From positions 2,418,001 through 2,482,000 of the forward strand of contig CP069394.1 in the NCBI GenBank assembly GCA_016887485.1: a stretch of 64,000 nucleotides of DNA. Direction: 5' to 3'. The notes beneath the pieces are model-generated. The model saw only the letters and a program-made list of their open reading frames with translations. It did no database searches and was not told where the DNA came from. This document shows positions 1 to 64,000 of this stretch, piece after piece (the stretch's first letter is position 1; the number at the start of each line of letters is the position of its first letter). This DNA is from Chloroflexota bacterium (GTDB lineage Bacteria > Chloroflexota > Anaerolineae > Anaerolineales > Anaerolineaceae). The translations under genes were made by a program, and so were the position numbers.

Positions 1-168
1 CAGGGATCCCACGATCAACAAAAATCCAGCACCGAACATCGCCCAGATTCCCAGGTTGTTAGGCAGACTTATCACATTGAGAATGGTATCAAGAAAGCCT
101 ACTGCAAGCAGAACTATTGAAATTAATAAGGTCATACTGGTTGGACGTTGAGTCATAGGGTTTGTCAT
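1..168 (-). CDS. Small hydrophobic membrane protein, 3' part missing (left edge)
   Basis: A minus-strand reading frame opens at the ATG ending at 168 and stays open for 56 codons to the window edge, so its C-terminus is not seen. It starts MTNPMTQRPTSM and then becomes hydrophobic, with one membrane segment around residues 13-30 and a second beginning near residue 40. A strong AAGGAGGT ribosome site lies 8 bases upstream of the ATG and supports this start. The gene is divergent from plsY. I do not recognise the family; a short integral membrane protein is all that can be said. Confidence 0.6.
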   Translation of the reverse strand, partial: MTNPMTQRPTSMTLLISIVLLAVGFLDTILNVISLPNNLGIWAMFGAGFLLIVGSL

Positions 169-176
169 TTGGTTTT

Positions 177-196
177 ACCTCCTTATTGAAGGAGGT
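177..196. repeat. Perfect inverted repeat holding the ribosome site of the left-edge gene
   Basis: ACCTCCTT-attg-AAGGAGGT is an 8-bp perfect inverted repeat with a 4-base loop. On the minus strand the second arm is the Shine-Dalgarno sequence of the gene at 1-168, so in that mRNA a hairpin could hide the ribosome site. The rest of 169-361 shows only AT-rich sequence and no gene. Confidence 0.5.
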
Positions 197-361
197 GAGA
201 AAAAATACTGATTTACTAATGTATGTGTATATTGGAGATTTTACAAAAGATTTCAAGCTAATTGAAATAAATGACAGGTAATAGATAGGCTTTCGTCGGG
301 TTTACAGTTGTTAGCCTGTTATTAACATCAAAACAGTAACTATTGCGCTTCTTGTTGGTTA

Positions 362-967
362 ATGCATGTGATGAATCAGACTTTACTTCTAATTATCAGT
401 GTTATTGTGGCCTATTTGATTGGCTCGATCCCCTTTGGTTACCTGGCAGCCAAATGGCGGGGGATCAATATCCGTGAAGTGGGCAGCGGAAATATCGGCG
501 CTACCAATATTGCCCGGAACCTGGGCTGGAAATTAGGCGCTGTGGTCGGTGTGCTGGATTTCATGAAGAGTTTTGTTCCAGTGTTGATCGCCCAATTGCT
601 ATTTGATGGCATAGGAGATATCTTGCTGGTATCCATTATGCCCATTGTCGGCCATATCTTCCCGATTTGGCTCAACTTCCGAGGCGGTAAGGGCGTGGCC
701 TCGATCTTTGGCCTGCTGGGTGCCTATTTTGGCCTGCCGACCTTCCTGGGTTTTCTTTTGGCCTGGTTTTTGGTGGTCAAGCAGGTCCGTTTGATGAGCC
801 TGGTGAATTTAATTGTAGCTTTGTTGATCCCGGTGGTGTTTTGGCTGAAGTATGCTCAACTGGCATTCATCCTGTTTGGTGTGCTGCTGGGTGGGATCAT
901 TTGGATCACCCACCGTGCAAATATCAAACGATTATTAGCTGGTGAAGAGAATAAGATCACCCTATAG
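362..967 (+). CDS. plsY: Acyl-phosphate:glycerol-3-phosphate acyltransferase
   Basis: PlsY moves an acyl group from acyl-phosphate to glycerol-3-phosphate, the first step of phospholipid synthesis, in the cytoplasmic membrane. The 201-residue length fits the family. Seen here: a first membrane helix followed by the family signature GSGNIGATN at residues 41-49, the second motif HIFPIWLNFRGGKG at about 98-111, and several further hydrophobic helices. There is no clear ribosome site; the ATG at 371 (MNQTLL) is an equally good start and gives 198 residues. The gene stands alone and ends in a strong terminator. Identification is secure; the exact start is not. Confidence 0.93.
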   Translation: MHVMNQTLLLIISVIVAYLIGSIPFGYLAAKWRGINIREVGSGNIGATNIARNLGWKLGAVVGVLDFMKSFVPVLIAQLLFDGIGDILLVSIMPIVGHIFPIWLNFRGGKGVASIFGLLGAYFGLPTFLGFLLAWFLVVKQVRLMSLVNLIVALLIPVVFWLKYAQLAFILFGVLLGGIIWITHRANIKRLLAGEENKITL

Positions 968-997
968 GTATTATTTATCGGTATTCAGGGTGACACT

Positions 998-1041
998 GAG
1001 ACGAGAAGATCGAGTATTGATTTTCTCGTCTCTTTGTTTTT
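998..1041 (+). terminator. Rho-independent terminator of plsY
   Basis: Perfect 10-bp arms GAGACGAGAA (998-1007) and TTCTCGTCTC (1023-1032) are followed directly by TTTGTTTTT. It lies 31 bases past the plsY stop, before the convergent PIG-L gene. Confidence 0.85.
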
Positions 1042-1056
1042 CCCCCAGGTCTTTGA

Positions 1057-1794
1057 TTAAATCCTGATCCACAATCTTCCCCCGCCCCCGGCCAGGTAAT
1101 TTCGCAGTGCCAGGCGGGTTTCGGCTTCATCAGTCCAGAAATCGCCAACTTGTGATACATAACAAAGAACGGCGTCCTGCCAGGCGGTCAGAGCCTCTTC
1201 ACTTAGTTGAGCAGGGATCTTTTGGAGCTCGCCGGATTTCAGGATCGGGGTTTCGAAATTATTGAGGATGTAGGGAAAATCGAGGTAAAAAGCGGCTGTT
1301 CGTTGAAAGCTCTCACTGGCGGTCGCGGCCAGACGATGGTCGATGTGACCGCCCAAGCCAAGCGGCAGCACTAACTGGGCCTCAGCGGGGGCTTCGCGGG
1401 ACAGCAGCTCTGTCATCAGTGAGACCATTTCTGGCTCCGGCTGTTTGCCAAACAGTTCGTCATTATTATTCACCACGGCTTCGCCGGTTCTGGAATCCCG
1501 GCGATAGATGGCGTCAAGTAAATCAAAATGACGGAAAGCCGCACCTAAACGGTCGCAGGCTGCCTGATCTTCTTTCCGCCGCATAGCGATGGCTTCCCCG
1601 CCAGAAATTCCCCAGCGTTGGTGGTTGGCCCGGGCGAATTCGGAATAGTCTTCATCCGGCGGGTCTCCGGCTAGAAGCGTCCAAATGGAGACCTGTTGGC
1701 CTTCCTTTGCCAGGCGCCAAACCAGGCCGCCGCAGGATAGGGCGACATCATCCAGATGGGGGGAAATGAAAATCCATTGATCGTTTAGCATCAT
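1057..1794 (-). CDS. PIG-L (LmbE) family zinc-dependent deacetylase
   Basis: Members of this family remove acetyl groups from N-acetylglucosaminyl or similar amino-sugar conjugates using a divalent metal. Seen: the N-terminal motif PHLDD at residues 12-16 with the following SCGG, and the second metal motif GHIDH around residues 149-153, both expected for an active enzyme. The length of 245 residues is typical. MLNDQ at the second methionine is an equal start. The gene follows the EF-G-like gene on the same strand but a terminator separates them. The substrate cannot be told from the sequence; bacillithiol- or mycothiol-type deacetylation and glycoconjugate remodelling are both possible. Confidence 0.85.
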   Translation of the reverse strand: MMLNDQWIFISPHLDDVALSCGGLVWRLAKEGQQVSIWTLLAGDPPDEDYSEFARANHQRWGISGGEAIAMRRKEDQAACDRLGAAFRHFDLLDAIYRRDSRTGEAVVNNNDELFGKQPEPEMVSLMTELLSREAPAEAQLVLPLGLGGHIDHRLAATASESFQRTAAFYLDFPYILNNFETPILKSGELQKIPAQLSEEALTAWQDAVLCYVSQVGDFWTDEAETRLALRNYLAGGGGRLWIRI

Positions 1795-1812
1795 AAGTCT
1801 ATTTTATCGCAA

Positions 1813-1850
1813 GGATAAAAAAACTGCCCTGGAAAATCTCCAGGGCAGTT
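1813..1850 (-). terminator. Terminator of the EF-G-like gene
   Basis: Read on the minus strand, 11-bp perfect arms AACTGCCCTGG and CCAGGGCAGTT enclose a 7-base loop and are followed by TTTTTT. It lies between the EF-G-like stop (1871) and the PIG-L start (1794). Confidence 0.88.
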
Positions 1851-1870
1851 GATGTTCAGATGGGAAGAGA

Positions 1871-3943
1871 TTACTCTTCGTTTTCTTCGTCCTCACGCTT
1901 CTTGGCGTCGATGACTTCCTGTGCCAGGTGTTGCGGGACCATTTCGTAGTGGTCGAATTCCATGGTGAAGTAACCACGCCCGCCGGTCATGGAGCGGAGG
2001 ATGGTGGTATAGCGGAGCATTTCAGCCAGCGGGACATTGGCGGTGACGGTGGATTTACCCTTTTGGGTGTCCATACCCTGCACACGGGCCCGGCGGGAGT
2101 TCATATCGCCCAGAACGTCACCCATGTTGCTCTCGGGGACAATGACCTGTGCCCGCATGATTGGCTCATACAACACTGCGCCGGCATCTTTGAAGGCCAG
2201 TTTGAAGGCTTCACGCCCAGCGATTTCAAATGCGATCGGTTTGGAGTCGACGGGGTGTTCTTTACCGTCGTAGACCGAAACTTTCACATTGTGGACGGGG
2301 TAGCCAGCGACTACACCTTCCTTCATCACGTTGCGGATACCTTTTTCGATGGAGGCCATGTAGTTGTTGGAGATGGCGCCGCCGACGATGGCATTTTCAA
2401 ACTCAAAATCCTCACCCTCAATAGGGGCGACCCGCAAATGCACTTCACCGAACTGACCGGCACCGCCGGTTTGTTTCTTGTGGCGGTACATGGCTGAATT
2501 TTCACGGGAGATGTGCTCTTCGTAGGGCACTTTGGGTTCTTCGATGTTCAGACCGAGTTGGAACTTGTTCTCTGCCCGGCGAATAGCCACATCAATGTGT
2601 TGATCGCCCATACCCTGCAGAATGGTCTGCCGGGTGGCGGCTTCATTGTGCCAGGAAAGGGTCATATCTTCTTCGCAGAGCCTTGCCAGCGTGCTGCTGA
2701 GTTTGGCTGCGTCAGACTGGGTCTTCGGGAACAGGGCGACCTGGTAGAGCGCATTGGGATAATCGGCTTTGGGCAGAGTCAGGGGGTTGTTCTTGTCACA
2801 AAGTGTGTCGCCCGTGGTGGTGACACTCAGTTTGGCAACCAGACCGATATCGCCACAATGCAGTAAGCTGGTGGGAATCCCTTCTTTGCCTTGGGGGATT
2901 TGCATGCCAGCGAGGCGTTCTTCCTCTTCTTTGGCGCTGTTCCAAACGCGTTCATCGCCGATCATCTTGCCGGAGAAGACCCGGAAGAAGGTCTGCTTAC
3001 CCACGAAGGGGTCAGCGGTGGTCTTCCAGACAAAAGCGGCTAGCGGACCGTCATCTTTTGGTTCGAGGGTAACTTCTTCGCCCTTGCTGTTCAGCGCAAC
3101 TTTGGGGCTGACATCGGCGGGGGAGGGCATTAGATTTGTGAGAACGGTCAACAGTGGGAAGAGGCCGACTTTGTGAGCGCCGGCGGCAACTAGCACTGGG
3201 ATGAAGTTGCCTTCCCAAATGGTGTTCTTCAGACCGCGGATGATTTCCTTGTCGGAGAGGTCGCCTTCTTCAAAATATTTTTCCAATAGTTCGTCGGCAC
3301 CTTCGGCAGCGGCTTCAACTAATGTCATGTGAGCTTCTTCTGCAGCGTCTTTGTATTCAGCGGGGATTTCAACGCCTTCAGTCTTGTTGCCTTCAAAGGC
3401 TTTCATCGAAAGCAGGTCGATCACACCTTTGAAATCTGATTTTTCACCCCAGGGGAGCTGCAGAGGTAATAGGCGGGTTTCGACATGTTCTTGAACAGAC
3501 TGGAGCGCTTTTTGGAAATTCGCGTTATCCCGCTCCATCTTGTTGATCAGGAGCATCCTGGGCAGTTTGAACTGTTCGCTGTATTGAAGCGCCATTTCAG
3601 TGCCAACCTCTAACCCGGCAACGGAGTCGACCAGGATCAAAGCGCCGTCTGCAACCTGCATTGCTGAGATCACCTCGCCGATGAAGTCGGTGTAGCCGGG
3701 AGTGTCTAGAAAATTAAGTTTCGTGTTCTTAAATTCCATTGGCACAACAGAGGTGAACAGTGAAATGCCGCGTCGGATTTCCTCATCGTCAAAGTCGGAG
3801 ATGGTGGAGCCATCTTCAACCTGACCAATACGGGTGGTGATCCCGGTGAAGTTTGCCAAAGCTTCAACCAGCATTGTCTTTCCGGCGCTGCTATGCGAGG
3901 CCAGGACTATGTTCCTAATTGATTCAGTCTTATATTCTTTCAT
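1871..3943 (-). CDS. Elongation factor G-like GTPase (EF-G paralogue)
   Basis: A translational GTPase of the EF-G family, 690 residues, with the expected order of G domain, domain II, and domains III-V. G motifs seen: P-loop ASHSSAGKT at 15-23 (canonical EF-G has AHIDAGKT), DTPGYTDF from residue 80, and NKME from 134. The altered P-loop context and divergent G domain point to the EF-G-like paralogue group and not to the housekeeping FusA that travels with the rps12-rps7-tuf operon; no such operon is here. A good AAGGAAGG ribosome site precedes the ATG. Its true role is unknown: paralogues have been tied to ribosome recycling or stress adaptation in other bacteria, but nothing in this context decides it. 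Confidence 0.85.
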   Translation of the reverse strand: MKEYKTESIRNIVLASHSSAGKTMLVEALANFTGITTRIGQVEDGSTISDFDDEEIRRGISLFTSVVPMEFKNTKLNFLDTPGYTDFIGEVISAMQVADGALILVDSVAGLEVGTEMALQYSEQFKLPRMLLINKMERDNANFQKALQSVQEHVETRLLPLQLPWGEKSDFKGVIDLLSMKAFEGNKTEGVEIPAEYKDAAEEAHMTLVEAAAEGADELLEKYFEEGDLSDKEIIRGLKNTIWEGNFIPVLVAAGAHKVGLFPLLTVLTNLMPSPADVSPKVALNSKGEEVTLEPKDDGPLAAFVWKTTADPFVGKQTFFRVFSGKMIGDERVWNSAKEEEERLAGMQIPQGKEGIPTSLLHCGDIGLVAKLSVTTTGDTLCDKNNPLTLPKADYPNALYQVALFPKTQSDAAKLSSTLARLCEEDMTLSWHNEAATRQTILQGMGDQHIDVAIRRAENKFQLGLNIEEPKVPYEEHISRENSAMYRHKKQTGGAGQFGEVHLRVAPIEGEDFEFENAIVGGAISNNYMASIEKGIRNVMKEGVVAGYPVHNVKVSVYDGKEHPVDSKPIAFEIAGREAFKLAFKDAGAVLYEPIMRAQVIVPESNMGDVLGDMNSRRARVQGMDTQKGKSTVTANVPLAEMLRYTTILRSMTGGRGYFTMEFDHYEMVPQHLAQEVIDAKKREDEENEE

Positions 3944-4150
3944 CTAAAAAACCTTCCTTGCTCCTTGGAATAGACGCTCATGATACTGACGTGCAATTTT
4001 CAATTCTATGACAATCGAAGTTAAAAGTCAAAGCAGTACGCCGGCAGCCTTCATTAAAATCAGAAAGATTTGCTGGGTACCGCCATAAACGTTTTATGCG
4101 CAGATTATTATAACAGGAATGGGCGTTTTGATTCCGATTGAATCAATAGA

Positions 4151-4184
4151 AAAGTCCGGTCTTGCATCGGAAGAGACCGGACTT
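4151..4184 (-). terminator. Terminator of the TetR / radical SAM operon
   Basis: A 12-bp perfect inverted repeat (AAAGTCCGGTCT / AGACCGGACTTT) with a 10-base loop, 22 bases past the radical SAM stop. The minus-strand run after it is ACTTTTCTATT. Confidence 0.8.
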
Positions 4185-4205
4185 TGTGTTGTTTTGGCAG
4201 TGCGA

Positions 4206-5684
4206 TCAGGCGACGTGCAGCTCATTCACTTTGCGGAAGTGATAGCCATAGATGCTGAAGGTGATCGCCAGGGGGAACTTATCTGGGCAGTGGAACAGCG
4301 ACCAGAAGAACAGCCGCCAGTACTCCTTCCGCTCATCGCTTTTGATTCCAATTTCAAAAATCGAGCGGAGTAAAGCAGCTACTTCCTGCCATTGGAGCGT
4401 GACTGTGTGGCGATGGGGTTGATATTCTTTTAGGAATGTTCGCACCCGGTTATAAAATCCTTTAGCGGAGTAGATTGAATCCAGGATCTTGCGATAACCT
4501 TTACTGAGCAGATTGGGGTCCATGATGGGTGTGATATTTGATTCGCCATCGACGTTATCACCGGAATAAGAGTTGCTGATCCGGCCTTCCCGTAGCATGC
4601 GTTGATAAAGTTGGGTGCCGATTGGAGCCTGCAGCAGGCCGACCATCGCGGTTACTATACCACTCTTTTGGATGAACTCGATCATCCGGTCGAAGATAGT
4701 ATCATCATCGCTGTCAAAACCGACAATAAAACCACCCATCACCTGCAGACCCATTTGTTGAAGTTTCTTCACGGAAGAGACCAGGTCTCGGTTTCGGTTC
4801 TGGCTCTTGGAGCACTCTGCCAGGGCAACATCATCAGGCGTCTCAATCCCTACGAACACCTGAGTGAACCCAGCCTCAACCATCAGTTTAATTAATTTAT
4901 CATCATCGGCCAGGTTGACCGAGGCTTCCGTTGTGAACAAGCAGCCTTTCTTTCCCTTGCGCCATTCAATTAACGCAGGGAGAACCTCTTCTTTCAATAT
5001 TCGTTTGTTGCCGATGAAGTTATCGTCCACGATGAAAATACTTCGCCGCCATCCGAGGGCATAGATTTTATCCAGTTCAGCGATCAATTGTTTGGTGGTT
5101 TTCAGGCGCATGCGGTGTCCCAGCAGGGCGGTCACGTTGCAGAAATCGCAGTTGAAGGGGCAGCCGCGTGAGAACTGCAGGCTGAGCGAGTCATAGTGGC
5201 GTAGGGTGATCAGTTCCCATAGGGGGACTGGGGTTTTGGTGATGTCAGCATACTCGTCGGTTTTATAGATCCGCTGGGGTTTGCCCCGGCCAAGATCCGA
5301 GAGGAACATCGGCAGGGTGATCTCCGCCTCGTTGAGGATCAGGTGATCCACTTCGGGGAAGGCGTCCGGTTCAGCGGTGAAGAGCGGACCGCCGGCGATG
5401 ACTGGCTTGCCGGTCTCTTTTGCCAGCGACAGAACCTCGATGACGGAATTGCGCTGCACGGTCATGGCGCTGATCAGGATCATATCTGCCCAGGCCAGGT
5501 CGTTCTTCTTCAGGCGGGAGACATTCATATCCACCAGGCGTTTGTCCCAGGTGGAGGGCAGCATCGCCGCCACAGTCAGCAGTCCGAGGGGTGGCGAGGA
5601 GGATTTCTTGTGAACGAATTTCAAGGCGTGCTTGAAACTCCAGAATGTATCTGGAAATTCCGGGTAGATCAATAGGATGTTCAT
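4206..5684 (-). CDS. B12-binding domain radical SAM protein with DUF4070-type C-terminus
   Basis: The protein has an N-terminal cobalamin-binding-like domain (starts MNILLIYPEFPDTFWSF, about residues 1-145), a radical SAM core with cluster motif GCPFNCDFCN (Cys 175, 179, 182), and a C-terminal helical part of the DUF4070 kind. Family knowledge: radical SAM enzymes of this layout often methylate unreactive carbons, the best known being the hopanoid C-2 methylase HpnP. No other hopanoid gene is in the window, so that substrate is only one option. The ATG overlaps the stop of the upstream TetR gene by 4 bases (ATGA), so the two are translationally coupled and the regulator probably controls this enzyme. 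Confidence 0.85.
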   Translation of the reverse strand: MNILLIYPEFPDTFWSFKHALKFVHKKSSSPPLGLLTVAAMLPSTWDKRLVDMNVSRLKKNDLAWADMILISAMTVQRNSVIEVLSLAKETGKPVIAGGPLFTAEPDAFPEVDHLILNEAEITLPMFLSDLGRGKPQRIYKTDEYADITKTPVPLWELITLRHYDSLSLQFSRGCPFNCDFCNVTALLGHRMRLKTTKQLIAELDKIYALGWRRSIFIVDDNFIGNKRILKEEVLPALIEWRKGKKGCLFTTEASVNLADDDKLIKLMVEAGFTQVFVGIETPDDVALAECSKSQNRNRDLVSSVKKLQQMGLQVMGGFIVGFDSDDDTIFDRMIEFIQKSGIVTAMVGLLQAPIGTQLYQRMLREGRISNSYSGDNVDGESNITPIMDPNLLSKGYRKILDSIYSAKGFYNRVRTFLKEYQPHRHTVTLQWQEVAALLRSIFEIGIKSDERKEYWRLFFWSLFHCPDKFPLAITFSIYGYHFRKVNELHVA

Positions 5685-6442
5685 GCTTCAAGACCTTCTT
5701 CTTTTTCATTTTTTTCGCTCTCAGCCGGTTGGGCTTTGGGCTCTTGTTCGTCCTTGGCATTCTTAGCGTCTTTCTTATCCTTGCGAGGAGTGGACTTTTC
5801 TTTGGGACGCCGCTTCTTTTTATTCTTATCGTCTTCGGGCTCTTCCACCTCGGGAGCGAAGCCCATCAGGACCTTACGGTCCAGGGTGTTGACCTTTTGG
5901 AACATGTCGGCCATTTCTTCGGGGGTGTAGGATAAGTCGCTGTCCAGCCACCAGTAGATTGTGGAGAGCAGGGAGCCGGCGAAATGATTGGCGATGAATT
6001 CGGTGGGGATGACCGGTTTTGCATTGAGCTCATCAATCTCCTGTTGAATGAAATTGGCAATATTGTCCGCAACGCTTTGCCGCAGCTGGTTGGCTGCCGT
6101 GATGCCGCCGCTGCCGATAATCAAAATCCGGTAGAGGTCATAATGTTCCGCTGCGAAGTCGAAAATGCGCACGAGGGCTTTGTTGTCATCCAGCCGCCAT
6201 TGCGCCTCGGTTATCTGGGGAACCTGTGCCATGAAGTCGTCAATGAATTGTTCCATAACATCCAGCAGCAATTCATCTTTATCCTTGAAGTGCAGGTAGA
6301 AGGTGGCCCTGCCCAGGTTGGCTTTTTCGGTGATGTCCTGAATGGAGATGGCGTCGTAACCATCTTCCATGATCAGGTTCATCAGAGCATCTCGGAGCAG
6401 TTTGCGCGTGCGTTGAACACGCCGATCCATTTTTCTGGCCAT
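5681..6442 (-). CDS. TetR-family repressor with a long charged C-terminal tail
   Basis: TetR/AcrR regulators bind operator DNA as dimers and release it when a ligand enters the C-terminal domain. The N-terminal helix-turn-helix is clear: the stretch ISIQDITEKANLGRATFYLHF at about 28-48 is diagnostic. I start it at MARKMDRR (6442) because AAGGA lies 9 bases upstream; an upstream in-frame ATG at 6502 would add a non-conserved hydrophobic stretch. The last 55 or so residues are almost all Lys, Glu, Asp, Arg, Pro, an unusual disordered tail. It is first in a two-gene operon with the radical SAM gene and divergent from the ROK cluster, so it may regulate both. Confidence 0.85.
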   Translation of the reverse strand: MARKMDRRVQRTRKLLRDALMNLIMEDGYDAISIQDITEKANLGRATFYLHFKDKDELLLDVMEQFIDDFMAQVPQITEAQWRLDDNKALVRIFDFAAEHYDLYRILIIGSGGITAANQLRQSVADNIANFIQQEIDELNAKPVIPTEFIANHFAGSLLSTIYWWLDSDLSYTPEEMADMFQKVNTLDRKVLMGFAPEVEEPEDDKNKKKRRPKEKSTPRKDKKDAKNAKDEQEPKAQPAESEKNEKEEGLEA

Positions 6443-6705
6443 AGCGAATATCCTTAAAGTAAAAAAAAGACAGAGAATTGTGAGATGTAAAATAATAGAC
6501 AACTGTACAATAATATATTGATTGTTATTATATGGTTTTACGCCAGCTTGTCAAGCGCTTTTTTTAGGTTGAACCGAATTTTAAGGTTTTTGGTGGGGGG
6601 CGTTAACGTAGGGAACGAGATAAGGGTGGTTCAGCAACTGGCTGTGGAGTTTGACGTATAATTAATCGCGCGTGATATTTATAACCCTGAGAGGACCGCT
6701 AAGAT
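6443..6705. promoter_or_regulatory. Divergent control region between the TetR and ROK genes
   Basis: A 263-bp non-coding stretch. The TetR-proximal part (about 6485-6540) is very AT-rich, with short imperfect AATAA...TTATT symmetry that could be the TetR operator. On the plus strand a TATAAT at 6657-6662 could be the -10 of the ROK gene, though its -35 is poor. A GAGAGGA ribosome site precedes the ROK ATG. Operator placement is inference only. Confidence 0.4.
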
Positions 6706-7692
6706 ATGGTCACACGACCGATCCACAATCCACTTGAAGACCTGAGCATCAGATCCCGCATCCTGGGGATGAACATCACCGGTGCTAAGACAAGCGCTGT
6801 TTATGGTGATATGAATGGCTTGATCTATGAACGGATGCAGATGGAGACCCCAGCGGACCGGCCGTTCCTGGAGGGCTTTGATGCGATCTGTGCCCAGGCG
6901 GACAAATTGATCAGGGTCTGCCGCGCTCAGGGCTTGCCCAGTCCGGAAGCAATCTCACTAGCGGTGAGCGGGCCGGTGAACTTGCTGAAAGGGGAGATGG
7001 TTATCCCACCTGACCTGCCCACATGGGAAGGGGCCCAACTGAAGGGCCGTTTTACCGTCCGCTATAACCTGCCGGTTTTTGTGGAACAACGCAGCCAGGC
7101 CGCCGCGTTGGCTGAATCAACCTTTGGGGCGGGGATCGGGCTGGAGAATGTCATTCTGGTTGATATGGAGCCGGTGGTCGCCGTGGGTATGGTATTGAAT
7201 GGTGCTGTCTATCACGGAGCAAATGATATCGCCGGTGAAATTGGCGCGATGCAGATGGCTGAGGACGGACCGGCTGGTTTGGGACGGCCGGGGTCGCTGA
7301 CGGGCTTCGCCAGCGGGTTTGGCATGGCTGAGTTGGCACAATTAAGATATCCGGCGCACTGGCCGGAACCATTTGGACCGTATGACCTGGTTAGATCTGT
7401 CCGCAATGGCGAAGAAGAAGCCCTGGCAGTGGTTGCAGAGGCTGGTGAGAACTTAGGGAAAGCACTGGTTTGGCTGGTGGCTATGCTGGACCCGGATCTG
7501 GTCGTCTTTGGTCACCCGGGTGACCTGTTGGGAGATGCCCTGCTGGGTCCGTTACAGGCGGTGTTGAGCGCTGGCCTTCGGGGTCAACAGAAACCGCTCC
7601 CGCGCCTGGCTGGAACCAAGTTAGGATCAAAGCTGGATGATGTTGCGGCGCTGATGGCAGTGATTGACAGCTTCAAGAACAAGCCTAGATAG
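6706..7692 (+). CDS. ROK-fold protein lacking kinase catalytic and zinc residues
   Basis: The 328-residue protein has the ROK sugar-kinase/actin-like fold: beginning ILGMNITGAKTSAVYGD (about 19-35), a middle AAALAE stretch, and a C-terminal LDPDLVVFG. But the catalytic motif usually VENDANAAALGE reads VEQRSQAAALAE (126-137), so the catalytic Asp is Arg129. The phosphate-loop Asp is Asn23, the zinc-binding His is Ala181, and the CxCGxxGC cysteines are all absent (GLGRPGS at 191-197). There is no N-terminal winged helix as in ROK repressors. It probably binds a sugar or nucleotide without phosphorylating it. It is the first gene of the 6.7-11.5 kb cluster; function unknown. Confidence 0.75.
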   Translation: MVTRPIHNPLEDLSIRSRILGMNITGAKTSAVYGDMNGLIYERMQMETPADRPFLEGFDAICAQADKLIRVCRAQGLPSPEAISLAVSGPVNLLKGEMVIPPDLPTWEGAQLKGRFTVRYNLPVFVEQRSQAAALAESTFGAGIGLENVILVDMEPVVAVGMVLNGAVYHGANDIAGEIGAMQMAEDGPAGLGRPGSLTGFASGFGMAELAQLRYPAHWPEPFGPYDLVRSVRNGEEEALAVVAEAGENLGKALVWLVAMLDPDLVVFGHPGDLLGDALLGPLQAVLSAGLRGQQKPLPRLAGTKLGSKLDDVAALMAVIDSFKNKPR

Positions 7693-7731
7693 CTAATATT
7701 TAGTCTTTTCCAGGGGATTTTTACGAAAAGA

Positions 7732-7761
7732 TTGAAAAACAATCGTACTTAATTATATAAT
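7732..7761 (+). promoter_or_regulatory. Sigma-70 type promoter before the URO-D gene
   Basis: TTGAAA (7732-7737), an 18-base spacer, then TATAAT (7756-7761), 34 bases before the ATG at 7795. It suggests the last three genes of the cluster can be transcribed apart from the ROK gene. Confidence 0.65.
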
Positions 7762-7794
7762 CGCTTTAAGATAAATTAATCCATAGGCGAACTG

Positions 7795-8982
7795 ATGAAT
7801 CAAACAATTTCTTCGCGCGACCGCATGTTGGCCGCCCTGAATTGCGAAACACCGGACCATCCCCCCTGTAGTTTCATGCTCTTTGGTGCGCTGCACCAAA
7901 GTTCCGCTTCCTACCTTGAATTTATCAAGCATCAATTGAATGTGGGGCTGGATGCTGTTGTGGAGCTGCCACCCAGACCGCCCCATGTCAGGAATGACCA
8001 TTACAACCTGCATGGTCTGCCCGTGTCCTACCATCCGGAGGTTTGGGAGGGAGCGAGTGTCTCCACCCCGGTGGGTGGCGCGGCTCCTTTGCTTCGTAAA
8101 ATCTATCATACGCCAGCGGGCGACCTCACGGCTGAAGTGCGCCAGACAGATGATTGGCGGTGGGGTGACCATATTCCCTTTTTGGATGATTACCTGATTC
8201 CCCGTTCCATCAAATTTATTGTGGAAGGTCCCCGGGACCTGCCCGCATTTCAATACCTGCTGATCCCTCCGACAGAAGCTGAAGTGGCTGATTTCAAGAA
8301 AAATACAGCGCCCTATCTGGATTTCGCCAAAGAGCAAGGCCTGTTAGTGGCAGGCGGCTGGGGTGTGGGGGCGGACATGATCGGCTGGGTGCACGGGCTG
8401 AACACCCTGGTCTATGATATTTATGATCACCCCGAATTCGTCCGGGATCTGTTGGGGATGATCGCTGAGTGGAATCGGGCCCGGATGCAGGTTGTCCTGG
8501 ATGCAGGCGTGGACCTGTATATCAAGCGGGCCTGGTATGAGAACGTTGATTTCTTCACCCCCGCGAGCTGGCGGGAGCTGATCCTGCTGGAACTGCGGCG
8601 TGATGCGGATTTGGCGCATCGGGCAGGTGCGAAGTTTGGTTATATCATCACTGCCCGGGCCATGCCGCTGTTGGACCTGATCGCTGAGGCAGGTGTAGAT
8701 GTGTTGATCGGTGTGGACCCGGAAGCCTTTGACCTGGCGTTGACCAAGGAGAAGCTGAAGGGGAAGGTGTGTCTGTGGGGCGGCGTGAACGGGCATCTGA
8801 CCGTGGAGCATGGCGAACCTGCTGACGTGGCGAAGGAAGTACGAACAGCTTTGAAGGAATTGGGTCCGGATGGCTTCATCCTTTCACCGGTGGATAACGT
8901 CCGTGAAGAAACAGTAGTGGCCCTTGAGAACGTGAAAACAATGATCCATACCTGGAAAGAGGAAACCGGCCAGGTCATTTAA
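7795..8982 (+). CDS. Uroporphyrinogen decarboxylase-family protein without the methyltransferase zinc ligands
   Basis: The 395-residue protein has the URO-D TIM-barrel pattern from SSRDRMLAALNCETPDHPP onward. The family includes haem-pathway HemE and zinc-dependent corrinoid methyltransferases (MtaA type). In the latter, zinc is held by a HxC and a late Cys in a SPGC motif. Here the corresponding places read GYIITARAMP (282-291) and FILSPVDNV (361-369), with no His or Cys, so a zinc methyltransferase is unlikely. HemE is also unlikely given length and context (amidohydrolase, sugar symporter). A weak AGGCG ribosome site precedes the ATG. Substrate unknown. Confidence 0.75.
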   Translation: MNQTISSRDRMLAALNCETPDHPPCSFMLFGALHQSSASYLEFIKHQLNVGLDAVVELPPRPPHVRNDHYNLHGLPVSYHPEVWEGASVSTPVGGAAPLLRKIYHTPAGDLTAEVRQTDDWRWGDHIPFLDDYLIPRSIKFIVEGPRDLPAFQYLLIPPTEAEVADFKKNTAPYLDFAKEQGLLVAGGWGVGADMIGWVHGLNTLVYDIYDHPEFVRDLLGMIAEWNRARMQVVLDAGVDLYIKRAWYENVDFFTPASWRELILLELRRDADLAHRAGAKFGYIITARAMPLLDLIAEAGVDVLIGVDPEAFDLALTKEKLKGKVCLWGGVNGHLTVEHGEPADVAKEVRTALKELGPDGFILSPVDNVREETVVALENVKTMIHTWKEETGQVI

Positions 8983-8999
8983 CATCACAGGGAGGCTCG

Positions 9000-10133
9000 A
9001 TGGAATTCCAAAAGCGCAAGATTATTGATGGGCATATCCATTATGCGTTCTATGGCTATCAGGATTCCCTGATGGCGATCTTGGATGATGCCGGGATCGA
9101 GAAATTCTCGGTCGTCTGCACGCCGGATATGGCCCGCTTGAGCCTGGTGCCGGATGCGGTGCTGCTTAAGGCGGCTTTCCCAGAGCGGGTGTACCTCTTT
9201 GGCGGTATGGATATCTCGCCGCTCTTTGTGAGGCCGGATCAGGTTGGCGCGGCCTTCGCTGATTATGTCATGGCGCTAAGAGGGCTGGGCGCGGATGGGA
9301 TCAAGATGATTGAGGGGAAAGTGCAAATGCGCAAGCTGCTGCCCATCCCGGATTTCGACTCCCCAGTCTATGAACCCTATTGGCAGAAGCTGGCTGAGAC
9401 CCAGATGCCGCTGACTTTCCATGTCAATGATCCCGAAGAATTTTGGGACCCTGTTAAGGTGCCGGATTGGGCCAGGGAGATGGGCTGGTTCTATGGGGAT
9501 GGGACCTATATCAATAATGAGGTTCAATACCGCCAGGTGTTGAATGTGCTTGATCGGCATCCGAATTTAAATGTCACCTTTGCCCATTTCTTCTTCCTCT
9601 CTGCTCAGTTGGATAGGCTGGCGGAATATTTTGACCGCTATCCAAACATGCATGTGGACCTGACGCCTGGGATCGAAATGTACTTTAATTTCAGTGCGGA
9701 TCCTGAAAAAGCGCGGGATTTCTTCCTCAAATATCAGGATCGGATCATCTTTGGGACGGATATCGGGGCTCGTGCCCTGCTGGCCGATCGTGAGGCAGGC
9801 ATCCAGGTCGAAGAAAGCCTGGCTCGGGTTGAAGTTATCCGTGGATTCCTGGAACATGATGGCCCCTTCCAGCTTTCCCATCAGGGTTTCTTATTTGGGG
9901 GCAAAGAAGCTACCTTCCAGGGAATACACCTGCCCGAAGAGGTGCTTGAAAAGATTTATTGGCGCAACTTTGAATCGTTTGCCGGTGCGCAACCCAGGCC
10001 GCTGGTCCCTGAGGCCATTCTGGCTGAAGCAAGCCGGTTGGAATTTGTGATCCAGGCGATGGCCCAGACCCAGCCTGGTACCGCAGGCGACACATCTTCA
10101 GTGGAGGCTTTGAAAGCCTATTATGAGCGATAA
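9000..10133 (+). CDS. Metal-dependent amidohydrolase (COG2159-like TIM barrel)
   Basis: The protein has the ligand set of the amidohydrolase superfamily: DGHIH at 10-14, a strand-5 His in LTFHVND (about 137-143), a strand-6 His in VTFAHFF (about 193-199), and the strand-8 Asp in FGTDIG (about 251-256). COG2159 members hydrolyse or decarboxylate small acids, often aromatic or lactone-like. At 377 residues it is a normal length. CAGGGAGG is a strong ribosome site 8 bases before the ATG, and the gene starts 17 bases after the URO-D stop, so the two are cotranscribed. In contrast to its two upstream neighbours, its active site appears intact, so it may be the catalytic member of the cluster. Confidence 0.8.
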   Translation: MEFQKRKIIDGHIHYAFYGYQDSLMAILDDAGIEKFSVVCTPDMARLSLVPDAVLLKAAFPERVYLFGGMDISPLFVRPDQVGAAFADYVMALRGLGADGIKMIEGKVQMRKLLPIPDFDSPVYEPYWQKLAETQMPLTFHVNDPEEFWDPVKVPDWAREMGWFYGDGTYINNEVQYRQVLNVLDRHPNLNVTFAHFFFLSAQLDRLAEYFDRYPNMHVDLTPGIEMYFNFSADPEKARDFFLKYQDRIIFGTDIGARALLADREAGIQVEESLARVEVIRGFLEHDGPFQLSHQGFLFGGKEATFQGIHLPEEVLEKIYWRNFESFAGAQPRPLVPEAILAEASRLEFVIQAMAQTQPGTAGDTSSVEALKAYYER

Positions 10134-10190
10134 ACCCTGTTGGGGGCAGGTTTATAAATTCGATTCAATACCATTCGGAGGGACCTCTTT

Positions 10191-11528
10191 ATGAAAACGC
10201 TAAAACGTTGGCAAGAACCGATATATGCCATTGGGGGCTTTGGGCCTGGCTTTATGTATCAGATCGTGATGACCTATCTGCTCTATTATTATCGGCCTGC
10301 GCTCACCCGGGTGGAGGCAGGCGCACTGGTGTTGGCGCCTGCAGGGGCTTATGCAGTCGGGATGCTGGTGGCAAGGATTCTGGACGGTGTGGTAGACCTT
10401 CCGATTGCTGCCTGGACCGATAACCTCAAGAGCAAGTGGGGGCGCAGGCGGCCGTTGATGATCCTGGGGTTGATCCCCACGGTGCTTTGTTTTTTGCTGC
10501 TTTGGTATCCTCCCTTCACAGGTAACAGCCTGGGTGCGGAAGGCCATTGGGGAAATGCCATTTTTGTGGCAGTGGTCTCATCACTGTATTTCTTCTTTCA
10601 TACCTTGATTATCGTGCCCTATCTGGCAGCGCTTTCTGAAATTGTGACTGATGAACAGTCCCGAGTGCGGGTGGCCTCCTGGCAGACATTCTTCAACACG
10701 GCCGGCTATGTCCTAACCTATGTGGTGGCGCCCATCCTGTTTGAGCATTTTGGCATTCGAGGCACGATCTGGATGTTGGTGCCGGTTTTCATTTCATTCG
10801 TTGGGCCAATTATGGTGATCAGAGAATCGTCCACGCTTGAGAATGCCCCGGATTCCACCGAAAAGGCTGCCGATGTACCGCTTTGGCAATCGGTGAAACT
10901 GACACTCAAGAACAAGACCTTCAGAATTTATATGATTTCGGTGGCAACCTTCTATTTTGGGCTGCAGTTCTTCCTGGGCGGGATCGCTTTCATGGCGGCG
11001 GATATGATGGGCCTGAGCGATTCTCAACTGGGCTTTATGAACGCGGCGGCTTTTGCTCCCGTGCCGATCATGCTGCTGTTGTTCAACTGGCTTTCGAAGA
11101 AGAAAGGTGCCAAGTGGGCTTTCAGGCTGGCCCTGCTGGTCTTCGCTTTGGCAATGCTGATCTTCCCGCTGGGCTGGACACGTTTAGGCTTGCCCATCTC
11201 ACCGATTATCGTTGGGATCATCGCCGGGGTCATTGCGAGTTTCTCAATTGGCGTCTTTTTCACCATTCCCTATGCCTTCCCGGCTCAAATTGCAGCAACG
11301 GATGCCAAAGAGACCGGTCGGGATCGCGCTGGGATGTATTTCGCTGTACAGGGTGTGATCAACCAATTTATGGGCAGTTTGGCTGGCTCTGTGTTGGCGC
11401 TGCTGCTGGGTTGGAAATTGGGTGTGGTGTTTATCGGCCCGGTGGTGGCTCTGACCTGTATCATAGCCTTTTTCCTGTTCAAACCCTATCCGTTGGGTCA
11501 GCCTACTTCGAAGAAATCGGCTGAATAA
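10191..11528 (+). CDS. GPH-family (MelB-like) cation:sugar symporter
   Basis: A 12-helix major facilitator of the glycoside-pentoside-hexuronide:cation type. The diagnostic cytoplasmic motif between helices 2 and 3 is present: RILDGVVDLPIAAW followed by a basic KSKWGRRRP (about 62-87). Members take up glycosides, pentosides or hexuronides with sodium or protons. The 445-residue length fits. It follows the amidohydrolase by 57 bases with a CGGAGGG ribosome site and is the last gene before a terminator, so it probably imports the compound handled by the cluster. The substrate is not predictable from the sequence. Confidence 0.82.
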   Translation: MKTLKRWQEPIYAIGGFGPGFMYQIVMTYLLYYYRPALTRVEAGALVLAPAGAYAVGMLVARILDGVVDLPIAAWTDNLKSKWGRRRPLMILGLIPTVLCFLLLWYPPFTGNSLGAEGHWGNAIFVAVVSSLYFFFHTLIIVPYLAALSEIVTDEQSRVRVASWQTFFNTAGYVLTYVVAPILFEHFGIRGTIWMLVPVFISFVGPIMVIRESSTLENAPDSTEKAADVPLWQSVKLTLKNKTFRIYMISVATFYFGLQFFLGGIAFMAADMMGLSDSQLGFMNAAAFAPVPIMLLLFNWLSKKKGAKWAFRLALLVFALAMLIFPLGWTRLGLPISPIIVGIIAGVIASFSIGVFFTIPYAFPAQIAATDAKETGRDRAGMYFAVQGVINQFMGSLAGSVLALLLGWKLGVVFIGPVVALTCIIAFFLFKPYPLGQPTSKKSAE

Positions 11529-11539
11529 TTGCTGGTGAA

Positions 11540-11600
11540 CGGCCACGCCGTGGCCGCTGAGCCGAGGCTGCCTCGCTCCCTGGGGCAGCCTCATTTTAGT
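11540..11600 (+). terminator. Double hairpin ending the 6.7-11.5 kb cluster
   Basis: A first hairpin CGGCCACG/CGTGGCCG (11540-11556) is followed by a second with 9-bp arms GAGGCTGCC (11564-11572) and GGCAGCCTC (11584-11592), then ATTTTAGTT. The second looks like a modest intrinsic terminator. Confidence 0.6.
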
Positions 11601-11654
11601 TATGTATATTTTTATCTTTTTAATTAGAGGTATATATGATAATAGATTTGGTTT

Positions 11655-12137
11655 TTATAACTCCCTTTTCTTTCCTCCTAGATTTTGGGGGGTGTAACCT
11701 GATATATGATTAATTCTTTTGGCTACTTCTTTATATTTTTTCGCATCGATTATTGATGTAGATCTAAAATTCAACCTTGAATCTAACCCTATTTGCGAGG
11801 TGTATGCAATAGTTAACCTATATACTATCATCCGTTTATAATTTTTCCCCCCATAAGAATATTTATTAATTATTTTTACATCTTCTTCATTTTCCATAAT
11901 AGATGCCCATTTTAGATTAATGTTATTAATAAATGAAGTATTATCAATATCTATTTGATCAGGAAGAAATTCTAAAGTCATATATAGGGGTTCACCACTT
12001 TTTGACAATTTAACATGCAATTTATATATATTTGGTAATCGTTCCTTATTTTGTTCAAGCCACTGTAGCCTTTTTATTAAGCCAAAGATTGCAAAACCAA
12101 CAAATAATATTAGAATTGGTACAAGGCAATTTTCCAT
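11655..12137 (-). CDS. AT-rich hypothetical protein with one N-terminal membrane helix
   Basis: 160 residues. Residues 5-22 form one hydrophobic helix (PILILFVGFAIFGLI), followed by a cytoplasmic or extracytoplasmic domain rich in Asn, Ile, Lys and Tyr, ending in a basic tail. I recognise no family. Base composition and codon use (many AAT, ATA, TTA) differ sharply from the GC-rich genes on both sides, which suggests recent acquisition or a fast-evolving orphan. It is probably expressed: AGGAGG lies 8 bases before the ATG. It is convergent with the symporter gene and divergent from murI. Confidence 0.6.
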   Translation of the reverse strand: MENCLVPILILFVGFAIFGLIKRLQWLEQNKERLPNIYKLHVKLSKSGEPLYMTLEFLPDQIDIDNTSFINNINLKWASIMENEEDVKIINKYSYGGKNYKRMIVYRLTIAYTSQIGLDSRLNFRSTSIIDAKKYKEVAKRINHISGYTPQNLGGKKREL

Positions 12138-12230
12138 TGAATACCCTCCTAGAATGATAATTTCTGCACAAAAAAAGCACCCTTTTATTATATAGGAAGT
12201 TTCGATATTGAACGCATATGAATCTTTCCA

Positions 12231-12249
12231 TGATAGAATTTTTGGCGTG
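12231..12249 (+). promoter_or_regulatory. Extended -10 promoter abutting the murI GTG
   Basis: TGATAGAAT (12231-12239) is an extended -10 (TGnTAGAAT). Only seven bases (12240-12246) separate it from the GTG at 12247, so the transcript would begin at or next to the start codon. No ribosome site is visible. This points to a leaderless murI mRNA. Confidence 0.5.
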
Positions 12250-13089
12250 GATACAGTGAATTTAATTCAAAAGCCAATCGGCATATTTGATTCCGGCGTG
12301 GGCGGGCTTTCCGTCCTGCGGGCGATCCGGCGCGAGTTGCCCAATGAGACCCTGCTCTATCTGGGTGATCAGGCGCATGTACCTTATGGCTCCCGGCCCC
12401 GGGACCAAATTCGCAATTATGCTTTTGGCGTCACCCGTTTTCTGCTGGCACAAGGCGCGAAGCTGATCGTGGTGGCCTGCAACACGGCCTCGGCTGTGGC
12501 GCTGCATGACCTGCGGCAGGCTTTTCCGGATGTGCATTTTGTGGGGATGGAACCGGCCGTTAAGCCCGCCGCGGAAACAACCCACACCGGCAAGGTGGGG
12601 GTGTTGGCCACGCCGACGACCTTCGCGGGGGAGCTGTATGCTTCGGTGGTGGAGCGGTTTGCCCACGATGTACAAATCTTCCAAAGCACCTGTCCCGGAC
12701 TGGTGGAACAGATTGAAGCCGGTGACCTGGATAGCCCGCAAGCCCGAGAGATCCTGGAAGAAGCCTTGCAGCCGATGTTGGCAGAGGGGATTGATACGGT
12801 TGTGATGGGCTGTACCCACTATCCCTTTGTGATCCAGCTGATCGAGTTGATCACCGGACCGGATGTACGCACAATTGACCCCGCCCCGGCTATTGCCCGC
12901 CAGACACGGCGTTTGCTCACAGAACGCAACCTGCTTAATCCATCCCCGGACGCCGGAAAGCTGCGGTTTTACACCAGCGGCAGCCTGACCGCTTTTCAAG
13001 AATTATTACCCATCCTGTTGGATGAGACCGGCCCTGCCACCGGTGTGGCCTGGCTGGATGATTCCGAATTGATGTTGAGAGTGGTCTAA
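12247..13089 (+). CDS. murI: Glutamate racemase
   Basis: MurI interconverts L- and D-glutamate, supplying D-Glu for peptidoglycan. Both catalytic cysteine motifs are present: VACNTAS (about 73-79) and GCTHYPF (about 191-197), with the opening IGIFDSGVGGLSVL. I choose GTG 12247 (GTG GAT ACA GTG) because an extended -10 box sits just upstream and the family begins close to IGIFDSG; the frame can be extended to a TTG at 12208, but that would include the promoter. Length is then 280 residues, normal for the family. Its 3' end overlaps the convergent M23 peptidase gene by 4 bases. Confidence 0.92.
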   Translation: MDTVNLIQKPIGIFDSGVGGLSVLRAIRRELPNETLLYLGDQAHVPYGSRPRDQIRNYAFGVTRFLLAQGAKLIVVACNTASAVALHDLRQAFPDVHFVGMEPAVKPAAETTHTGKVGVLATPTTFAGELYASVVERFAHDVQIFQSTCPGLVEQIEAGDLDSPQAREILEEALQPMLAEGIDTVVMGCTHYPFVIQLIELITGPDVRTIDPAPAIARQTRRLLTERNLLNPSPDAGKLRFYTSGSLTAFQELLPILLDETGPATGVAWLDDSELMLRVV

Positions 13090-14675
13090 TCCTCGCGGAT
13101 GACCAAAGAGCTGCCCATCCCATTGGGATCGGCCTGAATCACGTCATTCCCCCTGAATAAATAACCTTCATAGCGTTTCTCACCAGCCACGGCCTGCCAA
13201 CCGCTGATCACCAGCGGCAGCGGTTCACTTACGCCCAGCCATTCCCCGTTGAATTTACGGGTGAAATGGAGGTGGGTACCGGTGGCATTGCCGCCCTCGC
13301 AAGAAGGATGCCCCACGGGGTCATCCCGTTCCAGCCAGGTGCCGACAGCGACCCGGTCCTGTTCCGCCACATGCAGGTAGAGCAGCACCCAGCCGGTGCC
13401 CTCATCCCCGTCGCCATCCAGGTCGATCGCCACCACGCCCCGCTCTGAACGAACGACCAATCCCGAGGCCGCGGCCGTGACCCAGCGGAAGGAGACTGCA
13501 CACTGACTTTCGCCGGTGATGGGCGCAAAATCGAGTGCGCCGCGGGGAGTGCCTGTTTGCCAGCTGATATGCGGTCCGGAGGTCAGGCTCCAGGCTTCGC
13601 CCGGTGTGAAGGGGAAGACCAATTCGGGCTGCTGGGTATCTGCAAATAAGTAAGGTTCCACGGCTGCCGCCCGCTGCCAGGGGTCGCCAAACCAGGATCG
13701 GTAGAGGGTCAGGAAGGCAGCCGGGTCATAGAGCGCCCAATCCACACCGTCAATTGTGTAGAGCGTGCTGAATAAACGTAGCAGGGCCACCGTCCCGGCA
13801 TTGAGGGTAGGGTCCAGCCGTCCGGTGCCGCCGCCATCATAGTCCATAAAGCGCAATTCACCATCTCGCCAGCCGTAATAGCCCAGGGCCAGAAGCTTGG
13901 CGGTAATTTGTAGTTCTTTATAGAGTCCGGTGTCCGCCCCAGCGCCAAATCCGAGGGGATAAAGATCCAGCGATGCGCCTTCCGGGTGACTGGTGACCCA
14001 GCCGGAGCGAAATTCGACAAAGGCCAGGAGCAACCGGGGGTTGATACTGGATTCGATGGCTGCGAGCTGGATGATTTCAGGCCCGGTCAGGATTTCACCG
14101 TGGATTTCTTCGGTGTAGGTCATCAGATAGCCGGCCCATGACTGGGCAAAGGCGATCGTATCAAAATCACCAACGGTCGGGCCGTAATGGATCTCGGAAT
14201 CCGGTAATAACTGTTCCGCAGAAAGGGTTTTGCCCAAGACGTCCGGGACCAGCAGCACCGTGCCGGGCTCCAGCAGGTCTTGTGCTGGGAGAATCGCGTC
14301 GGATTGGATTTCACTTACGTCGACCGAGAAATGCTGGGTGAGGGCGGGCAGGGTGTCGCCCTGTTGGGTAACGTAAGCTCGATAGCCCTCCGGGACGACG
14401 AGTCCCTCCAGGGGATTATCGGTTGGGGATTGGGTTAGGCTGAGCGTGGGTTCGGGCGTCAGGAGGGAAGGCGTTGTCGATTCAGACGCCATGCCTTCAG
14501 GGTTGAGGATTCCAGCGACTTCTGTCTGGCGCTGGTTGGCAGGGGAGATTTCTGCCGTGGCTTGTGGGAAGTTGCAGCCGGACAGGATCAGCCCGAGGAT
14601 GGTAATGGCAACCAAAAAACGCGACAGCTTACCTGAAGGTGATGGGAGATAAGCGTTACGGCTGTGGCTTTTCAT
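13086..14675 (-). CDS. LasA-like M23 peptidase lipoprotein with LysM-like domain
   Basis: 529 residues from the ATG at 14675. Signal peptide with lipobox LILSGC places the lipid-linked Cys at 34. A Thr/Ser/Pro linker follows, then a LysM-like domain at about 98-145 (YRAYVTQQGDTL...PGTVLLVP), a long middle region, and a C-terminal M23 domain. Metal ligands follow LasA spacing: His369 in GPH, Asp382 thirteen residues later in LDF, and the HLH pair at 468-470. It should cut peptide cross-links in peptidoglycan or glycine-rich proteins at the cell surface. A longer start at 14756 would overlap the protease upstream and add non-signal residues, so I reject it. Probably cotranscribed with the S8 protease. 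Confidence 0.8.
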   Translation of the reverse strand: MKSHSRNAYLPSPSGKLSRFLVAITILGLILSGCNFPQATAEISPANQRQTEVAGILNPEGMASESTTPSLLTPEPTLSLTQSPTDNPLEGLVVPEGYRAYVTQQGDTLPALTQHFSVDVSEIQSDAILPAQDLLEPGTVLLVPDVLGKTLSAEQLLPDSEIHYGPTVGDFDTIAFAQSWAGYLMTYTEEIHGEILTGPEIIQLAAIESSINPRLLLAFVEFRSGWVTSHPEGASLDLYPLGFGAGADTGLYKELQITAKLLALGYYGWRDGELRFMDYDGGGTGRLDPTLNAGTVALLRLFSTLYTIDGVDWALYDPAAFLTLYRSWFGDPWQRAAAVEPYLFADTQQPELVFPFTPGEAWSLTSGPHISWQTGTPRGALDFAPITGESQCAVSFRWVTAAASGLVVRSERGVVAIDLDGDGDEGTGWVLLYLHVAEQDRVAVGTWLERDDPVGHPSCEGGNATGTHLHFTRKFNGEWLGVSEPLPLVISGWQAVAGEKRYEGYLFRGNDVIQADPNGMGSSLVIRED

Positions 14676-14712
14676 CGGAATGTGGAAAAGGCCCTTGGGT
14701 ATGGGGGAGTGT

Positions 14713-17025
14713 CTAACGGAAGAAAATGGGGAAGGTCGCCTGGGATGGGAAGGCATCCTTGGAGACGTAAATCACCAGGGCGAAATCCTGATCGGTCTCA
14801 TCACCCAGGTTGGGCACACCGTCCCCGGCAATATTTACGGCTGTCACGGTGAAGGTATAGGTTCCGGCGGGTAGGTTTTCGAGGAAGATGCCTTCGGTGT
14901 TGTTCATGCCATCAGGTGTGATGCCGTTGGCTATCGAAAGCCCGTTGGCGTCAAAATCATTCCCCAGGTAGGTGTCGCCGTTGATCGTGAGGGTGAAATC
15001 CAGGTTGTTGATCCAGGCCGCGGCTGAGGTTGGGAGGTCTTCATCTGCGATGACCGGGCCGGGTGCATCCGTCCAGGCCAGCATGGCATGCAAATACGGA
15101 ACGGGGGCGGGCGAGGTGAAGGTGTAGCTCCAGGTTTCCCCGGTGTTGTCCATAAGGGTTTCCTGGTCAAAATAGATCACAGCCAGATCATCGCTGGGAT
15201 CCAGGACGGCCTCAGCATCCAGGCGCCCCCAACCCTGATAGGAATCGAAGGGATGACCAAGGATTCCACCTTCTGAATTGAAATTCCCCTCAAGGTCATG
15301 CGCCACGGGCAGGAACGCCGCTTTGACCAAGGCCGGGCTGGGATCGCCGCCAAATGCACGGCGATATTTTTCATAGAAGAGTGCGACTGCCCCAGTTACT
15401 TGGGGGGAAGCCATGCTGGTGCCGCATTTTAACCCGTAATCATCGCCAGGGTATGTGGAGTCAACTTCACAGCCAGGCGCAACCAATAGAGGGACGGTTC
15501 TGCCGTCCTGGGCAGGGCCATGAGCAGAATTAGAAGAGATGTCATTAATATTCGACATCTGTGAGCCATCCCAATTCTGTAAATAGGTCGACGCAACAGA
15601 GATGATATTTTTCGCCTCATCAGGCGTACCAAGAGAATAGCCTGTTGCTAAGTTGTAATTATCAATTGAAAGGATGAAGGATAACGGTTGAATACCTTCT
15701 GTTGTGGGATCAGCATCGCGCACGCCGATATCCACCAGGCGGGTATTTATGTCATACCCAAGAGGATAACTGGAAGGTCCCCAACTGTTACCGGAGATCA
15801 CCGCACCATTTTCCACGGATTGGGTCATTAGGGTCAGCATCCCATCAGTTTCCAGATAGGTGGGCTTATAAACCTGTTCCACCAGCCCTGCCCCGGGCGC
15901 CATGCCCAGACCGCGCAGGAACCCGAAGTCATCCATCAGGCCGCTGGCGCCGTCACCAGCCATAATGCCCGCTGTGTGGGTGCCGTGGCTGCTGCTAAGG
16001 CTGCCGCCGCAGGTGGAGCCGGTGCAAGGCAGCATCCGATTGACCAGGTCCGGGTGGGACTCGTCGATACCGCTATCCACGTTGGCGATGACCACGCCCT
16101 CACCGGAGAGATTCACGCTGGCCAGCCAGTTCAGGTAACCGGGCGTGGCGATATTGCTGCCATCCACATTGTTGACATTGACCTGAGTGCTGACTTCGCC
16201 GCGGTCGCCGCCGTCCAACGGGACCGGTTGAATGGTATAGATGCCAAGGAGCCGGGCAACTGAAGGAAGCTGATCGCCGGGGATCAGGAAAGTGGCCAGA
16301 TCAAAATCCGGGTCGGCACCGGTGCTCACAGATTGGAGTTGGCCGCCCAGAAGTTCAATGGCGCTGAGGGTACTATCGAGTCCTGCCTGCGGGAAGATCA
16401 TCACCCGCACCAGCAGGGGTTCTGAATTGAGTGAGAAACCATCAGTGGAGAGGGCATAGGCAGGCAGGTAGTCACCTGTCCAGCGGACCGTATCCAGCGC
16501 ACTGGCCCGAGATAGGGCATTGAGGTTTCCCCAGACGAGATAGGTGTAGGGATGGATGTATTGGATGAGTTCCAATCCGCTGGCTTCCAGTTTCTTCAGC
16601 CAGGCATCCTTGGTGGGACCGTGGAATTGGATCAGGTGCGGTCCGGCTTCAGTGACTGCCCTAGATTGGGAATCTCGATCCGGTTCGACCTGCGGGACGC
16701 CCTCCAGGGGGTCAAAGGATTGACCGCCGAGGGTAAGCGTATAGGGATTGTCGATGGTTTGGTAGTTGATGCCGCTCGAATCCAGGCTGGCCATGTCTGC
16801 GGGGTCCATCACGACCCAGAGGAAACTGCCATAATCGATGATCCGTTGAGGCTGGGCTGCCAGTTGGCTGGTGACGGTATAAGCGGATTGCCCGCTGGCC
16901 TCACTACTCGCCACAGGGATTCGGACAACTACCGCCCCGGATTGTGATTCCGCCGGGGTGGGTGTGGCCGCCAGTGCGAAGAAAAGCAGGCCAAGGATGA
17001 TCCATTGCAGCCATTTCGAGGGCAT
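14713..17025 (-). CDS. Secreted subtilisin-like serine protease (S8)
   Basis: 770 residues. Signal peptide at 1-25 (KWLQWIILGLLFFALAA, then Ala-Glu cleavage region). A long pro-region of about 280 residues precedes the S8 domain. The catalytic triad is present: Asp317 in ANVDSGID, His347 in SSHGTHTAG, Ser537 in GTSMASP; the oxyanion Asn413 is in SGNSWG. A C-terminal beta-rich domain of about 180 residues follows, of the pre-peptidase C-terminal type. The ribosome site CGGAG precedes the ATG. The M23 lipoprotein gene begins 37 bases after the stop, so the two exported hydrolases probably form one operon for wall turnover or polymer degradation. Confidence 0.87.
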   Translation of the reverse strand: MPSKWLQWIILGLLFFALAATPTPAESQSGAVVVRIPVASSEASGQSAYTVTSQLAAQPQRIIDYGSFLWVVMDPADMASLDSSGINYQTIDNPYTLTLGGQSFDPLEGVPQVEPDRDSQSRAVTEAGPHLIQFHGPTKDAWLKKLEASGLELIQYIHPYTYLVWGNLNALSRASALDTVRWTGDYLPAYALSTDGFSLNSEPLLVRVMIFPQAGLDSTLSAIELLGGQLQSVSTGADPDFDLATFLIPGDQLPSVARLLGIYTIQPVPLDGGDRGEVSTQVNVNNVDGSNIATPGYLNWLASVNLSGEGVVIANVDSGIDESHPDLVNRMLPCTGSTCGGSLSSSHGTHTAGIMAGDGASGLMDDFGFLRGLGMAPGAGLVEQVYKPTYLETDGMLTLMTQSVENGAVISGNSWGPSSYPLGYDINTRLVDIGVRDADPTTEGIQPLSFILSIDNYNLATGYSLGTPDEAKNIISVASTYLQNWDGSQMSNINDISSNSAHGPAQDGRTVPLLVAPGCEVDSTYPGDDYGLKCGTSMASPQVTGAVALFYEKYRRAFGGDPSPALVKAAFLPVAHDLEGNFNSEGGILGHPFDSYQGWGRLDAEAVLDPSDDLAVIYFDQETLMDNTGETWSYTFTSPAPVPYLHAMLAWTDAPGPVIADEDLPTSAAAWINNLDFTLTINGDTYLGNDFDANGLSIANGITPDGMNNTEGIFLENLPAGTYTFTVTAVNIAGDGVPNLGDETDQDFALVIYVSKDAFPSQATFPIFFR

Positions 17026-17143
17026 TGAGTCTCCGATTTGGGTTTAATCCAACAGGTTAATCATATATGTAGAAAGTGGAAGGTGCAATATAAGCACCAA
17101 AATATGAGGGGCTAATGAGAATGGGTGACAATACGTGCCACGA

Positions 17144-19078
17144 TCATTCAACCGATAATTCTTCCTCAATGTGGCTCCACTCCGCCATCAGGCTTTCCAT
17201 CATTTGCTGAAGCTTCACGTAATCGTCGCCAAGGCGCAGAACCTCGTCCGGGTCATCGGGAGGCGTCTCCAGTTGGGTTGAAATCTCGGTCTGTTGCTTT
17301 TCGAGAGCCTGCAGTTCCGTTTCGATCTCAGCCAGGCGATGTTGACGCTTCTTCTGCTCGTATTTTGAAAGAGCCTTACCATGTTTGGTCGCTGTTTTGG
17401 TCTTTTTCGGGTGATCGGCTGCCTCAAGGCGGGCCTGTTTTTCAGCCTCAGCCTGCGCTTCCCGTTGGCGATCCTTTTGGGCTTTGAATTGGGTGTAGGA
17501 ACCTTTGAAGACCTGCAGGCGCTGTCCCTGGGGTTCCACTTCCCAAATTTGAGAGGCAAGTGAATCGATCAGATAGCGGTCATGTGAGACCAGCAGGATC
17601 GTCCCGGGGAAATTGGAGAGCACCGATTCGAGCACTTCCTGGGTCGGAAGGTCAAGGTGGTTGGTGGGCTCATCCAGCAGCAAGAGGTTGGCATCGGAAA
17701 GCGAGAGCTTGGCGAGTGCCAAACGACCCCGCTCACCACCTGAAAGGGTGCTGACTCTGCGGAAGACGTCATCGCCGGTGAAGAGGAACTTCGCCAGGAA
17801 ATTGCGCACTTCGGCGGGGAGTAACTGGGGGGCAACGGAATTGATCTCCTGCACCAGGGTGTTGTTGGGGTTTAATCCTTCATGCGCCTGGGCGAAATAG
17901 CCAATTTCCAGGCTTGCACCGAGTTGCGTTGTCCCGGTATAAGGTGGGATCTGCTCCAGAATGGTCTTAAGGAAGGTGGTCTTGCCTGCGCCATTGGGCC
18001 CGATGATGGCAGCACACTCCTGTCGCATCAGCACCAGGTCCGGGCAGTCAAAGAGCGGCCGGCCCTCATCATGATAACCGACCTGCAGGCTGTGGGTGCG
18101 CAGCACCAGGTCACCGGAGCGGCCCTTGGTGTTCAGGTTGATGTGCATCCGCCGGGGTTCATTGGGGGGCGGGGCCAGACGGGCATCTTCCAGCAGGCGT
18201 TCCAACCTGCGCTGGCGTCCCTTAGCCTGGTTGGTGTTCTGACCGGCGATATTGCGCCGGATGAATTCCTGTTCTTTTTCAATGAAAGCGGTTTGGGCCT
18301 CATATTCCGCCAAACGACGGGCATAGCGTTCTTCCCGCTGGGTCAGGTAGGCGGAATAGTTGCCGCGGTAGACCTCGAGAGCGGGCGTCATCTCCCAGAC
18401 GGTTTGTGCCACCTGGTCCAGGAAGTAACGGTCATGCGAGACAACCACCAGTGCGCCATCCCAATCCTTGAGGAAGGATTCCAGCCATTCCACGGCCTGG
18501 ATGTCGAGGTGGTTGGTGGGCTCATCGAGCATTAAAAGGTCAGGGCTTTCCAGCAGCAGCTGGGCGAGCAAGGCGCGGGTGCGCTGGCCGCCGGAGAGCT
18601 GTCGGATTGGGCGGTGATAATCTTTTTCGTCAAAACCCAACCCTGTGAGAGTCTGCTTGATCCGAACTTCATAGGTATAGCCACCCAGGCGCTCAAAGGT
18701 TTGTTCCAGTGCGCCGTAGCGAGCAACGGCCTCTTCGGCTTGTTCGGGGGCCGACATGGCGGCCATGCAGTCTTCCAGTTCGGCCTGCATTGTGATCAGG
18801 TCCGCAAAGGAGCTCAGGCAGGATTGCCAAAGAGTGCCTTCCTCTATGAGGGTGGCTTCCTGCGGGAGGTAGCCGACGGTCAGGTCTTTGGCCTGTTGGA
18901 TGGTGCCGCTGGAGGGGACATCTTCGCCCAGCAGTATCCGCAGCAGGGTGGTCTTGCCCACGCCGTTCGCCCCAACAATCGCGATCCTGGCGCGTTGGGG
19001 AATCGAAAGTGAGAGCCCGTCGAAGATATCGTCCGGCCCGAAGGACTTTGAAAGGTTGTTTGCGGTCAACAGTGACAT
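17144..19078 (-). CDS. ABC-F family ATPase (Uup/YdiF type)
   Basis: Two ATP-binding cassettes without membrane helices, 644 residues from the ATG at 19078. First cassette: Walker A GANGVGKTT, signature LSGGQRTRALLAQ. Second: Walker A GPNGAGKTT, signature LSGGERGRLALAK. They are joined by the long helical ABC-F linker, and the last 90 residues form a charged coiled coil, typical of the Uup/YdiF branch. ABC-F proteins bind the ribosomal E site and relieve stalling; some give antibiotic resistance. The start at 19105 would add nine residues and has no ribosome site, so I prefer MSLLTANN. It stands alone. Confidence 0.88.
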   Translation of the reverse strand: MSLLTANNLSKSFGPDDIFDGLSLSIPQRARIAIVGANGVGKTTLLRILLGEDVPSSGTIQQAKDLTVGYLPQEATLIEEGTLWQSCLSSFADLITMQAELEDCMAAMSAPEQAEEAVARYGALEQTFERLGGYTYEVRIKQTLTGLGFDEKDYHRPIRQLSGGQRTRALLAQLLLESPDLLMLDEPTNHLDIQAVEWLESFLKDWDGALVVVSHDRYFLDQVAQTVWEMTPALEVYRGNYSAYLTQREERYARRLAEYEAQTAFIEKEQEFIRRNIAGQNTNQAKGRQRRLERLLEDARLAPPPNEPRRMHINLNTKGRSGDLVLRTHSLQVGYHDEGRPLFDCPDLVLMRQECAAIIGPNGAGKTTFLKTILEQIPPYTGTTQLGASLEIGYFAQAHEGLNPNNTLVQEINSVAPQLLPAEVRNFLAKFLFTGDDVFRRVSTLSGGERGRLALAKLSLSDANLLLLDEPTNHLDLPTQEVLESVLSNFPGTILLVSHDRYLIDSLASQIWEVEPQGQRLQVFKGSYTQFKAQKDRQREAQAEAEKQARLEAADHPKKTKTATKHGKALSKYEQKKRQHRLAEIETELQALEKQQTEISTQLETPPDDPDEVLRLGDDYVKLQQMMESLMAEWSHIEEELSVE

Positions 19079-19199
19079 GCCTGAAAGTATACCATCGAGG
19101 GGCAACGCGATGATGTGCGAAGAAGGAAATCCGGGGGTGGTAATGCGGTTATAACACGTGTGTCATACGATGTGCTTGGAGTACCCTACGAATGGTTGT

Positions 19200-19273
19200 G
19201 ATGTAGGGGCGGCTCTCTGTGGCCGCCCCATGGTGAGATTGTCATGTGCGCTGCGCGGCACATGACCTACATC
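19200..19273. repeat. 74-bp cruciform-like element with nested hairpins
   Basis: An outer 8-bp stem GATGTAGG/CCTACATC (19200-19207 and 19266-19273) encloses two perfect hairpins: GGGGCGGC/GCCGCCCC (19206-19229) and GTCATGTGC/GCACATGAC (19241-19266). The small overlaps between arms mean they compete or stack. No coding potential. It resembles a non-autonomous palindromic intergenic repeat. Confidence 0.6.
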
Positions 19274-19308
19274 TCAATAAAACTTCAACCAGTTAAAAAC
19301 CTGCCACA

Positions 19309-19324
19309 TGGTAGAATCGAAAGC
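19309..19324 (+). promoter_or_regulatory. Extended -10 promoter abutting the flippase-like gene
   Basis: TGGTAGAAT (19309-19317) is followed by seven bases and then the ATG at 19325. There is no ribosome site. This is the same arrangement as at murI and suggests a leaderless mRNA. Confidence 0.45.
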
Positions 19325-20380
19325 ATGAAACGAAATACAAAACAATGGCTTTTTTGGGTGGGATTACTGATTTCGGTTGTTTTCCTCTACCTGGCATTTA
19401 GGAAGATTGACTACCAGGAGTTATGGTCCACTCTGGTGACCGTGCGTTACTGGTGGCTCTTACCAGGCCTGGCGATCTACTTCGTGGGCGTCCTTGTGCG
19501 CACCTGGCGCTGGCAACTGCTGCTCAATCCGCTCAAGAAAGCATCGATCAAAACGCTCTTCCCGATCATCAACATTGGCTATATGGGCAATAACGTTTTC
19601 CCGCTGCGGATGGGCGAAGTGCTGCGGGCCGTGGTTCTCAAGCGGCGTGAGTCTGTCTCCATCTCTGGCAGTCTGGCGACCATTGTTGTCGAGCGCATCT
19701 TTGATGCCGTGGTGGTCATGGGTTTTGTCCTGCTGAACCTGGGTGAGCTAACCTCTCTGCCTGGCAGTGGCGTTTTTGCCCAGTTGGGCAGCGTGGCAAC
19801 CTGGGCGGTGGCGATCTTCCTGGCAGGGTTGGCCGTTTTTGTGTTGATCGCGGTCTTCCCGAAACCAGCTCAAAAGGTGATCCACGGGGTGATCCAAAAG
19901 ATCGTTCCCGAACGAGGACGTAAACCTTTGATTGATGTGGCCGACAAGTTCCTGGATGGCCTGATGAGCCTGCGCTCTCCCGCACAGGCTTTGATGATCC
20001 TGTTGAGCTCGATCCTGATCTGGCTGTTGGAAACGGGCCTTTATTGGAGTGTTGATCAGGCGCTGGGGCTGGGGCTGAATTTCGGCCAGTTGATGCTGCT
20101 GAATGGCGTGGTCAATCTGGTTCTGCTGGTCCCGGCGGCGCCGGGCGGCCTGGGTACCTTTGACGCCGCCTGCCGTGCTATGCTGGAAGCCTATGGCATT
20201 GCTGCCGAGGGAGCGCTGGGTTATGCCCTCGTCCTGCGGATTGCCCTCTGGGTGCCGATCACGGTTGTCGGCGCGGTCTATTTCATCCGTGAAGGCTTGA
20301 AATGGACGACCGATGTGGACCAGATGGAAGCTCAGGCCGATATTGAACCCCTTGATGACAAAACTGAATTGAAGGATTAA
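19325..20380 (+). CDS. Lysylphosphatidylglycerol synthetase/flippase-like membrane protein (UPF0104)
   Basis: 351 residues from ATG 19325, with about eight membrane helices and the family pattern of COG0392: an early FRKIDYQELW, then LVRTWRWQLLL, the GNNVFPLRMGEVLRAVVL stretch (about 89-106), and a late VPAAPGGLGTFDAA. This is the membrane part of MprF-type proteins without the lysyltransferase domain. Such proteins are thought to move lipids or lipid-linked sugars across the membrane. A longer start at 19244 would run through the palindromic element, so I reject it. The FAD oxidoreductase begins 4 bases after the stop, so the two form an operon. Confidence 0.82.
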   Translation: MKRNTKQWLFWVGLLISVVFLYLAFRKIDYQELWSTLVTVRYWWLLPGLAIYFVGVLVRTWRWQLLLNPLKKASIKTLFPIINIGYMGNNVFPLRMGEVLRAVVLKRRESVSISGSLATIVVERIFDAVVVMGFVLLNLGELTSLPGSGVFAQLGSVATWAVAIFLAGLAVFVLIAVFPKPAQKVIHGVIQKIVPERGRKPLIDVADKFLDGLMSLRSPAQALMILLSSILIWLLETGLYWSVDQALGLGLNFGQLMLLNGVVNLVLLVPAAPGGLGTFDAACRAMLEAYGIAAEGALGYALVLRIALWVPITVVGAVYFIREGLKWTTDVDQMEAQADIEPLDDKTELKD

Positions 20381-20384
20381 GGTA

Positions 20385-21701
20385 ATGACAACGAACAAAC
20401 AACAGGCGGCCGTGATTGGCGCCGGGATTGGCGGTATGGCCGCGGCCTATGACCTGGCCCGGGCGGGTAAGCAGGTTACCATCTATGAAGCCTCGGATCA
20501 TGTCGGTGGATTGGCCGCCGGTTTCAAGGAACCCGAGTGGGATTGGTCAGTTGAGCGTTTTTATCACCACTGGTTCCATTCCGATGAGCATATGCTGGGA
20601 CTGATTGAGGAATTGGGCTGGACAGATAAAGTCCTATTCCCGCGTCCCGTCACGGTGATGTATGACAAGGGAGAATTCCGCCCCTTTGATTCGATCCTTA
20701 ACGCACTGCTCTACCCCGGACTGGGTTGGGGCATCAATAAGATCCGCTTTGGGCTGGTGGGCTTATATCTGCGATTGACCAATAACTGGCAGTCGCTTGA
20801 AAAGACGACCGTGGATGCCTGGATGCGGAAATGGGCCGGCAATAAGGTCTATGAGTCGATGTGGGAGCCGATGATGATCGGCAAGTTTGGTGAGGAATAT
20901 GCCAAGGTGGTGAACATGGCCTGGATGTGGGCGCGGCTGCATGCCCGCACCACCCGGCTGGGCACTTTCGAAGGCGGTTTCCAGGCCTTTGCCGACCAGC
21001 TGGCGGAACGGCTGCAAGAGATGGGTGTGGTGCTGAAATTAAATACAGCCATTCAATCCATTGAGTCCACTGAAGATGGAAAAGTGCGGGTCTTGACGGA
21101 ACAGGAAGATGCCGTCTACGATCAGGCTCTGGCAACGACCTCCCCGGCGCTGTTGGCGAAGCTTGCCCCATCGCTGCCCGAAAGATATCTGGACGGTCTG
21201 CTGTCATTGAAGAGCATGGGTGCGGTGGTGATGGTCTTATCGCTTAAGCACCAACTTTCCAAGCAGGGTTACTATTGGTACAACATCCCCAAGAACGTGG
21301 GGTATCCGTTCCTCTCGTTGGTGGAGCATACCAATTTCCTTCCCTCTGAACATTTCGGTGGTGATCACATCCTTTATATTGGCGATTACCTGCCCCAGGA
21401 CCATGAGAACTTTGAGCTTTCCAAAGAAGAGATCCTGGTTAAGTTCATGCCGCATCTGGTCAAGTTCAACCCGGACTTCAAACCGGATTGGGTCAAAAAG
21501 ACCTGGCTGTTCCGCACGCGTTATGCCCAGCCTGTGCCGCTGGTTGACCATTCGCAAAATATCCCCGCGATTCAAACCCCGCTGGAGGGCCTTTATTTTG
21601 CCAGTATGAGCCAGGTTTACCCCTGGGATCGGGGTACGAACTTCGCTGTGGAGATTGGGCGCAGGGCTGCCGGAATGATGGTTAAGGACTCAGAAGGCTG
21701 A
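20385..21701 (+). CDS. FAD-dependent oxidoreductase of the amine oxidase / UDP-galactopyranose mutase-like group
   Basis: 438 residues. The N-terminal dinucleotide-binding motif AAVIGAGIGGMAAAYDLARAG (about 8-28), the acidic strand end VTIYEASDHVGG, and the C-terminal FAD motif GLYFASMSQVYPWDRGTNFAVEIGR (about 400-424) are all present. Sequences of this type are often annotated as protoporphyrinogen oxidase-like, but no haem gene is near. Close coupling to the flippase-like gene (4-base gap, AAGG ribosome site) suggests a role in membrane lipid or glycolipid modification; this is an inference. Desaturation or sugar isomerisation would both fit the fold. Confidence 0.78.
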   Translation: MTTNKQQAAVIGAGIGGMAAAYDLARAGKQVTIYEASDHVGGLAAGFKEPEWDWSVERFYHHWFHSDEHMLGLIEELGWTDKVLFPRPVTVMYDKGEFRPFDSILNALLYPGLGWGINKIRFGLVGLYLRLTNNWQSLEKTTVDAWMRKWAGNKVYESMWEPMMIGKFGEEYAKVVNMAWMWARLHARTTRLGTFEGGFQAFADQLAERLQEMGVVLKLNTAIQSIESTEDGKVRVLTEQEDAVYDQALATTSPALLAKLAPSLPERYLDGLLSLKSMGAVVMVLSLKHQLSKQGYYWYNIPKNVGYPFLSLVEHTNFLPSEHFGGDHILYIGDYLPQDHENFELSKEEILVKFMPHLVKFNPDFKPDWVKKTWLFRTRYAQPVPLVDHSQNIPAIQTPLEGLYFASMSQVYPWDRGTNFAVEIGRRAAGMMVKDSEG

Positions 21702-21804
21702 TTCCAGAATCTGAATCTAATTTTCGAACATTTGAGCATTAAAGCGGGCAACCTAGAATCGGCAGATCCCCAATATACGCCATTATTTCTACCCGAGAGA
21801 ATTT

Positions 21805-21824
21805 ACCCCCCATATATGGGGGGT
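21805..21824. repeat. 20-bp perfect palindrome upstream of dnaA
   Basis: ACCCCCCATATATGGGGGGT is self-complementary over its whole length. It lies 103 bases after the oxidoreductase stop and has no T-run behind it, so it is not a normal terminator. It could be a protein-binding site or a dispersed repeat. Confidence 0.7.
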
Positions 21825-21905
21825 TAGAGGGGACTCTATCTGCTAATAGGGCGACTCATAGTTAGACAAAGTGATCAAATATTTTATATAAAAAGAGTCA
21901 TATTT

Positions 21906-21942
21906 TTTAAGGTCAGGCCTTCTTAAAGAATCTCTTTTTTTT
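21906..21942 (+). terminator. Probable terminator of the flippase/oxidoreductase operon
   Basis: TTTAAGG (21906-21912) pairs with CCTTcTTAAA (21918-21927) with one bulged base, and a T8 run follows at 21935-21942. It lies upstream of the dnaA promoter. Confidence 0.5.
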
Positions 21943-21964
21943 AGCAAAAATGGACTGAATCCGC

Positions 21965-21993
21965 TTGAGACGAATCGGGTTGTCTGTTAAAAT
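21965..21993 (+). promoter_or_regulatory. dnaA promoter
   Basis: TTGAGA (21965-21970), a 17-base spacer, TAAAAT (21988-21993). Transcription would begin near 22000, giving a leader of about 180 bases to dnaA. I found no TTATCCACA-type DnaA boxes in 21702-22180. Confidence 0.65.
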
Positions 21994-22077
21994 ACATGAT
22001 ACAAACTGATTGAGCGGGCGACTAAACTCATTGGTACGATAGCAATATTATTATTAAACTTAGTCGAATTACCTCCG

Positions 22078-22110
22078 CCACTGGTAGGTTTTTACAGTGG
22101 TGTTTTTTTG
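22078..22110 (+). promoter_or_regulatory. Terminator-like hairpin in the dnaA leader
   Basis: CCACTG (22078-22083) and CAGTGG (22095-22100) form a 6-bp stem with an 11-base loop, followed by TGTTTTTTTG. It lies inside the predicted dnaA leader, about 70 bases before the ATG. An upstream GACTAA/TTAGTC pair (22020-22025, 22060-22065) could form a second stem. It could act as an attenuator. Confidence 0.5.
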
Positions 22111-22180
22111 TCAAACTTATTGTTATTGGACTTATTGCGCATAGTGGTACATTGCGGCACTGGACTGAGAGGAGAACTTC

Positions 22181-23533
22181 ATGAAAGCAGAACATGCCTG
22201 GCAAGCGACATTAGGTCAGCTTCAATTGGAGATGTCCAAGGCATCCTTTGATACCTGGGTCCGCAGTGCAGAATTTCTCAATTACGACGAAGAAGAACAT
22301 ATTGTTGAGGTCGGCGTTAAAAACGCTTATGCCAAAGATTGGATTGATGACCGGCTGAGTGCCAAAATGAAACGCTTGCTGACCGGCATGATCGGCACAC
22401 CGGTGGAAATCAAGGTCAGGGTTTGGTCGGTAACAACCCCGTCCCCAACCACACCTGAACCTGTCGTTACCACGGTTCACGCTCAGACGGGTTCAGCCAC
22501 CCAGAACACCAACATCAACCCACGCTATCGCTTTGATAATTTCGTGGTTGGTTCCAATAACCGACTGGCCCATGCGGCCTGTCAGGCTGTGGCAGAAAGC
22601 CCGGCTCGTGCCTATAACCCACTGTTCCTCTATGGCGGCGTCGGTTTGGGCAAGACTCACCTGCTGCATGCGATTGGGAATGCCTGCCAGCCTGCTGGGT
22701 TGAACGTACTTTATGTCTCCTCAGAAGAATTTACCAATGACCTGATCAATGCCATCCGCACGCATACCACTCCTGCTTTTCGGGGGAAATATCGCCAGGT
22801 GGATGTGCTGTTGATTGATGATATTCAATTCATTGCAGGCAAGGAATCGACCCAGGAAGAATTTTTCCACACCTTCAACACCCTCCACGGGCAGAACAAG
22901 CAGCTCGTGATTTCCTCTGACCGCTCACCCAAGGCTTTGGGTGCACTGGAAGAACGGCTGCGGTCCCGTTTTGAATGGGGCCTCACAGCCGATGTGCAGG
23001 CGCCGGATGTTGAGACCCGCTTGGCCATTTTGCGGACCAAGACGGATCGCGCCGGACGGAACGTCCCCGCTGAAATTATGGAATTCATTGCCCGTCAGGT
23101 GCAGTCCAACATTCGTGAGTTGGAAGGCGCACTCAATCGGGTTTTGGCCTATTCAGACCTGAGCGGCATCCCGCTGACTTTGGAAATGACCCAGAACGCG
23201 CTGATTGACTTCCTGCCGCAGGGCACGGATTTGCAGCCTGATGACGTGCTGCACGCCGTCAGCCGCACCTTTGGCGTATCTGAAGAACGGTTACTTGGTC
23301 GGGAACGCACCCGCGAGGTCGCTCTGCCCCGCCAGATCGCCATGTATCTGATGCGCGAAGAGGGTGGCGTCTCCCTGCCGCAAATTGGGGACTTTGTCGG
23401 CGGACGGGATCACACCACGGTGCTCTATGCCTGTGACAAGGTCAATGATCTGATGGAAACGGATGACCGTCTGCGCCGCCAGGTTTCGCAGATCCGTGAG
23501 CAACTATATGGGCGGGTCGGCGTACCAGCCTAA
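22181..23533 (+). CDS. dnaA: Chromosomal replication initiator DnaA
   Basis: 450 residues with all four DnaA domains: N-terminal interaction domain (1-90), a short linker, AAA+ domain with Walker A GGVGLGKTHLL and Walker B LLIDDIQF, and the C-terminal DNA-binding domain with signature GGRDHTTVLYACDKV near residue 407 (usual form GRDHSTV). The ribosome site GAGAGGAG precedes the ATG. Neither dnaN, recF, rpmH nor gyrB lies next to it, so dnaA is isolated here. The upstream 480 bp is AT-rich but has no recognisable box cluster, so I do not call an origin. Confidence 0.96.
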   Translation: MKAEHAWQATLGQLQLEMSKASFDTWVRSAEFLNYDEEEHIVEVGVKNAYAKDWIDDRLSAKMKRLLTGMIGTPVEIKVRVWSVTTPSPTTPEPVVTTVHAQTGSATQNTNINPRYRFDNFVVGSNNRLAHAACQAVAESPARAYNPLFLYGGVGLGKTHLLHAIGNACQPAGLNVLYVSSEEFTNDLINAIRTHTTPAFRGKYRQVDVLLIDDIQFIAGKESTQEEFFHTFNTLHGQNKQLVISSDRSPKALGALEERLRSRFEWGLTADVQAPDVETRLAILRTKTDRAGRNVPAEIMEFIARQVQSNIRELEGALNRVLAYSDLSGIPLTLEMTQNALIDFLPQGTDLQPDDVLHAVSRTFGVSEERLLGRERTREVALPRQIAMYLMREEGGVSLPQIGDFVGGRDHTTVLYACDKVNDLMETDDRLRRQVSQIREQLYGRVGVPA

Positions 23534-23547
23534 GCATAGCGGTTCAT

Positions 23548-23577
23548 TCGACATGGGGGAAATGGATGTTATATAAT
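23548..23577 (+). promoter_or_regulatory. Promoter abutting the DMT exporter start
   Basis: TCGACA (23548-23553), an 18-base spacer, TATAAT (23572-23577). Only seven bases separate it from the ATG at 23585, again with no ribosome site, indicating a probable leaderless mRNA. Confidence 0.5.
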
Positions 23578-23584
23578 TTTGGTA

Positions 23585-24631
23585 ATGGATAAACAAAGAC
23601 GATTTGGAATCTTTGCCGCGTTAGTGGCTGCGCTATTATTTGGCGCGGCGGCTCCCTTGGGCAAACCCCTGTTAACCTTTCTTACTGATCTGCAACTAGC
23701 CGGGCTGCTTTACCTGGGCGCGGCATTGGGTGTTTTATTGATCCTATTGAGGGAGAGGCCGCTCATCTTGCCCTGGCGGATGCCAAAGCGGGATGCCTTA
23801 CGACTGGCAGGCGCGATCCTGTTTGGCGGCCTTCTAGGGCCGGTGCTGCTGTTGGCCGGGCTGCGGATTGCGGCGGCAGCATCCGTTTCACTTTGGCTGA
23901 ATATGGAAATGACCGCCACGGTGATTATTGGCGTGCTTTTCTTCAAAGATCACCTTTCCGGGCGGGGCTGGCTCGCGGCGATTGGCGTCTTGGCAGCAGC
24001 GGTTCTGATGGCCTGGACAGGCGGGGTTGCCGGCTTCCAGGCGGGTGGCCTGGTGGCCCTGGCCTGCATCTGCTGGGGCGTGGATAACCATCTCACCGCG
24101 CTGATTGATGGGATCACGCCAGCTCAGAGCACCTTTTGGAAGGGGATCGCTGCCGGCAGTGTGAACCTAGCGTTGGGTCTGATCGCTGCACCTATCCAGG
24201 TGCCGCCTCTGACCCTGGCGGCTGCGCTGGGGTTAGGTGCCGTATCTTATGGCCTTTCCATTTTGCTGTACATAACAGCCGCGCAGAACCTGGGCGCGAT
24301 TCGCTCACAGCTGATCTTCTCCGGCGCGCCATTCTTCGGTTTATTGTTTTCAATCTTGTTGGGGGACATCTTATCGTGGCTCCAATGGATTGCGTTGATC
24401 GTTTTCGCGGGTTCTGTTTACCTGCTGTTCAGGGAAACCCACAGCCATTTACATCACCATGATCCTGTGACGCATGTCCACACCCATTTTCACCCGGACC
24501 AGCATCACGACCATGACCACCCCGAGGGTGAAGAGGCAATCGGCCGACATTCCCACGAACATACTCATTCTGAGATAGTACACAGCCATCCTCATTGGCC
24601 TGATTTACATCACCGACATGAGCATGGCTGA
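23585..24631 (+). CDS. EamA/DMT-family transporter with histidine-rich C-terminal tail
   Basis: 348 residues from ATG 23585. Ten hydrophobic segments in two five-helix halves identify a drug/metabolite transporter of the EamA type. The unusual part is the last 64 or so residues, after the final helix: a soluble tail with 24 histidines in HxH and HHxH patterns plus acidic residues, resembling metal-binding loops of zinc or nickel transporters. It probably binds divalent metal at the membrane face, so metal or metal-complex transport, or metal-sensed regulation, is a fair inference. Two residues can be added with the TTG at 23579, but that start overlaps the promoter. Confidence 0.8.
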   Translation: MDKQRRFGIFAALVAALLFGAAAPLGKPLLTFLTDLQLAGLLYLGAALGVLLILLRERPLILPWRMPKRDALRLAGAILFGGLLGPVLLLAGLRIAAAASVSLWLNMEMTATVIIGVLFFKDHLSGRGWLAAIGVLAAAVLMAWTGGVAGFQAGGLVALACICWGVDNHLTALIDGITPAQSTFWKGIAAGSVNLALGLIAAPIQVPPLTLAAALGLGAVSYGLSILLYITAAQNLGAIRSQLIFSGAPFFGLLFSILLGDILSWLQWIALIVFAGSVYLLFRETHSHLHHHDPVTHVHTHFHPDQHHDHDHPEGEEAIGRHSHEHTHSEIVHSHPHWPDLHHRHEHG

Positions 24632-24670
24632 GTAAATTTTTCCGATAGGGTTGTTTCCCCTTGTAATCTC

Positions 24671-27466
24671 TTAAATCTTTTCCATCTCACCCCAGCTGTG
24701 ACCGGCTTTGGCTTCTGTGCTGAGGGGAATATCCAGTTTGTAGGCGTTTTCCATCACGTCCTTGACCAGGGTGGTGGTGGCTTCCAGTTCGTCTTCCGGC
24801 ACTTCAAACATCAATTCGTCATGCACTTGCAGGTCCATCTTGGCATGCAGCCCGGCTTTTTCCAGCTCGCCCGGGAGCTTGAGCATCGCGATCTTGATGA
24901 TATCGGCAGCAGTACCCTGGATGGGGGCGTTGATCGCTTCGCGTTCCTCCCGCTGGCGGATCATATGGCTTGCGCCTTTCTGCAGGTTGGGGAAGTAGCG
25001 CCGGCGCCCCAGCAGGGTCTCAACATAGCCGTCTTTGGCGGCTTTTTCCTTGATCCCTTCCAGATAGGTCTTCACGCCGGGGAATTCCTTGAAGTAGGTC
25101 TCGATGAAGTTTTCCGCTTCGGCCAGGGTCAGGTCGGTGGCATTCGTTAACCCGAAGGCGCTCATGCCATAGATCAGGCCAAAATTGATCGCTTTGGCAT
25201 GGCGGCGCATACCGGGCGTGACGTCTGCCAGGTCAAAGCCGTGGACAGCTGCGGCTGTGGTGGCATGGATGTCCTGCCCGGCTCGGAAGGCTGCCAGCAT
25301 GGCCTTGTCCTGCGCCATGTGGGCCACGATCCGCAATTCAATCTGCGAATAGTCCACAGCCAGCAGGACGGAGCCTTTGGGGGCAATGAAGCCATTGCGC
25401 ACCCGGCGGCCGATATCGGTGCGGGTGGGGATGTTCTGCAAATTGGGGTCGGATGAAGCGATACGTCCGGTAACAGTCCCGGTTTGGTTCAGGGAGGTAT
25501 GCACCCGTCCGGTATTGGGGTTCACCTGCAAGGGCAGGGCGTCCACATAGGTGGAGCGCAGTTTTTCCAACTCCCGATATTCCAGAATCCACTCGATCAC
25601 AGGATGCTGCCCGATCATAGCTTCCAGCACGGAAGCGGCGGTCGAGTAGTGCCCGGAGGCGGTCTTTTTTGCCCGGTCAGGAGGTTCCAGGCCCAAAGTG
25701 CTGAAAAGCGCTTCGGAAAGCTGCTGGGTGGAGTTCAGGTTAAATTCACGGCCAACTGCGCCCTGGATTTTCTGTGCCATTTCCTGAATGCGTTCCTCCA
25801 GTTCCTTGGAGAAACGCTTGAAGAAATCGAGGTCCAGGAGGATACCGGCCTCTTCCATTTCGGCCAGCACCGGGATCAGGGGCATTTCCATGGTGCTGAA
25901 CAAGTTCTCGGCTTCCTGCTTTTCCAGGTCGGCTTTCAGGTTCGGCAGCAGCCGCAGGCAGATGGCAGCATCAGCCGCAGCATAGCGCCCGGCTTCTTCT
26001 ACTGGGACCTGATCCATGGTTTTTTGGTCACGCCCCTTGCCAATCAGCTCCTCAATGTGGGTCATTTCATATCCCAGCCGCACCCAGGCCAGGCTCTTAA
26101 GGCCGAGGTTGCGGGAGGCTGGATTGATCAGCCATTCGGCGATCATCGTGTCAAAGCTGAGGGGAGAAACTTCCAATCCGGCACGTTTGAGCATCAGATA
26201 GTCATATTTTAGGTTATGGCCGGCTTTGCCAATCCTGGGATTGGTCAGGGGGCCTTTCAGCGCTTTGAAAATGTCCTCAAGCGGCAATTGCAGACCCGTG
26301 GTGTGACCAACCGGGATGTAATAGCCCTCGTCCTTGCTGACAGCCAATGAGATGCCAACCAGCTTGGCCTGCATCACATCGGTGCCGGTTGTTTCGGTGT
26401 CAAAGGCGATCATCTCGGCCTGGTTGAGCGTTTCCACCATCTTGGTCAGGCTTTCCGGCGTGTTCACGATGATCGATTTGATTTGGTCTGCGCTTTGGTC
26501 TTCAACAGAGAGGGCTTCCGGCTCGTTTTTGGCAAAGAGGTCCATTTGTTCCCCTTCCGCCATCACCGGGTGCATTTTATTAACCAACGTATTCAGCTGG
26601 CGGGTGAGGGTGCGGAATTCAAGCTCGCGGAAGAGGTCCTCCACCGCAGCCGGGTTGAAGCGATCAATCCGGGCCTGGTCGAGATCGAGGGTCACATCCA
26701 GATCGGTCACGATTCGGGCGAGGGTTTGGCTGAGGTAGGCGTTGTCTTTGTGTTCTTCCAAAGCGGTTTTGGCCCGGCCGCTGATCTCGTCAATGTGATC
26801 ATAAATCCCATCCAGAGTGCCGAAATCATCCAGCAGCTTGACGGCGGTCTTGGGACCGATGCCTCTGACGCCGGGGATGTTATCGGAGTTGTCGCCCATC
26901 AGGGCTTTGAGGTCCACGACCTCATTGGGCATCACGCCCAATTTTGTTTTGACATCTTCGGGGAAATAATCTTTGGCGTCGGAGAGCTTGCTGCCTGCGA
27001 GGTTTACTACCACCTGATCGGTGACTAACTGGAGCAGGTCCTTATCGCCGGTGATGATCTTGACGCCCAGGCCTTTTTCCTGTGAGGCCCAACGCGCCAG
27101 GCTGCCCAAAACATCATCCGCCTCGTAGTTCTCGCGTTCCAGTCGGGGGATATTGAAGGCATCCACGATCTCCCGCATGCGTTCCACCTGCGTACGCAGG
27201 TCATCCGGCATCTTGGCGCGGGTGCCCTTATAGTCTGCATACATCTCATGGCGGAAGGTTTTGCCCTTGTCGAAAACCACGGCGAGGTAGTCGGGCTTTT
27301 CCTGCTCAAAAATGCGCAGGAGGATGCTGGTGAAGCCGTAGACACCGGCTGTAGGCTCCCCGCTGCTGGTCTGGAAGGTACTGGCGCGCGTCCCACCTGC
27401 GGTGAGCGCGAAATAGGCCCGGTAGGCCAGGCCATGACCGTCGAGGAGATACAGAATGGGGGGCAT
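24671..27466 (-). CDS. polA: DNA polymerase I
   Basis: 931 residues with three domains. 5'-3' nuclease at 1-300 (YLLDGHGLAYRAYF, TGDKDLLQLV, GVRGIGPKTA). 3'-5' exonuclease at about 340-530 with its acidic residues in place: IAFDTETTG, GHNLKYDYLML, YAAADAA. Polymerase at about 560-931 with DYSQIELRI and the QVHDELMFEV end motif. Proofreading therefore looks active, unlike Taq. It repairs gaps and removes Okazaki primers. Strong ribosome site AAAGGA before the ATG. Convergent with the DMT exporter. Confidence 0.96.
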   Translation of the reverse strand: MPPILYLLDGHGLAYRAYFALTAGGTRASTFQTSSGEPTAGVYGFTSILLRIFEQEKPDYLAVVFDKGKTFRHEMYADYKGTRAKMPDDLRTQVERMREIVDAFNIPRLERENYEADDVLGSLARWASQEKGLGVKIITGDKDLLQLVTDQVVVNLAGSKLSDAKDYFPEDVKTKLGVMPNEVVDLKALMGDNSDNIPGVRGIGPKTAVKLLDDFGTLDGIYDHIDEISGRAKTALEEHKDNAYLSQTLARIVTDLDVTLDLDQARIDRFNPAAVEDLFRELEFRTLTRQLNTLVNKMHPVMAEGEQMDLFAKNEPEALSVEDQSADQIKSIIVNTPESLTKMVETLNQAEMIAFDTETTGTDVMQAKLVGISLAVSKDEGYYIPVGHTTGLQLPLEDIFKALKGPLTNPRIGKAGHNLKYDYLMLKRAGLEVSPLSFDTMIAEWLINPASRNLGLKSLAWVRLGYEMTHIEELIGKGRDQKTMDQVPVEEAGRYAAADAAICLRLLPNLKADLEKQEAENLFSTMEMPLIPVLAEMEEAGILLDLDFFKRFSKELEERIQEMAQKIQGAVGREFNLNSTQQLSEALFSTLGLEPPDRAKKTASGHYSTAASVLEAMIGQHPVIEWILEYRELEKLRSTYVDALPLQVNPNTGRVHTSLNQTGTVTGRIASSDPNLQNIPTRTDIGRRVRNGFIAPKGSVLLAVDYSQIELRIVAHMAQDKAMLAAFRAGQDIHATTAAAVHGFDLADVTPGMRRHAKAINFGLIYGMSAFGLTNATDLTLAEAENFIETYFKEFPGVKTYLEGIKEKAAKDGYVETLLGRRRYFPNLQKGASHMIRQREEREAINAPIQGTAADIIKIAMLKLPGELEKAGLHAKMDLQVHDELMFEVPEDELEATTTLVKDVMENAYKLDIPLSTEAKAGHSWGEMEKI

Positions 27467-27544
27467 AGGAGATCCTTTGATTGATTGAAAATGAACTCGC
27501 TAAATCATTTTAACCTGTAAAGCAGTGAAATCAAAATTGGGCCG

Positions 27545-27578
27545 GTTAAAAAGGTGAGACGCTCCATTGGAGCGTCTC
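27545..27578 (-). terminator. Terminator of the aldo/keto reductase gene
   Basis: Perfect 11-bp arms GAGACGCTCCA/TGGAGCGTCTC around one base (27556-27578), then CCTTTTTAACC on the minus strand. The one-base loop means two or three inner pairs stay open. Confidence 0.82.
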
Positions 27579-27608
27579 GATGAACCACACTTTACGTAGA
27601 AGGGAGGG

Positions 27609-28577
27609 TCAATTCTCAATATCCTTGACGATCTCGTGAATGCGTGCCATGACATCGTCGGTCAGTTTTTCTTTGGCATCCACAGCTATCATATTTTCCT
27701 GTACCTGACTCACCCGGCTGGCACCGGTGATGACCGTGCTGACATTGGGGTTCTTGAGCAGCCAGGCCAATGAGAGCTGCGCTTCGGTGATGCCCAATTC
27801 CGCAGCCAGTTCTGCCAGCTTGCGGGAGGCTTCAATTTTGACCTTATCCTGAGCGCGTTCTTTCATCCAGCTGAAATCCTTCAGGTCAGCGCGGCTGCCC
27901 TTGGGGATATCGCCGTCATTGTACTTGCCGGAGAGGATGCCGCCGGCCAGGGGGCTCCAGGTGGTTGTGCCATAGCCCAGTTCCTTATAGAGCGGGGCAT
28001 ATTCCACTTCGAAGCGTCGCCGGTGGAAGAGGTTGTATTGCGGCTGTTCCATGGATGGCGGTCGGAGGTTATTGCGCCGGGCGAAGTCGGTTGCTCGCAT
28101 GACTTCAGCGGCGGACCATTCGGAAGTGCCCCAATAGAAAGCCTTTCCCTCGCGGATGACTTGATTGAAAGCGAAGACGGTTTCTTCGATAGGGGTCTCG
28201 GGGTCGGGCCGGTGGGCATAGACAAAATCTACATAATCCAACTGGAGGCGTTTTAGCGCGCCGTTCACACCTTCGATGATGTGCTTATAGGAGAGCCCGC
28301 GGTCATTGGGACCGCTGCCGCCCCAGAAGATCTTGGTAGAAATGAGGTAGTCCTTGCGAGCCCAACCCAGGTCTTTGAGGGCTTCGCCCATGATGGTCTC
28401 TGCCTGCCCTGAGGCATAAGCCTCGGCATTGTCAAAGAAATTCACACCTGCATCATATGCGGCGGCCATGATCTCTTTGGCCTCCGGCACACCGAACTGG
28501 TTGCCATATGTGACCCAGGCGCCCAGGGATAATTCCGATACTTTTACACCAGCTTTACCTAAATGCCGATATTGCAT
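27609..28577 (-). CDS. Aldo/keto reductase (Kv-beta / YghZ-like)
   Basis: NADPH-dependent carbonyl reductase fold. The tetrad is present: Asp and Tyr in [11 protein letters not shown] (about 48-58), Lys in STKIFWG (about 80-86), His in YAHRPDP (about 119-125). The C-terminal [11 protein letters not shown] loop is the cofactor-binding signature of the beta-subunit/YghZ branch. 322 residues, normal. An AAGGAG ribosome site sits 6 bases before the ATG. Single-gene unit with its own terminator. Likely detoxifies aldehydes or methylglyoxal; substrate not determinable. Confidence 0.87.
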
Positions 28578-28684
28578 TATTTCTCCTTCGTCTTGAGTTG
28601 CTTTTATTGCTTAAGATGTTTTGGTGGCGGGAATGGTTACATTACTGATTGATTTCAACAAACGAAATTGATCAGCCGGGAAGG

Positions 28685-30625
28685 TTAGGGTCGCCAGGCA
28701 GGCTGATAGTCCTCTGCGGGATTGGGCGCGATAACGACGGCTTCGCCCCCTCCAAGGGGCAGGAGGTAAATATCGAGCGCCTCGCCGTTTGGTGCGCCGG
28801 CAAAGGAAAGTATCTTGCCATCCGGTGAGATATCTATGGTGAGGGCTATCCTCAATCCTGTTTCAATGGGGTCGCTCAGGCCGCCAGAGCGGGGAAGCTG
28901 CCCGAGGAGGCCGCCGCTGCCCAGGTCAAAAAGGATCAGGTTATCAACTTCTGACCAGACAGGCCGCAGGGCATGGGTGTACGATTGTCCTAGAATCGCC
29001 TGAGGTTCGTTCTGCCCTTCGGCATCCACCAGGAAGAGGATCGGCTGGTTGGTCGCCGGGCTGGGTGCGACGAAAATGATCTGGCTGCCTTCCGGTGACC
29101 AGGCGGGCATACGGCTGATTGTGGAGCGGTTCATCAGGTTTTCCGTTTGGCCGCTGTCAAAGGAATAGATGAATATCTGGGGTTTGCCGGTTTGGAGCGA
29201 GGTGAAGGCTAATTTGCTGCCATCTGGTGACCAGGCAGGGTCATAATCCCCGGTTGCGAGGGTGGAGATCAGGTCGCTGCGCCCCGTGGAAAGCGTGAGC
29301 ACAAAGATGCTTGCGCCATCATAACGTTCTTGCAGCCCAGGGCAGGGGGAAATATATGCTAAGCGGCTGCCATCCGGGGACCATTCCGGCTGACAGGCGC
29401 CTTCCGCTGCATGGGTCAGGGCCTTGAGGCCAGTGCCATCCTGGTTCACGAGATAGATCTGTGGCAGGCCGTCTCTTTCTGAAACGAAGGCGATCTGGGG
29501 TTGAGGGGTTTGTTCAGTGGCAGGGGCGAGTGTTTCAGTAGGAACAATCACGACCACAGGCTCAGTTTCTATGGTTGGATTATTATCGGTCGGATTAGGT
29601 GTGGCAGGTAGCGTCGTGGCCTCGGTGGTGGCGGTGATTGTTGTTGTTGGCGTCTCTGCGCCGTTTCTCCCGAGCAGGAAGATGGCTGTGGCAGCGGAGG
29701 CCAGAACCACGAACAGCACCGGTGCCAGCCAGGCCCAGATGGATCGCTTTCTGACTGTTGGAGAGGATGGGGCCGTTGCAGTAGAAGACTGTTTTAGGAC
29801 AGGTTGTTCTGCCTGGGGACGGATTGCTAGCAAGGCTTCTCGCATTGCCGCGGTGGAAGGAAAGCGGCCTTCAGGGTGGATCGCAATCGCTTTAGTAATC
29901 ACTGCAGCCAAGTCAGGGCTGACATTTGGGTTGAACGCGGTGATGGGCAAAATGGGATCTTCCCCGATGGCGCGGGTGAGGGATTCCGGCGGCACTTCGC
30001 AGGTTAGCAGGGTATAGAGCGTGGCGCCCAGGGCATAAATATCCGAACGGGCATCAGTGACACCCTGACCGTATTGTTCAATGGGGGAGTAGCCGGAGGT
30101 GCTGCCTGCCGCGCCTGTGGTGGTCTTTTCGCCCTGCTGAAAGTGCTTTGCCAGGCCAAAATCGACCAGCACGATCTGACCCTCAGGAGTTTGTTTGAGG
30201 TTAGCCGGTTTGATATCCCGGTGGATGATGGGTGGTTTACGGCTGTGTAGATAATCCAGCGCCTGGCATACCGCCACGCCAATTTGGATGACCGCATCTT
30301 CCGGCATGGGCTGACCGAGACCGTTTAGGCATTGCGACAGATCCTGCCCGGCGATCAGATCCATGACCAGATATTCACCCTGGTCTGGCAATACAAAATG
30401 GTCAATCACCCGCGGCAGGTTGGGGTGCCGCAGCCCGGCCAACAGGGTGGCCTCGTTGCGAAACTGGCGGGAATGTACCTCGGTGGTGTAGCGGTTTTCT
30501 TTGACCGCCACCTGGATATTAAGGGTTTCATCATAGGCCTGATACACCGTCCCCATGCCGCTCTGCGCCAGAACGGCGTTGATTCGATAGCGTTCTTTTA
30601 GTAGGGAATTGATGACCAGGCTCAA
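28685..30625 (-). CDS. Membrane Ser/Thr protein kinase with extracytoplasmic TolB-like propeller (copy 1)
   Basis: 646 residues from a TTG start chosen because GGAGA lies 7 bases upstream. Kinase domain at about 10-270: VAVKEN with catalytic Lys, HRDIKPAN, VDFGLAK; the Gly-loop is altered at its first position (LAQSGMGTVY). A membrane helix at about 300-320 follows, then a Thr-rich linker, then repeated PD40 blades such as PEWSPDGSRLAYIS and PAWSPDGSKLAFTS to the C-terminus. This is a receptor kinase: an outside propeller, an inside kinase. It begins 34 bases after the related kinase gene's stop, so the pair is an operon and a tandem duplication. Confidence 0.85.
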   Translation of the reverse strand: MSLVINSLLKERYRINAVLAQSGMGTVYQAYDETLNIQVAVKENRYTTEVHSRQFRNEATLLAGLRHPNLPRVIDHFVLPDQGEYLVMDLIAGQDLSQCLNGLGQPMPEDAVIQIGVAVCQALDYLHSRKPPIIHRDIKPANLKQTPEGQIVLVDFGLAKHFQQGEKTTTGAAGSTSGYSPIEQYGQGVTDARSDIYALGATLYTLLTCEVPPESLTRAIGEDPILPITAFNPNVSPDLAAVITKAIAIHPEGRFPSTAAMREALLAIRPQAEQPVLKQSSTATAPSSPTVRKRSIWAWLAPVLFVVLASAATAIFLLGRNGAETPTTTITATTEATTLPATPNPTDNNPTIETEPVVVIVPTETLAPATEQTPQPQIAFVSERDGLPQIYLVNQDGTGLKALTHAAEGACQPEWSPDGSRLAYISPCPGLQERYDGASIFVLTLSTGRSDLISTLATGDYDPAWSPDGSKLAFTSLQTGKPQIFIYSFDSGQTENLMNRSTISRMPAWSPEGSQIIFVAPSPATNQPILFLVDAEGQNEPQAILGQSYTHALRPVWSEVDNLILFDLGSGGLLGQLPRSGGLSDPIETGLRIALTIDISPDGKILSFAGAPNGEALDIYLLPLGGGEAVVIAPNPAEDYQPAWRP

Positions 30626-30658
30626 CTGATTCTCCAGGGTTGTTTACTTGGAAAGGGA

Positions 30659-32710
30659 TTAGTGGACGGGCTTCCAGGCTGGGTCATAATCCAACCCGGG
30701 ATCAATGGTGACCTGGGTTAGGTTTGATCCAGGGAAGGTCATGATGTAAATATCGGATAGCAGATCAGAATACCAATAGTCGAAGGCTAGCCAGTTCCCG
30801 TCGGGAGCGATATCGGCATGATCCATCAGGGGGATGTAACTGGAGAGCGCGCCGGGGAGGATGATGTATTCTTCCGATTGGCCGATATCTTCCAGACGCA
30901 TGCCGAAGAGCTGTTTGGAGGGGCTGCCCAGACCAAGCACCTGGCTGAAGATGATCAGGTCCTCTTCCGGAAACCAGACCGGGTTGCTGTCATCAATCGC
31001 GCCGGAAAGGGTGAATTGGATGGGATTCTCGCCATCTTGGCCCATGAGCCAAACCTGGCCCACGCTGCGAAGCCGGATAAAGGCTAATTGCCGGCCATCT
31101 TCCGACCAGGCAGGTTGAAAATCATCAAAGGTGCCATCGGAAAGCCGGATGATTGTGTCGAAATCGGCCACATTGATTTTCATGATTTGAGCCTGGCCGT
31201 TGACCAGCGAGGTATAGGCGATCCACTGCCCATTGGGTGACCAGGTTGGGTCGAAATCGCCTTCCAGGGATGGCGGCAATGATGTGATCTGCTGATTTTC
31301 CACATTCAGGATAAACAAGCTGGAACCAGGGTAGGAGACGCGCTTTCTGGTGCAGGGCGAGGTGAAGACGATCTGTTTGCCATCCGGCGACCAATCCGCC
31401 TGACAAGCGCCATCCATCAGGTCCGTCAGCTGCGTGGTCTGCCCTGTGGAAACGTCAATGGACCAGATTTGGGGCAGTCCGCTGCGGTCAGATGTGAAAG
31501 CGATGATCCCTGAGCTGCCACCGGTGGGGGTTGGGGTAACGTTTTGGGTCTGGCTGATCACAAACTCGGTGGTGTTTGGATCAGGTGTTCCTAAAAGGCC
31601 GATGGATTCAGTTTCACGGGCAACATAGGTGGCCGTTGTTTGCGAGGGTGTATGGAATACGGACGAAAAACCCTGGGGATCGAGGAGTACATAGATCAAC
31701 AGAGAGAGTACTACAAATGACAGGAAGGTAAAAATGGCCCAAATGGGGTCAAATTTCTTCTTTTTGCCGAATAAAACCTTCCAGGCCTTATCCGCCCAGG
31801 GGGGTAAGGTCATTTTTCGTTGGGATGGAATGGTTCTTCTATCCGGTTCCGTTTGAGTCATCATTGCCAGACGCGGGCTGGACCTTTGGTCCAGGGGGAG
31901 TGTGCGACGGGCTGCAATTAACGCATCTTTGAATTCCTGGGCCGTTTGCCAGCGGTCTTCAAAACGTAAATTGATCGCTTTTTCAATAGCTTCGATAGTT
32001 AAATCGGAGAGATGGGGGCTATACTCCCAGAGACGGGTGAGTGTGGCTTTGCCGGTAGCCCGAGCAAGGCTGTCCTCTGCCAGATATCCGGCCAGGGCGG
32101 CATATAGCGTGGCGCCTAGTGAGAAAATGTCGGAGCGGTGATCGGTGGGATCGGGGCCATATTGTTCAGGCGGGGAGTAACCGGGCGTCATTGCCCGCGC
32201 AGCCGTCGTGGTGATTTCTTTGTTATCCATCACTTTCACCAGACCGAAATCCACCAAAATGACTTCACCAGTCGGGGTGATCTTGACGTTGCCGGGTTTG
32301 ATATCGCGGTGGACAATGGCTGGAACGCGGGAATGCAGGTAGATCAACGCGTTGCAGATGGCTACGCCAATTTGGATGGCTTCCGCTTCAGTGATCTTCT
32401 CTTCGCGGGACATCCACTGGCGCAGGTCGTCCCCTTCGATATAGTCCATGACCAGATATTGCCCTTCCTGGTCGATCACGAAATAATCGAATACCCGGGG
32501 CAGGTTGGGATGGCGAAGGGAGGCCAGGATTTGCGCCTCACGTTGGAATTGGCGTGCGTATTCTTCTGAGAAAAAGGAGTTTTCCTTAACCGCGACAGTG
32601 ACGTTCAGATTTTCGTCCAGGGCGCGATAGACGGCTCCCATTCCCCCTTGTCCAAGGATATCCTGGATGCGATAGCGATTATTGAGTAGAAAACCTTTAC
32701 CTAATGTCAT
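30659..32710 (-). CDS. Membrane Ser/Thr protein kinase with extracytoplasmic TolB-like propeller (copy 2)
   Basis: 683 residues. The Gly-loop is canonical (LGQGGMGAVYRA, about 19-30), with VAVKEN, HRDIKPGN and VDFGLVK following. A basic juxtamembrane stretch (KKKKFD) and a membrane helix around 325-345 precede a linker and PD40 blades (QADWSPDGKQIVFTS, PTWSPNGQWIAYTS). Same layout as the next gene, so the two come from a duplication. It is transcribed away from the Thr/Pro-rich surface protein gene, sharing a short control region, which suggests a common signalling unit. No ribosome site is evident before the ATG. Confidence 0.86.
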   Translation of the reverse strand: MTLGKGFLLNNRYRIQDILGQGGMGAVYRALDENLNVTVAVKENSFFSEEYARQFQREAQILASLRHPNLPRVFDYFVIDQEGQYLVMDYIEGDDLRQWMSREEKITEAEAIQIGVAICNALIYLHSRVPAIVHRDIKPGNVKITPTGEVILVDFGLVKVMDNKEITTTAARAMTPGYSPPEQYGPDPTDHRSDIFSLGATLYAALAGYLAEDSLARATGKATLTRLWEYSPHLSDLTIEAIEKAINLRFEDRWQTAQEFKDALIAARRTLPLDQRSSPRLAMMTQTEPDRRTIPSQRKMTLPPWADKAWKVLFGKKKKFDPIWAIFTFLSFVVLSLLIYVLLDPQGFSSVFHTPSQTTATYVARETESIGLLGTPDPNTTEFVISQTQNVTPTPTGGSSGIIAFTSDRSGLPQIWSIDVSTGQTTQLTDLMDGACQADWSPDGKQIVFTSPCTRKRVSYPGSSLFILNVENQQITSLPPSLEGDFDPTWSPNGQWIAYTSLVNGQAQIMKINVADFDTIIRLSDGTFDDFQPAWSEDGRQLAFIRLRSVGQVWLMGQDGENPIQFTLSGAIDDSNPVWFPEEDLIIFSQVLGLGSPSKQLFGMRLEDIGQSEEYIILPGALSSYIPLMDHADIAPDGNWLAFDYWYSDLLSDIYIMTFPGSNLTQVTIDPGLDYDPAWKPVH

Positions 32711-32794
32711 AACCAGATTTCAATCGTGAGCAATACTTCCTTGATTTTAACCGAACTTAGGCTTATGGGAAGATCGCCATTTGCGAAAATACGC

Positions 32795-32800
32795 TATAAT
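32795..32800 (+). promoter_or_regulatory. -10 box of the Thr/Pro-rich surface protein gene
   Basis: TATAAT at 32795-32800 lies 27 bases upstream of the ATG at 32828. No convincing -35 is seen. It decides the start because the frame's earlier ATG at 32726 lies upstream of the promoter. Confidence 0.45.
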
Positions 32801-32827
32801 TTGGAAAAATCGAGGAAAATCCTCTCT

Positions 32828-33706
32828 ATGATAAATGTTGATATCCATTCAACGGTCCTGACAGCGACATTCATTGCTGCTGTTGCGGCCCTACTGTTAA
32901 TAATATTTGGGACCAAGGGCTTTATTAAGAGCCGGAAGATCCCTTTCTTTGCCAAACGGCATAAGGGCATAACGCGTGCCTGGCGATTATTGCTTTTGGG
33001 GATTCTGTTGATCCCAGGGGCTTTGGTGATCTTCAGGTACTCTGAGCCATTGGTTTATAATTTTATTTCGCCTTCGCCTACCCCTAGCATCACACCGACC
33101 ATCACGTTAACGCCGACGATCACGCTAACACCAACCATTTCCCTGACCCCCACGATCACGGAGACGCCTTCGATCACCAGCACACCCAGCATGCCAGGCG
33201 ATGTCTCGGATGGTTTTGAGAGCACGACTACGCCTAATACAGAGGCTGTCTTCAGCCGAATTGTGTTTGGCCAACAAATTGATGACGGCTTGCAGCCTGT
33301 AAATCCCTCCGACACATTTGAGAATCCCGTTGGTCACCTGTATGGCACATTCAGCTACAACAACATGACGGAAGGTTCGCAGTGGAGCGCACTGTGGTAT
33401 CGGGATGGCGAGCTGGTCTATTATGAATCCATTCCCTGGGATGGCGGCATCGGCGGTTATGGCTATACCGATTGGGACCCGGATAGCGATGCCTGGCTGG
33501 CCGGCAATTATGAGGTTCAGATATTCGTTGGAACGGAGTGGAAAGTGTCCGGGTTCTTCACCGTGACGGGTGAAGCGCCAGTGCCCACTGGGACCAGTAC
33601 CTCAACAGCAACGCCAACCCTGACCCCGACACCCACCAAGACGGCCACGCCAACCCCCTCACAAACCCTTTGGCCAACACTCACGCCCACCCCTGGGCCG
33701 AACTAG
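32828..33706 (+). CDS. Membrane-anchored surface protein with Thr/Pro linkers
   Basis: 292 residues from ATG 32828 (GAGGA upstream). Two membrane helices (about residues 10-28 and 55-75) are followed by a Thr-Pro repeat (TPTITLTPTITLTPT type, about 85-118), a globular domain of about 110 residues with conserved-looking aromatic positions (SALWYRDGELVYYES, GNYEVQIFVG), and a second Thr-Pro linker at the C-terminus ending in PTPGPN. The middle domain looks like the ligand- or cell-surface domain found beside kinases in this phylum; I cannot name it. Divergent from the tandem kinase genes, so it may be their partner. Confidence 0.65.
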   Translation: MINVDIHSTVLTATFIAAVAALLLIIFGTKGFIKSRKIPFFAKRHKGITRAWRLLLLGILLIPGALVIFRYSEPLVYNFISPSPTPSITPTITLTPTITLTPTISLTPTITETPSITSTPSMPGDVSDGFESTTTPNTEAVFSRIVFGQQIDDGLQPVNPSDTFENPVGHLYGTFSYNNMTEGSQWSALWYRDGELVYYESIPWDGGIGGYGYTDWDPDSDAWLAGNYEVQIFVGTEWKVSGFFTVTGEAPVPTGTSTSTATPTLTPTPTKTATPTPSQTLWPTLTPTPGPN

Positions 33707-33730
33707 GTTTTACCTGTTGAATAGAAAATG

Positions 33731-33758
33731 AAACCTCCTAGTGACTAGGAGGTTTTTT
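33731..33758. terminator. Bidirectional terminator between the surface protein gene and psuG
   Basis: Perfect 11-bp arms AAACCTCCTAG/CTAGGAGGTTT around TGA, with TTTTTT at 33753-33758 on the plus strand and a weaker run on the minus. The stop codon of psuG (33738-33740) lies inside its left arm. Confidence 0.85.
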
Positions 33759-34670
33759 CATAGCAGACATGGCGACGGCCACTTTGGCGGCAACTTTGGC
33801 GTTGTTACGTAATAGTGCCAGGTTGGCTGTCAGGCTGGCTCCTTTAGTGATCTCGCTCATCCGCTGCAGCAGGAAGGGGGTCGTTGCCGCACCGTGAATT
33901 CCGAGTTCTTCCGCTTCGGCGATCGCTGCCGACACGGCTTCTTCCATCTGGGCTTCCGGCAGGGCAGTCTCCTCCGGTGGGGGGACTACCAGCAGCACGG
34001 CTGACTGGATCCCGGCGTCCCAGGATTGGGTGGCGATGGCAGCGGCTTCTTCCGGGGTATCCACCCGGTAATCCACCGGCATACCGCTGGATCGGGTGTA
34101 GAAAGCAGGGAAGTCATCCGTTTGATAACCGATCACGGGAACGCCCTGGGTTTCGAGTACCTCACGGGTGGCTGGCAGGTCGAGGATGGACTTGGCCCCG
34201 GCACAGACTACCAACACTGGCGTTTTACCGAGTTGAGGCAGGTCCGCAGAGACATCGAAGGTGCTGCCGCGGTGCACGCCGCCGATCCCACCGGTGGCAA
34301 AGACCCGGATGCCGGCCTGGTGGGCGACGTGCAGGGTGGCCGCCACGGTGGTGCCGCCGCTCAATTTGTTCGCGAGGGCAATCCCGAAATCGCGGGGGCT
34401 GATCTTGCGAGTTTTGTCGAGGTTTGATAGTTTTTCCAGTTCGCTGGGGGTTAGGCCAACCTTGATCTGGCCTTCGAGCAGGGCGATGGTGGCTGGCATC
34501 GCGCCTTCAGCGCGGATGTCCGCTTCCAGATTGGCCGCCAGTTCATGGTTGGTGGGCCGGGGCAGCCCGTGGGTGATCACGGCTGATTCGAGCGCCACAA
34601 TCGGCGTGCCAAGTTTCTGGCTGATGAGAAGTTCTTTCGATATGGTATAAGCATGCGGTAAGCTGGTCAT
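33738..34670 (-). CDS. psuG: Pseudouridine-5'-phosphate glycosidase
   Basis: PsuG splits pseudouridine 5'-phosphate into uracil and ribose 5-phosphate. The 310-residue protein shows the family pattern throughout: PIVALESAVITHGLPRP (about 23-39), the GGTTVAATLHVAHQAGIRVFATGGIGGVHRG core, and PVIGYQTDDFPAFYTR. Its kinase partner psuK is not nearby, so pseudouridine phosphorylation must come from elsewhere. GGAGG lies 8 bases upstream of the ATG. Cut off from neighbours by a terminator on one side and the repeat array on the other. Confidence 0.93.
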   Translation of the reverse strand: MTSLPHAYTISKELLISQKLGTPIVALESAVITHGLPRPTNHELAANLEADIRAEGAMPATIALLEGQIKVGLTPSELEKLSNLDKTRKISPRDFGIALANKLSGGTTVAATLHVAHQAGIRVFATGGIGGVHRGSTFDVSADLPQLGKTPVLVVCAGAKSILDLPATREVLETQGVPVIGYQTDDFPAFYTRSSGMPVDYRVDTPEEAAAIATQSWDAGIQSAVLLVVPPPEETALPEAQMEEAVSAAIAEAEELGIHGAATTPFLLQRMSEITKGASLTANLALLRNNAKVAAKVAVAMSAMKKPPSH

Positions 34671-34750
34671 GCCTGTGGCCTCCGAGTAGATGGTTTTTTA
34701 TTTGTCTGTTAATTCTAGGTTCAATTGGGCGATTGGGCAAGCGATTTGTT

Positions 34751-35037
34751 CTTGTCATTGCGAGGAACGAAGCAATCTCAGTTATTGTCTTTTTTGGATT
34801 GCTTCCTCCGCCTGGCGGCTTCGTCGCAATGACAAGAAAGACATTTTGGGCATTCTGGGGCAAGACATTTACTCCCATTTTGTCATTGTGAGGGACGAAG
34901 CAATCTCAGTTATTGTCTTTTTTGGATTGCTTCCTCCGCCTGGCGGCTCCGTCGCAATGACAAGAGAGACATTTTGGTCATTCTGGGACATGATACTTTC
35001 TCTCATTTTGTCATTGCGAGGAACGAAGCAATCTCAG
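34751..35037. repeat. 128-bp tandem palindromic repeat, about 2.2 copies
   Basis: The motif GTCATTGCGAGG starts at 34754, again as GTCATTGTGAGG at 34882, and again at 35010: a period of exactly 128 bases. Each full unit holds an imperfect long inverted repeat: outer arms CTTGTCATTGCGA/TCGCAATGACAAG, inner arms GAAGCAATC/GATTGCTTC, and a side hairpin CCGCC-t-GGCGG in the right arm. The third copy stops after the left arm, at the edge of comEC. Units differ at only a few bases. It fills nearly all of the gap 34671-35054 and carries no gene. Confidence 0.85.
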
Positions 35038-35054
35038 AAGATTTTCCCGTGAGC

Positions 35055-37469
35055 TCAATATTCCCCATTGACCCACAACTTCTCACCATCTGTGCTGACC
35101 CGCAGCCAGCCATGCTCATAAGTATCCGATATGGGATAACCGGCCAGAAGAGACAAGACCGGATGCTCACCGTGGAGGGGCAAGTCCGACTCTGCCAGGG
35201 GGAGCAGGATCACGGCGGGCTGCCAGGCGGTTATTTGGTTCAAAGGGAAATCCTCCACATCCAGATTATCCGGCAGCAGGACCACGTCAGGCGCTTGCGG
35301 CACGTCCAGCCAGTTCTCTTCGACCTTACCGGTGGGCAGCAACGCGCTGAAATTATCCCAGGTCAGCCAAAGCACAGCCCCGCGCTCACCTGTCCACAAC
35401 ACCTCCAATTGGATGCCCTCGTCGAGTTGGAGCGACTGCCCAACTGCCATTGGTATGATTTGGGTCCCGCTGGTTTCAAGCACGGTGTAAACGGTTGTAG
35501 TGGTCTGGTTGGCTTCCGGGTCCACGCCCCACAGCGCCAGGTCAGCGGGATGATCGGACAGGCTGCCGGTCAGTGCGTTGAGGTCGTCACGGTAAGCGCT
35601 GCCCGCTACCAGGACATCCAATGCGCGCTTCCCAGCCGGCAGCATTTCTCCCAGCTTTTGGTTGAGGGTGGAGGGGCGTTTGCCGCCACCGATCAGCACG
35701 GTGTTTCCGGTTGGCGTTCGGATCAGCACTGTCCCTTCCTCATCCAATACTGTGAGGTGCAGTTTCCCATCCGGTGCACCCAACACCCTGCACCAGGTCA
35801 GCACAACCAGTCCTGACACAAGCAGCAGACCGAGTTGCGGGGTCAATACTTTTTTCAGGGCCCGTTGCTGTTGGGCTTTGGGGATCAACGTCAGGAAGAA
35901 GAGTAAGCCATAGAAGAGTAATAACCAGAGCGCATTGAACTTTGGCAGGGTGAAGTCCCCACCCGGCAATCGGGCCAGCAGGGTGACCACCTTGATGGTA
36001 TAGGTCACAAAAGGCGCGGCCAGCACAGCCAGCAGACGGCCCAACCCCGGCAGGAGCAGACCTCCCAGCATAGCAAGTCCGCCCAGGATCATCACCAGCG
36101 ATTGGACTGGCAGGATCAAGGGGTTGGCGATCAGGGCGATCCAGGAGATGCCGCCGAAGTGATAGGCCATAATTGGGAGGGTCATCACCTGGGCGATGAT
36201 GGTGAACAGGAAGAACTCTGAGATTGGACCAATCAGTCGTTCCGCTTTTTCCTCAGCCATTCTGGCTTTCATCACGTTCAGGAACCACTCTTCAATAGGC
36301 TGCGCATAAAGCACCAGGCCCAGGGTGGCAGCGATCGAAAGTTGAAACCCAACGTCCCAAGGAATATTCGGATCATGCAGCATCATCCCCAGGGCAGCCA
36401 TTCCCAGACTGTTGAGCCCGTTTTGCCGGCGGCCAAACATACCGCCAAAAACGCCTGCCGCGCCCATGATGGCAGCTCGCACCACGGCAGCATCCGCACC
36501 AACCAGGATGGTGTAACCACTGATGCCCACTAAGGCAGCAATCGAGCCCCATTTTCGTCCCAGCAGGCGCGTGGTGACCCCCGTGAAAAGCCCGGCCAGG
36601 ATCGCGATATTGAACCCTGAGATGGCAATAATGTGGGTCGTACCGGTCCGCTGGAAGGCTTTTTCCAATTGGGGTGAGAGTCCCTGATCACGACCCAGCA
36701 GGATCCCAGCCAGCAGGTCGGATTCCGGGGAGGGGAATTGGGTGTGCAGGGTGGCGTAGCCCTTTTCACGCAGTGTGAAGAGCGCTGCGCGGATGGAGCT
36801 GCCACCACCGCTGTCTATTCGGCTGACCGTGGCATAGGCCATCAGGCTTCGGATCCCCTTGCGGGAGAGGTAGTCCTGATAGGAGAAATCAGCATTGTCA
36901 TAAGGGACCTGTAGCTTGCCGGTGACCTGCAGCCGGTCGCCATAAGCCCAATCCTCTCCGGGTGGCACTTGCAGCAACACTTTTCCTGAGACCCCCAGGG
37001 GATTGACCAGAGTGGGAGCGGCTTCAATGGGCTGCAGTTTTTCCACCATAATGGTCAAGTTGATGCTGGTGTCACGGGGGTCAGGCGCATCCACGACCAT
37101 TCCGATCAACTGCACGGTGCCGCGGTTGTTGTAATAAGCCAGGTCCTGGGGTGTGCAGCTGGGGAGTGCTGCAGCCATCCGCCAGCCTCCCATGAGGGAC
37201 GTAGCCACCAGGAGAGCGGTTGGTAAACGTCGTTCAGCTCCGACCCATCGACGGAGGCGATGCGTGAAAGAGAACCGCTTGGGCAGCGTGTAGGCAAGGA
37301 CCAGGGATAGTGCCATCAATGCAAATCCTGCCGCCCAGAACCATCCGGATAATTTGAGGGTATCTTCGATCAGGATCCCCGCGGTACAGGCCAGTGCCAT
37401 CCAGAAGAAAGGCAGAAATCCCTGAAGGGGTGAACGGGCTGGTTTGAGGTCCTTTGGAGCTGATTGCAT
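35055..37469 (-). CDS. comEC: ComEC/Rec2 competence channel with degenerate beta-lactamase-like domain
   Basis: ComEC forms the inner-membrane channel for single-stranded DNA uptake. 804 residues from ATG 37469, chosen because GGGAGG lies 7 bases upstream; the TTG at 37502 has no such site. N-terminal OB-like soluble part (about 100-230), competence membrane domain with the hallmark HIIAISGFNIAILAGL, then a C-terminal domain of the beta-lactamase fold. In that last domain the usual DVGQGDA, LIDGG and THxDxDH metal motifs are replaced by DEEG, LIGGG and AGSAYRDD, so metal binding is very doubtful. No other competence gene is near. Channel identity is firm; nuclease activity is unlikely. Confidence 0.87.
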   Translation of the reverse strand: MQSAPKDLKPARSPLQGFLPFFWMALACTAGILIEDTLKLSGWFWAAGFALMALSLVLAYTLPKRFSFTHRLRRWVGAERRLPTALLVATSLMGGWRMAAALPSCTPQDLAYYNNRGTVQLIGMVVDAPDPRDTSINLTIMVEKLQPIEAAPTLVNPLGVSGKVLLQVPPGEDWAYGDRLQVTGKLQVPYDNADFSYQDYLSRKGIRSLMAYATVSRIDSGGGSSIRAALFTLREKGYATLHTQFPSPESDLLAGILLGRDQGLSPQLEKAFQRTGTTHIIAISGFNIAILAGLFTGVTTRLLGRKWGSIAALVGISGYTILVGADAAVVRAAIMGAAGVFGGMFGRRQNGLNSLGMAALGMMLHDPNIPWDVGFQLSIAATLGLVLYAQPIEEWFLNVMKARMAEEKAERLIGPISEFFLFTIIAQVMTLPIMAYHFGGISWIALIANPLILPVQSLVMILGGLAMLGGLLLPGLGRLLAVLAAPFVTYTIKVVTLLARLPGGDFTLPKFNALWLLLFYGLLFFLTLIPKAQQQRALKKVLTPQLGLLLVSGLVVLTWCRVLGAPDGKLHLTVLDEEGTVLIRTPTGNTVLIGGGKRPSTLNQKLGEMLPAGKRALDVLVAGSAYRDDLNALTGSLSDHPADLALWGVDPEANQTTTTVYTVLETSGTQIIPMAVGQSLQLDEGIQLEVLWTGERGAVLWLTWDNFSALLPTGKVEENWLDVPQAPDVVLLPDNLDVEDFPLNQITAWQPAVILLPLAESDLPLHGEHPVLSLLAGYPISDTYEHGWLRVSTDGEKLWVNGEY

Positions 37470-37589
37470 CTCAATTTCCTCCCAATTACTCAATTTTATC
37501 AAAGTTTTAGGAGAAGTCGGTTCAGAGTAGATGTAACCAAAATCGGACAGAAACCATCATAATAAATAAAACTAAGGAGTTATGAAATT

Positions 37590-37793
37590 ATGAAGAACAT
37601 GAGTAGTTTAGATCGCATTTTGCGCATTATTATTGCTGCTGGCGTTGGAGTACTTTATTTTATCGGTGTGCTTTCAGGCGCTTGGGCTATTGTTTTGGGT
37701 GTTCTGGCAGTGATTTTTCTCATTACTGGGCTAATCGGCTTCTGCCCGCTGTATAAATTATTTGGGATTGCCACCCTGAAGAAGAGTGAATAA
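37590..37793 (+). CDS. DUF2892 small membrane protein (YgaP C-terminal type)
   Basis: 67 residues: an Arg-bearing start (SSLDRILRIIIA), two membrane helices, and the typical late motif GFCPLYKLFGI. This is the DUF2892 family, found alone or fused to rhodanese (YgaP). Exact role unknown; sulfur-related membrane functions have been proposed. The AAGGAG ribosome site is a little far (about 11 bases) from the ATG. Ends at a bidirectional terminator. Confidence 0.85.
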   Translation: MKNMSSLDRILRIIIAAGVGVLYFIGVLSGAWAIVLGVLAVIFLITGLIGFCPLYKLFGIATLKKSE

Positions 37794-37811
37794 TTTATTT
37801 CTTCAATTAGT

Positions 37812-37843
37812 AAAAACCGCTGGTCATTGACCAGCGGTTTTTT
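37812..37843. terminator. Bidirectional terminator after DUF2892 and the inositol monophosphatase
   Basis: 15-base arms AAAAACCGCTGGTCA and TGACCAGCGGTTTTT around one T (37812-37842). A-runs and T-runs flank both sides, so it can stop transcription from both genes. The phosphatase stop is at 37845. Confidence 0.88.
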
Positions 37844-37844
37844 G

Positions 37845-38636
37845 TTAGTTATATTCTTCGCGGACTTTCGCCAACACTTCCAAGATCTGCGGGTGAATGA
37901 CGGGGTTAGCTGCGGCGATGCTGATAGGGTCTTTGAGGTAGTCGCTGCCGCCAAAGATATTGGTGACCACGCCACCCGCCTCCTGGACGATCAACCCGGC
38001 GGCTGCAATGTCCCAATTGTGCACGCTCTTCTCCCAGAAGCCATCCAGTCGTCCAGCCGCCACATAAGTCAGATCGAGGGCAGCGGACCCTAACCGGCGG
38101 ACAGTTTGGGCGGCCAATGAAAAATGATAGAAATCGTGCAGGTTGTCATCCGGTGCGCCCCAGCGATTGCCAGGGAAACCCGTGGACAGCATGCAATCCA
38201 CCAATTTCTCATAGGACGAGACATGGATCGGTTTGCCATTGAGATGAGCGCCTTCACCTAATTCTGCGCTGAAGCACTCCTGGCGGACGGGATCATAGAC
38301 CACACCCAGGGTCACTTCGCCCTGATAGGCATAGGCGATGGAAACGCAGTAAAAGGGAACCCTGTGGGCAAAGTTCAATGTGCCATCTATGGGATCAATG
38401 AACCATTGATGCTCTGCCGTTCCGGATGTGTGACCTGATTCCTCGGCATTGATGGTGTGATTCGTGAAGGCTTTCTTGATGGATCCGATGATGAAATCTT
38501 CTGAGGCCCGGTCCACACGAGTGACCAGGTCTTTCTCGCTTTTGTGTTGAATATCCAATTCGCCATCGGCCATATCCTGCAGGATCTTTCCGGCATCAAG
38601 GGCAAGTTGCTTAATAAAATCGAGTGTAGGCTGCAT
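37845..38636 (-). CDS. Inositol monophosphatase family protein
   Basis: 263 residues with the three metal motifs of the family: AEESG (about 64-68), IDPIDGTLNF (about 80-89), and WDIAAAGLIVQEAGG (about 208-222). These enzymes use Mg2+ to remove phosphate from inositol-1-phosphate, fructose-1,6-bisphosphate or related compounds; SuhB-type is the closest general label. The GAGGA ribosome site sits 7 bases before the ATG. Single-gene unit, divergent from the hydrogenase genes. Confidence 0.88.
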   Translation of the reverse strand: MQPTLDFIKQLALDAGKILQDMADGELDIQHKSEKDLVTRVDRASEDFIIGSIKKAFTNHTINAEESGHTSGTAEHQWFIDPIDGTLNFAHRVPFYCVSIAYAYQGEVTLGVVYDPVRQECFSAELGEGAHLNGKPIHVSSYEKLVDCMLSTGFPGNRWGAPDDNLHDFYHFSLAAQTVRRLGSAALDLTYVAAGRLDGFWEKSVHNWDIAAAGLIVQEAGGVVTNIFGGSDYLKDPISIAAANPVIHPQILEVLAKVREEYN

Positions 38637-38722
38637 GAGATCCTCTTCTCAGTTGTTGATTTCCACCGGTTGATTCTAACATAGAGCGTCATTCGAACCA
38701 AACCCATTCAAAAGTCGAAAGT

Positions 38723-38753
38723 TTGGCATTTTGAGGGCACAATGCTGTAAAAT
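38723..38753 (+). promoter_or_regulatory. Possible promoter of the hydrogenase operon
   Basis: TTGGCA (38723-38728), a long 19-base spacer, TAAAAT (38748-38753). Downstream, CTCAC...GTGAG (about 38780-38812) could pair in the leader. Weak evidence. Confidence 0.35.
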
Positions 38754-38836
38754 GGAGTTAATATTGGTAGATTTTGCTCACAGGTGACGTCCGACCATGT
38801 GGGCGTGAGAATTAGGACAAGTTAGGATGGCAAGCC

Positions 38837-39706
38837 ATGTCAGAGGCCAAACCTCTCCCAAAATTTGCTGTATTGCAGCTTTCAGGCTGTGCAGGTTGCG
38901 AAGTTTCCCTGATCAATGCTACGGAGTGGGTCGATAATTATCAACTGGTATATATGCCGCTGGTTGTCTCAACGACGGCTGTACCGGATGATACTGAGAT
39001 TCTCTTGGTCAGCGGTGGGGTGCGCAATGACGAAGATATCTACAATTTGCGAAAAGCTGCTGCGAAAGTGGATCGGGTCATAGCGGTTGGCACCTGTGCG
39101 ATTTCCGGCGGGGTATCCAACCTGGGTGACCGGGATGACGTTCGCAATATATTCCTGGCCCAATCCACCCGCCATCACCTGCCGCACCTCTTACCCAAGA
39201 GCCATCCCATTGATGCTTTTGTGGATGTGGACCTTTACCTGCCGGGCTGCCCGCCAACGCCGGAGCTTTTCATGGCCGCCCTCACCGATCCGGAAGGCTA
39301 TGAGGCTGGCAGCATTGTCTGTGTGGAATGCGGACGCAAGAAGCTGAAAGATATGCGCCCCACGCATTTGGTTGGGTTTCAGCAGGGTGAAGTCCTGCCG
39401 GATATTTGCCTGATCAATCAGGGTTACCTCTGTGTGGGATCATCCACTCGGGGTGGTTGCCGGGCGATCTGCACCAAACCCGGGCACCCTTGTGTGGGCT
39501 GCCGGGGACCATCCAATGCCTATATAGAAAAGGAATCTTCGGTCTGGTTTGACCGTGTTCAACAGGTATTTGAACGAATGACCGATATTCCGCCAGAAGA
39601 GATCAAGGAGGCGCTGCATTCTCCGCAGCTTTCGCTGTTCCTGTTCCAATTCACAGATTATTCCGAAGGCGGCCGTCCGCCGAGACCGAAAGAAAAGGTG
39701 TTGTAA
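38837..39706 (+). CDS. Group 3-like [NiFe] hydrogenase small subunit
   Basis: 289 residues of the F420-nonreducing/MvhG-like type. It carries iron-sulfur clusters that pass electrons from the large subunit. Cysteine motifs: CAGCEVS (18-24) and GTCAISGG and PGCPPTPE for the proximal cluster; VCVECGR and the C-terminal run CVGS...GGCRAICTKPGHPCVGC for further clusters. No signal peptide, so cytoplasmic. AGGATGG serves as the ribosome site. The large subunit begins one base after the stop, so the two are strictly coupled. No diaphorase, HdrA or MvhD gene is nearby, so the electron partner is unknown. Confidence 0.88.
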   Translation: MSEAKPLPKFAVLQLSGCAGCEVSLINATEWVDNYQLVYMPLVVSTTAVPDDTEILLVSGGVRNDEDIYNLRKAAAKVDRVIAVGTCAISGGVSNLGDRDDVRNIFLAQSTRHHLPHLLPKSHPIDAFVDVDLYLPGCPPTPELFMAALTDPEGYEAGSIVCVECGRKKLKDMRPTHLVGFQQGEVLPDICLINQGYLCVGSSTRGGCRAICTKPGHPCVGCRGPSNAYIEKESSVWFDRVQQVFERMTDIPPEEIKEALHSPQLSLFLFQFTDYSEGGRPPRPKEKVL

Positions 39707-39707
39707 G

Positions 39708-41021
39708 ATGACCACCCTCAGATTCCCCCTCAGTCGGATTGAAGGCCATGCCCGGGTTGAAATGGAAGTTCAGGATGGTGAGGTCGTTTCAGCCCAATTT
39801 CAGGCAATCGAGATGCGTGGATTTCGCTATTTTGTACAGGGGACGCCCGCTGAACAGATGCCGGTGATTGTCCCTCGGATTTGCGGTGTTTGCTCCACAG
39901 CCCACCATGTCGCCTCGGTCAAGGCCTTGGAAAATGCCCTCGAAGTTGAACCGCCAAAATTAGCTAATGAGATCCGCGAGCTGCTCTTGCTGGGCCAATT
40001 GATCCAGAACCAGGCAACCTCGCTCTTTATTTTCACCATGCCCGATCGGGTGGGTGCCAGTTCCATCTTTCACATGGAGGACAGCGAGGCGAACCCGGAA
40101 CAGCAGCTCAGTCTGGCCCAACGAGCGCTCAAAGTGCGCCAGATCGGCACTAAATTGATTACCCTGGCCGGCGGGCAATTTATCCATCCGGTGAAAGCGA
40201 TCATTGGCGGTGTAACCAGCGGGATCAAAGCCGAAGACGCCAAACAGATGCTTAAGGAACTGCAGGATACGATCACGACCGCCTGCGAGTTATTCGATGA
40301 ATATTGGGATATGTCTCTGGCGATGAAGGAGCGAATCGGTACCTGGGGGGATGACGAACCAGCTTGTTACATTGCCTCGACAGGCGTTAACCGGCCGGAA
40401 TTCAACAGCAGCGTTATCCGGGTACTGGGTCCCAATGGAAATGAAAAAGCAACCTTCCCGCCGGAGAGCTTCCGTGATTTTTTGGATTATCAAACAACAG
40501 ACTACAGTTTTGCCGGGAAATCGAGTTTTGAGGGGATGGTGCTGCGGGCTAACAGTTTGGCAAGGATGAACCTGACTCGTTCCATGGGAACGCCCTGTGC
40601 GGATTATTATTTGGAACGGTTAACCACGGAATTTGGTAAACCGGCGCACCCGATTTTACTCTTTGACCTTTGCCGCGGGATTGAACTGGTCTATGCCTTT
40701 GAACGTGCGATTGAAATGCTTTCGGAGGATTTAGACTACGAAGACACCTCGGTGCCCTACAGCCTGCGGGATGGTGAGGGGTATGGCCTGGTGGAAGCGC
40801 CGCGCGGTCCACTAATCCATCATTACACCATCGAGAATGGCCTGATCGCCGATGCGGAATTCATCATCCCCACCGTGCATAATATGGGTGCGATCGAACG
40901 AGCCCTGAAAGTGGCCGGTGAACGGTATATTACCCCGCAGGGTATCAACCTGGAACTTGAAAAGGCTGTCGGACGGGTCGTCCGAGCATTTGACCCCTGC
41001 ATTGCCTGCGCGACACAGTAG
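39708..41021 (+). CDS. Group 3-like [NiFe] hydrogenase large subunit without C-terminal processing peptide
   Basis: 437 residues. The Ni-Fe site ligands are present: RICGVC (N-terminal pair) and DPCIAC (C-terminal pair). The start TTLRFPLSRIEGHARVE is typical of the group 3/4 alpha subunits. The family normally ends DPCxxCxxH or R followed by a short peptide cut off by an endopeptidase after nickel loading. Here the protein ends DPCIACATQ: His/Arg is Gln and nothing follows. A palindromic element starts 6 bases after the stop. Either the subunit needs no protease, as in regulatory and some energy-converting hydrogenases, or the tail was lost. Both active-site Cys pairs suggest it can still bind the metal. 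Confidence 0.88.
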   Translation: MTTLRFPLSRIEGHARVEMEVQDGEVVSAQFQAIEMRGFRYFVQGTPAEQMPVIVPRICGVCSTAHHVASVKALENALEVEPPKLANEIRELLLLGQLIQNQATSLFIFTMPDRVGASSIFHMEDSEANPEQQLSLAQRALKVRQIGTKLITLAGGQFIHPVKAIIGGVTSGIKAEDAKQMLKELQDTITTACELFDEYWDMSLAMKERIGTWGDDEPACYIASTGVNRPEFNSSVIRVLGPNGNEKATFPPESFRDFLDYQTTDYSFAGKSSFEGMVLRANSLARMNLTRSMGTPCADYYLERLTTEFGKPAHPILLFDLCRGIELVYAFERAIEMLSEDLDYEDTSVPYSLRDGEGYGLVEAPRGPLIHHYTIENGLIADAEFIIPTVHNMGAIERALKVAGERYITPQGINLELEKAVGRVVRAFDPCIACATQ

Positions 41022-41026
41022 TTGTT

Positions 41027-41173
41027 TTGTCATTGCGAGGAACACCCGAAGGGTGTGACGTGGCAATCTAAGAATTTCAGATTTAGGTGAATTTGGAAAG
41101 AGTACCTACTCTTAGCTAAATAAAAAGCTGAGATTGCTTCGTCGCGCTTGGCAGCGCTTCCTCGCAATGACAA
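41027..41173. mobile_element. MITE-like palindromic element after the hydrogenase gene
   Basis: 147 bp with perfect 16-base terminal inverted repeats TTGTCATTGCGAGGAA/TTCCTCGCAATGACAA. Inside are a second stem GCAATCT/AGATTGC and side hairpins ACACCC-gaa-GGGTGT and GCGCT-tggc-AGCGC. No coding capacity. The termini match the tandem repeat at 34.75 kb, so both belong to one dispersed family. No clear target-site duplication is visible. Confidence 0.7.
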
Positions 41174-41176
41174 GAA

Positions 41177-41941
41177 TTACCCCTTTTGATTTATGAATTC
41201 CGCTATTATCTCCAAAAGTTCTTCCAGTAGATAAGTTTTACCCTTATTAGCAAGTTCATCCGGGATGCCATAAAAGGCCTCGGCGATTCCACCGGTGATA
41301 TTCGTCAGGGTGTCGCTGTCACCGCCCAATGAGATGGCGAGGCGGATCGCGTTTTCGAAGTCCGTGGACTCCAGAAAGGCGATGATCGCTTCCGGGACCG
41401 TCCCCTGGCAGGAAACGTCGAACTGGTAGCCCGGCCGGATCTCAGCTAAGGTGCGGTTCAGGTCATATCCAAAGCGACCGTTGATTTCATCTCGGATGAC
41501 AGCCTTATCCGCGCCCTGACGGGCCAGCAGGATGGCCAGAGCGGTGGCCTGAGCGCCTTTGATCCCCTCGGGGTGGTTATGGGTCACGGCTGCGCTGCGT
41601 TCGGCTTCCGCCAGGACGTCGGCAACTGTGTCGAGGGCGAAACCAACCGGACTGACCCGCATGGCTGAACCATTCCCCCAACTGTTATAGGGCTGGGGAT
41701 CTTCCGACCAGATCCATTGGGCGAATCGCCCGCCATAGCCGCGGCCAGGGTAGCGGCGGGAGAAATCCTGATAGGCGCGGGTGTAATCCCCATCCGTCAG
41801 CAAGGCATGCGCGGTCGCTGCGGTCAGCACGGTGTCATCGGTGAAAAAACATTCACGTGTAAAGAATTCAAAATCGGGGGTTTTGATGTTGTGCCATTCA
41901 TAAACCGAACCGACGATATCACCGATCATCGCACCAAGCAA
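41177..41941 (-). CDS. ADP-ribosylglycohydrolase family protein
   Basis: 254 residues. Metal-binding motifs of the DraG/ARH fold are present: GAMIGDIVGS (3-12), FFTDDTVLTAA (about 32-42), and the late GGDSDTLTNITGGIAEA (about 205-221). Family members remove ADP-ribose from proteins or small molecules using two Mg2+ ions; DraG reverses ADP-ribosylation of nitrogenase reductase. No nitrogenase or ADP-ribosyltransferase gene is near, so the target is unknown. The last gene of the minus-strand run that starts with wecC. Confidence 0.88.
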   Translation of the reverse strand: MLGAMIGDIVGSVYEWHNIKTPDFEFFTRECFFTDDTVLTAATAHALLTDGDYTRAYQDFSRRYPGRGYGGRFAQWIWSEDPQPYNSWGNGSAMRVSPVGFALDTVADVLAEAERSAAVTHNHPEGIKGAQATALAILLARQGADKAVIRDEINGRFGYDLNRTLAEIRPGYQFDVSCQGTVPEAIIAFLESTDFENAIRLAISLGGDSDTLTNITGGIAEAFYGIPDELANKGKTYLLEELLEIIAEFINQKG

Positions 41942-41990
41942 CTCCGCCTCCTTGTGATCTTATTTAGATGTGTTTTTCAGAATTAGAGGG

Positions 41991-43268
41991 CTAAAATCTC
42001 CGGGCCAATCCGGTGAAAGTGAACCCGGCAGCTTCCCATTGGGCTTTGTCCCAGGATTTAACGCCGTCAAAAACAAGCTTTGCAGGGGTCATCCCTGCGA
42101 TCTCGACGGGGTCCAAGGCTTTAAATTGGTCGTGAGCCACAGCCAGCACGATTAGGTCAGCGTTCCTGAGGGCTTCTGCGAGGGTGTTCACTTGGTGGAT
42201 GCCGGGTAGTCCCGATTCAGGTTTAAAGGGCTCATAGGCCAGGACTTCCGCTCCACGGGCTTGCAGGTCGTGGGCCAGCTCAACGGCTGGGCTTTCTCGC
42301 AGGTCATCCACATTGGGCTTGAAGGCCAGCCCCAAAAAGGCAATGGTCTTGTCTTTTATAATGCCGGCGGCCTGTTCGACCAGATCCGCAACGAAAATGG
42401 GTTGGGCATCATTGATCTCACGCGCTGTACGAACCAAGCGGGCGGTTTCCGGTGCGGCTTCGACTAGGAACCAGGGATCCACGCTGATGCAATGGCCGCC
42501 GACGCCGATCCCAGGGCGCAGGATCTCCACCCGAGGGTGCCGATTGGCAATTCCGATGGCTTCCCAGATATCCACGCCAAATTTTTGAGCCAGGCGGGAG
42601 AACTCGTTGGCGATGGCGATATTGATATCGCGGGAGGTGTTTTCCATCAGTTTGACCATTTCAGCCGTGGTGGCATCGGTCAGGATGATGTCACCCTGAA
42701 CAAAGGTCTGATAGAGATCTCGACCGGCTTCCGCTGAGGCGCGGTCCACACCGCCGATGACTCGGGCATTGCCCACCAATTCTTCCAGGATCCGACCGGG
42801 CAGCACCCGTTCCGGTGAATAAGCCAGCAGGAAATCCTGACCAGCTTTCAAACCGCTCTTTTCAAGGATGGGCGCAACGACATCCACTGTGGTCAGTGGA
42901 GGGGAGGTGGATTCAAGGATCACCAGGTTGCCGGGCCGTAGGTGGGGCATGATTGATTCGGCGGCTGATTCAACATAGCGCATATCGGCTGATTTGTCAT
43001 CAAAGAAGGGTGTTGGAACGGCGATGATGAAGGCATCTGCCGGGGAGACTTCTGTCGCAACCTGCAGTTTTCCCGTTTCAATTGCCTGGTGGAAGAGTTT
43101 TTGCAAACCGGGTTCAAAGATATGGACTTCACCAGCTTGCAAGTGCTTGATTACATCAGAATTGACGTCCATTCCGAGGACATTCAGGCCATGATTGGCG
43201 AAAACGCTTGCGGTCGGCAAGCCGATGTATCCCATGCCTATGATACAAAGCGATTTAAATTTCATCAT
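41991..43268 (-). CDS. wecC: UDP-N-acetyl-D-mannosaminuronate dehydrogenase
   Basis: WecC oxidises UDP-ManNAc twice with NAD to the uronic acid, a precursor of surface polysaccharides. 425 residues: N-terminal NAD motif IIGMGYIGLPTA, middle KLMENTSRDINIAIANE, and catalytic-Cys motif GVGGHCISVDPWF (Cys about 263) which in this form is typical of the ManNAc and not the glucose dehydrogenase. C-terminal KDKTIAFLGLAFKPNVDDLRESPA. AAGGAAA ribosome site just before the ATG. Its epimerase wecB is not seen here. Confidence 0.88.
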   Translation of the reverse strand: MMKFKSLCIIGMGYIGLPTASVFANHGLNVLGMDVNSDVIKHLQAGEVHIFEPGLQKLFHQAIETGKLQVATEVSPADAFIIAVPTPFFDDKSADMRYVESAAESIMPHLRPGNLVILESTSPPLTTVDVVAPILEKSGLKAGQDFLLAYSPERVLPGRILEELVGNARVIGGVDRASAEAGRDLYQTFVQGDIILTDATTAEMVKLMENTSRDINIAIANEFSRLAQKFGVDIWEAIGIANRHPRVEILRPGIGVGGHCISVDPWFLVEAAPETARLVRTAREINDAQPIFVADLVEQAAGIIKDKTIAFLGLAFKPNVDDLRESPAVELAHDLQARGAEVLAYEPFKPESGLPGIHQVNTLAEALRNADLIVLAVAHDQFKALDPVEIAGMTPAKLVFDGVKSWDKAQWEAAGFTFTGLARRF

Positions 43269-43372
43269 TTGTTTCCTTGTGTTAAAAAGCTTTCGTTGTA
43301 ATTCCAGCCAGAATTTTACCGCAAAAAAACGGCTGGCCTGTTTAGGTCAAATTTACATCAATAACGGTGAGA

Positions 43373-45220
43373 TTAATCAGAAATCTCGTTGACTTCAATG
43401 AGAGTGAAGGGTATCCAATCGGAATTTGATAGAATGACCGTAAACCGGCTTACTTCCTCGCCTGCGGCGATTGCCTCTTTTATTTCCTGGGATGTGTAAT
43501 GGGGATAGAGCACATAATCAATATCACCTGAATAAATAAAATCTTCAAATTGGTCAAGATCGCTGAAAGAGAAATTGACCTGCCCATGAAGTCCTGGAAT
43601 GTAGTCCAAAGGATAGGAAGTTAAAATTTTGATATCGGTTGGCTTATCAGCAAAGTAGGTCAATAATTGCTCATTTAATCCTGGGCTGAATAATTGTTTT
43701 TGGAGGTCAATCTGTCTTTCAGCGAGGAACGTTTCAGTATAGGTGTGATTTAGGCCAAAAAGCAGCCCGACAATGAGTAGGATCAAAGGGAGGAAGAGCG
43801 GGAGTCGTAGGAGTTTAATCTTTTGACATACTTTAAGGATCCATTGGGTGAATCCCCAAACGCCCAGGCCAATGATTGTGGTAAATATCGGGAAGGTTAT
43901 TGCCAGGTTTCGAGTGTCATAACTGGCATATGTGGACCAAATCAGTGTGTAGGGAATGACAAAAAGGATTAGTATCCAGCGCCAGAAGTTGTCAATGAAA
44001 AGGGCGGCTGGGATTGCGAGTAAGAAGAAATAGAAATACTTATTTAACTTAAGCAGGGCTGAAATTGCTGTATCTACACGATTATTTCCCTGATGGACTT
44101 TGTTTGTGGATTGGATTGGAGTGGCAATATGAGATTGCGTTTCGCCTTGTACGATTTGGACAGCCTTAATTCCATACCAGGGTATTGCGATAAGGATAAT
44201 TATTGAAATGATGATAAGAATTCTCTTCCAGTTTGCCACAAAGGCTTGTTTGATTTTAATTCCAAACATGAAATAAAATCCCAAAAGGAAATTTAAACCC
44301 AGGAAATAAAGGCCCGCTTGTTTGGTGATGGCCGCACCTGCTGAAAATAGAGTTGAGAGGATCCACCATCTGTATTTCTTTTCGGTATCGTTTTCTTTAT
44401 AGACATACCATAAGAAAACAGTGGACATTAACCCGAAAAAGGTCAGCGGGATATCCACATAACCGGAGGCTATGTAATCGGTTAGGAATTTCTTAAAGAC
44501 CAAACGCAAGGTGATAATGGAGATAAAAAAGCCGGGATTGTTAGTTTGAATACCCAGACTAAGTAGGACGAGCATGATCATCATGGCAAAGAGCGGCATG
44601 ATTGACTTGGCAAAGAACTGGACTGCATGATTTCCGATGAGGACGTAGATCATCGCCCAATTCGTTGGGATCAACTGGGGATAATCTTCTGTTTGGGCGG
44701 GGAAGGTATTGGAGCTCCAGATGGTTGCCCATTTATTCCAGGAAAGGACCGCATCCCATTTGTTAAATATTTGGCCGATATTGTAGCGGAAGATACGAAA
44801 GGTCAATTCGATGGCGACTAATGCAGCCACGAATAACAGGATAGCAAAGATATTAAGGATTGCCTTGTTTTTTTCTTCTTCATCCTCAGTGTTGAGTTTC
44901 GGAAAGATTTTATAAATAGGAGAGATGAGCCCATGCCAGAAGGTGACTATGAAATCACTGATCGAGGTTGCCAGGATGTCTTTTCGATATAGATAAACTA
45001 ATGCGGCAATTTCCAAGGCTACGAAGATCAGGGCTGTGATTTGCGTGAAGATACCCAGAAGGGTTGTTACGAAGACAAATAAGTAGTTAGTGATCAGACT
45101 GATGCCCATAATGGCGGCTAATCTGAGCCAGAACCCTTTTGGCATATCAAAAAACTTTCGGACGATCAATCCGGGAAACAAAAGAACCTGGAGTATTCCG
45201 ATAGTACCCAAAATGAACAT
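43373..45220 (-). CDS. Multi-pass membrane protein, GT-C glycosyltransferase-like
   Basis: 615 residues from ATG 45220 (CGGAG upstream). About eleven to thirteen membrane helices occupy residues 1-480, and a soluble extracytoplasmic domain of roughly 120 residues ends the protein. An early loop contains WDAVLSWNKWATIW (about 155-168), whose acidic residue after the first helices is the pattern of GT-C enzymes that use lipid-linked sugars. Codon use is AT-richer than neighbours, common in surface-polysaccharide genes. I cannot name a specific family. It lies upstream of wecC on the same strand, in keeping with surface glycan assembly. Confidence 0.62.
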   Translation of the reverse strand: MFILGTIGILQVLLFPGLIVRKFFDMPKGFWLRLAAIMGISLITNYLFVFVTTLLGIFTQITALIFVALEIAALVYLYRKDILATSISDFIVTFWHGLISPIYKIFPKLNTEDEEEKNKAILNIFAILLFVAALVAIELTFRIFRYNIGQIFNKWDAVLSWNKWATIWSSNTFPAQTEDYPQLIPTNWAMIYVLIGNHAVQFFAKSIMPLFAMMIMLVLLSLGIQTNNPGFFISIITLRLVFKKFLTDYIASGYVDIPLTFFGLMSTVFLWYVYKENDTEKKYRWWILSTLFSAGAAITKQAGLYFLGLNFLLGFYFMFGIKIKQAFVANWKRILIIISIIILIAIPWYGIKAVQIVQGETQSHIATPIQSTNKVHQGNNRVDTAISALLKLNKYFYFFLLAIPAALFIDNFWRWILILFVIPYTLIWSTYASYDTRNLAITFPIFTTIIGLGVWGFTQWILKVCQKIKLLRLPLFLPLILLIVGLLFGLNHTYTETFLAERQIDLQKQLFSPGLNEQLLTYFADKPTDIKILTSYPLDYIPGLHGQVNFSFSDLDQFEDFIYSGDIDYVLYPHYTSQEIKEAIAAGEEVSRFTVILSNSDWIPFTLIEVNEISD

Positions 45221-45379
45221 AGTTGTACTCCGAATTATTGGTCGCTTGTGATATACACAATAGGCCAATTAAGAATGGTTTAGATAACTATGATTATAGC
45301 AGGTGAGAAGTTGTTGGAAGGATCTTTCCTTTTGGACAATTGAGTTATTGATTTGTTTACAAGGAGGGGATTCTCGTGA

Positions 45380-45499
45380 TCATTGCCAGTATTGACGCCC
45401 CATCCGCCAACGGAGGGGAATCCACCGGTACAGGGTTTTCTTGAGAAAAGGCTTTACGGCAGCCGGTAATTTCCGGCCAGCCACATTCAACATTGTCAT
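45380..45499 (-). pseudogene. 39-codon frame, possibly the 5' remnant of a ligase-like gene
   Basis: A minus-strand frame encodes MTMLNVAGRKLPAAV and then ...LKKTLYRWIPLRWRMGRQYWQ before a TGA. This basic, Trp/Tyr-rich segment looks like the N-terminal start of PaaK-type (phenylacetate-CoA ligase-like) capsule-associated proteins, which continue for 400 residues. No continuation is seen in any frame. No good ribosome site. It fits a decayed gene of the adjacent polysaccharide region. The rest of 45221-45536 holds nothing I can support. Confidence 0.3.
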
Positions 45500-45536
45500 C
45501 TTCTCATTTTAGCTTAAGGATGGGGAAGAATGCCAG

Positions 45537-46184
45537 TCATTTTTCGCCCCGGGCTTCCGCCTGGAGCTGTTCATAGAAACCCACCAGATAGGTGTGCCGG
45601 GCCTCTGCCAGCGCTTTTCCGCTTGCCGTGAACATCCGGCCTTTTACGTTCTGTAATTTGAAGAGAAACTCGTGATAGGAGGAGTGAGGTTCCCCGGGTT
45701 CAGTCTGACCGGTTGCCAGGAAGTGTTCCGAGGGTTCCGCATAGGACGGCTGACTATCCAGGGCTGCGTAGGCGATGGTACGCGCAGCACCAATCGCACC
45801 CAACACGTCCAGTTTGTCGGCATCGAAAATGACCTGGGCTTCAATGGTCTCAGGCGAATCCTCTTTGCCGCGAAAACGGTGGGCTCGGATGCAGTGTTGG
45901 ACGGCCTTGATCTTATCCTTCGGCCAACCCTTTTCAGCAAGCACTTCACCTGCGAAAATAGCTGAGGTGATATGGTGTTCGGCACGTTCCTGGCCTTCAC
46001 CGCCGGGCGCGCTGCCTTTTGAGTCGTGTAATAAAGCGGCCGCCTTGACGATCTCCAGGTCTGCACCTTCAGCTTTTGCCAGCCGCTCCGCCACTCGATA
46101 GACCCGCAGGACATGGTCAAAATCATGGACGGGATCAGCATCCTGATACCAGATGCGGGCTTCTTCGATGGTGACGGGTTGCAT
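45537..46184 (-). CDS. HD-domain metal-dependent phosphohydrolase-like protein
   Basis: 215 residues from ATG 46184; the longer frame from 46262 overlaps the small membrane protein gene and is rejected. HD ligands are visible: HDFDHVLRVYR (about 20-30), LLHDSKG (about 51-57), a later HxxxR region (HCIRAHRFRG), and FDADKLDVLGAIG (about 118-130). It belongs to the uncharacterised single-HD proteins of the YedJ kind. A nucleotide or phosphate ester substrate is likely but not known. It lies 20 bases downstream of the 63-residue membrane protein. Confidence 0.8.
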   Translation of the reverse strand: MQPVTIEEARIWYQDADPVHDFDHVLRVYRVAERLAKAEGADLEIVKAAALLHDSKGSAPGGEGQERAEHHITSAIFAGEVLAEKGWPKDKIKAVQHCIRAHRFRGKEDSPETIEAQVIFDADKLDVLGAIGAARTIAYAALDSQPSYAEPSEHFLATGQTEPGEPHSSYHEFLFKLQNVKGRMFTASGKALAEARHTYLVGFYEQLQAEARGEK

Positions 46185-46203
46185 GCCAGGGCCTACCTTT
46201 GTT

Positions 46204-46395
46204 TTAGATGAGTGAAATATCCAGATATCCGAACAATGCCCCCACGATGACCGCAATGGCAAAGAGAATCAGCACAATCCGGAGGATTTTTAAAGCGATC
46301 TTGATCACCCCGCGCAGGGCGAAGATGCCAATGAAAAGCACAAGCCCGGCGGCTGCCAGGATGAGGATGTTGTTAAGGGAAAAGAATTCTGTCAT
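46204..46395 (-). CDS. Small two-helix membrane protein
   Basis: 63 residues, almost wholly hydrophobic: one helix at about 9-28 and a second at about 36-56, with two basic residues between. I do not recognise a family. It sits between hutI and the HD protein gene, both on the same strand with gaps of 38 and 19 bases, so cotranscription is likely. CTGGA is a weak ribosome site before the ATG. Confidence 0.6.
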   Translation of the reverse strand: MTEFFSLNNILILAAAGLVLFIGIFALRGVIKIALKILRIVLILFAIAVIVGALFGYLDISLI

Positions 46396-46433
46396 AATGT
46401 CCAGCCCCGATCGGTTTATGAATGAGTGGCAGG

Positions 46434-47705
46434 TCAGGCGATCGGGTAGAACCTGCCCTGTTTGACCACGTAGGATACGAGATTGGTGCCGAAACGATAT
46501 CCCAGATGGCGGTAATCGCTGACGCTTAGGATCAATAAGTCGGCCTGTTTATTGGGCTCAAGTGAACCGATTTTGTCCGCCCGTTGGAGCGCTGCGGCTG
46601 AATTGATCGTGGCCGCGGCAATGGCCTGGGCGGGGGTTAGGCCCATCTTGCGGCAGGCCAGCGCCAGGATAAATTGCATCGATTCACCCCAGGCGGTGCC
46701 GGGGTTGGCATCCGTTGCCAGGGCCAGGAGGCCATTGGCAGCGATGATCTTCTTGGCGGGGGTGTACTCCGCTTCGTTCAATCCGAAAGGCGTGGCCGGC
46801 AGCGCCACAGCAACCGTATCTGATGCGGCCAGGGCTTCGATATCCGCATCCGAAGTTCGCACCAGGTGATCCGCTGAGGCGGCACCCAGTTCGGCGGCCA
46901 GTGAAGCCCCACCAAGGTTCTTGAATTCATCTGCGTGGATTTTGAGCGGATAGCCCAGTTCTTTGGCTGTCTCCAGAATGCGCCGGCTTTGGGTCAGGTC
47001 AAAAGCGCCATCCTCACAAAAGACATCCACAAAGGGCAGCGGCTGGCCTTTGGTATGTTCCTGCCACCATTTCTTCACCTCCGGCAGCATCCCCTCACAG
47101 AGTAGCGTGACATATTCATCGGGGCGGTCAGCATATTCGGTTGGAATGGCATGTGCGCCCAGGAAGGTGGGCACCAACGAGATCGGACCCCGCGTATTCA
47201 GCGCCAGGATCACTTCCAGTTGTTTGAGTTCGCTGGCGAGTTCCAGACCGTAACCGGTTTTGACCTCGACGGTTGTGGTGCCATACCGGAAAGCCTGTGA
47301 TAATCGCTCACCGGTCTGTTCTGCCAGCGCTTCGACTGAGGCTTCTCGAGTGGCATTGACGGTGGAGACAATCCCGCCGCCGGCAGCCATGATTTCCATA
47401 TAAGTTTTACCCTGCAGGCGCATCTCAAATTCACCCGCTCGATCCCCGGCCCAAACCATGTGGGTGTGGGGATCAACAAACCCGGGCATCACAACCTTGC
47501 GCTGAGCGTCGAAGGTGTCCGCTTCGGAGTAGCGCTCAAGGAGCGCCGCGCTGCGCCCTGTGGCAACGATCCGGCTGCCATCAATAACGATTGCGCCGTC
47601 CTGGATCAGGCTCAATTCGCCCAGCCTGTGACCGCGCTGCGGCCCACCGGCGAGAGTTAGGAGTTGGGAGGCATTGTGGATAAGTGTCAGGTTTGAAGGG
47701 GTCAT
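46434..47705 (-). CDS. hutI: Imidazolonepropionase
   Basis: HutI opens the imidazolone ring in histidine breakdown, yielding formiminoglutamate. 423 residues of the metal-dependent amidohydrolase fold: MPGFVDPHTHMVWAGDRAGEFEMR (about 73-96), the gating AAGGGIVSTV loop, VEVKTGYGL, the His of PLKIHADEF, and the metal Asp in ALATDANPG. The hutU and hutH genes are not in the window, so the pathway genes are scattered. An extended -10 lies nine bases before the ATG and there is no ribosome site, so hutI may be translated from a leaderless mRNA. Confidence 0.93.
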   Translation of the reverse strand: MTPSNLTLIHNASQLLTLAGGPQRGHRLGELSLIQDGAIVIDGSRIVATGRSAALLERYSEADTFDAQRKVVMPGFVDPHTHMVWAGDRAGEFEMRLQGKTYMEIMAAGGGIVSTVNATREASVEALAEQTGERLSQAFRYGTTTVEVKTGYGLELASELKQLEVILALNTRGPISLVPTFLGAHAIPTEYADRPDEYVTLLCEGMLPEVKKWWQEHTKGQPLPFVDVFCEDGAFDLTQSRRILETAKELGYPLKIHADEFKNLGGASLAAELGAASADHLVRTSDADIEALAASDTVAVALPATPFGLNEAEYTPAKKIIAANGLLALATDANPGTAWGESMQFILALACRKMGLTPAQAIAAATINSAAALQRADKIGSLEPNKQADLLILSVSDYRHLGYRFGTNLVSYVVKQGRFYPIA

Positions 47706-47714
47706 AGTTTCTTA

Positions 47715-47723
47715 ATTATACCA
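47715..47723 (-). promoter_or_regulatory. Extended -10 promoter abutting the hutI start
   Basis: On the minus strand TGGTATAAT is followed by nine bases and the ATG ending at 47705. The box overlaps the last codons of the SCO1664-like gene, so hutI would have its own promoter inside the run. Confidence 0.5.
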
Positions 47724-48444
47724 ACGGCCAGGGATAGGCACGCCGGTCTTCGGGTGGGATAGGGTAGATTCCGGTTTCGAGCAGCCATTGGCCCCGCTCC
47801 CGCAGGGCGTGAATCTCGGCTGGGAGGAGGAACGGCGTCAGCGCTTCTGCCAGTGTGCCATCTGGTTCCAGTGCGGGCAGAACCATGGCTAAGTTCGCCA
47901 ACAGGTTTGCCGGGATAGGCTGACCCGCGTGATCCCAGATAACCGTGCGGAGCTTGTCTTCCTTGTGAAAGCAGACGCCGTGGTCGATTAGCCAGAGCTT
48001 GCGGTTAGTGTCAACCAACAGGTGACCGGATTTGCGGTCAGCATTATTGACCAGGTGGTCAAAGAGCATCACTTCGGGCAGGCGAACCTTGTCGGCTTCG
48101 TTGAAACTAAAGTAATGGTATTCCGGGTCATGATCAATGAATTGTTGCAGTGAACCCGGCCCCATCAGCGCCTCATCCGTCCGGAAGACCGTGGGTGAGA
48201 CCAAGTCCCAGTCTAGGGCTTCGCTGACCAGATAGGCAGTCACTTCCCGCTTGGCGAGAGTCTCTTTGGGGAAATCCCAAAGGGGTCTTTCCCCCTGGAC
48301 CGGTTTATAAACGGCCTTGATTTCACGACCTTCGAATTGGGCCGTGACCATCAGGGTGGTATTGGACCCATAGACAAACTGACCCTCCAGAAGTAAGGTG
48401 CCTTCCTGCAGTGTTCTCAGGATGTCTTCTTTTGTTGAGTCCAT
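47716..48444 (-). CDS. SCO1664-family protein (PI3/4-kinase-like fold)
   Basis: 242 residues. Recognised from its conserved blocks: AVYKPVQGERPLWDFPKETLAKREVTAYLVS (about 44-74), the late NNADRKSGHLL (about 133-143), and LWLIDHGVCF. The Lys in VYKP and the Asp pairs in NADRK and IDHG match kinase-like positions, but no reaction is known for the family. In actinobacteria it is found next to a DUF3090 gene and a phosphatase-like gene; here the DUF3090 gene lies 8 bases upstream and the third member is absent. No ribosome site is seen, so translational coupling is likely. Confidence 0.78.
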   Translation of the reverse strand: MDSTKEDILRTLQEGTLLLEGQFVYGSNTTLMVTAQFEGREIKAVYKPVQGERPLWDFPKETLAKREVTAYLVSEALDWDLVSPTVFRTDEALMGPGSLQQFIDHDPEYHYFSFNEADKVRLPEVMLFDHLVNNADRKSGHLLVDTNRKLWLIDHGVCFHKEDKLRTVIWDHAGQPIPANLLANLAMVLPALEPDGTLAEALTPFLLPAEIHALRERGQWLLETGIYPIPPEDRRAYPWPLV

Positions 48445-48452
48445 AAGTTTGG

Positions 48453-48992
48453 TCAGGGTGTGGTCTTGTGCCCGTTGTTCTTGGGTGAAAATTCACCCGG
48501 GGGCAGAATGGGTTCCCCAGTGGAGGGCCAGACGGGTCTGCCTCGGCTGGAAAGTTCAATTCCCCAGCGGCCCATTGCCCAAAGTTGGGATCGGGTGCAC
48601 CAGAAACGGACAACGCTGGCATTTTTCTGCTGCCCCTCGGATTCATCAATGTCAATCTCTTTGGCGATCAGGACCATAAGATCTTTTTCGGTGTCATAGC
48701 CCAGGCTCAGTTCGCCTACCCGGAAAAGTGGGTCCAGTGGGGGCTCGAGGGTCATTTCATCTTCTTTATAGTTGGGGGAGGCATCCATTATTTCTGGATT
48801 CTTCTCCCGAATCTCCGTCATCAGGTTCTCAATCGCGAGCGAGAGGGTTTGCACCTGAAATTTCTCAACCAGGAGGGTGATGACCTGATCTGGGCCTTTC
48901 CCCTGAAGGTAAAATATCCGCTCACCGGGTTTCCCGATGGCATCGACTGTGAGCAAGGTGACTGGATTGAGGTCAATTTCAATATACGCCAT
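48453..48992 (-). CDS. DUF3090 family protein with eroded zinc-binding tail
   Basis: 179 residues from ATG 48992 (the TTG at 49007 adds five residues). The start MAYIEIDLNPVTLLTVDAIG and GERIFYLQG are typical of the family. In the forms I know, the C-terminus ends in a cysteine-rich knuckle of the shape GRPxCPxCGxPxxPxGHxCPxxNG. Here the same skeleton is visible but reads GRPVWPSTGEPILPPGEFSPKNNG: every Cys and the His are gone. It is paired with the SCO1664-like gene downstream. Function of the family is not known. Confidence 0.75.
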   Translation of the reverse strand: MAYIEIDLNPVTLLTVDAIGKPGERIFYLQGKGPDQVITLLVEKFQVQTLSLAIENLMTEIREKNPEIMDASPNYKEDEMTLEPPLDPLFRVGELSLGYDTEKDLMVLIAKEIDIDESEGQQKNASVVRFWCTRSQLWAMGRWGIELSSRGRPVWPSTGEPILPPGEFSPKNNGHKTTP

Positions 48993-49015
48993 AAGATGTC
49001 CGTTCAAAATGAATG

Positions 49016-49038
49016 ATCTGGTAAAGATTCTACCAGAT
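49016..49038 (-). promoter_or_regulatory. Palindrome overlapping an extended -10 upstream of DUF3090
   Basis: ATCTGGTA-n7-TACCAGAT is a perfect 8-bp-arm inverted repeat. On the minus strand its first arm runs into TGGTAGAAT (49027-49035), an extended -10. The spacing suits a repressor operator covering the promoter of the DUF3090/SCO1664 pair; a weak dnaE terminator is the other reading. Confidence 0.4.
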
Positions 49039-49086
49039 TGGGGGTCAGATGGCTATTTTGCTAATGTTGGGAAAGAGAACTGTGGA

Positions 49087-52000
49087 TTATTCCAGATAGA
49101 TAATGTCGATATTGTTTGGCCCCATCATGCCTTCCAAAAGGCTGATCAGCGGTTCGGTAAGCCCGGTGGTGACATTTGGGAAGTTGATTTCGAAGAGATA
49201 ACCCTTCTCACGCACCCGGAAAGCAAAGGTGTCCCGTCCCGGGCGGGAGATCAGAATATCGTGGATCCGGCGCAGCCGGTTCACATCCTGGCACTTATCG
49301 CCGCAGGAGTGGATGGTGATGGTGATACAGCGGGGCTGCTGGTTGGGCTTGGGCAGCGCTTCTGGTTTTTGCAGTGGCGGCCGTACCATGTAATATGGCG
49401 AAGGCTCCGGGCGTTCCTGGACCATGACATCGGTCGTAGTCTGAACACTGGCTTGAGCGGTCATGGATGGCCCTGTGGGGACGGTAAAGGTCTTTGGGGC
49501 CGGGGTTGTGCCGGGTGAGGCCTGAAGCTGGTTTTCAAAATCCAGGTCCGGGCCAAAATCCGGCATGGGGATGGAGGGCTCCCAGTCCAGTGTGTCATCT
49601 TCAGTTTGGACGGGTTTTGATGCTTCCAGTGAAGGAGCAGGTGGGTCATTAGCGGGTGGGTTGGCTTGTGTTTCAGCAGTGGGTTCTGGTGCGGGCTTCA
49701 CAACTTCAGCAACTGGTTCTTCCGCTTCACCTTCGACTTCTTCAGCCTCTTCAACTTCATCCACCACAGGCTCTGTATCTTCAGCGCCATTTTCGGGCAG
49801 GTCGAGATCACCAAAGGGGATGTCCGGGAGGTATTCGTCCAGGAAATCTTCGGCAAGATCGGCAGCGCTGGCTTCAGGTTGGGGAGGCGCTGCAGGCTGG
49901 CTGGCGGGCATTGCATCCAACTCGTCCAGGCGCACCGGCACCAGTTTATCGACCAGAATCTTGGGATCACCCTGAGCGCTATCCACTCGGCCTTCCGCAA
50001 TCAGAACGCTGTCCATTTCGATCAGGGGGTAATACATTTCCCAGGCTTTGGGGAAGATGACCAGATCAAACTTGCCATAGACATCCTCAAGGGTGACAAA
50101 GCCCATGCTTTTACCGTTTTTGGTGGTGTGTTGGCGGAACCGGTCCACCATGCCAGCGACCCGAACCTTGTTCTTATCGCTCACTTCGGCGAGCTGATGG
50201 GAAAAATGGGTCACCCTTTTGGTGAGGTAGTCCTGATAGGGACGCAGGGGGTGGTTGGAGACATAAAGTCCGAGGAGTTCCCGCTCCCAGTTCAGTTCTT
50301 CACGTTGATTGTTGTAAACGGGTTCCGGCAGGATGATTTCATCGCTCATGGCATCTGATGCTTCAAAGAATGACATTTGCCCACATTCTTTTGCCCGGAA
50401 AGCGCTGGTGCTTACGGCCATGATCCTTTCCAGTTCCTGCAGCAGGATCTGGCGGGAGCCGAAACGATCCAGCCCACCTACTTTGATCAGGCATTCCATG
50501 GGCCGTTTGCCCACCTGACGCAAGTCCACGCGCTTGGCAAAATCAGTCAGATCGGTGAAAGGGCCTTCTTTGCTGGCCGCCATGATCAGGTCAACGGGGT
50601 TTTGACCGACGTTCTTGATTGCACCCAGGCCAAATCGGATGGCTGAGGGGCGGTCGTTGTAGTCTTCGATGGTGAAGTCATAACCGCTGGTGTTCACATC
50701 CGGCGGCAGGACTTCAATCCCCATCGCCCGGCAGTCCGCCACATAGGTGGCGACCTTGTCGGAGTCGTTCTTCCAGGCCGAGAGCAGGGCAGTCATGTAT
50801 TCGACCGGGTAGTGGTATTTGAGATAGCCGGTCTGCACGGCGATCACGCCATAATCGGCGGCGTGGCTTTTATTGAAACCGTAACGGGCGAATTCTTCCC
50901 AATCGGTGAAGATTTGCTCCGCATTTTCCTGGCTCATCCCCGTATGCTTTTGCGCGCCATCGATGAATTTCTGGCGGTGCATCTCAATTTGTTTAATTTT
51001 CTTTTTGGCGATCGCTTTCCGCAGACTGTCCGCATCCCGCGCCTCATAGCCGGCCAGCTTCATGGCTGCCTGCATGATCTGTTCCTGATAAATCGGGATG
51101 CCGAATGTATCTTTGAAGATCGGTTCCATGGCAGGGTGGCGATAGGTCGGTTTTTCCTTGCCATGCAAGCGGTTGATGTAATCCGGGATGAACTGCATAG
51201 GGCCAGGGCGATAGAGTGCGATCATCGCGATCACATGCGCCAGCTCCCTGGGCTGCATTTCGGTGATATAACGGGTCATCCCCGTACCTTCCAATTGGAA
51301 CAGGCCGGTGGTATGTCCCTGACTGATGAAATCGTAAATTTCTGACTCGTCCGTTGGGATGGTGCCAAGGTCCAGGCTGACGCCATGCCGGGCTTTGATC
51401 AGGTCACAGGCTCGGGACATAATGGTCAGGGTGGTCAAACCCAGGAAGTCCACTTTCAGCAGACCGAGGTGATCCACCACGGACATTTCATATTGGGTGA
51501 CGGTGTTGACCGGGTTGTCGTCTGATTGGCTGGTGGGCCTGTGAAGCGGGACGTATTCGACGATGGGTTTATCGGTGATGATCACGCCGGCAGCATGCGT
51601 TCCCGCGTTGCGGACGGTGCCTTCCATCTTGCTGGCGGTGTCAATCAGTTCTTTATAGAAATTCGCAGCGTTATAGAGCTGCTGCATCTCTTCCGAGGAT
51701 TCCAGGGTTTCCTGAATGGTCACGGGTTTGCCGGGAATGGCGGGGATCGTCTTGGCGACTTTATCCACTTCGGAGATGGGAATATCCATCACCCGGCCCA
51801 CGTCGCGGATTGAGCCGCGAGCGCCCATGGTGCCAAAGGTGATGATCTGTGCGACTTTATCCTCACCGTATTTCACGGCGCAATATTGCATCATTTCCGC
51901 CCGGCGGTCATCCTGAAAGTCGAGGTCGATATCAGGCATGTTGACCCGGCCCTTTTGAAGGAAGCGCTCGAACATCAGTTCATGTTCGAGGGGGTCGATC

Positions 52001-53121
52001 ATGTTGATATCCATCGCGTAGGCGACCAATGATCCAGCGGCGGACCCACGGGCGTTGTACCAGATGCCCTTTTCCTTGGCGTGGATACAGAGGTCCCACA
52101 CGATCAGGAAGTAGGCGTCAAAGCCCATGTCGTGGATCACGTCCAACTCATAATTGAGTCGTTCCTGAATTTTCGGATCGCTGGCGTTGTCGCCATAAAT
52201 TCGTTTCAAGCCTTCATCGCAGATATGCCGCAGGTAGGACTGGGTGGTGAAGCCATCCGGCACGGTGAAGAGCGGCAAATGGTAGCCGGTTGGGTTGAGG
52301 TCTACCTCACAGCGTTCTGCAATGCGAACCGTGTTCTCAAGTGCGCCGGGAATATGACCGAAGAGTGCTTGCATTTCCTCGATGGAGCGCAGGTAATAGG
52401 AATCGTCATCCATGCGCATCCGCTTGGGGTCCGAAAGCAGGCTGCCGGTTTGAATGGCCAGCAGGACATCCTGCAAACGGGCATCTTCCTGATTGACGTA
52501 ATGGACGTCATTGGCGGCGATGAAAGGCAGCTTGTATTGATTACCCAGGTTCACCAAGCGTTGATTGGTCTGCGCCAGGCCAGGGATCTTATGCGATTGA
52601 AGCTCAATGAAGAAGCGGTCCTCTCCAAACACATCCAGGTACCATCTGAGCTTCTTTTCCGCTCCCTGCAGGTCATCGTTATGAAGGGCGCGGGGGATTT
52701 CACCGGAGAGGCACCCGGAAGTGACGATCAGGCCTTCGTTGTGCTTGGCGAGAAAGTCATGGTCGATGCGGGGACGATAGTAGAAACCTTCCAACTGGGA
52801 AGCGGAAGCGATCTTGAGCAGGTTTTGGTAGCCTGTCATGTTCTCTGCCAGCAGCAGGAGGTGGGCGGCCCGTTTATCGCGTTGCGAATCCCGGTCCGTC
52901 ATCCTGCGAGGCGCCAGATAGGTCTCCAACCCGATGATCGGCTTGATCCCTGCGGCGTTGGCAGTATCAAAAAACTCCACCGTTCCGAACATTGTGCCAT
53001 GATCGGTCAGGGCCACTGCTGGCATACCGAGTTCCTTGGCGCGATTCACCAGGGGTTTGATCTGGCTAAACCCATCAAGAATCGAATATGTGGAGTGCAC
53101 ATGAAGATGGACAAATGACAT
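49087..53121 (-). CDS. dnaE: DNA polymerase III alpha subunit
   Basis: 1344 residues from ATG 53121 (a GTG 21 bases upstream has no better support). PHP domain (HLHVHSTYS, ALTDHGTMFG, GLETYLAP, GCLSGEI, ANDVHY) with apparently all metal ligands, so it may have proofreading activity. Polymerase core contains NMPDIDLDFQDDRR and the aspartates of the C family; then the HhH and OB regions. Between the OB domain and the last 85 residues lies a long disordered linker (about 1080-1260) rich in Glu, Pro, Ala, Asp. The C-terminal block (CITITIHSCGD...NIDIIYLE) forms a separate domain. Replicative polymerase. Confidence 0.95.
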   Translation of the reverse strand: MSFVHLHVHSTYSILDGFSQIKPLVNRAKELGMPAVALTDHGTMFGTVEFFDTANAAGIKPIIGLETYLAPRRMTDRDSQRDKRAAHLLLLAENMTGYQNLLKIASASQLEGFYYRPRIDHDFLAKHNEGLIVTSGCLSGEIPRALHNDDLQGAEKKLRWYLDVFGEDRFFIELQSHKIPGLAQTNQRLVNLGNQYKLPFIAANDVHYVNQEDARLQDVLLAIQTGSLLSDPKRMRMDDDSYYLRSIEEMQALFGHIPGALENTVRIAERCEVDLNPTGYHLPLFTVPDGFTTQSYLRHICDEGLKRIYGDNASDPKIQERLNYELDVIHDMGFDAYFLIVWDLCIHAKEKGIWYNARGSAAGSLVAYAMDINMIDPLEHELMFERFLQKGRVNMPDIDLDFQDDRRAEMMQYCAVKYGEDKVAQIITFGTMGARGSIRDVGRVMDIPISEVDKVAKTIPAIPGKPVTIQETLESSEEMQQLYNAANFYKELIDTASKMEGTVRNAGTHAAGVIITDKPIVEYVPLHRPTSQSDDNPVNTVTQYEMSVVDHLGLLKVDFLGLTTLTIMSRACDLIKARHGVSLDLGTIPTDESEIYDFISQGHTTGLFQLEGTGMTRYITEMQPRELAHVIAMIALYRPGPMQFIPDYINRLHGKEKPTYRHPAMEPIFKDTFGIPIYQEQIMQAAMKLAGYEARDADSLRKAIAKKKIKQIEMHRQKFIDGAQKHTGMSQENAEQIFTDWEEFARYGFNKSHAADYGVIAVQTGYLKYHYPVEYMTALLSAWKNDSDKVATYVADCRAMGIEVLPPDVNTSGYDFTIEDYNDRPSAIRFGLGAIKNVGQNPVDLIMAASKEGPFTDLTDFAKRVDLRQVGKRPMECLIKVGGLDRFGSRQILLQELERIMAVSTSAFRAKECGQMSFFEASDAMSDEIILPEPVYNNQREELNWERELLGLYVSNHPLRPYQDYLTKRVTHFSHQLAEVSDKNKVRVAGMVDRFRQHTTKNGKSMGFVTLEDVYGKFDLVIFPKAWEMYYPLIEMDSVLIAEGRVDSAQGDPKILVDKLVPVRLDELDAMPASQPAAPPQPEASAADLAEDFLDEYLPDIPFGDLDLPENGAEDTEPVVDEVEEAEEVEGEAEEPVAEVVKPAPEPTAETQANPPANDPPAPSLEASKPVQTEDDTLDWEPSIPMPDFGPDLDFENQLQASPGTTPAPKTFTVPTGPSMTAQASVQTTTDVMVQERPEPSPYYMVRPPLQKPEALPKPNQQPRCITITIHSCGDKCQDVNRLRRIHDILISRPGRDTFAFRVREKGYLFEINFPNVTTGLTEPLISLLEGMMGPNNIDIIYLE

Positions 53122-53152
53122 GCGGATGATTTCTGATCCCACTACTATGGAT

Positions 53153-53185
53153 AAAAAAGGCGTCCTAGGGAAACTTATAGGACGC
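53153..53185 (-). terminator. Terminator of the zinc-ribbon membrane protein gene
   Basis: GCGTCCTA/TAGGACGC arms (53160-53167, 53178-53185) with a minus-strand CTTTTTTAT behind. It lies upstream of dnaE and downstream of the 53301 stop. Confidence 0.8.
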
Positions 53186-53300
53186 TCTGTTAGTTAGTAT
53201 TATAGCATGCAGGATTCTTCAAAGTACAGCACTCTCCTTAAAAATGTTACGTTTTTAAGATTCGAATTCTGAACTTTAAGAGGGCTTAAGATATGATCTT

Positions 53301-53900
53301 TTATTTATGGAGCTGCCCCATGCCGCTGCGGGTGTAATAGCTGAACTTCTTACCCAACTGACGGCGGCGTTTTCCAATGGCCACTCTGTCACGACCTTCA
53401 TCCAGCGCTGTGCTGCCTTGCCGGACGGCGCGGTAGATGTCCAATGCCGCTATCAAGCCTGAAAGGGAGAGGATGATCAGAATGATCTCGACCCCCACGC
53501 TGGCAATAAACCCGTCGGGAACCACAAGGGGGAGGATGACATAGAGATAGAGGGGATAGGACAGCACGATGAGCAAATGTTGGAGCACCTGGCCCCAAAG
53601 ATAGCTTCGGGCGCATTTATCACAGACAAAATAGGTTTCCGAGCCAAGTATGGGAGTCGAATCGGCTGAGAATTGCTGTTTGGCGGCTCGTTCCCGGGCA
53701 TTGCCAACAGGCTCAGTGTAATGGAAATGCCCTTCACCACCGGGCTGGTTTTTCCCGCAGCGCAGGCAGGTTTCGCCCTCTGAGGCGGGTTCACCGGAGG
53801 TTCTACCCAGCTTTGCGACGGTCAGCATGGTGAAGACGATGACGGCGAGGGGAGAGGCCACTGCCATAAGTGTTCTGAGAATTGTGAGAAAGAGTGTCAT
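53301..53900 (-). CDS. Membrane protein with a CxxC pair (zinc ribbon)
   Basis: 199 residues. A first membrane helix (about 8-28), then a soluble loop with CLRCGK (about 45-50) and CDKC (about 93-96), which together can hold one zinc, then two helices (about 107-128 and 133-152) and a basic C-terminal tail. I do not recognise a family. A separate transcription unit between dnaE and rnj, ended by a terminator. Confidence 0.6.
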   Translation of the reverse strand: MTLFLTILRTLMAVASPLAVIVFTMLTVAKLGRTSGEPASEGETCLRCGKNQPGGEGHFHYTEPVGNARERAAKQQFSADSTPILGSETYFVCDKCARSYLWGQVLQHLLIVLSYPLYLYVILPLVVPDGFIASVGVEIILIILSLSGLIAALDIYRAVRQGSTALDEGRDRVAIGKRRRQLGKKFSYYTRSGMGQLHK

Positions 53901-53971
53901 GGAATTTGCCCTTCGGTTGGTTAGTGCAATTCTACCTTAATGTCATTGGGCAAACGGGTGATATTTGGGAT

Positions 53972-53999
53972 TAAAAAACAGCCCCTGAGAAGGGGCTGT
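53972..53999 (-). terminator. Terminator of rnj
   Basis: ACAGCCCCT/AGGGGCTGT arms around three bases (53979-53999), followed on the minus strand by TTTTTTAAT. It lies 17 bases past the rnj stop. Confidence 0.87.
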
Positions 54000-54015
54000 C
54001 TGTAGTTCAAATGGA

Positions 54016-55668
54016 TTATTTGCGGTTGGTCGCCACGAAGATATAAGGGTTTCGTTTGGTCTCTGAGAAGATATAGGATTTGACAGCGCCCAGGATTTCT
54101 TTTTCCAGGGTGCCATTGCCATTCGATTTCTTGACCGTGGCTTTCAGGCGGTTCTTCAATCCTTTATGGATCGATTCGAACTCGTCTTCCAGCATGAAAC
54201 CGCGGGTGGTGATTTCAGGTTCACCTTTCAGCTGACCGTTCTTGTCATCCACGTCCACGCGGACCATAAGAACGCCATCGCGTCCGAGGGTGTCACGTTC
54301 ACGGACGATGTCCTGATCGACATCACCCACGCCGCTGCCATCTACAAAGATATAGCCGCCGGGTAGACGTTTGCCCAGTCTCATTTCGCCATTGACGAAC
54401 TCGATCACCTGGCCATTTTCAACCACTTCAATGTGATCCTTCGCAATGCCGACTTGTTCAGCGAGTTTGGCGGCTTGTTTCAGCATCCGCAGCTCGCCAT
54501 GCATTGGTATCACGTATTTCGGTTGAACCAGGTTGAGGAGCAATTTGATCTCCTCTTCGCTGGCGTGTCCGGAGACATGCACTGGGGCGATCGATTCGTA
54601 GATCACATTAGCGCCGCGGCGGAAGAGGTTGTTGATTGTCCGGTAGACGGATTCTTCGTTGCCGGGAATCGGATGCGATGAGAGCACGATTGTGTCGCCC
54701 TCCCGTACATCGAATTTGTGGTTGGTGCCATTCGCCAACCGTCCGAGGATCGAACGGGGTTCACCCTGTGAGCCGGTCACCATCAGGACAACCTGATTGT
54801 CTGGCATCGAAAGGGATTTTTCCATAGAAACCACGAGCCGGTCGGGAATATCCACGTAGCCCAGTTCGCTGGCGATTTTGAAGTTATCCACCATGCTGCG
54901 TCCGGTGAAGGCGATCTTGCGCCCATTACGCTTGGCGGCATCGGCTACCTGCTGCATGCGGGAGATCAGCGAGGCAAACGTGGCCACGAGCACGCGGCCT
55001 TCCGCTTCCTGCATGACCTTATCCAAGGCGGCGTCAATGACGCGCTCGGATTTGGTCCAGCCAGGTTGGGTGGAATTGGTTGAATCGGAGAGCAGGGCTA
55101 AAACGCCTCGATTGGCGAAATCCGCCAGCTTGGCATAGTCGGTGGGCCAATTATCCACCGGGGTGTGGTCCAACTTATAGTCGGAGGTGTGAACGATCAG
55201 TCCGCCAGGGGTTTCAATCCCCAGCCCGACAGAATCCGGGATGGAGTGGCAGACATGGAAGAATTCAATGTTGAACGCGCCAAGTTGGATCTTGTCACCC
55301 GCGTTGATTCGGTTCAGCTCCGCTTTGGTGCTGGGACTGTTTCGTTTTAGTTTGCCTTCAATCAAACCGCAGGTCAGCGGTGTGGCATAGATCGGTGCCT
55401 GCACCTCATCCAAAAGGTGCTGGATGGCGCCGGTGTGGTCTTCATGACCGTGGGTAATGATGATCCCGCGGATGCGGTCTCTTTTGGATTTGATGATGTC
55501 TGTGAAATCCGGGATGATATAGTCAATCCCGATCATGTCATTTTCAGGGAACATCAGACCCGCATCCACGATGATGACATCTTTGCCATATTCGTAGAGG
55601 GTCATGTTCTTCCCAACTTCACCCAATCCCCCGATAGGGATAATTCTTAATATTTTGCTGTTACTCAT
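54016..55668 (-). CDS. rnj: Ribonuclease J
   Basis: RNase J has both 5'-3' exonuclease and endonuclease activity and drives mRNA decay and rRNA maturation. 550 residues: the start RIIPIGGLGEVGKNMTLYEY, the zinc-site motif ITHGHEDHTGA (about 71-81), the beta-CASP region, and the C-terminal domain. Only one copy is in this window. It is transcribed from a well-formed promoter 230 bases upstream, with a highly structured leader, so self-control by cleavage is possible. The stretch just before the ATG is AT-rich with a poor ribosome site. Confidence 0.94.
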   Translation of the reverse strand: MSNSKILRIIPIGGLGEVGKNMTLYEYGKDVIIVDAGLMFPENDMIGIDYIIPDFTDIIKSKRDRIRGIIITHGHEDHTGAIQHLLDEVQAPIYATPLTCGLIEGKLKRNSPSTKAELNRINAGDKIQLGAFNIEFFHVCHSIPDSVGLGIETPGGLIVHTSDYKLDHTPVDNWPTDYAKLADFANRGVLALLSDSTNSTQPGWTKSERVIDAALDKVMQEAEGRVLVATFASLISRMQQVADAAKRNGRKIAFTGRSMVDNFKIASELGYVDIPDRLVVSMEKSLSMPDNQVVLMVTGSQGEPRSILGRLANGTNHKFDVREGDTIVLSSHPIPGNEESVYRTINNLFRRGANVIYESIAPVHVSGHASEEEIKLLLNLVQPKYVIPMHGELRMLKQAAKLAEQVGIAKDHIEVVENGQVIEFVNGEMRLGKRLPGGYIFVDGSGVGDVDQDIVRERDTLGRDGVLMVRVDVDDKNGQLKGEPEITTRGFMLEDEFESIHKGLKNRLKATVKKSNGNGTLEKEILGAVKSYIFSETKRNPYIFVATNRK

Positions 55669-55733
55669 TTCTTGTTTACTTTCTTTCTTGTACTCCTATG
55701 TACAACTAAATAATTTCATTTTGATAAATTTAT

Positions 55734-55877
55734 AAATGGGAAATCCCATTTGAGGTCAATTTAGTGCTTTTAGCGATATTAAAAGCGCCCTGAGGCATCA
55801 GGCCAGTCAGGGCGAAGTACTGCTGTTTTTATTTCAGTCAATAATGCCAAAAAACTCATGCTGCCCCCCGTGGGGCA
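55734..55877 (-). promoter_or_regulatory. Structured leader of rnj with three hairpins
   Basis: Read in the direction of rnj: TGCCCC/GGGGCA hairpin (55862-55877) followed within a few bases by TTTTTT; CGCCCTGA/TCAGGGCG hairpin (55786-55814) followed by CTTTTAAT; and AAATGGG/CCCATTT hairpin (55734-55751). The first two have terminator form. No open frame is seen between them. Probably an attenuating or RNase J-sensitive leader. Confidence 0.55.
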
Positions 55878-55904
55878 ATAAACCTGTCGCATTTCCAGTC
55901 TCAG

Positions 55905-55933
55905 ATTGTAACATATATGATAAGGTAAGTCAA
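55905..55933 (-). promoter_or_regulatory. rnj promoter
   Basis: On the minus strand: TTGACT (55933-55928), 17-base spacer, TACAAT (55910-55905). Both boxes are close to consensus. Predicted transcription start near 55898, leaving about 230 bases of leader. Confidence 0.72.
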
Positions 55934-56007
55934 TTTATTAGAAAAGTTCTAACAAATTATTGATAATCCGTTAAGGCAGCGATTGGGTTGGATTCTGCTT
56001 AAATGGG

Positions 56008-56037
56008 TTGAACATTTTGGATGGATTGTGCTATAAT
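56008..56037 (+). promoter_or_regulatory. tRNA-Lys promoter
   Basis: TTGAAC (56008-56013), 18-base spacer, TATAAT (56032-56037), 13 bases before the tRNA. Confidence 0.7.
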
Positions 56038-56050
56038 AATGGCCTCAAAT

Positions 56051-56123
<73 letters not shown>

Positions 56124-56148
56124 TTTTGATTTTAAGTGCATGGGGGAT

Positions 56149-56194
56149 GGTGAATTTAGAAGAAGAATTTATTCTGCACCGTGCGAAATTCACC
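56149..56194. repeat. 9-bp-arm inverted repeat after tRNA-Lys
   Basis: GGTGAATTT (56149-56157) and AAATTCACC (56186-56194) are perfectly complementary with a 28-base loop. It lies between the tRNA and the end of the convergent DUF1508 gene. No T-run. The remainder of 56124-56253 shows no gene. Confidence 0.45.
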
Positions 56195-56253
56195 TAGTAT
56201 GTGAATTATAGGTTTACTAGGCTAAGCTAAATTTAAGATAGAAAAATTATGTT

Positions 56254-56430
56254 CTAGGATTTGTCAATTATTGGCGCGGTTTTCGCTTTTTCCTTAACAA
56301 GAGTAATTGAATTTATGGCGCTTTGTTTTGCTGTGTATGTTTCACTGTTGCAGATGTCTTCACCGTTTGCAGCCACAAATACCCAATAATATTGATTGTT
56401 CGAGGCCCGTCTAATCTCAAATTTTTCCAT
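56254..56430 (-). CDS. DUF1508 (YegP-like) small protein
   Basis: 58 residues, MEKFEIRRASNNQYYWVFV then AANGEDICNSETYTAKQSA and a short Lys-rich end. The pattern (FEI...YYWxxxAANGExIxxSExYxxKxxAxxxI) is that of the DUF1508 domain, usually found once or twice in small proteins. No function is established. GAGAG is the ribosome site. AT-rich relative to the neighbours. Convergent with tRNA-Lys. Confidence 0.75.
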   Translation of the reverse strand: MEKFEIRRASNNQYYWVFVAANGEDICNSETYTAKQSAINSITLVKEKAKTAPIIDKS

Positions 56431-56537
56431 GACAACTCTCTTTTAAAAACCTTCCCTATTGAGAAAACAGGAGTTGAGAACCTATCTTTATCATAATATA
56501 CAGATTGGGAAGCCCTTTGTCAAATGAAAACTTCTAT

Positions 56538-57065
56538 TTATTTCAACACTCCCGCTCCTTCCAGCGCATCCATCAGCCGCGCATCGGCGCGGGGATCGGT
56601 GCCGGTGAAGAAGCCGCTGCCGGGATAGCCCAACGTGATTTGGATCGTGTTACTTTCAGTCAGGAATACCGGATCCATGATCACCACGCCATCAAAACTT
56701 TGGGATGAGAGCATTGTCCAAAAGGCCCCGGCATAAATCCGTTCACCCCGAGAGACGATCACAAAGGGGATTCCTGCCACCTGGAAGCCTTCTTCGAGAA
56801 GGTCGGTCACTTTTTGAAAGCCCCCATCGGTCAGCTGAAGGGTGTGGGTGCTGTGTTCGTAGCTGACGAGGTCGGCAGTGGTCAGCAGGGGTGTTTCAGC
56901 CAGGGTGATGTCATTTAGCGGGGTGTTGATGATATCTGAGCCGTGGGCCTGGCTATCTTCCAGCAAATACAGTTCAAAGGCTTCACCGGTGGTTCCTGTG
57001 GCCTGAACGCTGCAGGCGGTAACAACCAGGCTTAGTATAAAGTAAACCATCCATTTGATTTTCAT
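56538..57065 (-). CDS. Lipoprotein of unknown function
   Basis: 175 residues from ATG 57065, which has GAGGGAAG 7 bases upstream; the earlier frame start at 57116 lacks a site. Signal peptide with lipobox LVVTAC at about 13-18 (Cys18 lipid-linked). The mature part is mixed alpha/beta with no motif I recognise. Extracytoplasmic, membrane-anchored. Transcribed divergently from the PH-like membrane protein gene. Confidence 0.68.
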   Translation of the reverse strand: MKIKWMVYFILSLVVTACSVQATGTTGEAFELYLLEDSQAHGSDIINTPLNDITLAETPLLTTADLVSYEHSTHTLQLTDGGFQKVTDLLEEGFQVAGIPFVIVSRGERIYAGAFWTMLSSQSFDGVVIMDPVFLTESNTIQITLGYPGSGFFTGTDPRADARLMDALEGAGVLK

Positions 57066-57169
57066 TTTGATCTTCCCTCTGAATTGAATTAGTTTTATGC
57101 TTAGCGAAATTAACAATACTACAATTTTAATTTTTTATTGACTGAATCCAATTTTATCCAGGGTCATAC

Positions 57170-57175
57170 TATAAT
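57170..57175 (+). promoter_or_regulatory. -10 box of the PH-like membrane protein gene
   Basis: TATAAT 29 bases before the ATG at 57205. The -35 region is poor; an off-spaced TTGACT lies 26 bases upstream. Confidence 0.4.
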
Positions 57176-57204
57176 GGCTGTACCAATGTTGAAAAGAGGC
57201 GCAA

Positions 57205-57648
57205 ATGCAGTCATTCCATCTTGATCTTGAAAAATTAAAGAAAAACCGGAGGCACCTGGTGTTCACCTATGTCCTCCTGGCGCTGGTCTCACTGGGAATC
57301 ATCTACATGTACGTGGGCGAAATGCTCTTTGGATCGGTCTGGCTGCTGATCCCCTGTTCGCTGCTGGCTGTGGGCTTGCTGGGGCATGTCGGGCTGACCA
57401 AACGGATGAAATTCTGGGATGGATTTGAGCTTACCCTGAATGATGAGGGCCTGACCCGGACCGCACCGAATTCCAAGACTATTGAAGTGAAGAAAGCGGA
57501 TTTCACCGGTGTACGGGAGATCAAAGAAGGCCTGGTGCTGTCCACGGCTGAAAATAATAATGCAATGCTGGTCCCCAGGCAATTATTCAATAAGGATTAC
57601 CAAAAGTTAAAAGAAATTTTGGAAAGCTGGCCCGTAAAAGAGGCCTAA
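57205..57648 (+). CDS. Two-helix membrane protein with PH-like C-terminal domain
   Basis: 147 residues. Two membrane helices (about 18-35 and 40-60) are followed by a beta-rich cytoplasmic domain (about 70-140) with the YcxB/PH-like layout: FELTLNDEGLTRTAPNSK, EVKKADFTGVREIKEGLVLS, and a terminal helix with KDYQKLKEILESW. Function unknown. Ribosome site AAGAGG before the ATG. Convergent with, and overlapping by 4 bases, the GNAT gene. Confidence 0.7.
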   Translation: MQSFHLDLEKLKKNRRHLVFTYVLLALVSLGIIYMYVGEMLFGSVWLLIPCSLLAVGLLGHVGLTKRMKFWDGFELTLNDEGLTRTAPNSKTIEVKKADFTGVREIKEGLVLSTAENNNAMLVPRQLFNKDYQKLKEILESWPVKEA

Positions 57649-58208
57649 GCGGACTGGATCCGTTTCATCATCCGCCAGGCGGGTTCATTAACGCGCTGGA
57701 TTTTGCCGTTTTCATCCTGGTAGGACCATATCCCAGGTTTTGACCCGATCACCTTATAGCCAAGCCGCTCATAGAGCCGGCGCGCATCAGGGTTCTCTTT
57801 GGCAACATTCAATGTTACATAGCGGAATCCTTTTTCAAATAAGTCTTTTTCGACATAGTCCATCAAATAGGACCCAATCCCCTGGTTTCGCCAATGGGAT
57901 TTGACCCGGAATGCGAAGATATAGGCCCGGGTGAAACCATCGGCGGCATCCCTTTCCCCGCTGCTCAACATCACAAATGCCTGCCCGATAATCTCCTGCA
58001 GGGGAATTTCGACCAACCACATCAAGATTTTCTGCTGCTGGCTCTGTCTGAACAGTTGGGCGTACATCCTGCGAAATTTCTGATATTCGCCATCCCATTC
58101 CAGGGCGTGCAGGTCAGTTTCCCGCACCGATCGGATATTGAGCGATTGCGGGTTGTATTTAAGTTGGGAAGGAGAAGGTTTGTCCAAGGGTTTTTGCCTA
58201 TTGGTCAA
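57645..58208 (-). CDS. GNAT-family N-acetyltransferase
   Basis: 187 residues. Acetyl-CoA site motif RVKSHWRNQGIGSYLMDYVEKDLFEKG (about 112-138; the R-x-x-G-x-G/A core is RNQGIG) and the following NPDARRLYERLGY are classic. The frame is open far upstream but enters the preceding gene, so the likely start is TTG 58208, just past that gene's stop. No ribosome site helps. Substrate unknown; an antibiotic, amino acid or protein N-terminus are all possible. Transcriptionally linked to the DHH-CBS gene. Confidence 0.78.
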   Translation of the reverse strand: MTNRQKPLDKPSPSQLKYNPQSLNIRSVRETDLHALEWDGEYQKFRRMYAQLFRQSQQQKILMWLVEIPLQEIIGQAFVMLSSGERDAADGFTRAYIFAFRVKSHWRNQGIGSYLMDYVEKDLFEKGFRYVTLNVAKENPDARRLYERLGYKVIGSKPGIWSYQDENGKIQRVNEPAWRMMKRIQSA

Positions 58209-58216
58209 GACAAAGG

Positions 58217-60877
58217 TTAGGTGAGTTTGGCCTCGGCGACTAATTTCTCGGCGAGCGCCTGTTCCTGCTCTGGGGTGTGGATCTTGCCGTCCAGCCAGGC
58301 ATCCCGCAACGCGCTGAGTATGTCGCTGAAGGCAGGTGATGGTGCTAGCCCCATCGCTTTGAGGTCGTTTCCGGTGGTGACCGGTTCGATTGCGGCCCAC
58401 TGGCTGGCGTAATTCCACAACAGGGTTTTAATACCTTCATCCTGCGTGGATTGGTGGGCGGCATAGATCGCCAGGCGGGGCGCCTCAGCACAGAGGTGCG
58501 CAACCTGGCTGGGTTTGGCCTGGTCCAGCTCCGGCAGGGCATGGATCAGCCGGCTGGTGGCCAGGAGCAATTTTTTCAGGTTGGATTTAAACCGCAGCCG
58601 GGAGGCAATCGAATGGATGGCGCTCTGCGGCAGCTTCCCGAGCCAGACCTGCCAGCGGAGGACCTGGATCAGGCTGAGGTTGTCCAGCTGTGCGGGCAGT
58701 TCCCAGGCCGGGTCAATCTCTGTGAGTTCCACCAGGCCCAGGTTGTGCTGCAGGGTTTCGTCCCAGGACAACTCAGGATGGATCGCGTTTAGAATGCCCA
58801 GCTCCGAAAGACGTCGCAGCATCAGGGATGCCTTGGGTTCCGCCAGGATCAGGTTGATCTCATGGCGGATGCGGGCGCCGGTCAGTTTATCCAGCAGCGG
58901 TAAACTTTCCGCCATCAAGCTCAAGGTGCGGGGCTCAATTTCAAACCCGAACCGCTGTTCGAAGCGGACCCCTCGCAGCAGGCGGGTGGCGTCATCGACA
59001 AACGAGAGCGCATGCAGGACTCGGATTTGTCCTTTGTGCAGGTCGCTCAGTCCGCCCCAGTAATCATAGATCTGACCGAAATGCTCACCGTCCAGCCGCA
59101 GGGCGAGGGTGTTAATTGTGAAGTCCCGGCGGTGGAGGTCCATCTTGATGCTGCTGCTTTCCACGGTGGGCAAGGCTGCCGGCTGTTCATAGAATTCCGT
59201 CCGAGCGGTGATCAGGTCGAGGCTTTCAGGCAGCAGAGCTGGATCACTTTGCTGATCTGAATCCAATTGGGCTAATAATTTCTCACGAACGCCGTTGATT
59301 TCCCATTTGGCGGTCCCAAAACGCCGGTGGACCACCACGCGCCCGCCCCAGTTGGCTGCCAGCTGGTTGGCGAAGAAGATCGCATCGCCTTCCACCACGA
59401 TGTCAAAATCGAGGCTGGGACGATTGAGCAATAAGTCTCGCACGAAACCGCCCACGACATATATCGGTAAATTAACATTCCCGGCCTCATCGGCCAGGGC
59501 TTGCAGCAGTGCCAGCCGGGCAGGGGGAATGGCCTGACCCAGCATTTTCACGATGGCTTCTTGTTCGGGGATGTCGGGCTTGGCAGACAGGGTCTTGATC
59601 AGGTCGGTCCGGGTGACGATACCGATCACTTCACCATCGTGATTGACCACCGGCACCTGACCCCAGCCCGTGCTGCCCATCAGGGACTGTAGTTCTTCCA
59701 AGGGCGCATCCGGGGTGATCTGCACCGTCCCGGCAGTCATCAGACTGCCGACATTGAGGTCCAGCCCGTGACTGATCGTCCGGTCCACTTCTCGGCGATT
59801 GAGCAGGCCCACGACCTTGCCATCTGCCACAACGGGATAGCCTTCATAGCCATAACGCTGCATCAGACGGTTGGCCTCCTTGGCCGGCGTCTCGGGGGAG
59901 AGGAGTAGAGGATCGCGGCTCATGATCCCGCCGACAGAAGCCTGGGAGGGGATGTGTTTGCTCAGCCCACTGATCAGCCGCTGATATTGTTCATCGAGGA
60001 ATTGGAGGGTCTGGGCCTCATCCAAGTGCCCCTCCGGACGGATCAGGGCCGAAGCGGCCCGTTTGTGCCCACCGCCGCCCAGTTCTTCGGCAATCGCGGA
60101 CACATCCACTCGATCATTGGTGGCGCGGGCCACCAGACGGATACCCTGGGTGGTTGCCACCAGCAATAACAAGGCGTCCGGGTTGAGCACATCACGCAGC
60201 TTATGCGCCACGCTGGAAATTTCATCTTTCACATCCAAAGCGTTGGCTTTAGCGGTCAGGATGGTCTGTCCCTCCACGTTGGTGGTTTCGACAGCCCTGA
60301 GCAGGCGGTCATAGAGCTCGCGCTGCGATTTGGAGAGCGGGGGGTAGAGGTAGTGGCTGAGGATGTCCGGGTCCGCGCCTTGGGTCAGGCAGAAACTTGC
60401 TGCCGTGAGGTCATCGGGGGTGGTGGAGCCATAGGTAAAGGCCCCGGTGTCTTCATAGAGGCCCATTGCCAGGACGTTGGCCTGGACGGGTGTCAGGGTC
60501 AGCCCCTTATCTTGGATCAGCGCCACAAGGTGGCTGGTGTTGGCGCCGGACTGCGTCATGTGCAGTTCCCAGGCAGGGTTGATGTCCTCCCGCAGGGGGT
60601 GGTGGTCATAGATGACGACTTTGGTTTGTTCACCCATGCCCTTCAATGTGATCAGCGATTGAGTATCCACCAGAAGGATCTCAGTGATCTCCTCTTTAGG
60701 CAGGTCTTTTTGTTCAATAAAGGGGAGTTGATCGTCATAGCGCTTGATGAAGCGGCGGCCATTGCGGTTGATAGCGCGCGGCAAGACGGGCAGGGCATCC
60801 GGATGTAACAGCCAGGCGCCCAGCAGGGATGCCAGGGCATCCATATCCGCTTGTTCGTGCGTCAATATCACTTTCAT
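58217..60877 (-). CDS. DHH phosphoesterase - CBS pair - tRNA nucleotidyltransferase fusion
   Basis: 886 residues from ATG 60877. Domain order: DHH phosphoesterase with VILTHEQADMDALAS at the start and VIYDHHPL (about 88-95), DHHA1-like GGGGHKRAAS (about 270-280), two CBS domains (about 312-430), and a C-terminal class II nucleotidyltransferase (VVGGFVRDLLLNRPSLDFDIVVEGD about 472-496) with its RNA-binding region. The polymerase part matches A-adding or CCA-adding enzymes that finish tRNA 3' ends. The DHH part may degrade short RNA or nucleotides. The ATG is 2 bases past the upstream stop, so translation is coupled. Confidence 0.87.
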   Translation of the reverse strand: MKVILTHEQADMDALASLLGAWLLHPDALPVLPRAINRNGRRFIKRYDDQLPFIEQKDLPKEEITEILLVDTQSLITLKGMGEQTKVVIYDHHPLREDINPAWELHMTQSGANTSHLVALIQDKGLTLTPVQANVLAMGLYEDTGAFTYGSTTPDDLTAASFCLTQGADPDILSHYLYPPLSKSQRELYDRLLRAVETTNVEGQTILTAKANALDVKDEISSVAHKLRDVLNPDALLLLVATTQGIRLVARATNDRVDVSAIAEELGGGGHKRAASALIRPEGHLDEAQTLQFLDEQYQRLISGLSKHIPSQASVGGIMSRDPLLLSPETPAKEANRLMQRYGYEGYPVVADGKVVGLLNRREVDRTISHGLDLNVGSLMTAGTVQITPDAPLEELQSLMGSTGWGQVPVVNHDGEVIGIVTRTDLIKTLSAKPDIPEQEAIVKMLGQAIPPARLALLQALADEAGNVNLPIYVVGGFVRDLLLNRPSLDFDIVVEGDAIFFANQLAANWGGRVVVHRRFGTAKWEINGVREKLLAQLDSDQQSDPALLPESLDLITARTEFYEQPAALPTVESSSIKMDLHRRDFTINTLALRLDGEHFGQIYDYWGGLSDLHKGQIRVLHALSFVDDATRLLRGVRFEQRFGFEIEPRTLSLMAESLPLLDKLTGARIRHEINLILAEPKASLMLRRLSELGILNAIHPELSWDETLQHNLGLVELTEIDPAWELPAQLDNLSLIQVLRWQVWLGKLPQSAIHSIASRLRFKSNLKKLLLATSRLIHALPELDQAKPSQVAHLCAEAPRLAIYAAHQSTQDEGIKTLLWNYASQWAAIEPVTTGNDLKAMGLAPSPAFSDILSALRDAWLDGKIHTPEQEQALAEKLVAEAKLT

Positions 60878-60879
60878 GG

Positions 60880-62373
60880 TCAGTCCAGCCACCAGTAGGC
60901 CTGATTATTAGGGTTAAAGAAATTATATACTGTCTGGGCGAGACGTCCAATGACCCGCGCCCCATTGACTTCGTAAAGCCAATCCGATTGATAGACGGAG
61001 AGCACGATCACGAAATCTGCATCAGGGGTGTAGATGATTGCAGCGTCTGTGATCGAATGTAATAACCCATCCAGCTCGATCACGTAGCCATATTTATCCG
61101 CCACGGTCGCTTCCGGTGGCAGGGTGGTGTCAATGAACTGGAGCGGTTTGAGTTCGGACAGGATGCTCACTATCGTCTGGCATTCACTTTGGGTGATCTC
61201 ACCGGGGAAGGTCTCAGTCAGCAGGCCGCTGCCATCCGCTGCGCAATGATAGATCCCGGTCATCAGCGTGCCCAGCTCTCCGACGGTGATCTGGTTATAG
61301 AGGTCCGGGTCGAGATCAATATCGGTGCGGGTGTTTGCGGGAGTGTCGATCCAGCGTAATAAGGGCGCATCGTAATAGAAATAGCCTGCCAGGAAGGTGC
61401 TTTCCATTCCCAGGGCTTCCATATCTTCGGTGACGATCAGCGGTCCCCGGTCTTCATCAAGGTAATACTGCATCAAAGTGTCGGCGGCTGCATTCTCGGA
61501 GTTGATGATCATTTCCTCCATCAACCCGATTACGACATCGGGGGTGGGCTCATCCAGATGACGGAAGAGGGAGATGATGATTGGCACCTTGATAGTGCTG
61601 GCGCCGGTGGTTGCTATGTTCGGGGTAACATCCACGCCATCCCAGGTGGCAAAGTGCAGGGTTTGCCCGTTTTCCATGGATTGCACATAGACTTCTACCA
61701 GCCCGTCGAAACCGGTCCATTCGATATTGTGTTTGAGAAAGGCTTCCAGGGCAGACCAGTCCAGTGAGCCGGTTGCAGCGTTGGTGACGGAGAGGGTGAC
61801 CTGGTGGATATCGGGGTCCAGCAGGGCGGCGGTGATATCCGTGACCGATTGATCCAGATCCAGCCCGTTGCCGGTTGTGCTCAGGGCGAAGTTGGTGGTG
61901 TTGGCGATCGGGGAAAGCGGCGTGCCGGCCTGCGTATAGCGAGGTTCAATTTCATTAGAAAGATAGGCTCGTAATGTTTCAGAATTCACGGTTGCTTCCA
62001 GGGGGACAGTGACCGCCTCTGATGAGGCCCGGTTCCAAAGGGACGACCAGTAGCCGCCGGTCTGAACTTCGTTCAGTGCAGTTTGGACGAGAGAGAAAGC
62101 ATCCATCTCAAATCCCAGGTCAGCGGGGTTAGCTGCAATGGTGTGATCTGCGATAACCAGGTCCAAAGGCAGGCTGTAGACTTCTTCCACTCGGGTGACC
62201 GCCGTGGCGGCATCCAACCCGCCCACCGGCACTCCGGCAATGGTGCTGCCGGTTGGGAAGTTGGAGGATTGGCCCTTGAAGCGGGAATATTCAACGATGG
62301 TGATGGTCAGGCTGCTGATGAAGAAAAAGATCCCCACCGCGCCCAAAATCCACCATAAGGTTTTGGATTTCAT
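60880..62373 (-). CDS. Membrane-anchored class A beta-lactamase-like serine hydrolase with YoaR-type domain
   Basis: 497 residues. An uncleaved-looking membrane helix (about 7-27), a peptidoglycan-binding YoaR-like repeat region (IAGVPVGGLDAATAV, about 45-200), and a serine hydrolase domain (about 205-490). Active-site motifs of the beta-lactamase/PBP fold: STIK (SxxK), NSENAA (SxN), and DKYGY in place of KTG. It may be a beta-lactamase, a carboxypeptidase or an esterase; peptidoglycan work is the best guess. First gene of the operon with the DHH-CBS gene and the GNAT. Confidence 0.78.
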   Translation of the reverse strand: MKSKTLWWILGAVGIFFFISSLTITIVEYSRFKGQSSNFPTGSTIAGVPVGGLDAATAVTRVEEVYSLPLDLVIADHTIAANPADLGFEMDAFSLVQTALNEVQTGGYWSSLWNRASSEAVTVPLEATVNSETLRAYLSNEIEPRYTQAGTPLSPIANTTNFALSTTGNGLDLDQSVTDITAALLDPDIHQVTLSVTNAATGSLDWSALEAFLKHNIEWTGFDGLVEVYVQSMENGQTLHFATWDGVDVTPNIATTGASTIKVPIIISLFRHLDEPTPDVVIGLMEEMIINSENAAADTLMQYYLDEDRGPLIVTEDMEALGMESTFLAGYFYYDAPLLRWIDTPANTRTDIDLDPDLYNQITVGELGTLMTGIYHCAADGSGLLTETFPGEITQSECQTIVSILSELKPLQFIDTTLPPEATVADKYGYVIELDGLLHSITDAAIIYTPDADFVIVLSVYQSDWLYEVNGARVIGRLAQTVYNFFNPNNQAYWWLD

Positions 62374-62531
62374 GGATGCTCCTGATTTTCAATCTTGCCC
62401 TGATTCTACCATTTAGTCCTGTAGAGGTCAGTAAGGGTGAGAATTTCCCCTTCCCCCTGAAATGTGCTAAATTTAACACTGTGGCTTTGCGCTCCACCTG
62501 ACATTCAATGCAAGGCCGGGAGGAAAAAATA

Positions 62532-63539
62532 ATGGATAACACAATTAAGAAAGTTGGAAAAGGACTCCTCTGGGGATTGGGCGGGACGGCTGCGGCCCTC
62601 CTGACCTCCATTGCCGGATGGATTGTCTACAGCAAGAAATACATCAATCATCATCAAGGCATAACCGGCGCACTCGACGCGGACCTTTTTGAAGTGACGA
62701 CCCAAAACGCCGGAAGGCTGGGTTATTATGCTGACCTGAGCGGGAAGGGGACTCCCCTGGTCCTGCTGCACAGCATCAACGCTGCCCCCAGCGCGCTGGA
62801 GATGAAGCCGATTTTCGACCATTACCGTGGCAAGCGGCCGATCTATGCGCTGGACCTGCCCGGGTTTGGCTTCTCTGATCGCTCCGATCGTCTCTACAGT
62901 GCCCGACTCTATCAGGATGCCATTGTGGAATTCATCCGCGAGGTGGTGGGGAAGTCGGCGGATGTTGTGGCGCTCTCCTTATCGTGTGAATTTGCCGCTC
63001 TGGCTGCCGTCTACTCACCGGAATGGATCCGATCCCTGGTGATGATCTCACCTACCGGTTTCAAGCAGCCCCGCACGGATAAGATCAGCCAGCGGGCACG
63101 TCAACATGGCGCTCAAAGCCAGGTTTATGCCGGATTGGCCGTTCCGCTTTGGAATCGACCGTTCTATGATCTCGTTTCCAGCCGGCCCAGTATTCAACAT
63201 TTCCTCAATCTGAGTTTTGAGGGTTATGTGCCGCCCAGTTTTGTGGATTATGCCTATGTGACTGCTCACCAACTGGGCGCGCAATATGCACCGACTTACT
63301 TCCTGAGCGGGAAACTGTTCACTCCCGCGGTCCGGGAAACGGTTTACAAGGTTTTGGAACAACCCGTGTTGGTAATCTATGATCAGGACCCCTATACCAA
63401 CTTTGAGATGCTGCCGGGCATGCTGCAGGAAAAGGAAAATTGGCGGGCGGAGCGGATTCCACCCACCCGAGGGCTCCCGCATTGGGAACAGCCCGAAAAG
63501 ACCTTCAGTGCTCTGGAAGCGTTCTGGAAAGAACTGTAA
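62532..63539 (+). CDS. Membrane-anchored alpha/beta hydrolase
   Basis: 335 residues from ATG 62532 with GGGAGG upstream. One N-terminal membrane helix (about 10-32). Alpha/beta fold: oxyanion region LLHSINAAPS, ALDLPGFGFSDR, nucleophile elbow VVALSLSCEF (Ser in A-L-S-L-S; most members have GxSxG), late acid region VIYDQDPYTN, and the C-terminal GLPHWEQPEKT His. Related to the proline iminopeptidase / meta-cleavage hydrolase group. Substrate unknown. The DUF1638 gene begins 15 bases after the stop. Confidence 0.8.
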   Translation: MDNTIKKVGKGLLWGLGGTAAALLTSIAGWIVYSKKYINHHQGITGALDADLFEVTTQNAGRLGYYADLSGKGTPLVLLHSINAAPSALEMKPIFDHYRGKRPIYALDLPGFGFSDRSDRLYSARLYQDAIVEFIREVVGKSADVVALSLSCEFAALAAVYSPEWIRSLVMISPTGFKQPRTDKISQRARQHGAQSQVYAGLAVPLWNRPFYDLVSSRPSIQHFLNLSFEGYVPPSFVDYAYVTAHQLGAQYAPTYFLSGKLFTPAVRETVYKVLEQPVLVIYDQDPYTNFEMLPGMLQEKENWRAERIPPTRGLPHWEQPEKTFSALEAFWKEL

Positions 63540-63554
63540 TTCAGATTGAGTGAT

Positions 63555-64000
63555 ATGAAACCGCTGCGTTTGAAGTGCCTTGCCTGTGACGTGCTGGCTC
63601 GCCCGGTTTATTTGGCAGCTGCACGGTCACCGCAGATCGTGGACGTTTCCCTGCGCCATTACGGCCTGCACCGGACGCCCGCGAAACTGCGCCGGTCGCT
63701 CCAGGAGGAGATTGACCGGACCACGGCAGGGGAGGGCTATGACGCCATTGTGCTGGCCTATGGGCTGTGCGGCAAGGCAACCGATGGCCTGCGGGCTGGT
63801 GAGCTTCCCCTGGTGCTGCCAAGGGCGCATGACTGCATTACGCTCTTTTTAGGCTCCCGGGGCCGCTATGACGCTCAGTTCCAGTCCTGCCCAGGCACCT
63901 ACTGGTATGTGCAGGATTTTGTTGAACGGGCGGATAGCGAGTCGGGGGTGCTCTCAATTGGCGCAATGAGCAGCGCAGACACGGACACGATCTATGCGGA
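63555..64000 (+). CDS. DUF1638 protein, 3' part missing (right edge)
   Basis: The frame opens at ATG 63555 and runs 148 codons to the edge. Family marks: LKCLACDVLARPVYLAAARSP at the start, a central IVLAYGLCG (about 70-78), and LPRAHDCITLFLGSRGRYD (about 88-106). DUF1638 proteins often lie next to corrinoid methyltransferase genes; here the neighbour is an alpha/beta hydrolase. Cysteines in the YGLCG and AHDC motifs suggest metal binding. No clear ribosome site. Function unknown. Confidence 0.78.
   Translation, partial: MKPLRLKCLACDVLARPVYLAAARSPQIVDVSLRHYGLHRTPAKLRRSLQEEIDRTTAGEGYDAIVLAYGLCGKATDGLRAGELPLVLPRAHDCITLFLGSRGRYDAQFQSCPGTYWYVQDFVERADSESGVLSIGAMSSADTDTIYA

Follow-up and report, generated by a model that had tools for sequence, protein, structure and literature searches.

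The window, by which we mean the whole stretch of 64,000 nucleotides that was analysed, carries a two-gene [NiFe] hydrogenase operon, with the small subunit gene followed after one base by the large subunit gene, and then by an inverted repeat and a convergent gene that is flank and lies outside the enzyme (Table 1). The large subunit ORF ends in ...VVRAFDPCIACATQ and then TAG. The original prediction was that the protein stops at DPCIACATQ with no tail, and this reading of the ORF holds, the same end being found in the relatives described below. Translation beyond the TAG yields 22 codons of a repeat-encoded peptide (LFCHCEEHPKGV...) with no resemblance to a hydrogenase tail.

Table 1. Features of the tailless hydrogenase locus and one operon elsewhere in the genome. 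Coordinates are window positions unless a contig is named.
Feature	Coordinates	Strand	Matches and remarks
Small subunit, 289 aa, MvhG/VhuG-like	38837..39706	+	Oxidored_q6; best NCBIfam VhuG 142.8 bits (cut-off 450); best solved chain 5odc_E MvhG
[NiFe] large subunit, tailless, 437 aa	39708..41021	+	PF00374 121 bits (cut-off 25.8); best solved chain 5odc_F MvhA
N-terminal metal-binding motif RICGVC	39876..39893	+	Invariant in the alignment of 20 rows
C-terminal motif DPCIACATQ	40992..41018	+	Other 2 ligand Cys; final residues before the stop
TAG stop	41019..41021	+	At the site where a protease would cleave a normal precursor
Inverted-repeat element, 147 bp	41027..41173		Ends TTGTCATTGCGAGGAA...; fills the gap to the convergent gene
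Convergent neighbour, ADP-ribosylglycohydrolase-like	41177..41941	-	PF03747 120.5 bits
Hydrogenase-free operon	C1 589.6-599.4 kb (L170 3595-13379)		Aldehyde:ferredoxin oxidoreductase, ferredoxin-like, HdrA-like, 2 FlpD (MvhD-like), and flavin/NAD-binding proteins

The large subunit was aligned for 20 of the 23 orthologue loci defined below (L017, which is truncated, L020, and L026 were left out), and across these rows the 4 ligand Cys, the RIEGH and APRG motifs, and the C-terminal DPCIAC are invariant. The RICGVC of the window protein holds 2 of the 4 Ni-ligand Cys, by the role established for this motif in the family. The protein is under strong purifying selection, having dN 0.057 and dS 1.77 against a 91%-identical relative, for a dN/dS of about 0.03. 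The AlphaFold model has a mean pLDDT of 81, dropping below 50 at residues 433-437, so the placement of the terminal Gln is not readable from it.

The small subunit has 12 conserved Cys, the residue being Cys in all rows not gapped at these columns (66-69 of 69 rows). That is enough for 3 [4Fe-4S] clusters, by which electrons could reach the small-subunit surface. When 81 stretches around the gene and its relatives were clustered, the small subunit was found beside the gene in 69 and the large subunit was picked up in 75, these neighbor counts being lowered by cut contigs and by a simple ORF caller that loses genes to antisense frames. All 65 of 65 small/large pairs are on one strand, and in 52 the gap is -4 to +2 bases. 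The next commonest neighbor is an inositol-monophosphatase-like family in 24 of 81 stretches, which in 22 of 63 is the adjoining upstream gene and points the other way, followed by an HD-domain family in 19 of 81; both look like conserved Anaerolineaceae genome order. Among the 81 stretches clustered and the 22 read by eye, no diaphorase, Hdr, MvhD, kinase, or protease family recurs near the gene. L120 has a receiver-domain-like ORF upstream, in opposite orientation. In the window there are 2 adjoining serine/threonine-kinase-type genes at 28685-32710, the first with C-terminal PD40-like repeats according to a Pfam scan of that gene, and a small protein at 47716-48444 with a PI3/PI4-kinase-like or HipA-like domain match.

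The short terminus is inherited across the whole enzyme lineage. The orthologue group that was read first, at 63% identity or more to the window protein and drawn from the window's genome and those of 100 relatives (101 in all), has 23 loci (the window's and 22 others), all of which stop at the same position without a tail, with Gln as the last residue in 17, His in 3, and Lys in 3. A wider set, taking one genome per GTDB species, found 100 relatives and kept 80 loci, partly from the same species as the first set; 3 of these run off the contig without a C-terminus, and L094 and L099 come from one genome. A tail is present in 0 of the 77 loci with a readable end. They terminate as CATH (40 loci), CATQ (22), CATK (13), CATN (1), and CATQH (1). 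The Gln pointed out at the start as standing in place of the usual terminal His or Arg is real, with His being the commonest residue in the clade. The CATQH end belongs to L081, which is the sole readable clade member to be one residue longer than a CATQ or CATH end. The stop codons at the shared end of the 77 loci are TAA in 27, TAG in 26, and TGA in 24, and because all 3 are in use, the end is evidently preserved by selection and not by a common piece of DNA. On a tree made without the terminal residue from 74 of 78 rows, with 4 short rows dropped, 5 changes suffice to account for that residue, which makes it stable within sublineages. A sequencing error or frameshift whose correction would restore a tail, named originally as a danger to the observation, is excluded in practice: among the 80 relatives, the 77 that can be read to the end terminate at one position (L081 a residue later), with all 3 stop codons in use.

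The inverted repeat is more than chance. Its arms, at 41027-41077 and 41123-41173, are 51 nt each and 71% complementary, starting 6 bases past the stop, and when 41024-41176 is folded as a single strand the energy is -72.9 kcal/mol versus a shuffle mean of -37.3 (z = -9.95, with 0 of 200 shuffles as good). With the arms located and the fold compared with shuffles, the proposal of a 147-bp element at that distance from the stop is confirmed. It is one copy of a dispersed family, incidental to the terminus. The 12 bases of the repeat end (CCTCGCAATGAC) have 47 exact copies in the 2.9-Mb genome, often clustered, against 0 for the reversed control, and a similarity search with the repeat finds 16 places in the genome, its own copy included. 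Rfam gives the repeat only 2 miRNA matches, far below the gathering scores, which we take as chance. More pieces of the TCATTGCGAG repeat family are in the window at 34690-35052, 11230, 34755, and 35011, one of which lies within a probably spurious ORF that has the peptide CHCEERSNL.

One of the 2 readings offered originally was that the repeat, on inserting into the 3' end, had deprived the window genome's protein of a tail, the other being a natural protease-independent subunit. In favor of insertion are the closeness of the repeat to the stop and the left-arm remnants that occupy the same site in 2 of the 3 relatives aligned, L052 and L053 (L121 having a trace at best). The 4 loci in that alignment have stops TAG, TGA, TAA, and TAA. 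Against insertion, other relatives have unrelated DNA downstream and an identical protein end, from which it follows that the element did not create the terminus, and the 12 loci of the window's genus have a common protein end while the downstream DNA varies. Element-free relatives, and enzymes from other phyla, end at the same residue. Orthologues with neither tail nor element, which had been named at the outset as a refuting outcome, are thus what the relatives provide, so that tail loss by insertion is refuted, or at the least extremely improbable, and the natural protease-independent subunit is the reading that is supported.

A search of the genome for hypA-F and a hydrogenase endopeptidase, also proposed originally, finds hypA, B, D, E, and F, a candidate hypC, and one protease. 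The 5 hyp genes and the protease, scoring 62 bits against TIGR00072 (cut-off 47.45), adjoin a second large subunit at C1:559.7-561.2 kb, which has a 25-residue tail after CSTH (...CSTHAIGQMPITVDVFDAKGKVTQTLQRD) and is 31% identical to the tailless one. An 85-aa ORF beginning MCLGIPGK is, by its motif, presumably the expected hypC. The hyp genes and protease are 1.9 Mb from the tailless gene along the contig. An initial impression that the protease was absent from the genome did not stand: PF01750 found none, yet TIGR00072 found one, making this a PF01750 miss and not an absence. That sole TIGR00072 match is beside the other hydrogenase, with no cognate protease in the tailless operon.

More generally, proteases track other large subunits. 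In 25 group genomes, 23 of which have the tailless gene, there are 26 TIGR00072 matches in 21 genomes; those without a match are G001, G004, and G005 (66-70% complete), and G014, for which no [NiFe] large subunit match was found. Reading by eye among the matches listed, 20 of the 26 are at most 1.4 kb from another large subunit and the other 6 have no such neighbor among these matches, the tailed state of the adjoining large subunits being read for part of the loci. By the same reading, 0 of 26 share a contig with the tailless gene at a distance of 100 kb or less.

Of 397 genomes sampled across the class, 25 have the clade (all with a completeness of at least 90%). Proteases were looked for in these 25, first in 6, all positive, and then in 19 at E <= 0.01. 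A protease match was obtained in 12 of the 19, and nothing beyond 2 weak fragments of protease type (17 bits) in G132, and G358, G400, G243, G252, G313, and G324 gave no TIGR00072 match at that threshold. All 7 of these last genomes have hypD. The tailless gene is the only PF00374 match in G400 (97% complete), G252 (96%), G313 (90%), and G132; G358 (99%) likewise has only the tailless large subunit, but the gene is cut by a contig end. G243 and G324 have an additional Ech-like large subunit ending CIACADR, which is also tailless. Having hypD and a sole tailless subunit with no protease found fits cofactor insertion by the Hyp proteins without an endopeptidase, and we consider these genomes good evidence for protease-independent maturation, to be read with the knowledge that HMM searches can miss divergent proteases, as PF01750 missed the real one of the window genome, and that contamination of 6-8% in G243, G252, G313, and G324 (8% in G252, 6% in G313) is not negligible. 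In genomes beyond the window's, hypD stands alone for the Hyp machinery, and of the 19 genomes the large subunits were read in the 7 just named. Family or genus members that lack the clade include G014, G396, and G426, where no hypD, PF00374 match, or protease is found, and G436, where hypD and protease are both found. On the side, large subunits of Anaerolineae that are presumably Ech-like (L159, L161, L162, and L163) end in ...CIACADR and are a second tailless type in the group, and the hypD match at G226:C141:11161-12258 has an in-frame TGA, which means that the gene is broken or the assembly faulty at this point.

By sequence, the best solved relatives are MvhA for the large subunit and MvhG for the small one, and a fold comparison of the large-subunit model also has MvhA nearest, at TM 0.83. 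The F420-non-reducing MvhA/MvhG of group 3c (PDB ID: 5odc) resembles the window enzyme in its Cys-rich small subunit. MvhA precursors ordinarily carry a C-terminal tail, which is lacking here, and the match to MvhA stops at residue 447 of a chain sequence 473 residues long. In the 81 stretches, MvhD or Hdr genes do not recur beside the gene. The VhuA equivalog gives 238 bits versus a cut-off of 800. In a tree of 51 rows with tails trimmed (28 chosen clade rows and 23 others), the 28 join as one clade (100/99) apart from the MvhA rows, and apart also from the 3b-like, 3c/3d, and 2 group 2b rows, in agreement with a quick tree; the labels 3b, 3c, and 3d are taken from record annotation or presumed. 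We therefore do not place the enzyme in group 3c, as it is outside the MvhA rows and below the VhuA cut-off with MvhD not alongside, FlpD proteins being encoded elsewhere. The junction of the clade with other group 3 enzymes has weak support (74/52) and long branches meet there, for which reason loss of a tail is indistinguishable from its primitive absence. The clade is deep, well supported, and group-3-like, and it is not sensory group 2b. From record titles, its hosts include Chloroflexota, 5 Thermodesulfobacteriota, and 2 Nitrospirota bins, and it is present in the cultured strains Pelolinea submarina and Longilinea arvoryzae. L077 comes from a bin labelled Proteobacteria and may be a misplaced contig.

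Two other kinds of [NiFe] hydrogenase are instructive by comparison. The HydABCSL-type bifurcating enzyme (PDB ID: 7t2r) is of the same superfamily as the window enzyme, and the second enzyme of the window genome, which resembles this type and from its gene order presumably belongs to it, shares a genome with the hyp genes that both would use. It has a tail, an adjoining protease, and diaphorase-type subunits, whereas the tailless enzyme has none of these. Ech/CooH-type enzymes of groups 4c, 4e, and 4g are listed as naturally tailless, like the window enzyme, but they are membrane complexes, whereas here there is a two-gene, soluble-looking dimer. In the passages that list naturally tailless groups, one paper names 2b, 2d, 4c, 4e, and 4g (PMC7294309) and another 2b, 2d, 4c, and 4e (PMC12134894), and group 3 is missing from both lists.

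Putting this together, the locus very probably encodes an orphan two-subunit [NiFe] hydrogenase of a deep group-3-like lineage, with a putative protease-free maturation and a repeat unrelated to its terminus. The large subunit would be translated directly at its mature length, the NiFe(CN)2CO cofactor would be assembled and put in place by the Hyp proteins encoded elsewhere, and the C-terminus would close over it with no endopeptidase step in the cell. In the predicted active enzyme, the 3 clusters of the small subunit would exchange electrons with a carrier encoded at another locus, which may be ferredoxin. The repeat would have landed in the downstream gap, unconnected with the terminus.

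A different function for a tailless large subunit is that of an H2 sensor like the group 2b regulatory hydrogenases, signaling to a kinase encoded elsewhere, and a sensory hydrogenase was the comparison made originally. The part of it that stands is the missing tail: large subunits of group 2b are described as having none in the pertinent part of one paper (PMC7294309), and HoxC and HupV end at the residue after CxxCxx, as here. The absence of any redox partner recurring beside the gene would suit a sensor too. As a statement about family, however, the comparison is rejected, since the clade is far from the 2 group 2b rows in the tree and does not group with HoxC/HupV, and no linked histidine kinase or other kinase-like partner recurs in the 81 stretches clustered and 22 read by eye; HoxBC is followed by an ATP-binding-protein gene, and the window operon by the convergent gene of Table 1. 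The small subunit also retains its full set of 12 Cys, and in several genomes the tailless protein is the sole [NiFe] large subunit found, leaving no other [NiFe] hydrogenase to regulate ([FeFe] enzymes being outside the search). A sensor is accordingly unlikely. Less likely still is that the gene is not for an enzyme at all, but for a paralogue that is inactive or in decay, or else for a HoxV-like scaffold in maturation, as one might suspect from an orphan operon and an unusual terminal residue. The dN/dS of the large subunit speaks against decay, all 4 ligand Cys are present where the HoxV C-terminal motif (DPCVPY) is one short, and some genomes have this as the only [NiFe] large subunit found.

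As to its electron partner, the enzyme could act in trans as the hydrogenase of an Hdr/Flx-type bifurcating complex, with FlpD, which is MvhD-like, as the docking subunit. Such a partnership would go with the preferred explanation and does not compete with tailless maturation, and we suggest it tentatively, as less likely than not. The small subunit is closest to MvhG, which is the partner of MvhD, and the genome has the hydrogenase-free FlpD/HdrA-like operon of Table 1. FlpD is found in 18 of 20 family genomes with the tailless gene versus 3 of 19 without it (Fisher p = 3e-6), and counted by genus, omitting 4 clade-less genomes of mixed genera, in 7 of 9 versus 1 of 11 (p = 0.005), in tables for which genomes were chosen and not drawn, counts were read by eye, and relatedness was only roughly controlled. 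The co-occurrence is, however, confounded by descent, and in 6 of the 18 (G009, G011, G013, G030, G042, and G043), the FlpD module is beside another, MvhA-like large subunit. Furthermore, G014 has FlpD without a [NiFe] large subunit, FlpD is missing from G027 and G032 despite their tailless gene, and the operon at C1 589.6-599.4 kb carries its own NAD-binding subunit. The gene order of that operon is, by eye, the same in G400 and G358.

Oxidoreductase-like neighbors in a few distant relatives hint at ferredoxin as the partner. Directly upstream of the tailless operon on the same strand are an aldehyde:ferredoxin oxidoreductase-like gene in L103 (2-1096) and a 2-oxoacid:ferredoxin oxidoreductase-like pair in L091 (4351-7006). 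A ferredoxin-dependent oxidoreductase-like gene is near the operon on the other strand in L126 (3960-5786), and L128 (1169-3067) has one by protein cluster only.

In a literature search mostly of titles and listings among open-licence papers, we recognized no description of a tailless group 3 enzyme, and the clade may already bear an existing subgroup name (HydDB). That it is an undescribed [NiFe] subgroup, in the form of a minimal protease-independent group-3-like dimer spread over 3 phyla, with a trans Hdr/Flx-type partner and with Gln or Lys replacing the terminal His in stable sublineages, is a speculative proposal, more doubtful than not when all its parts are taken together.

Why most [NiFe] hydrogenases carry a cleavable tail while some do not is called ambiguous in one paper (PMC7294309). 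The window genome, with a tailless and a tailed enzyme beside one hyp set, is a clean natural comparison for that question. Heterologous production might likewise be easier with the tailless enzyme, which should do without a matching protease. For the fermentative Anaerolineaceae, the finding adds a hydrogenase, one for which we propose a separately encoded electron partner.
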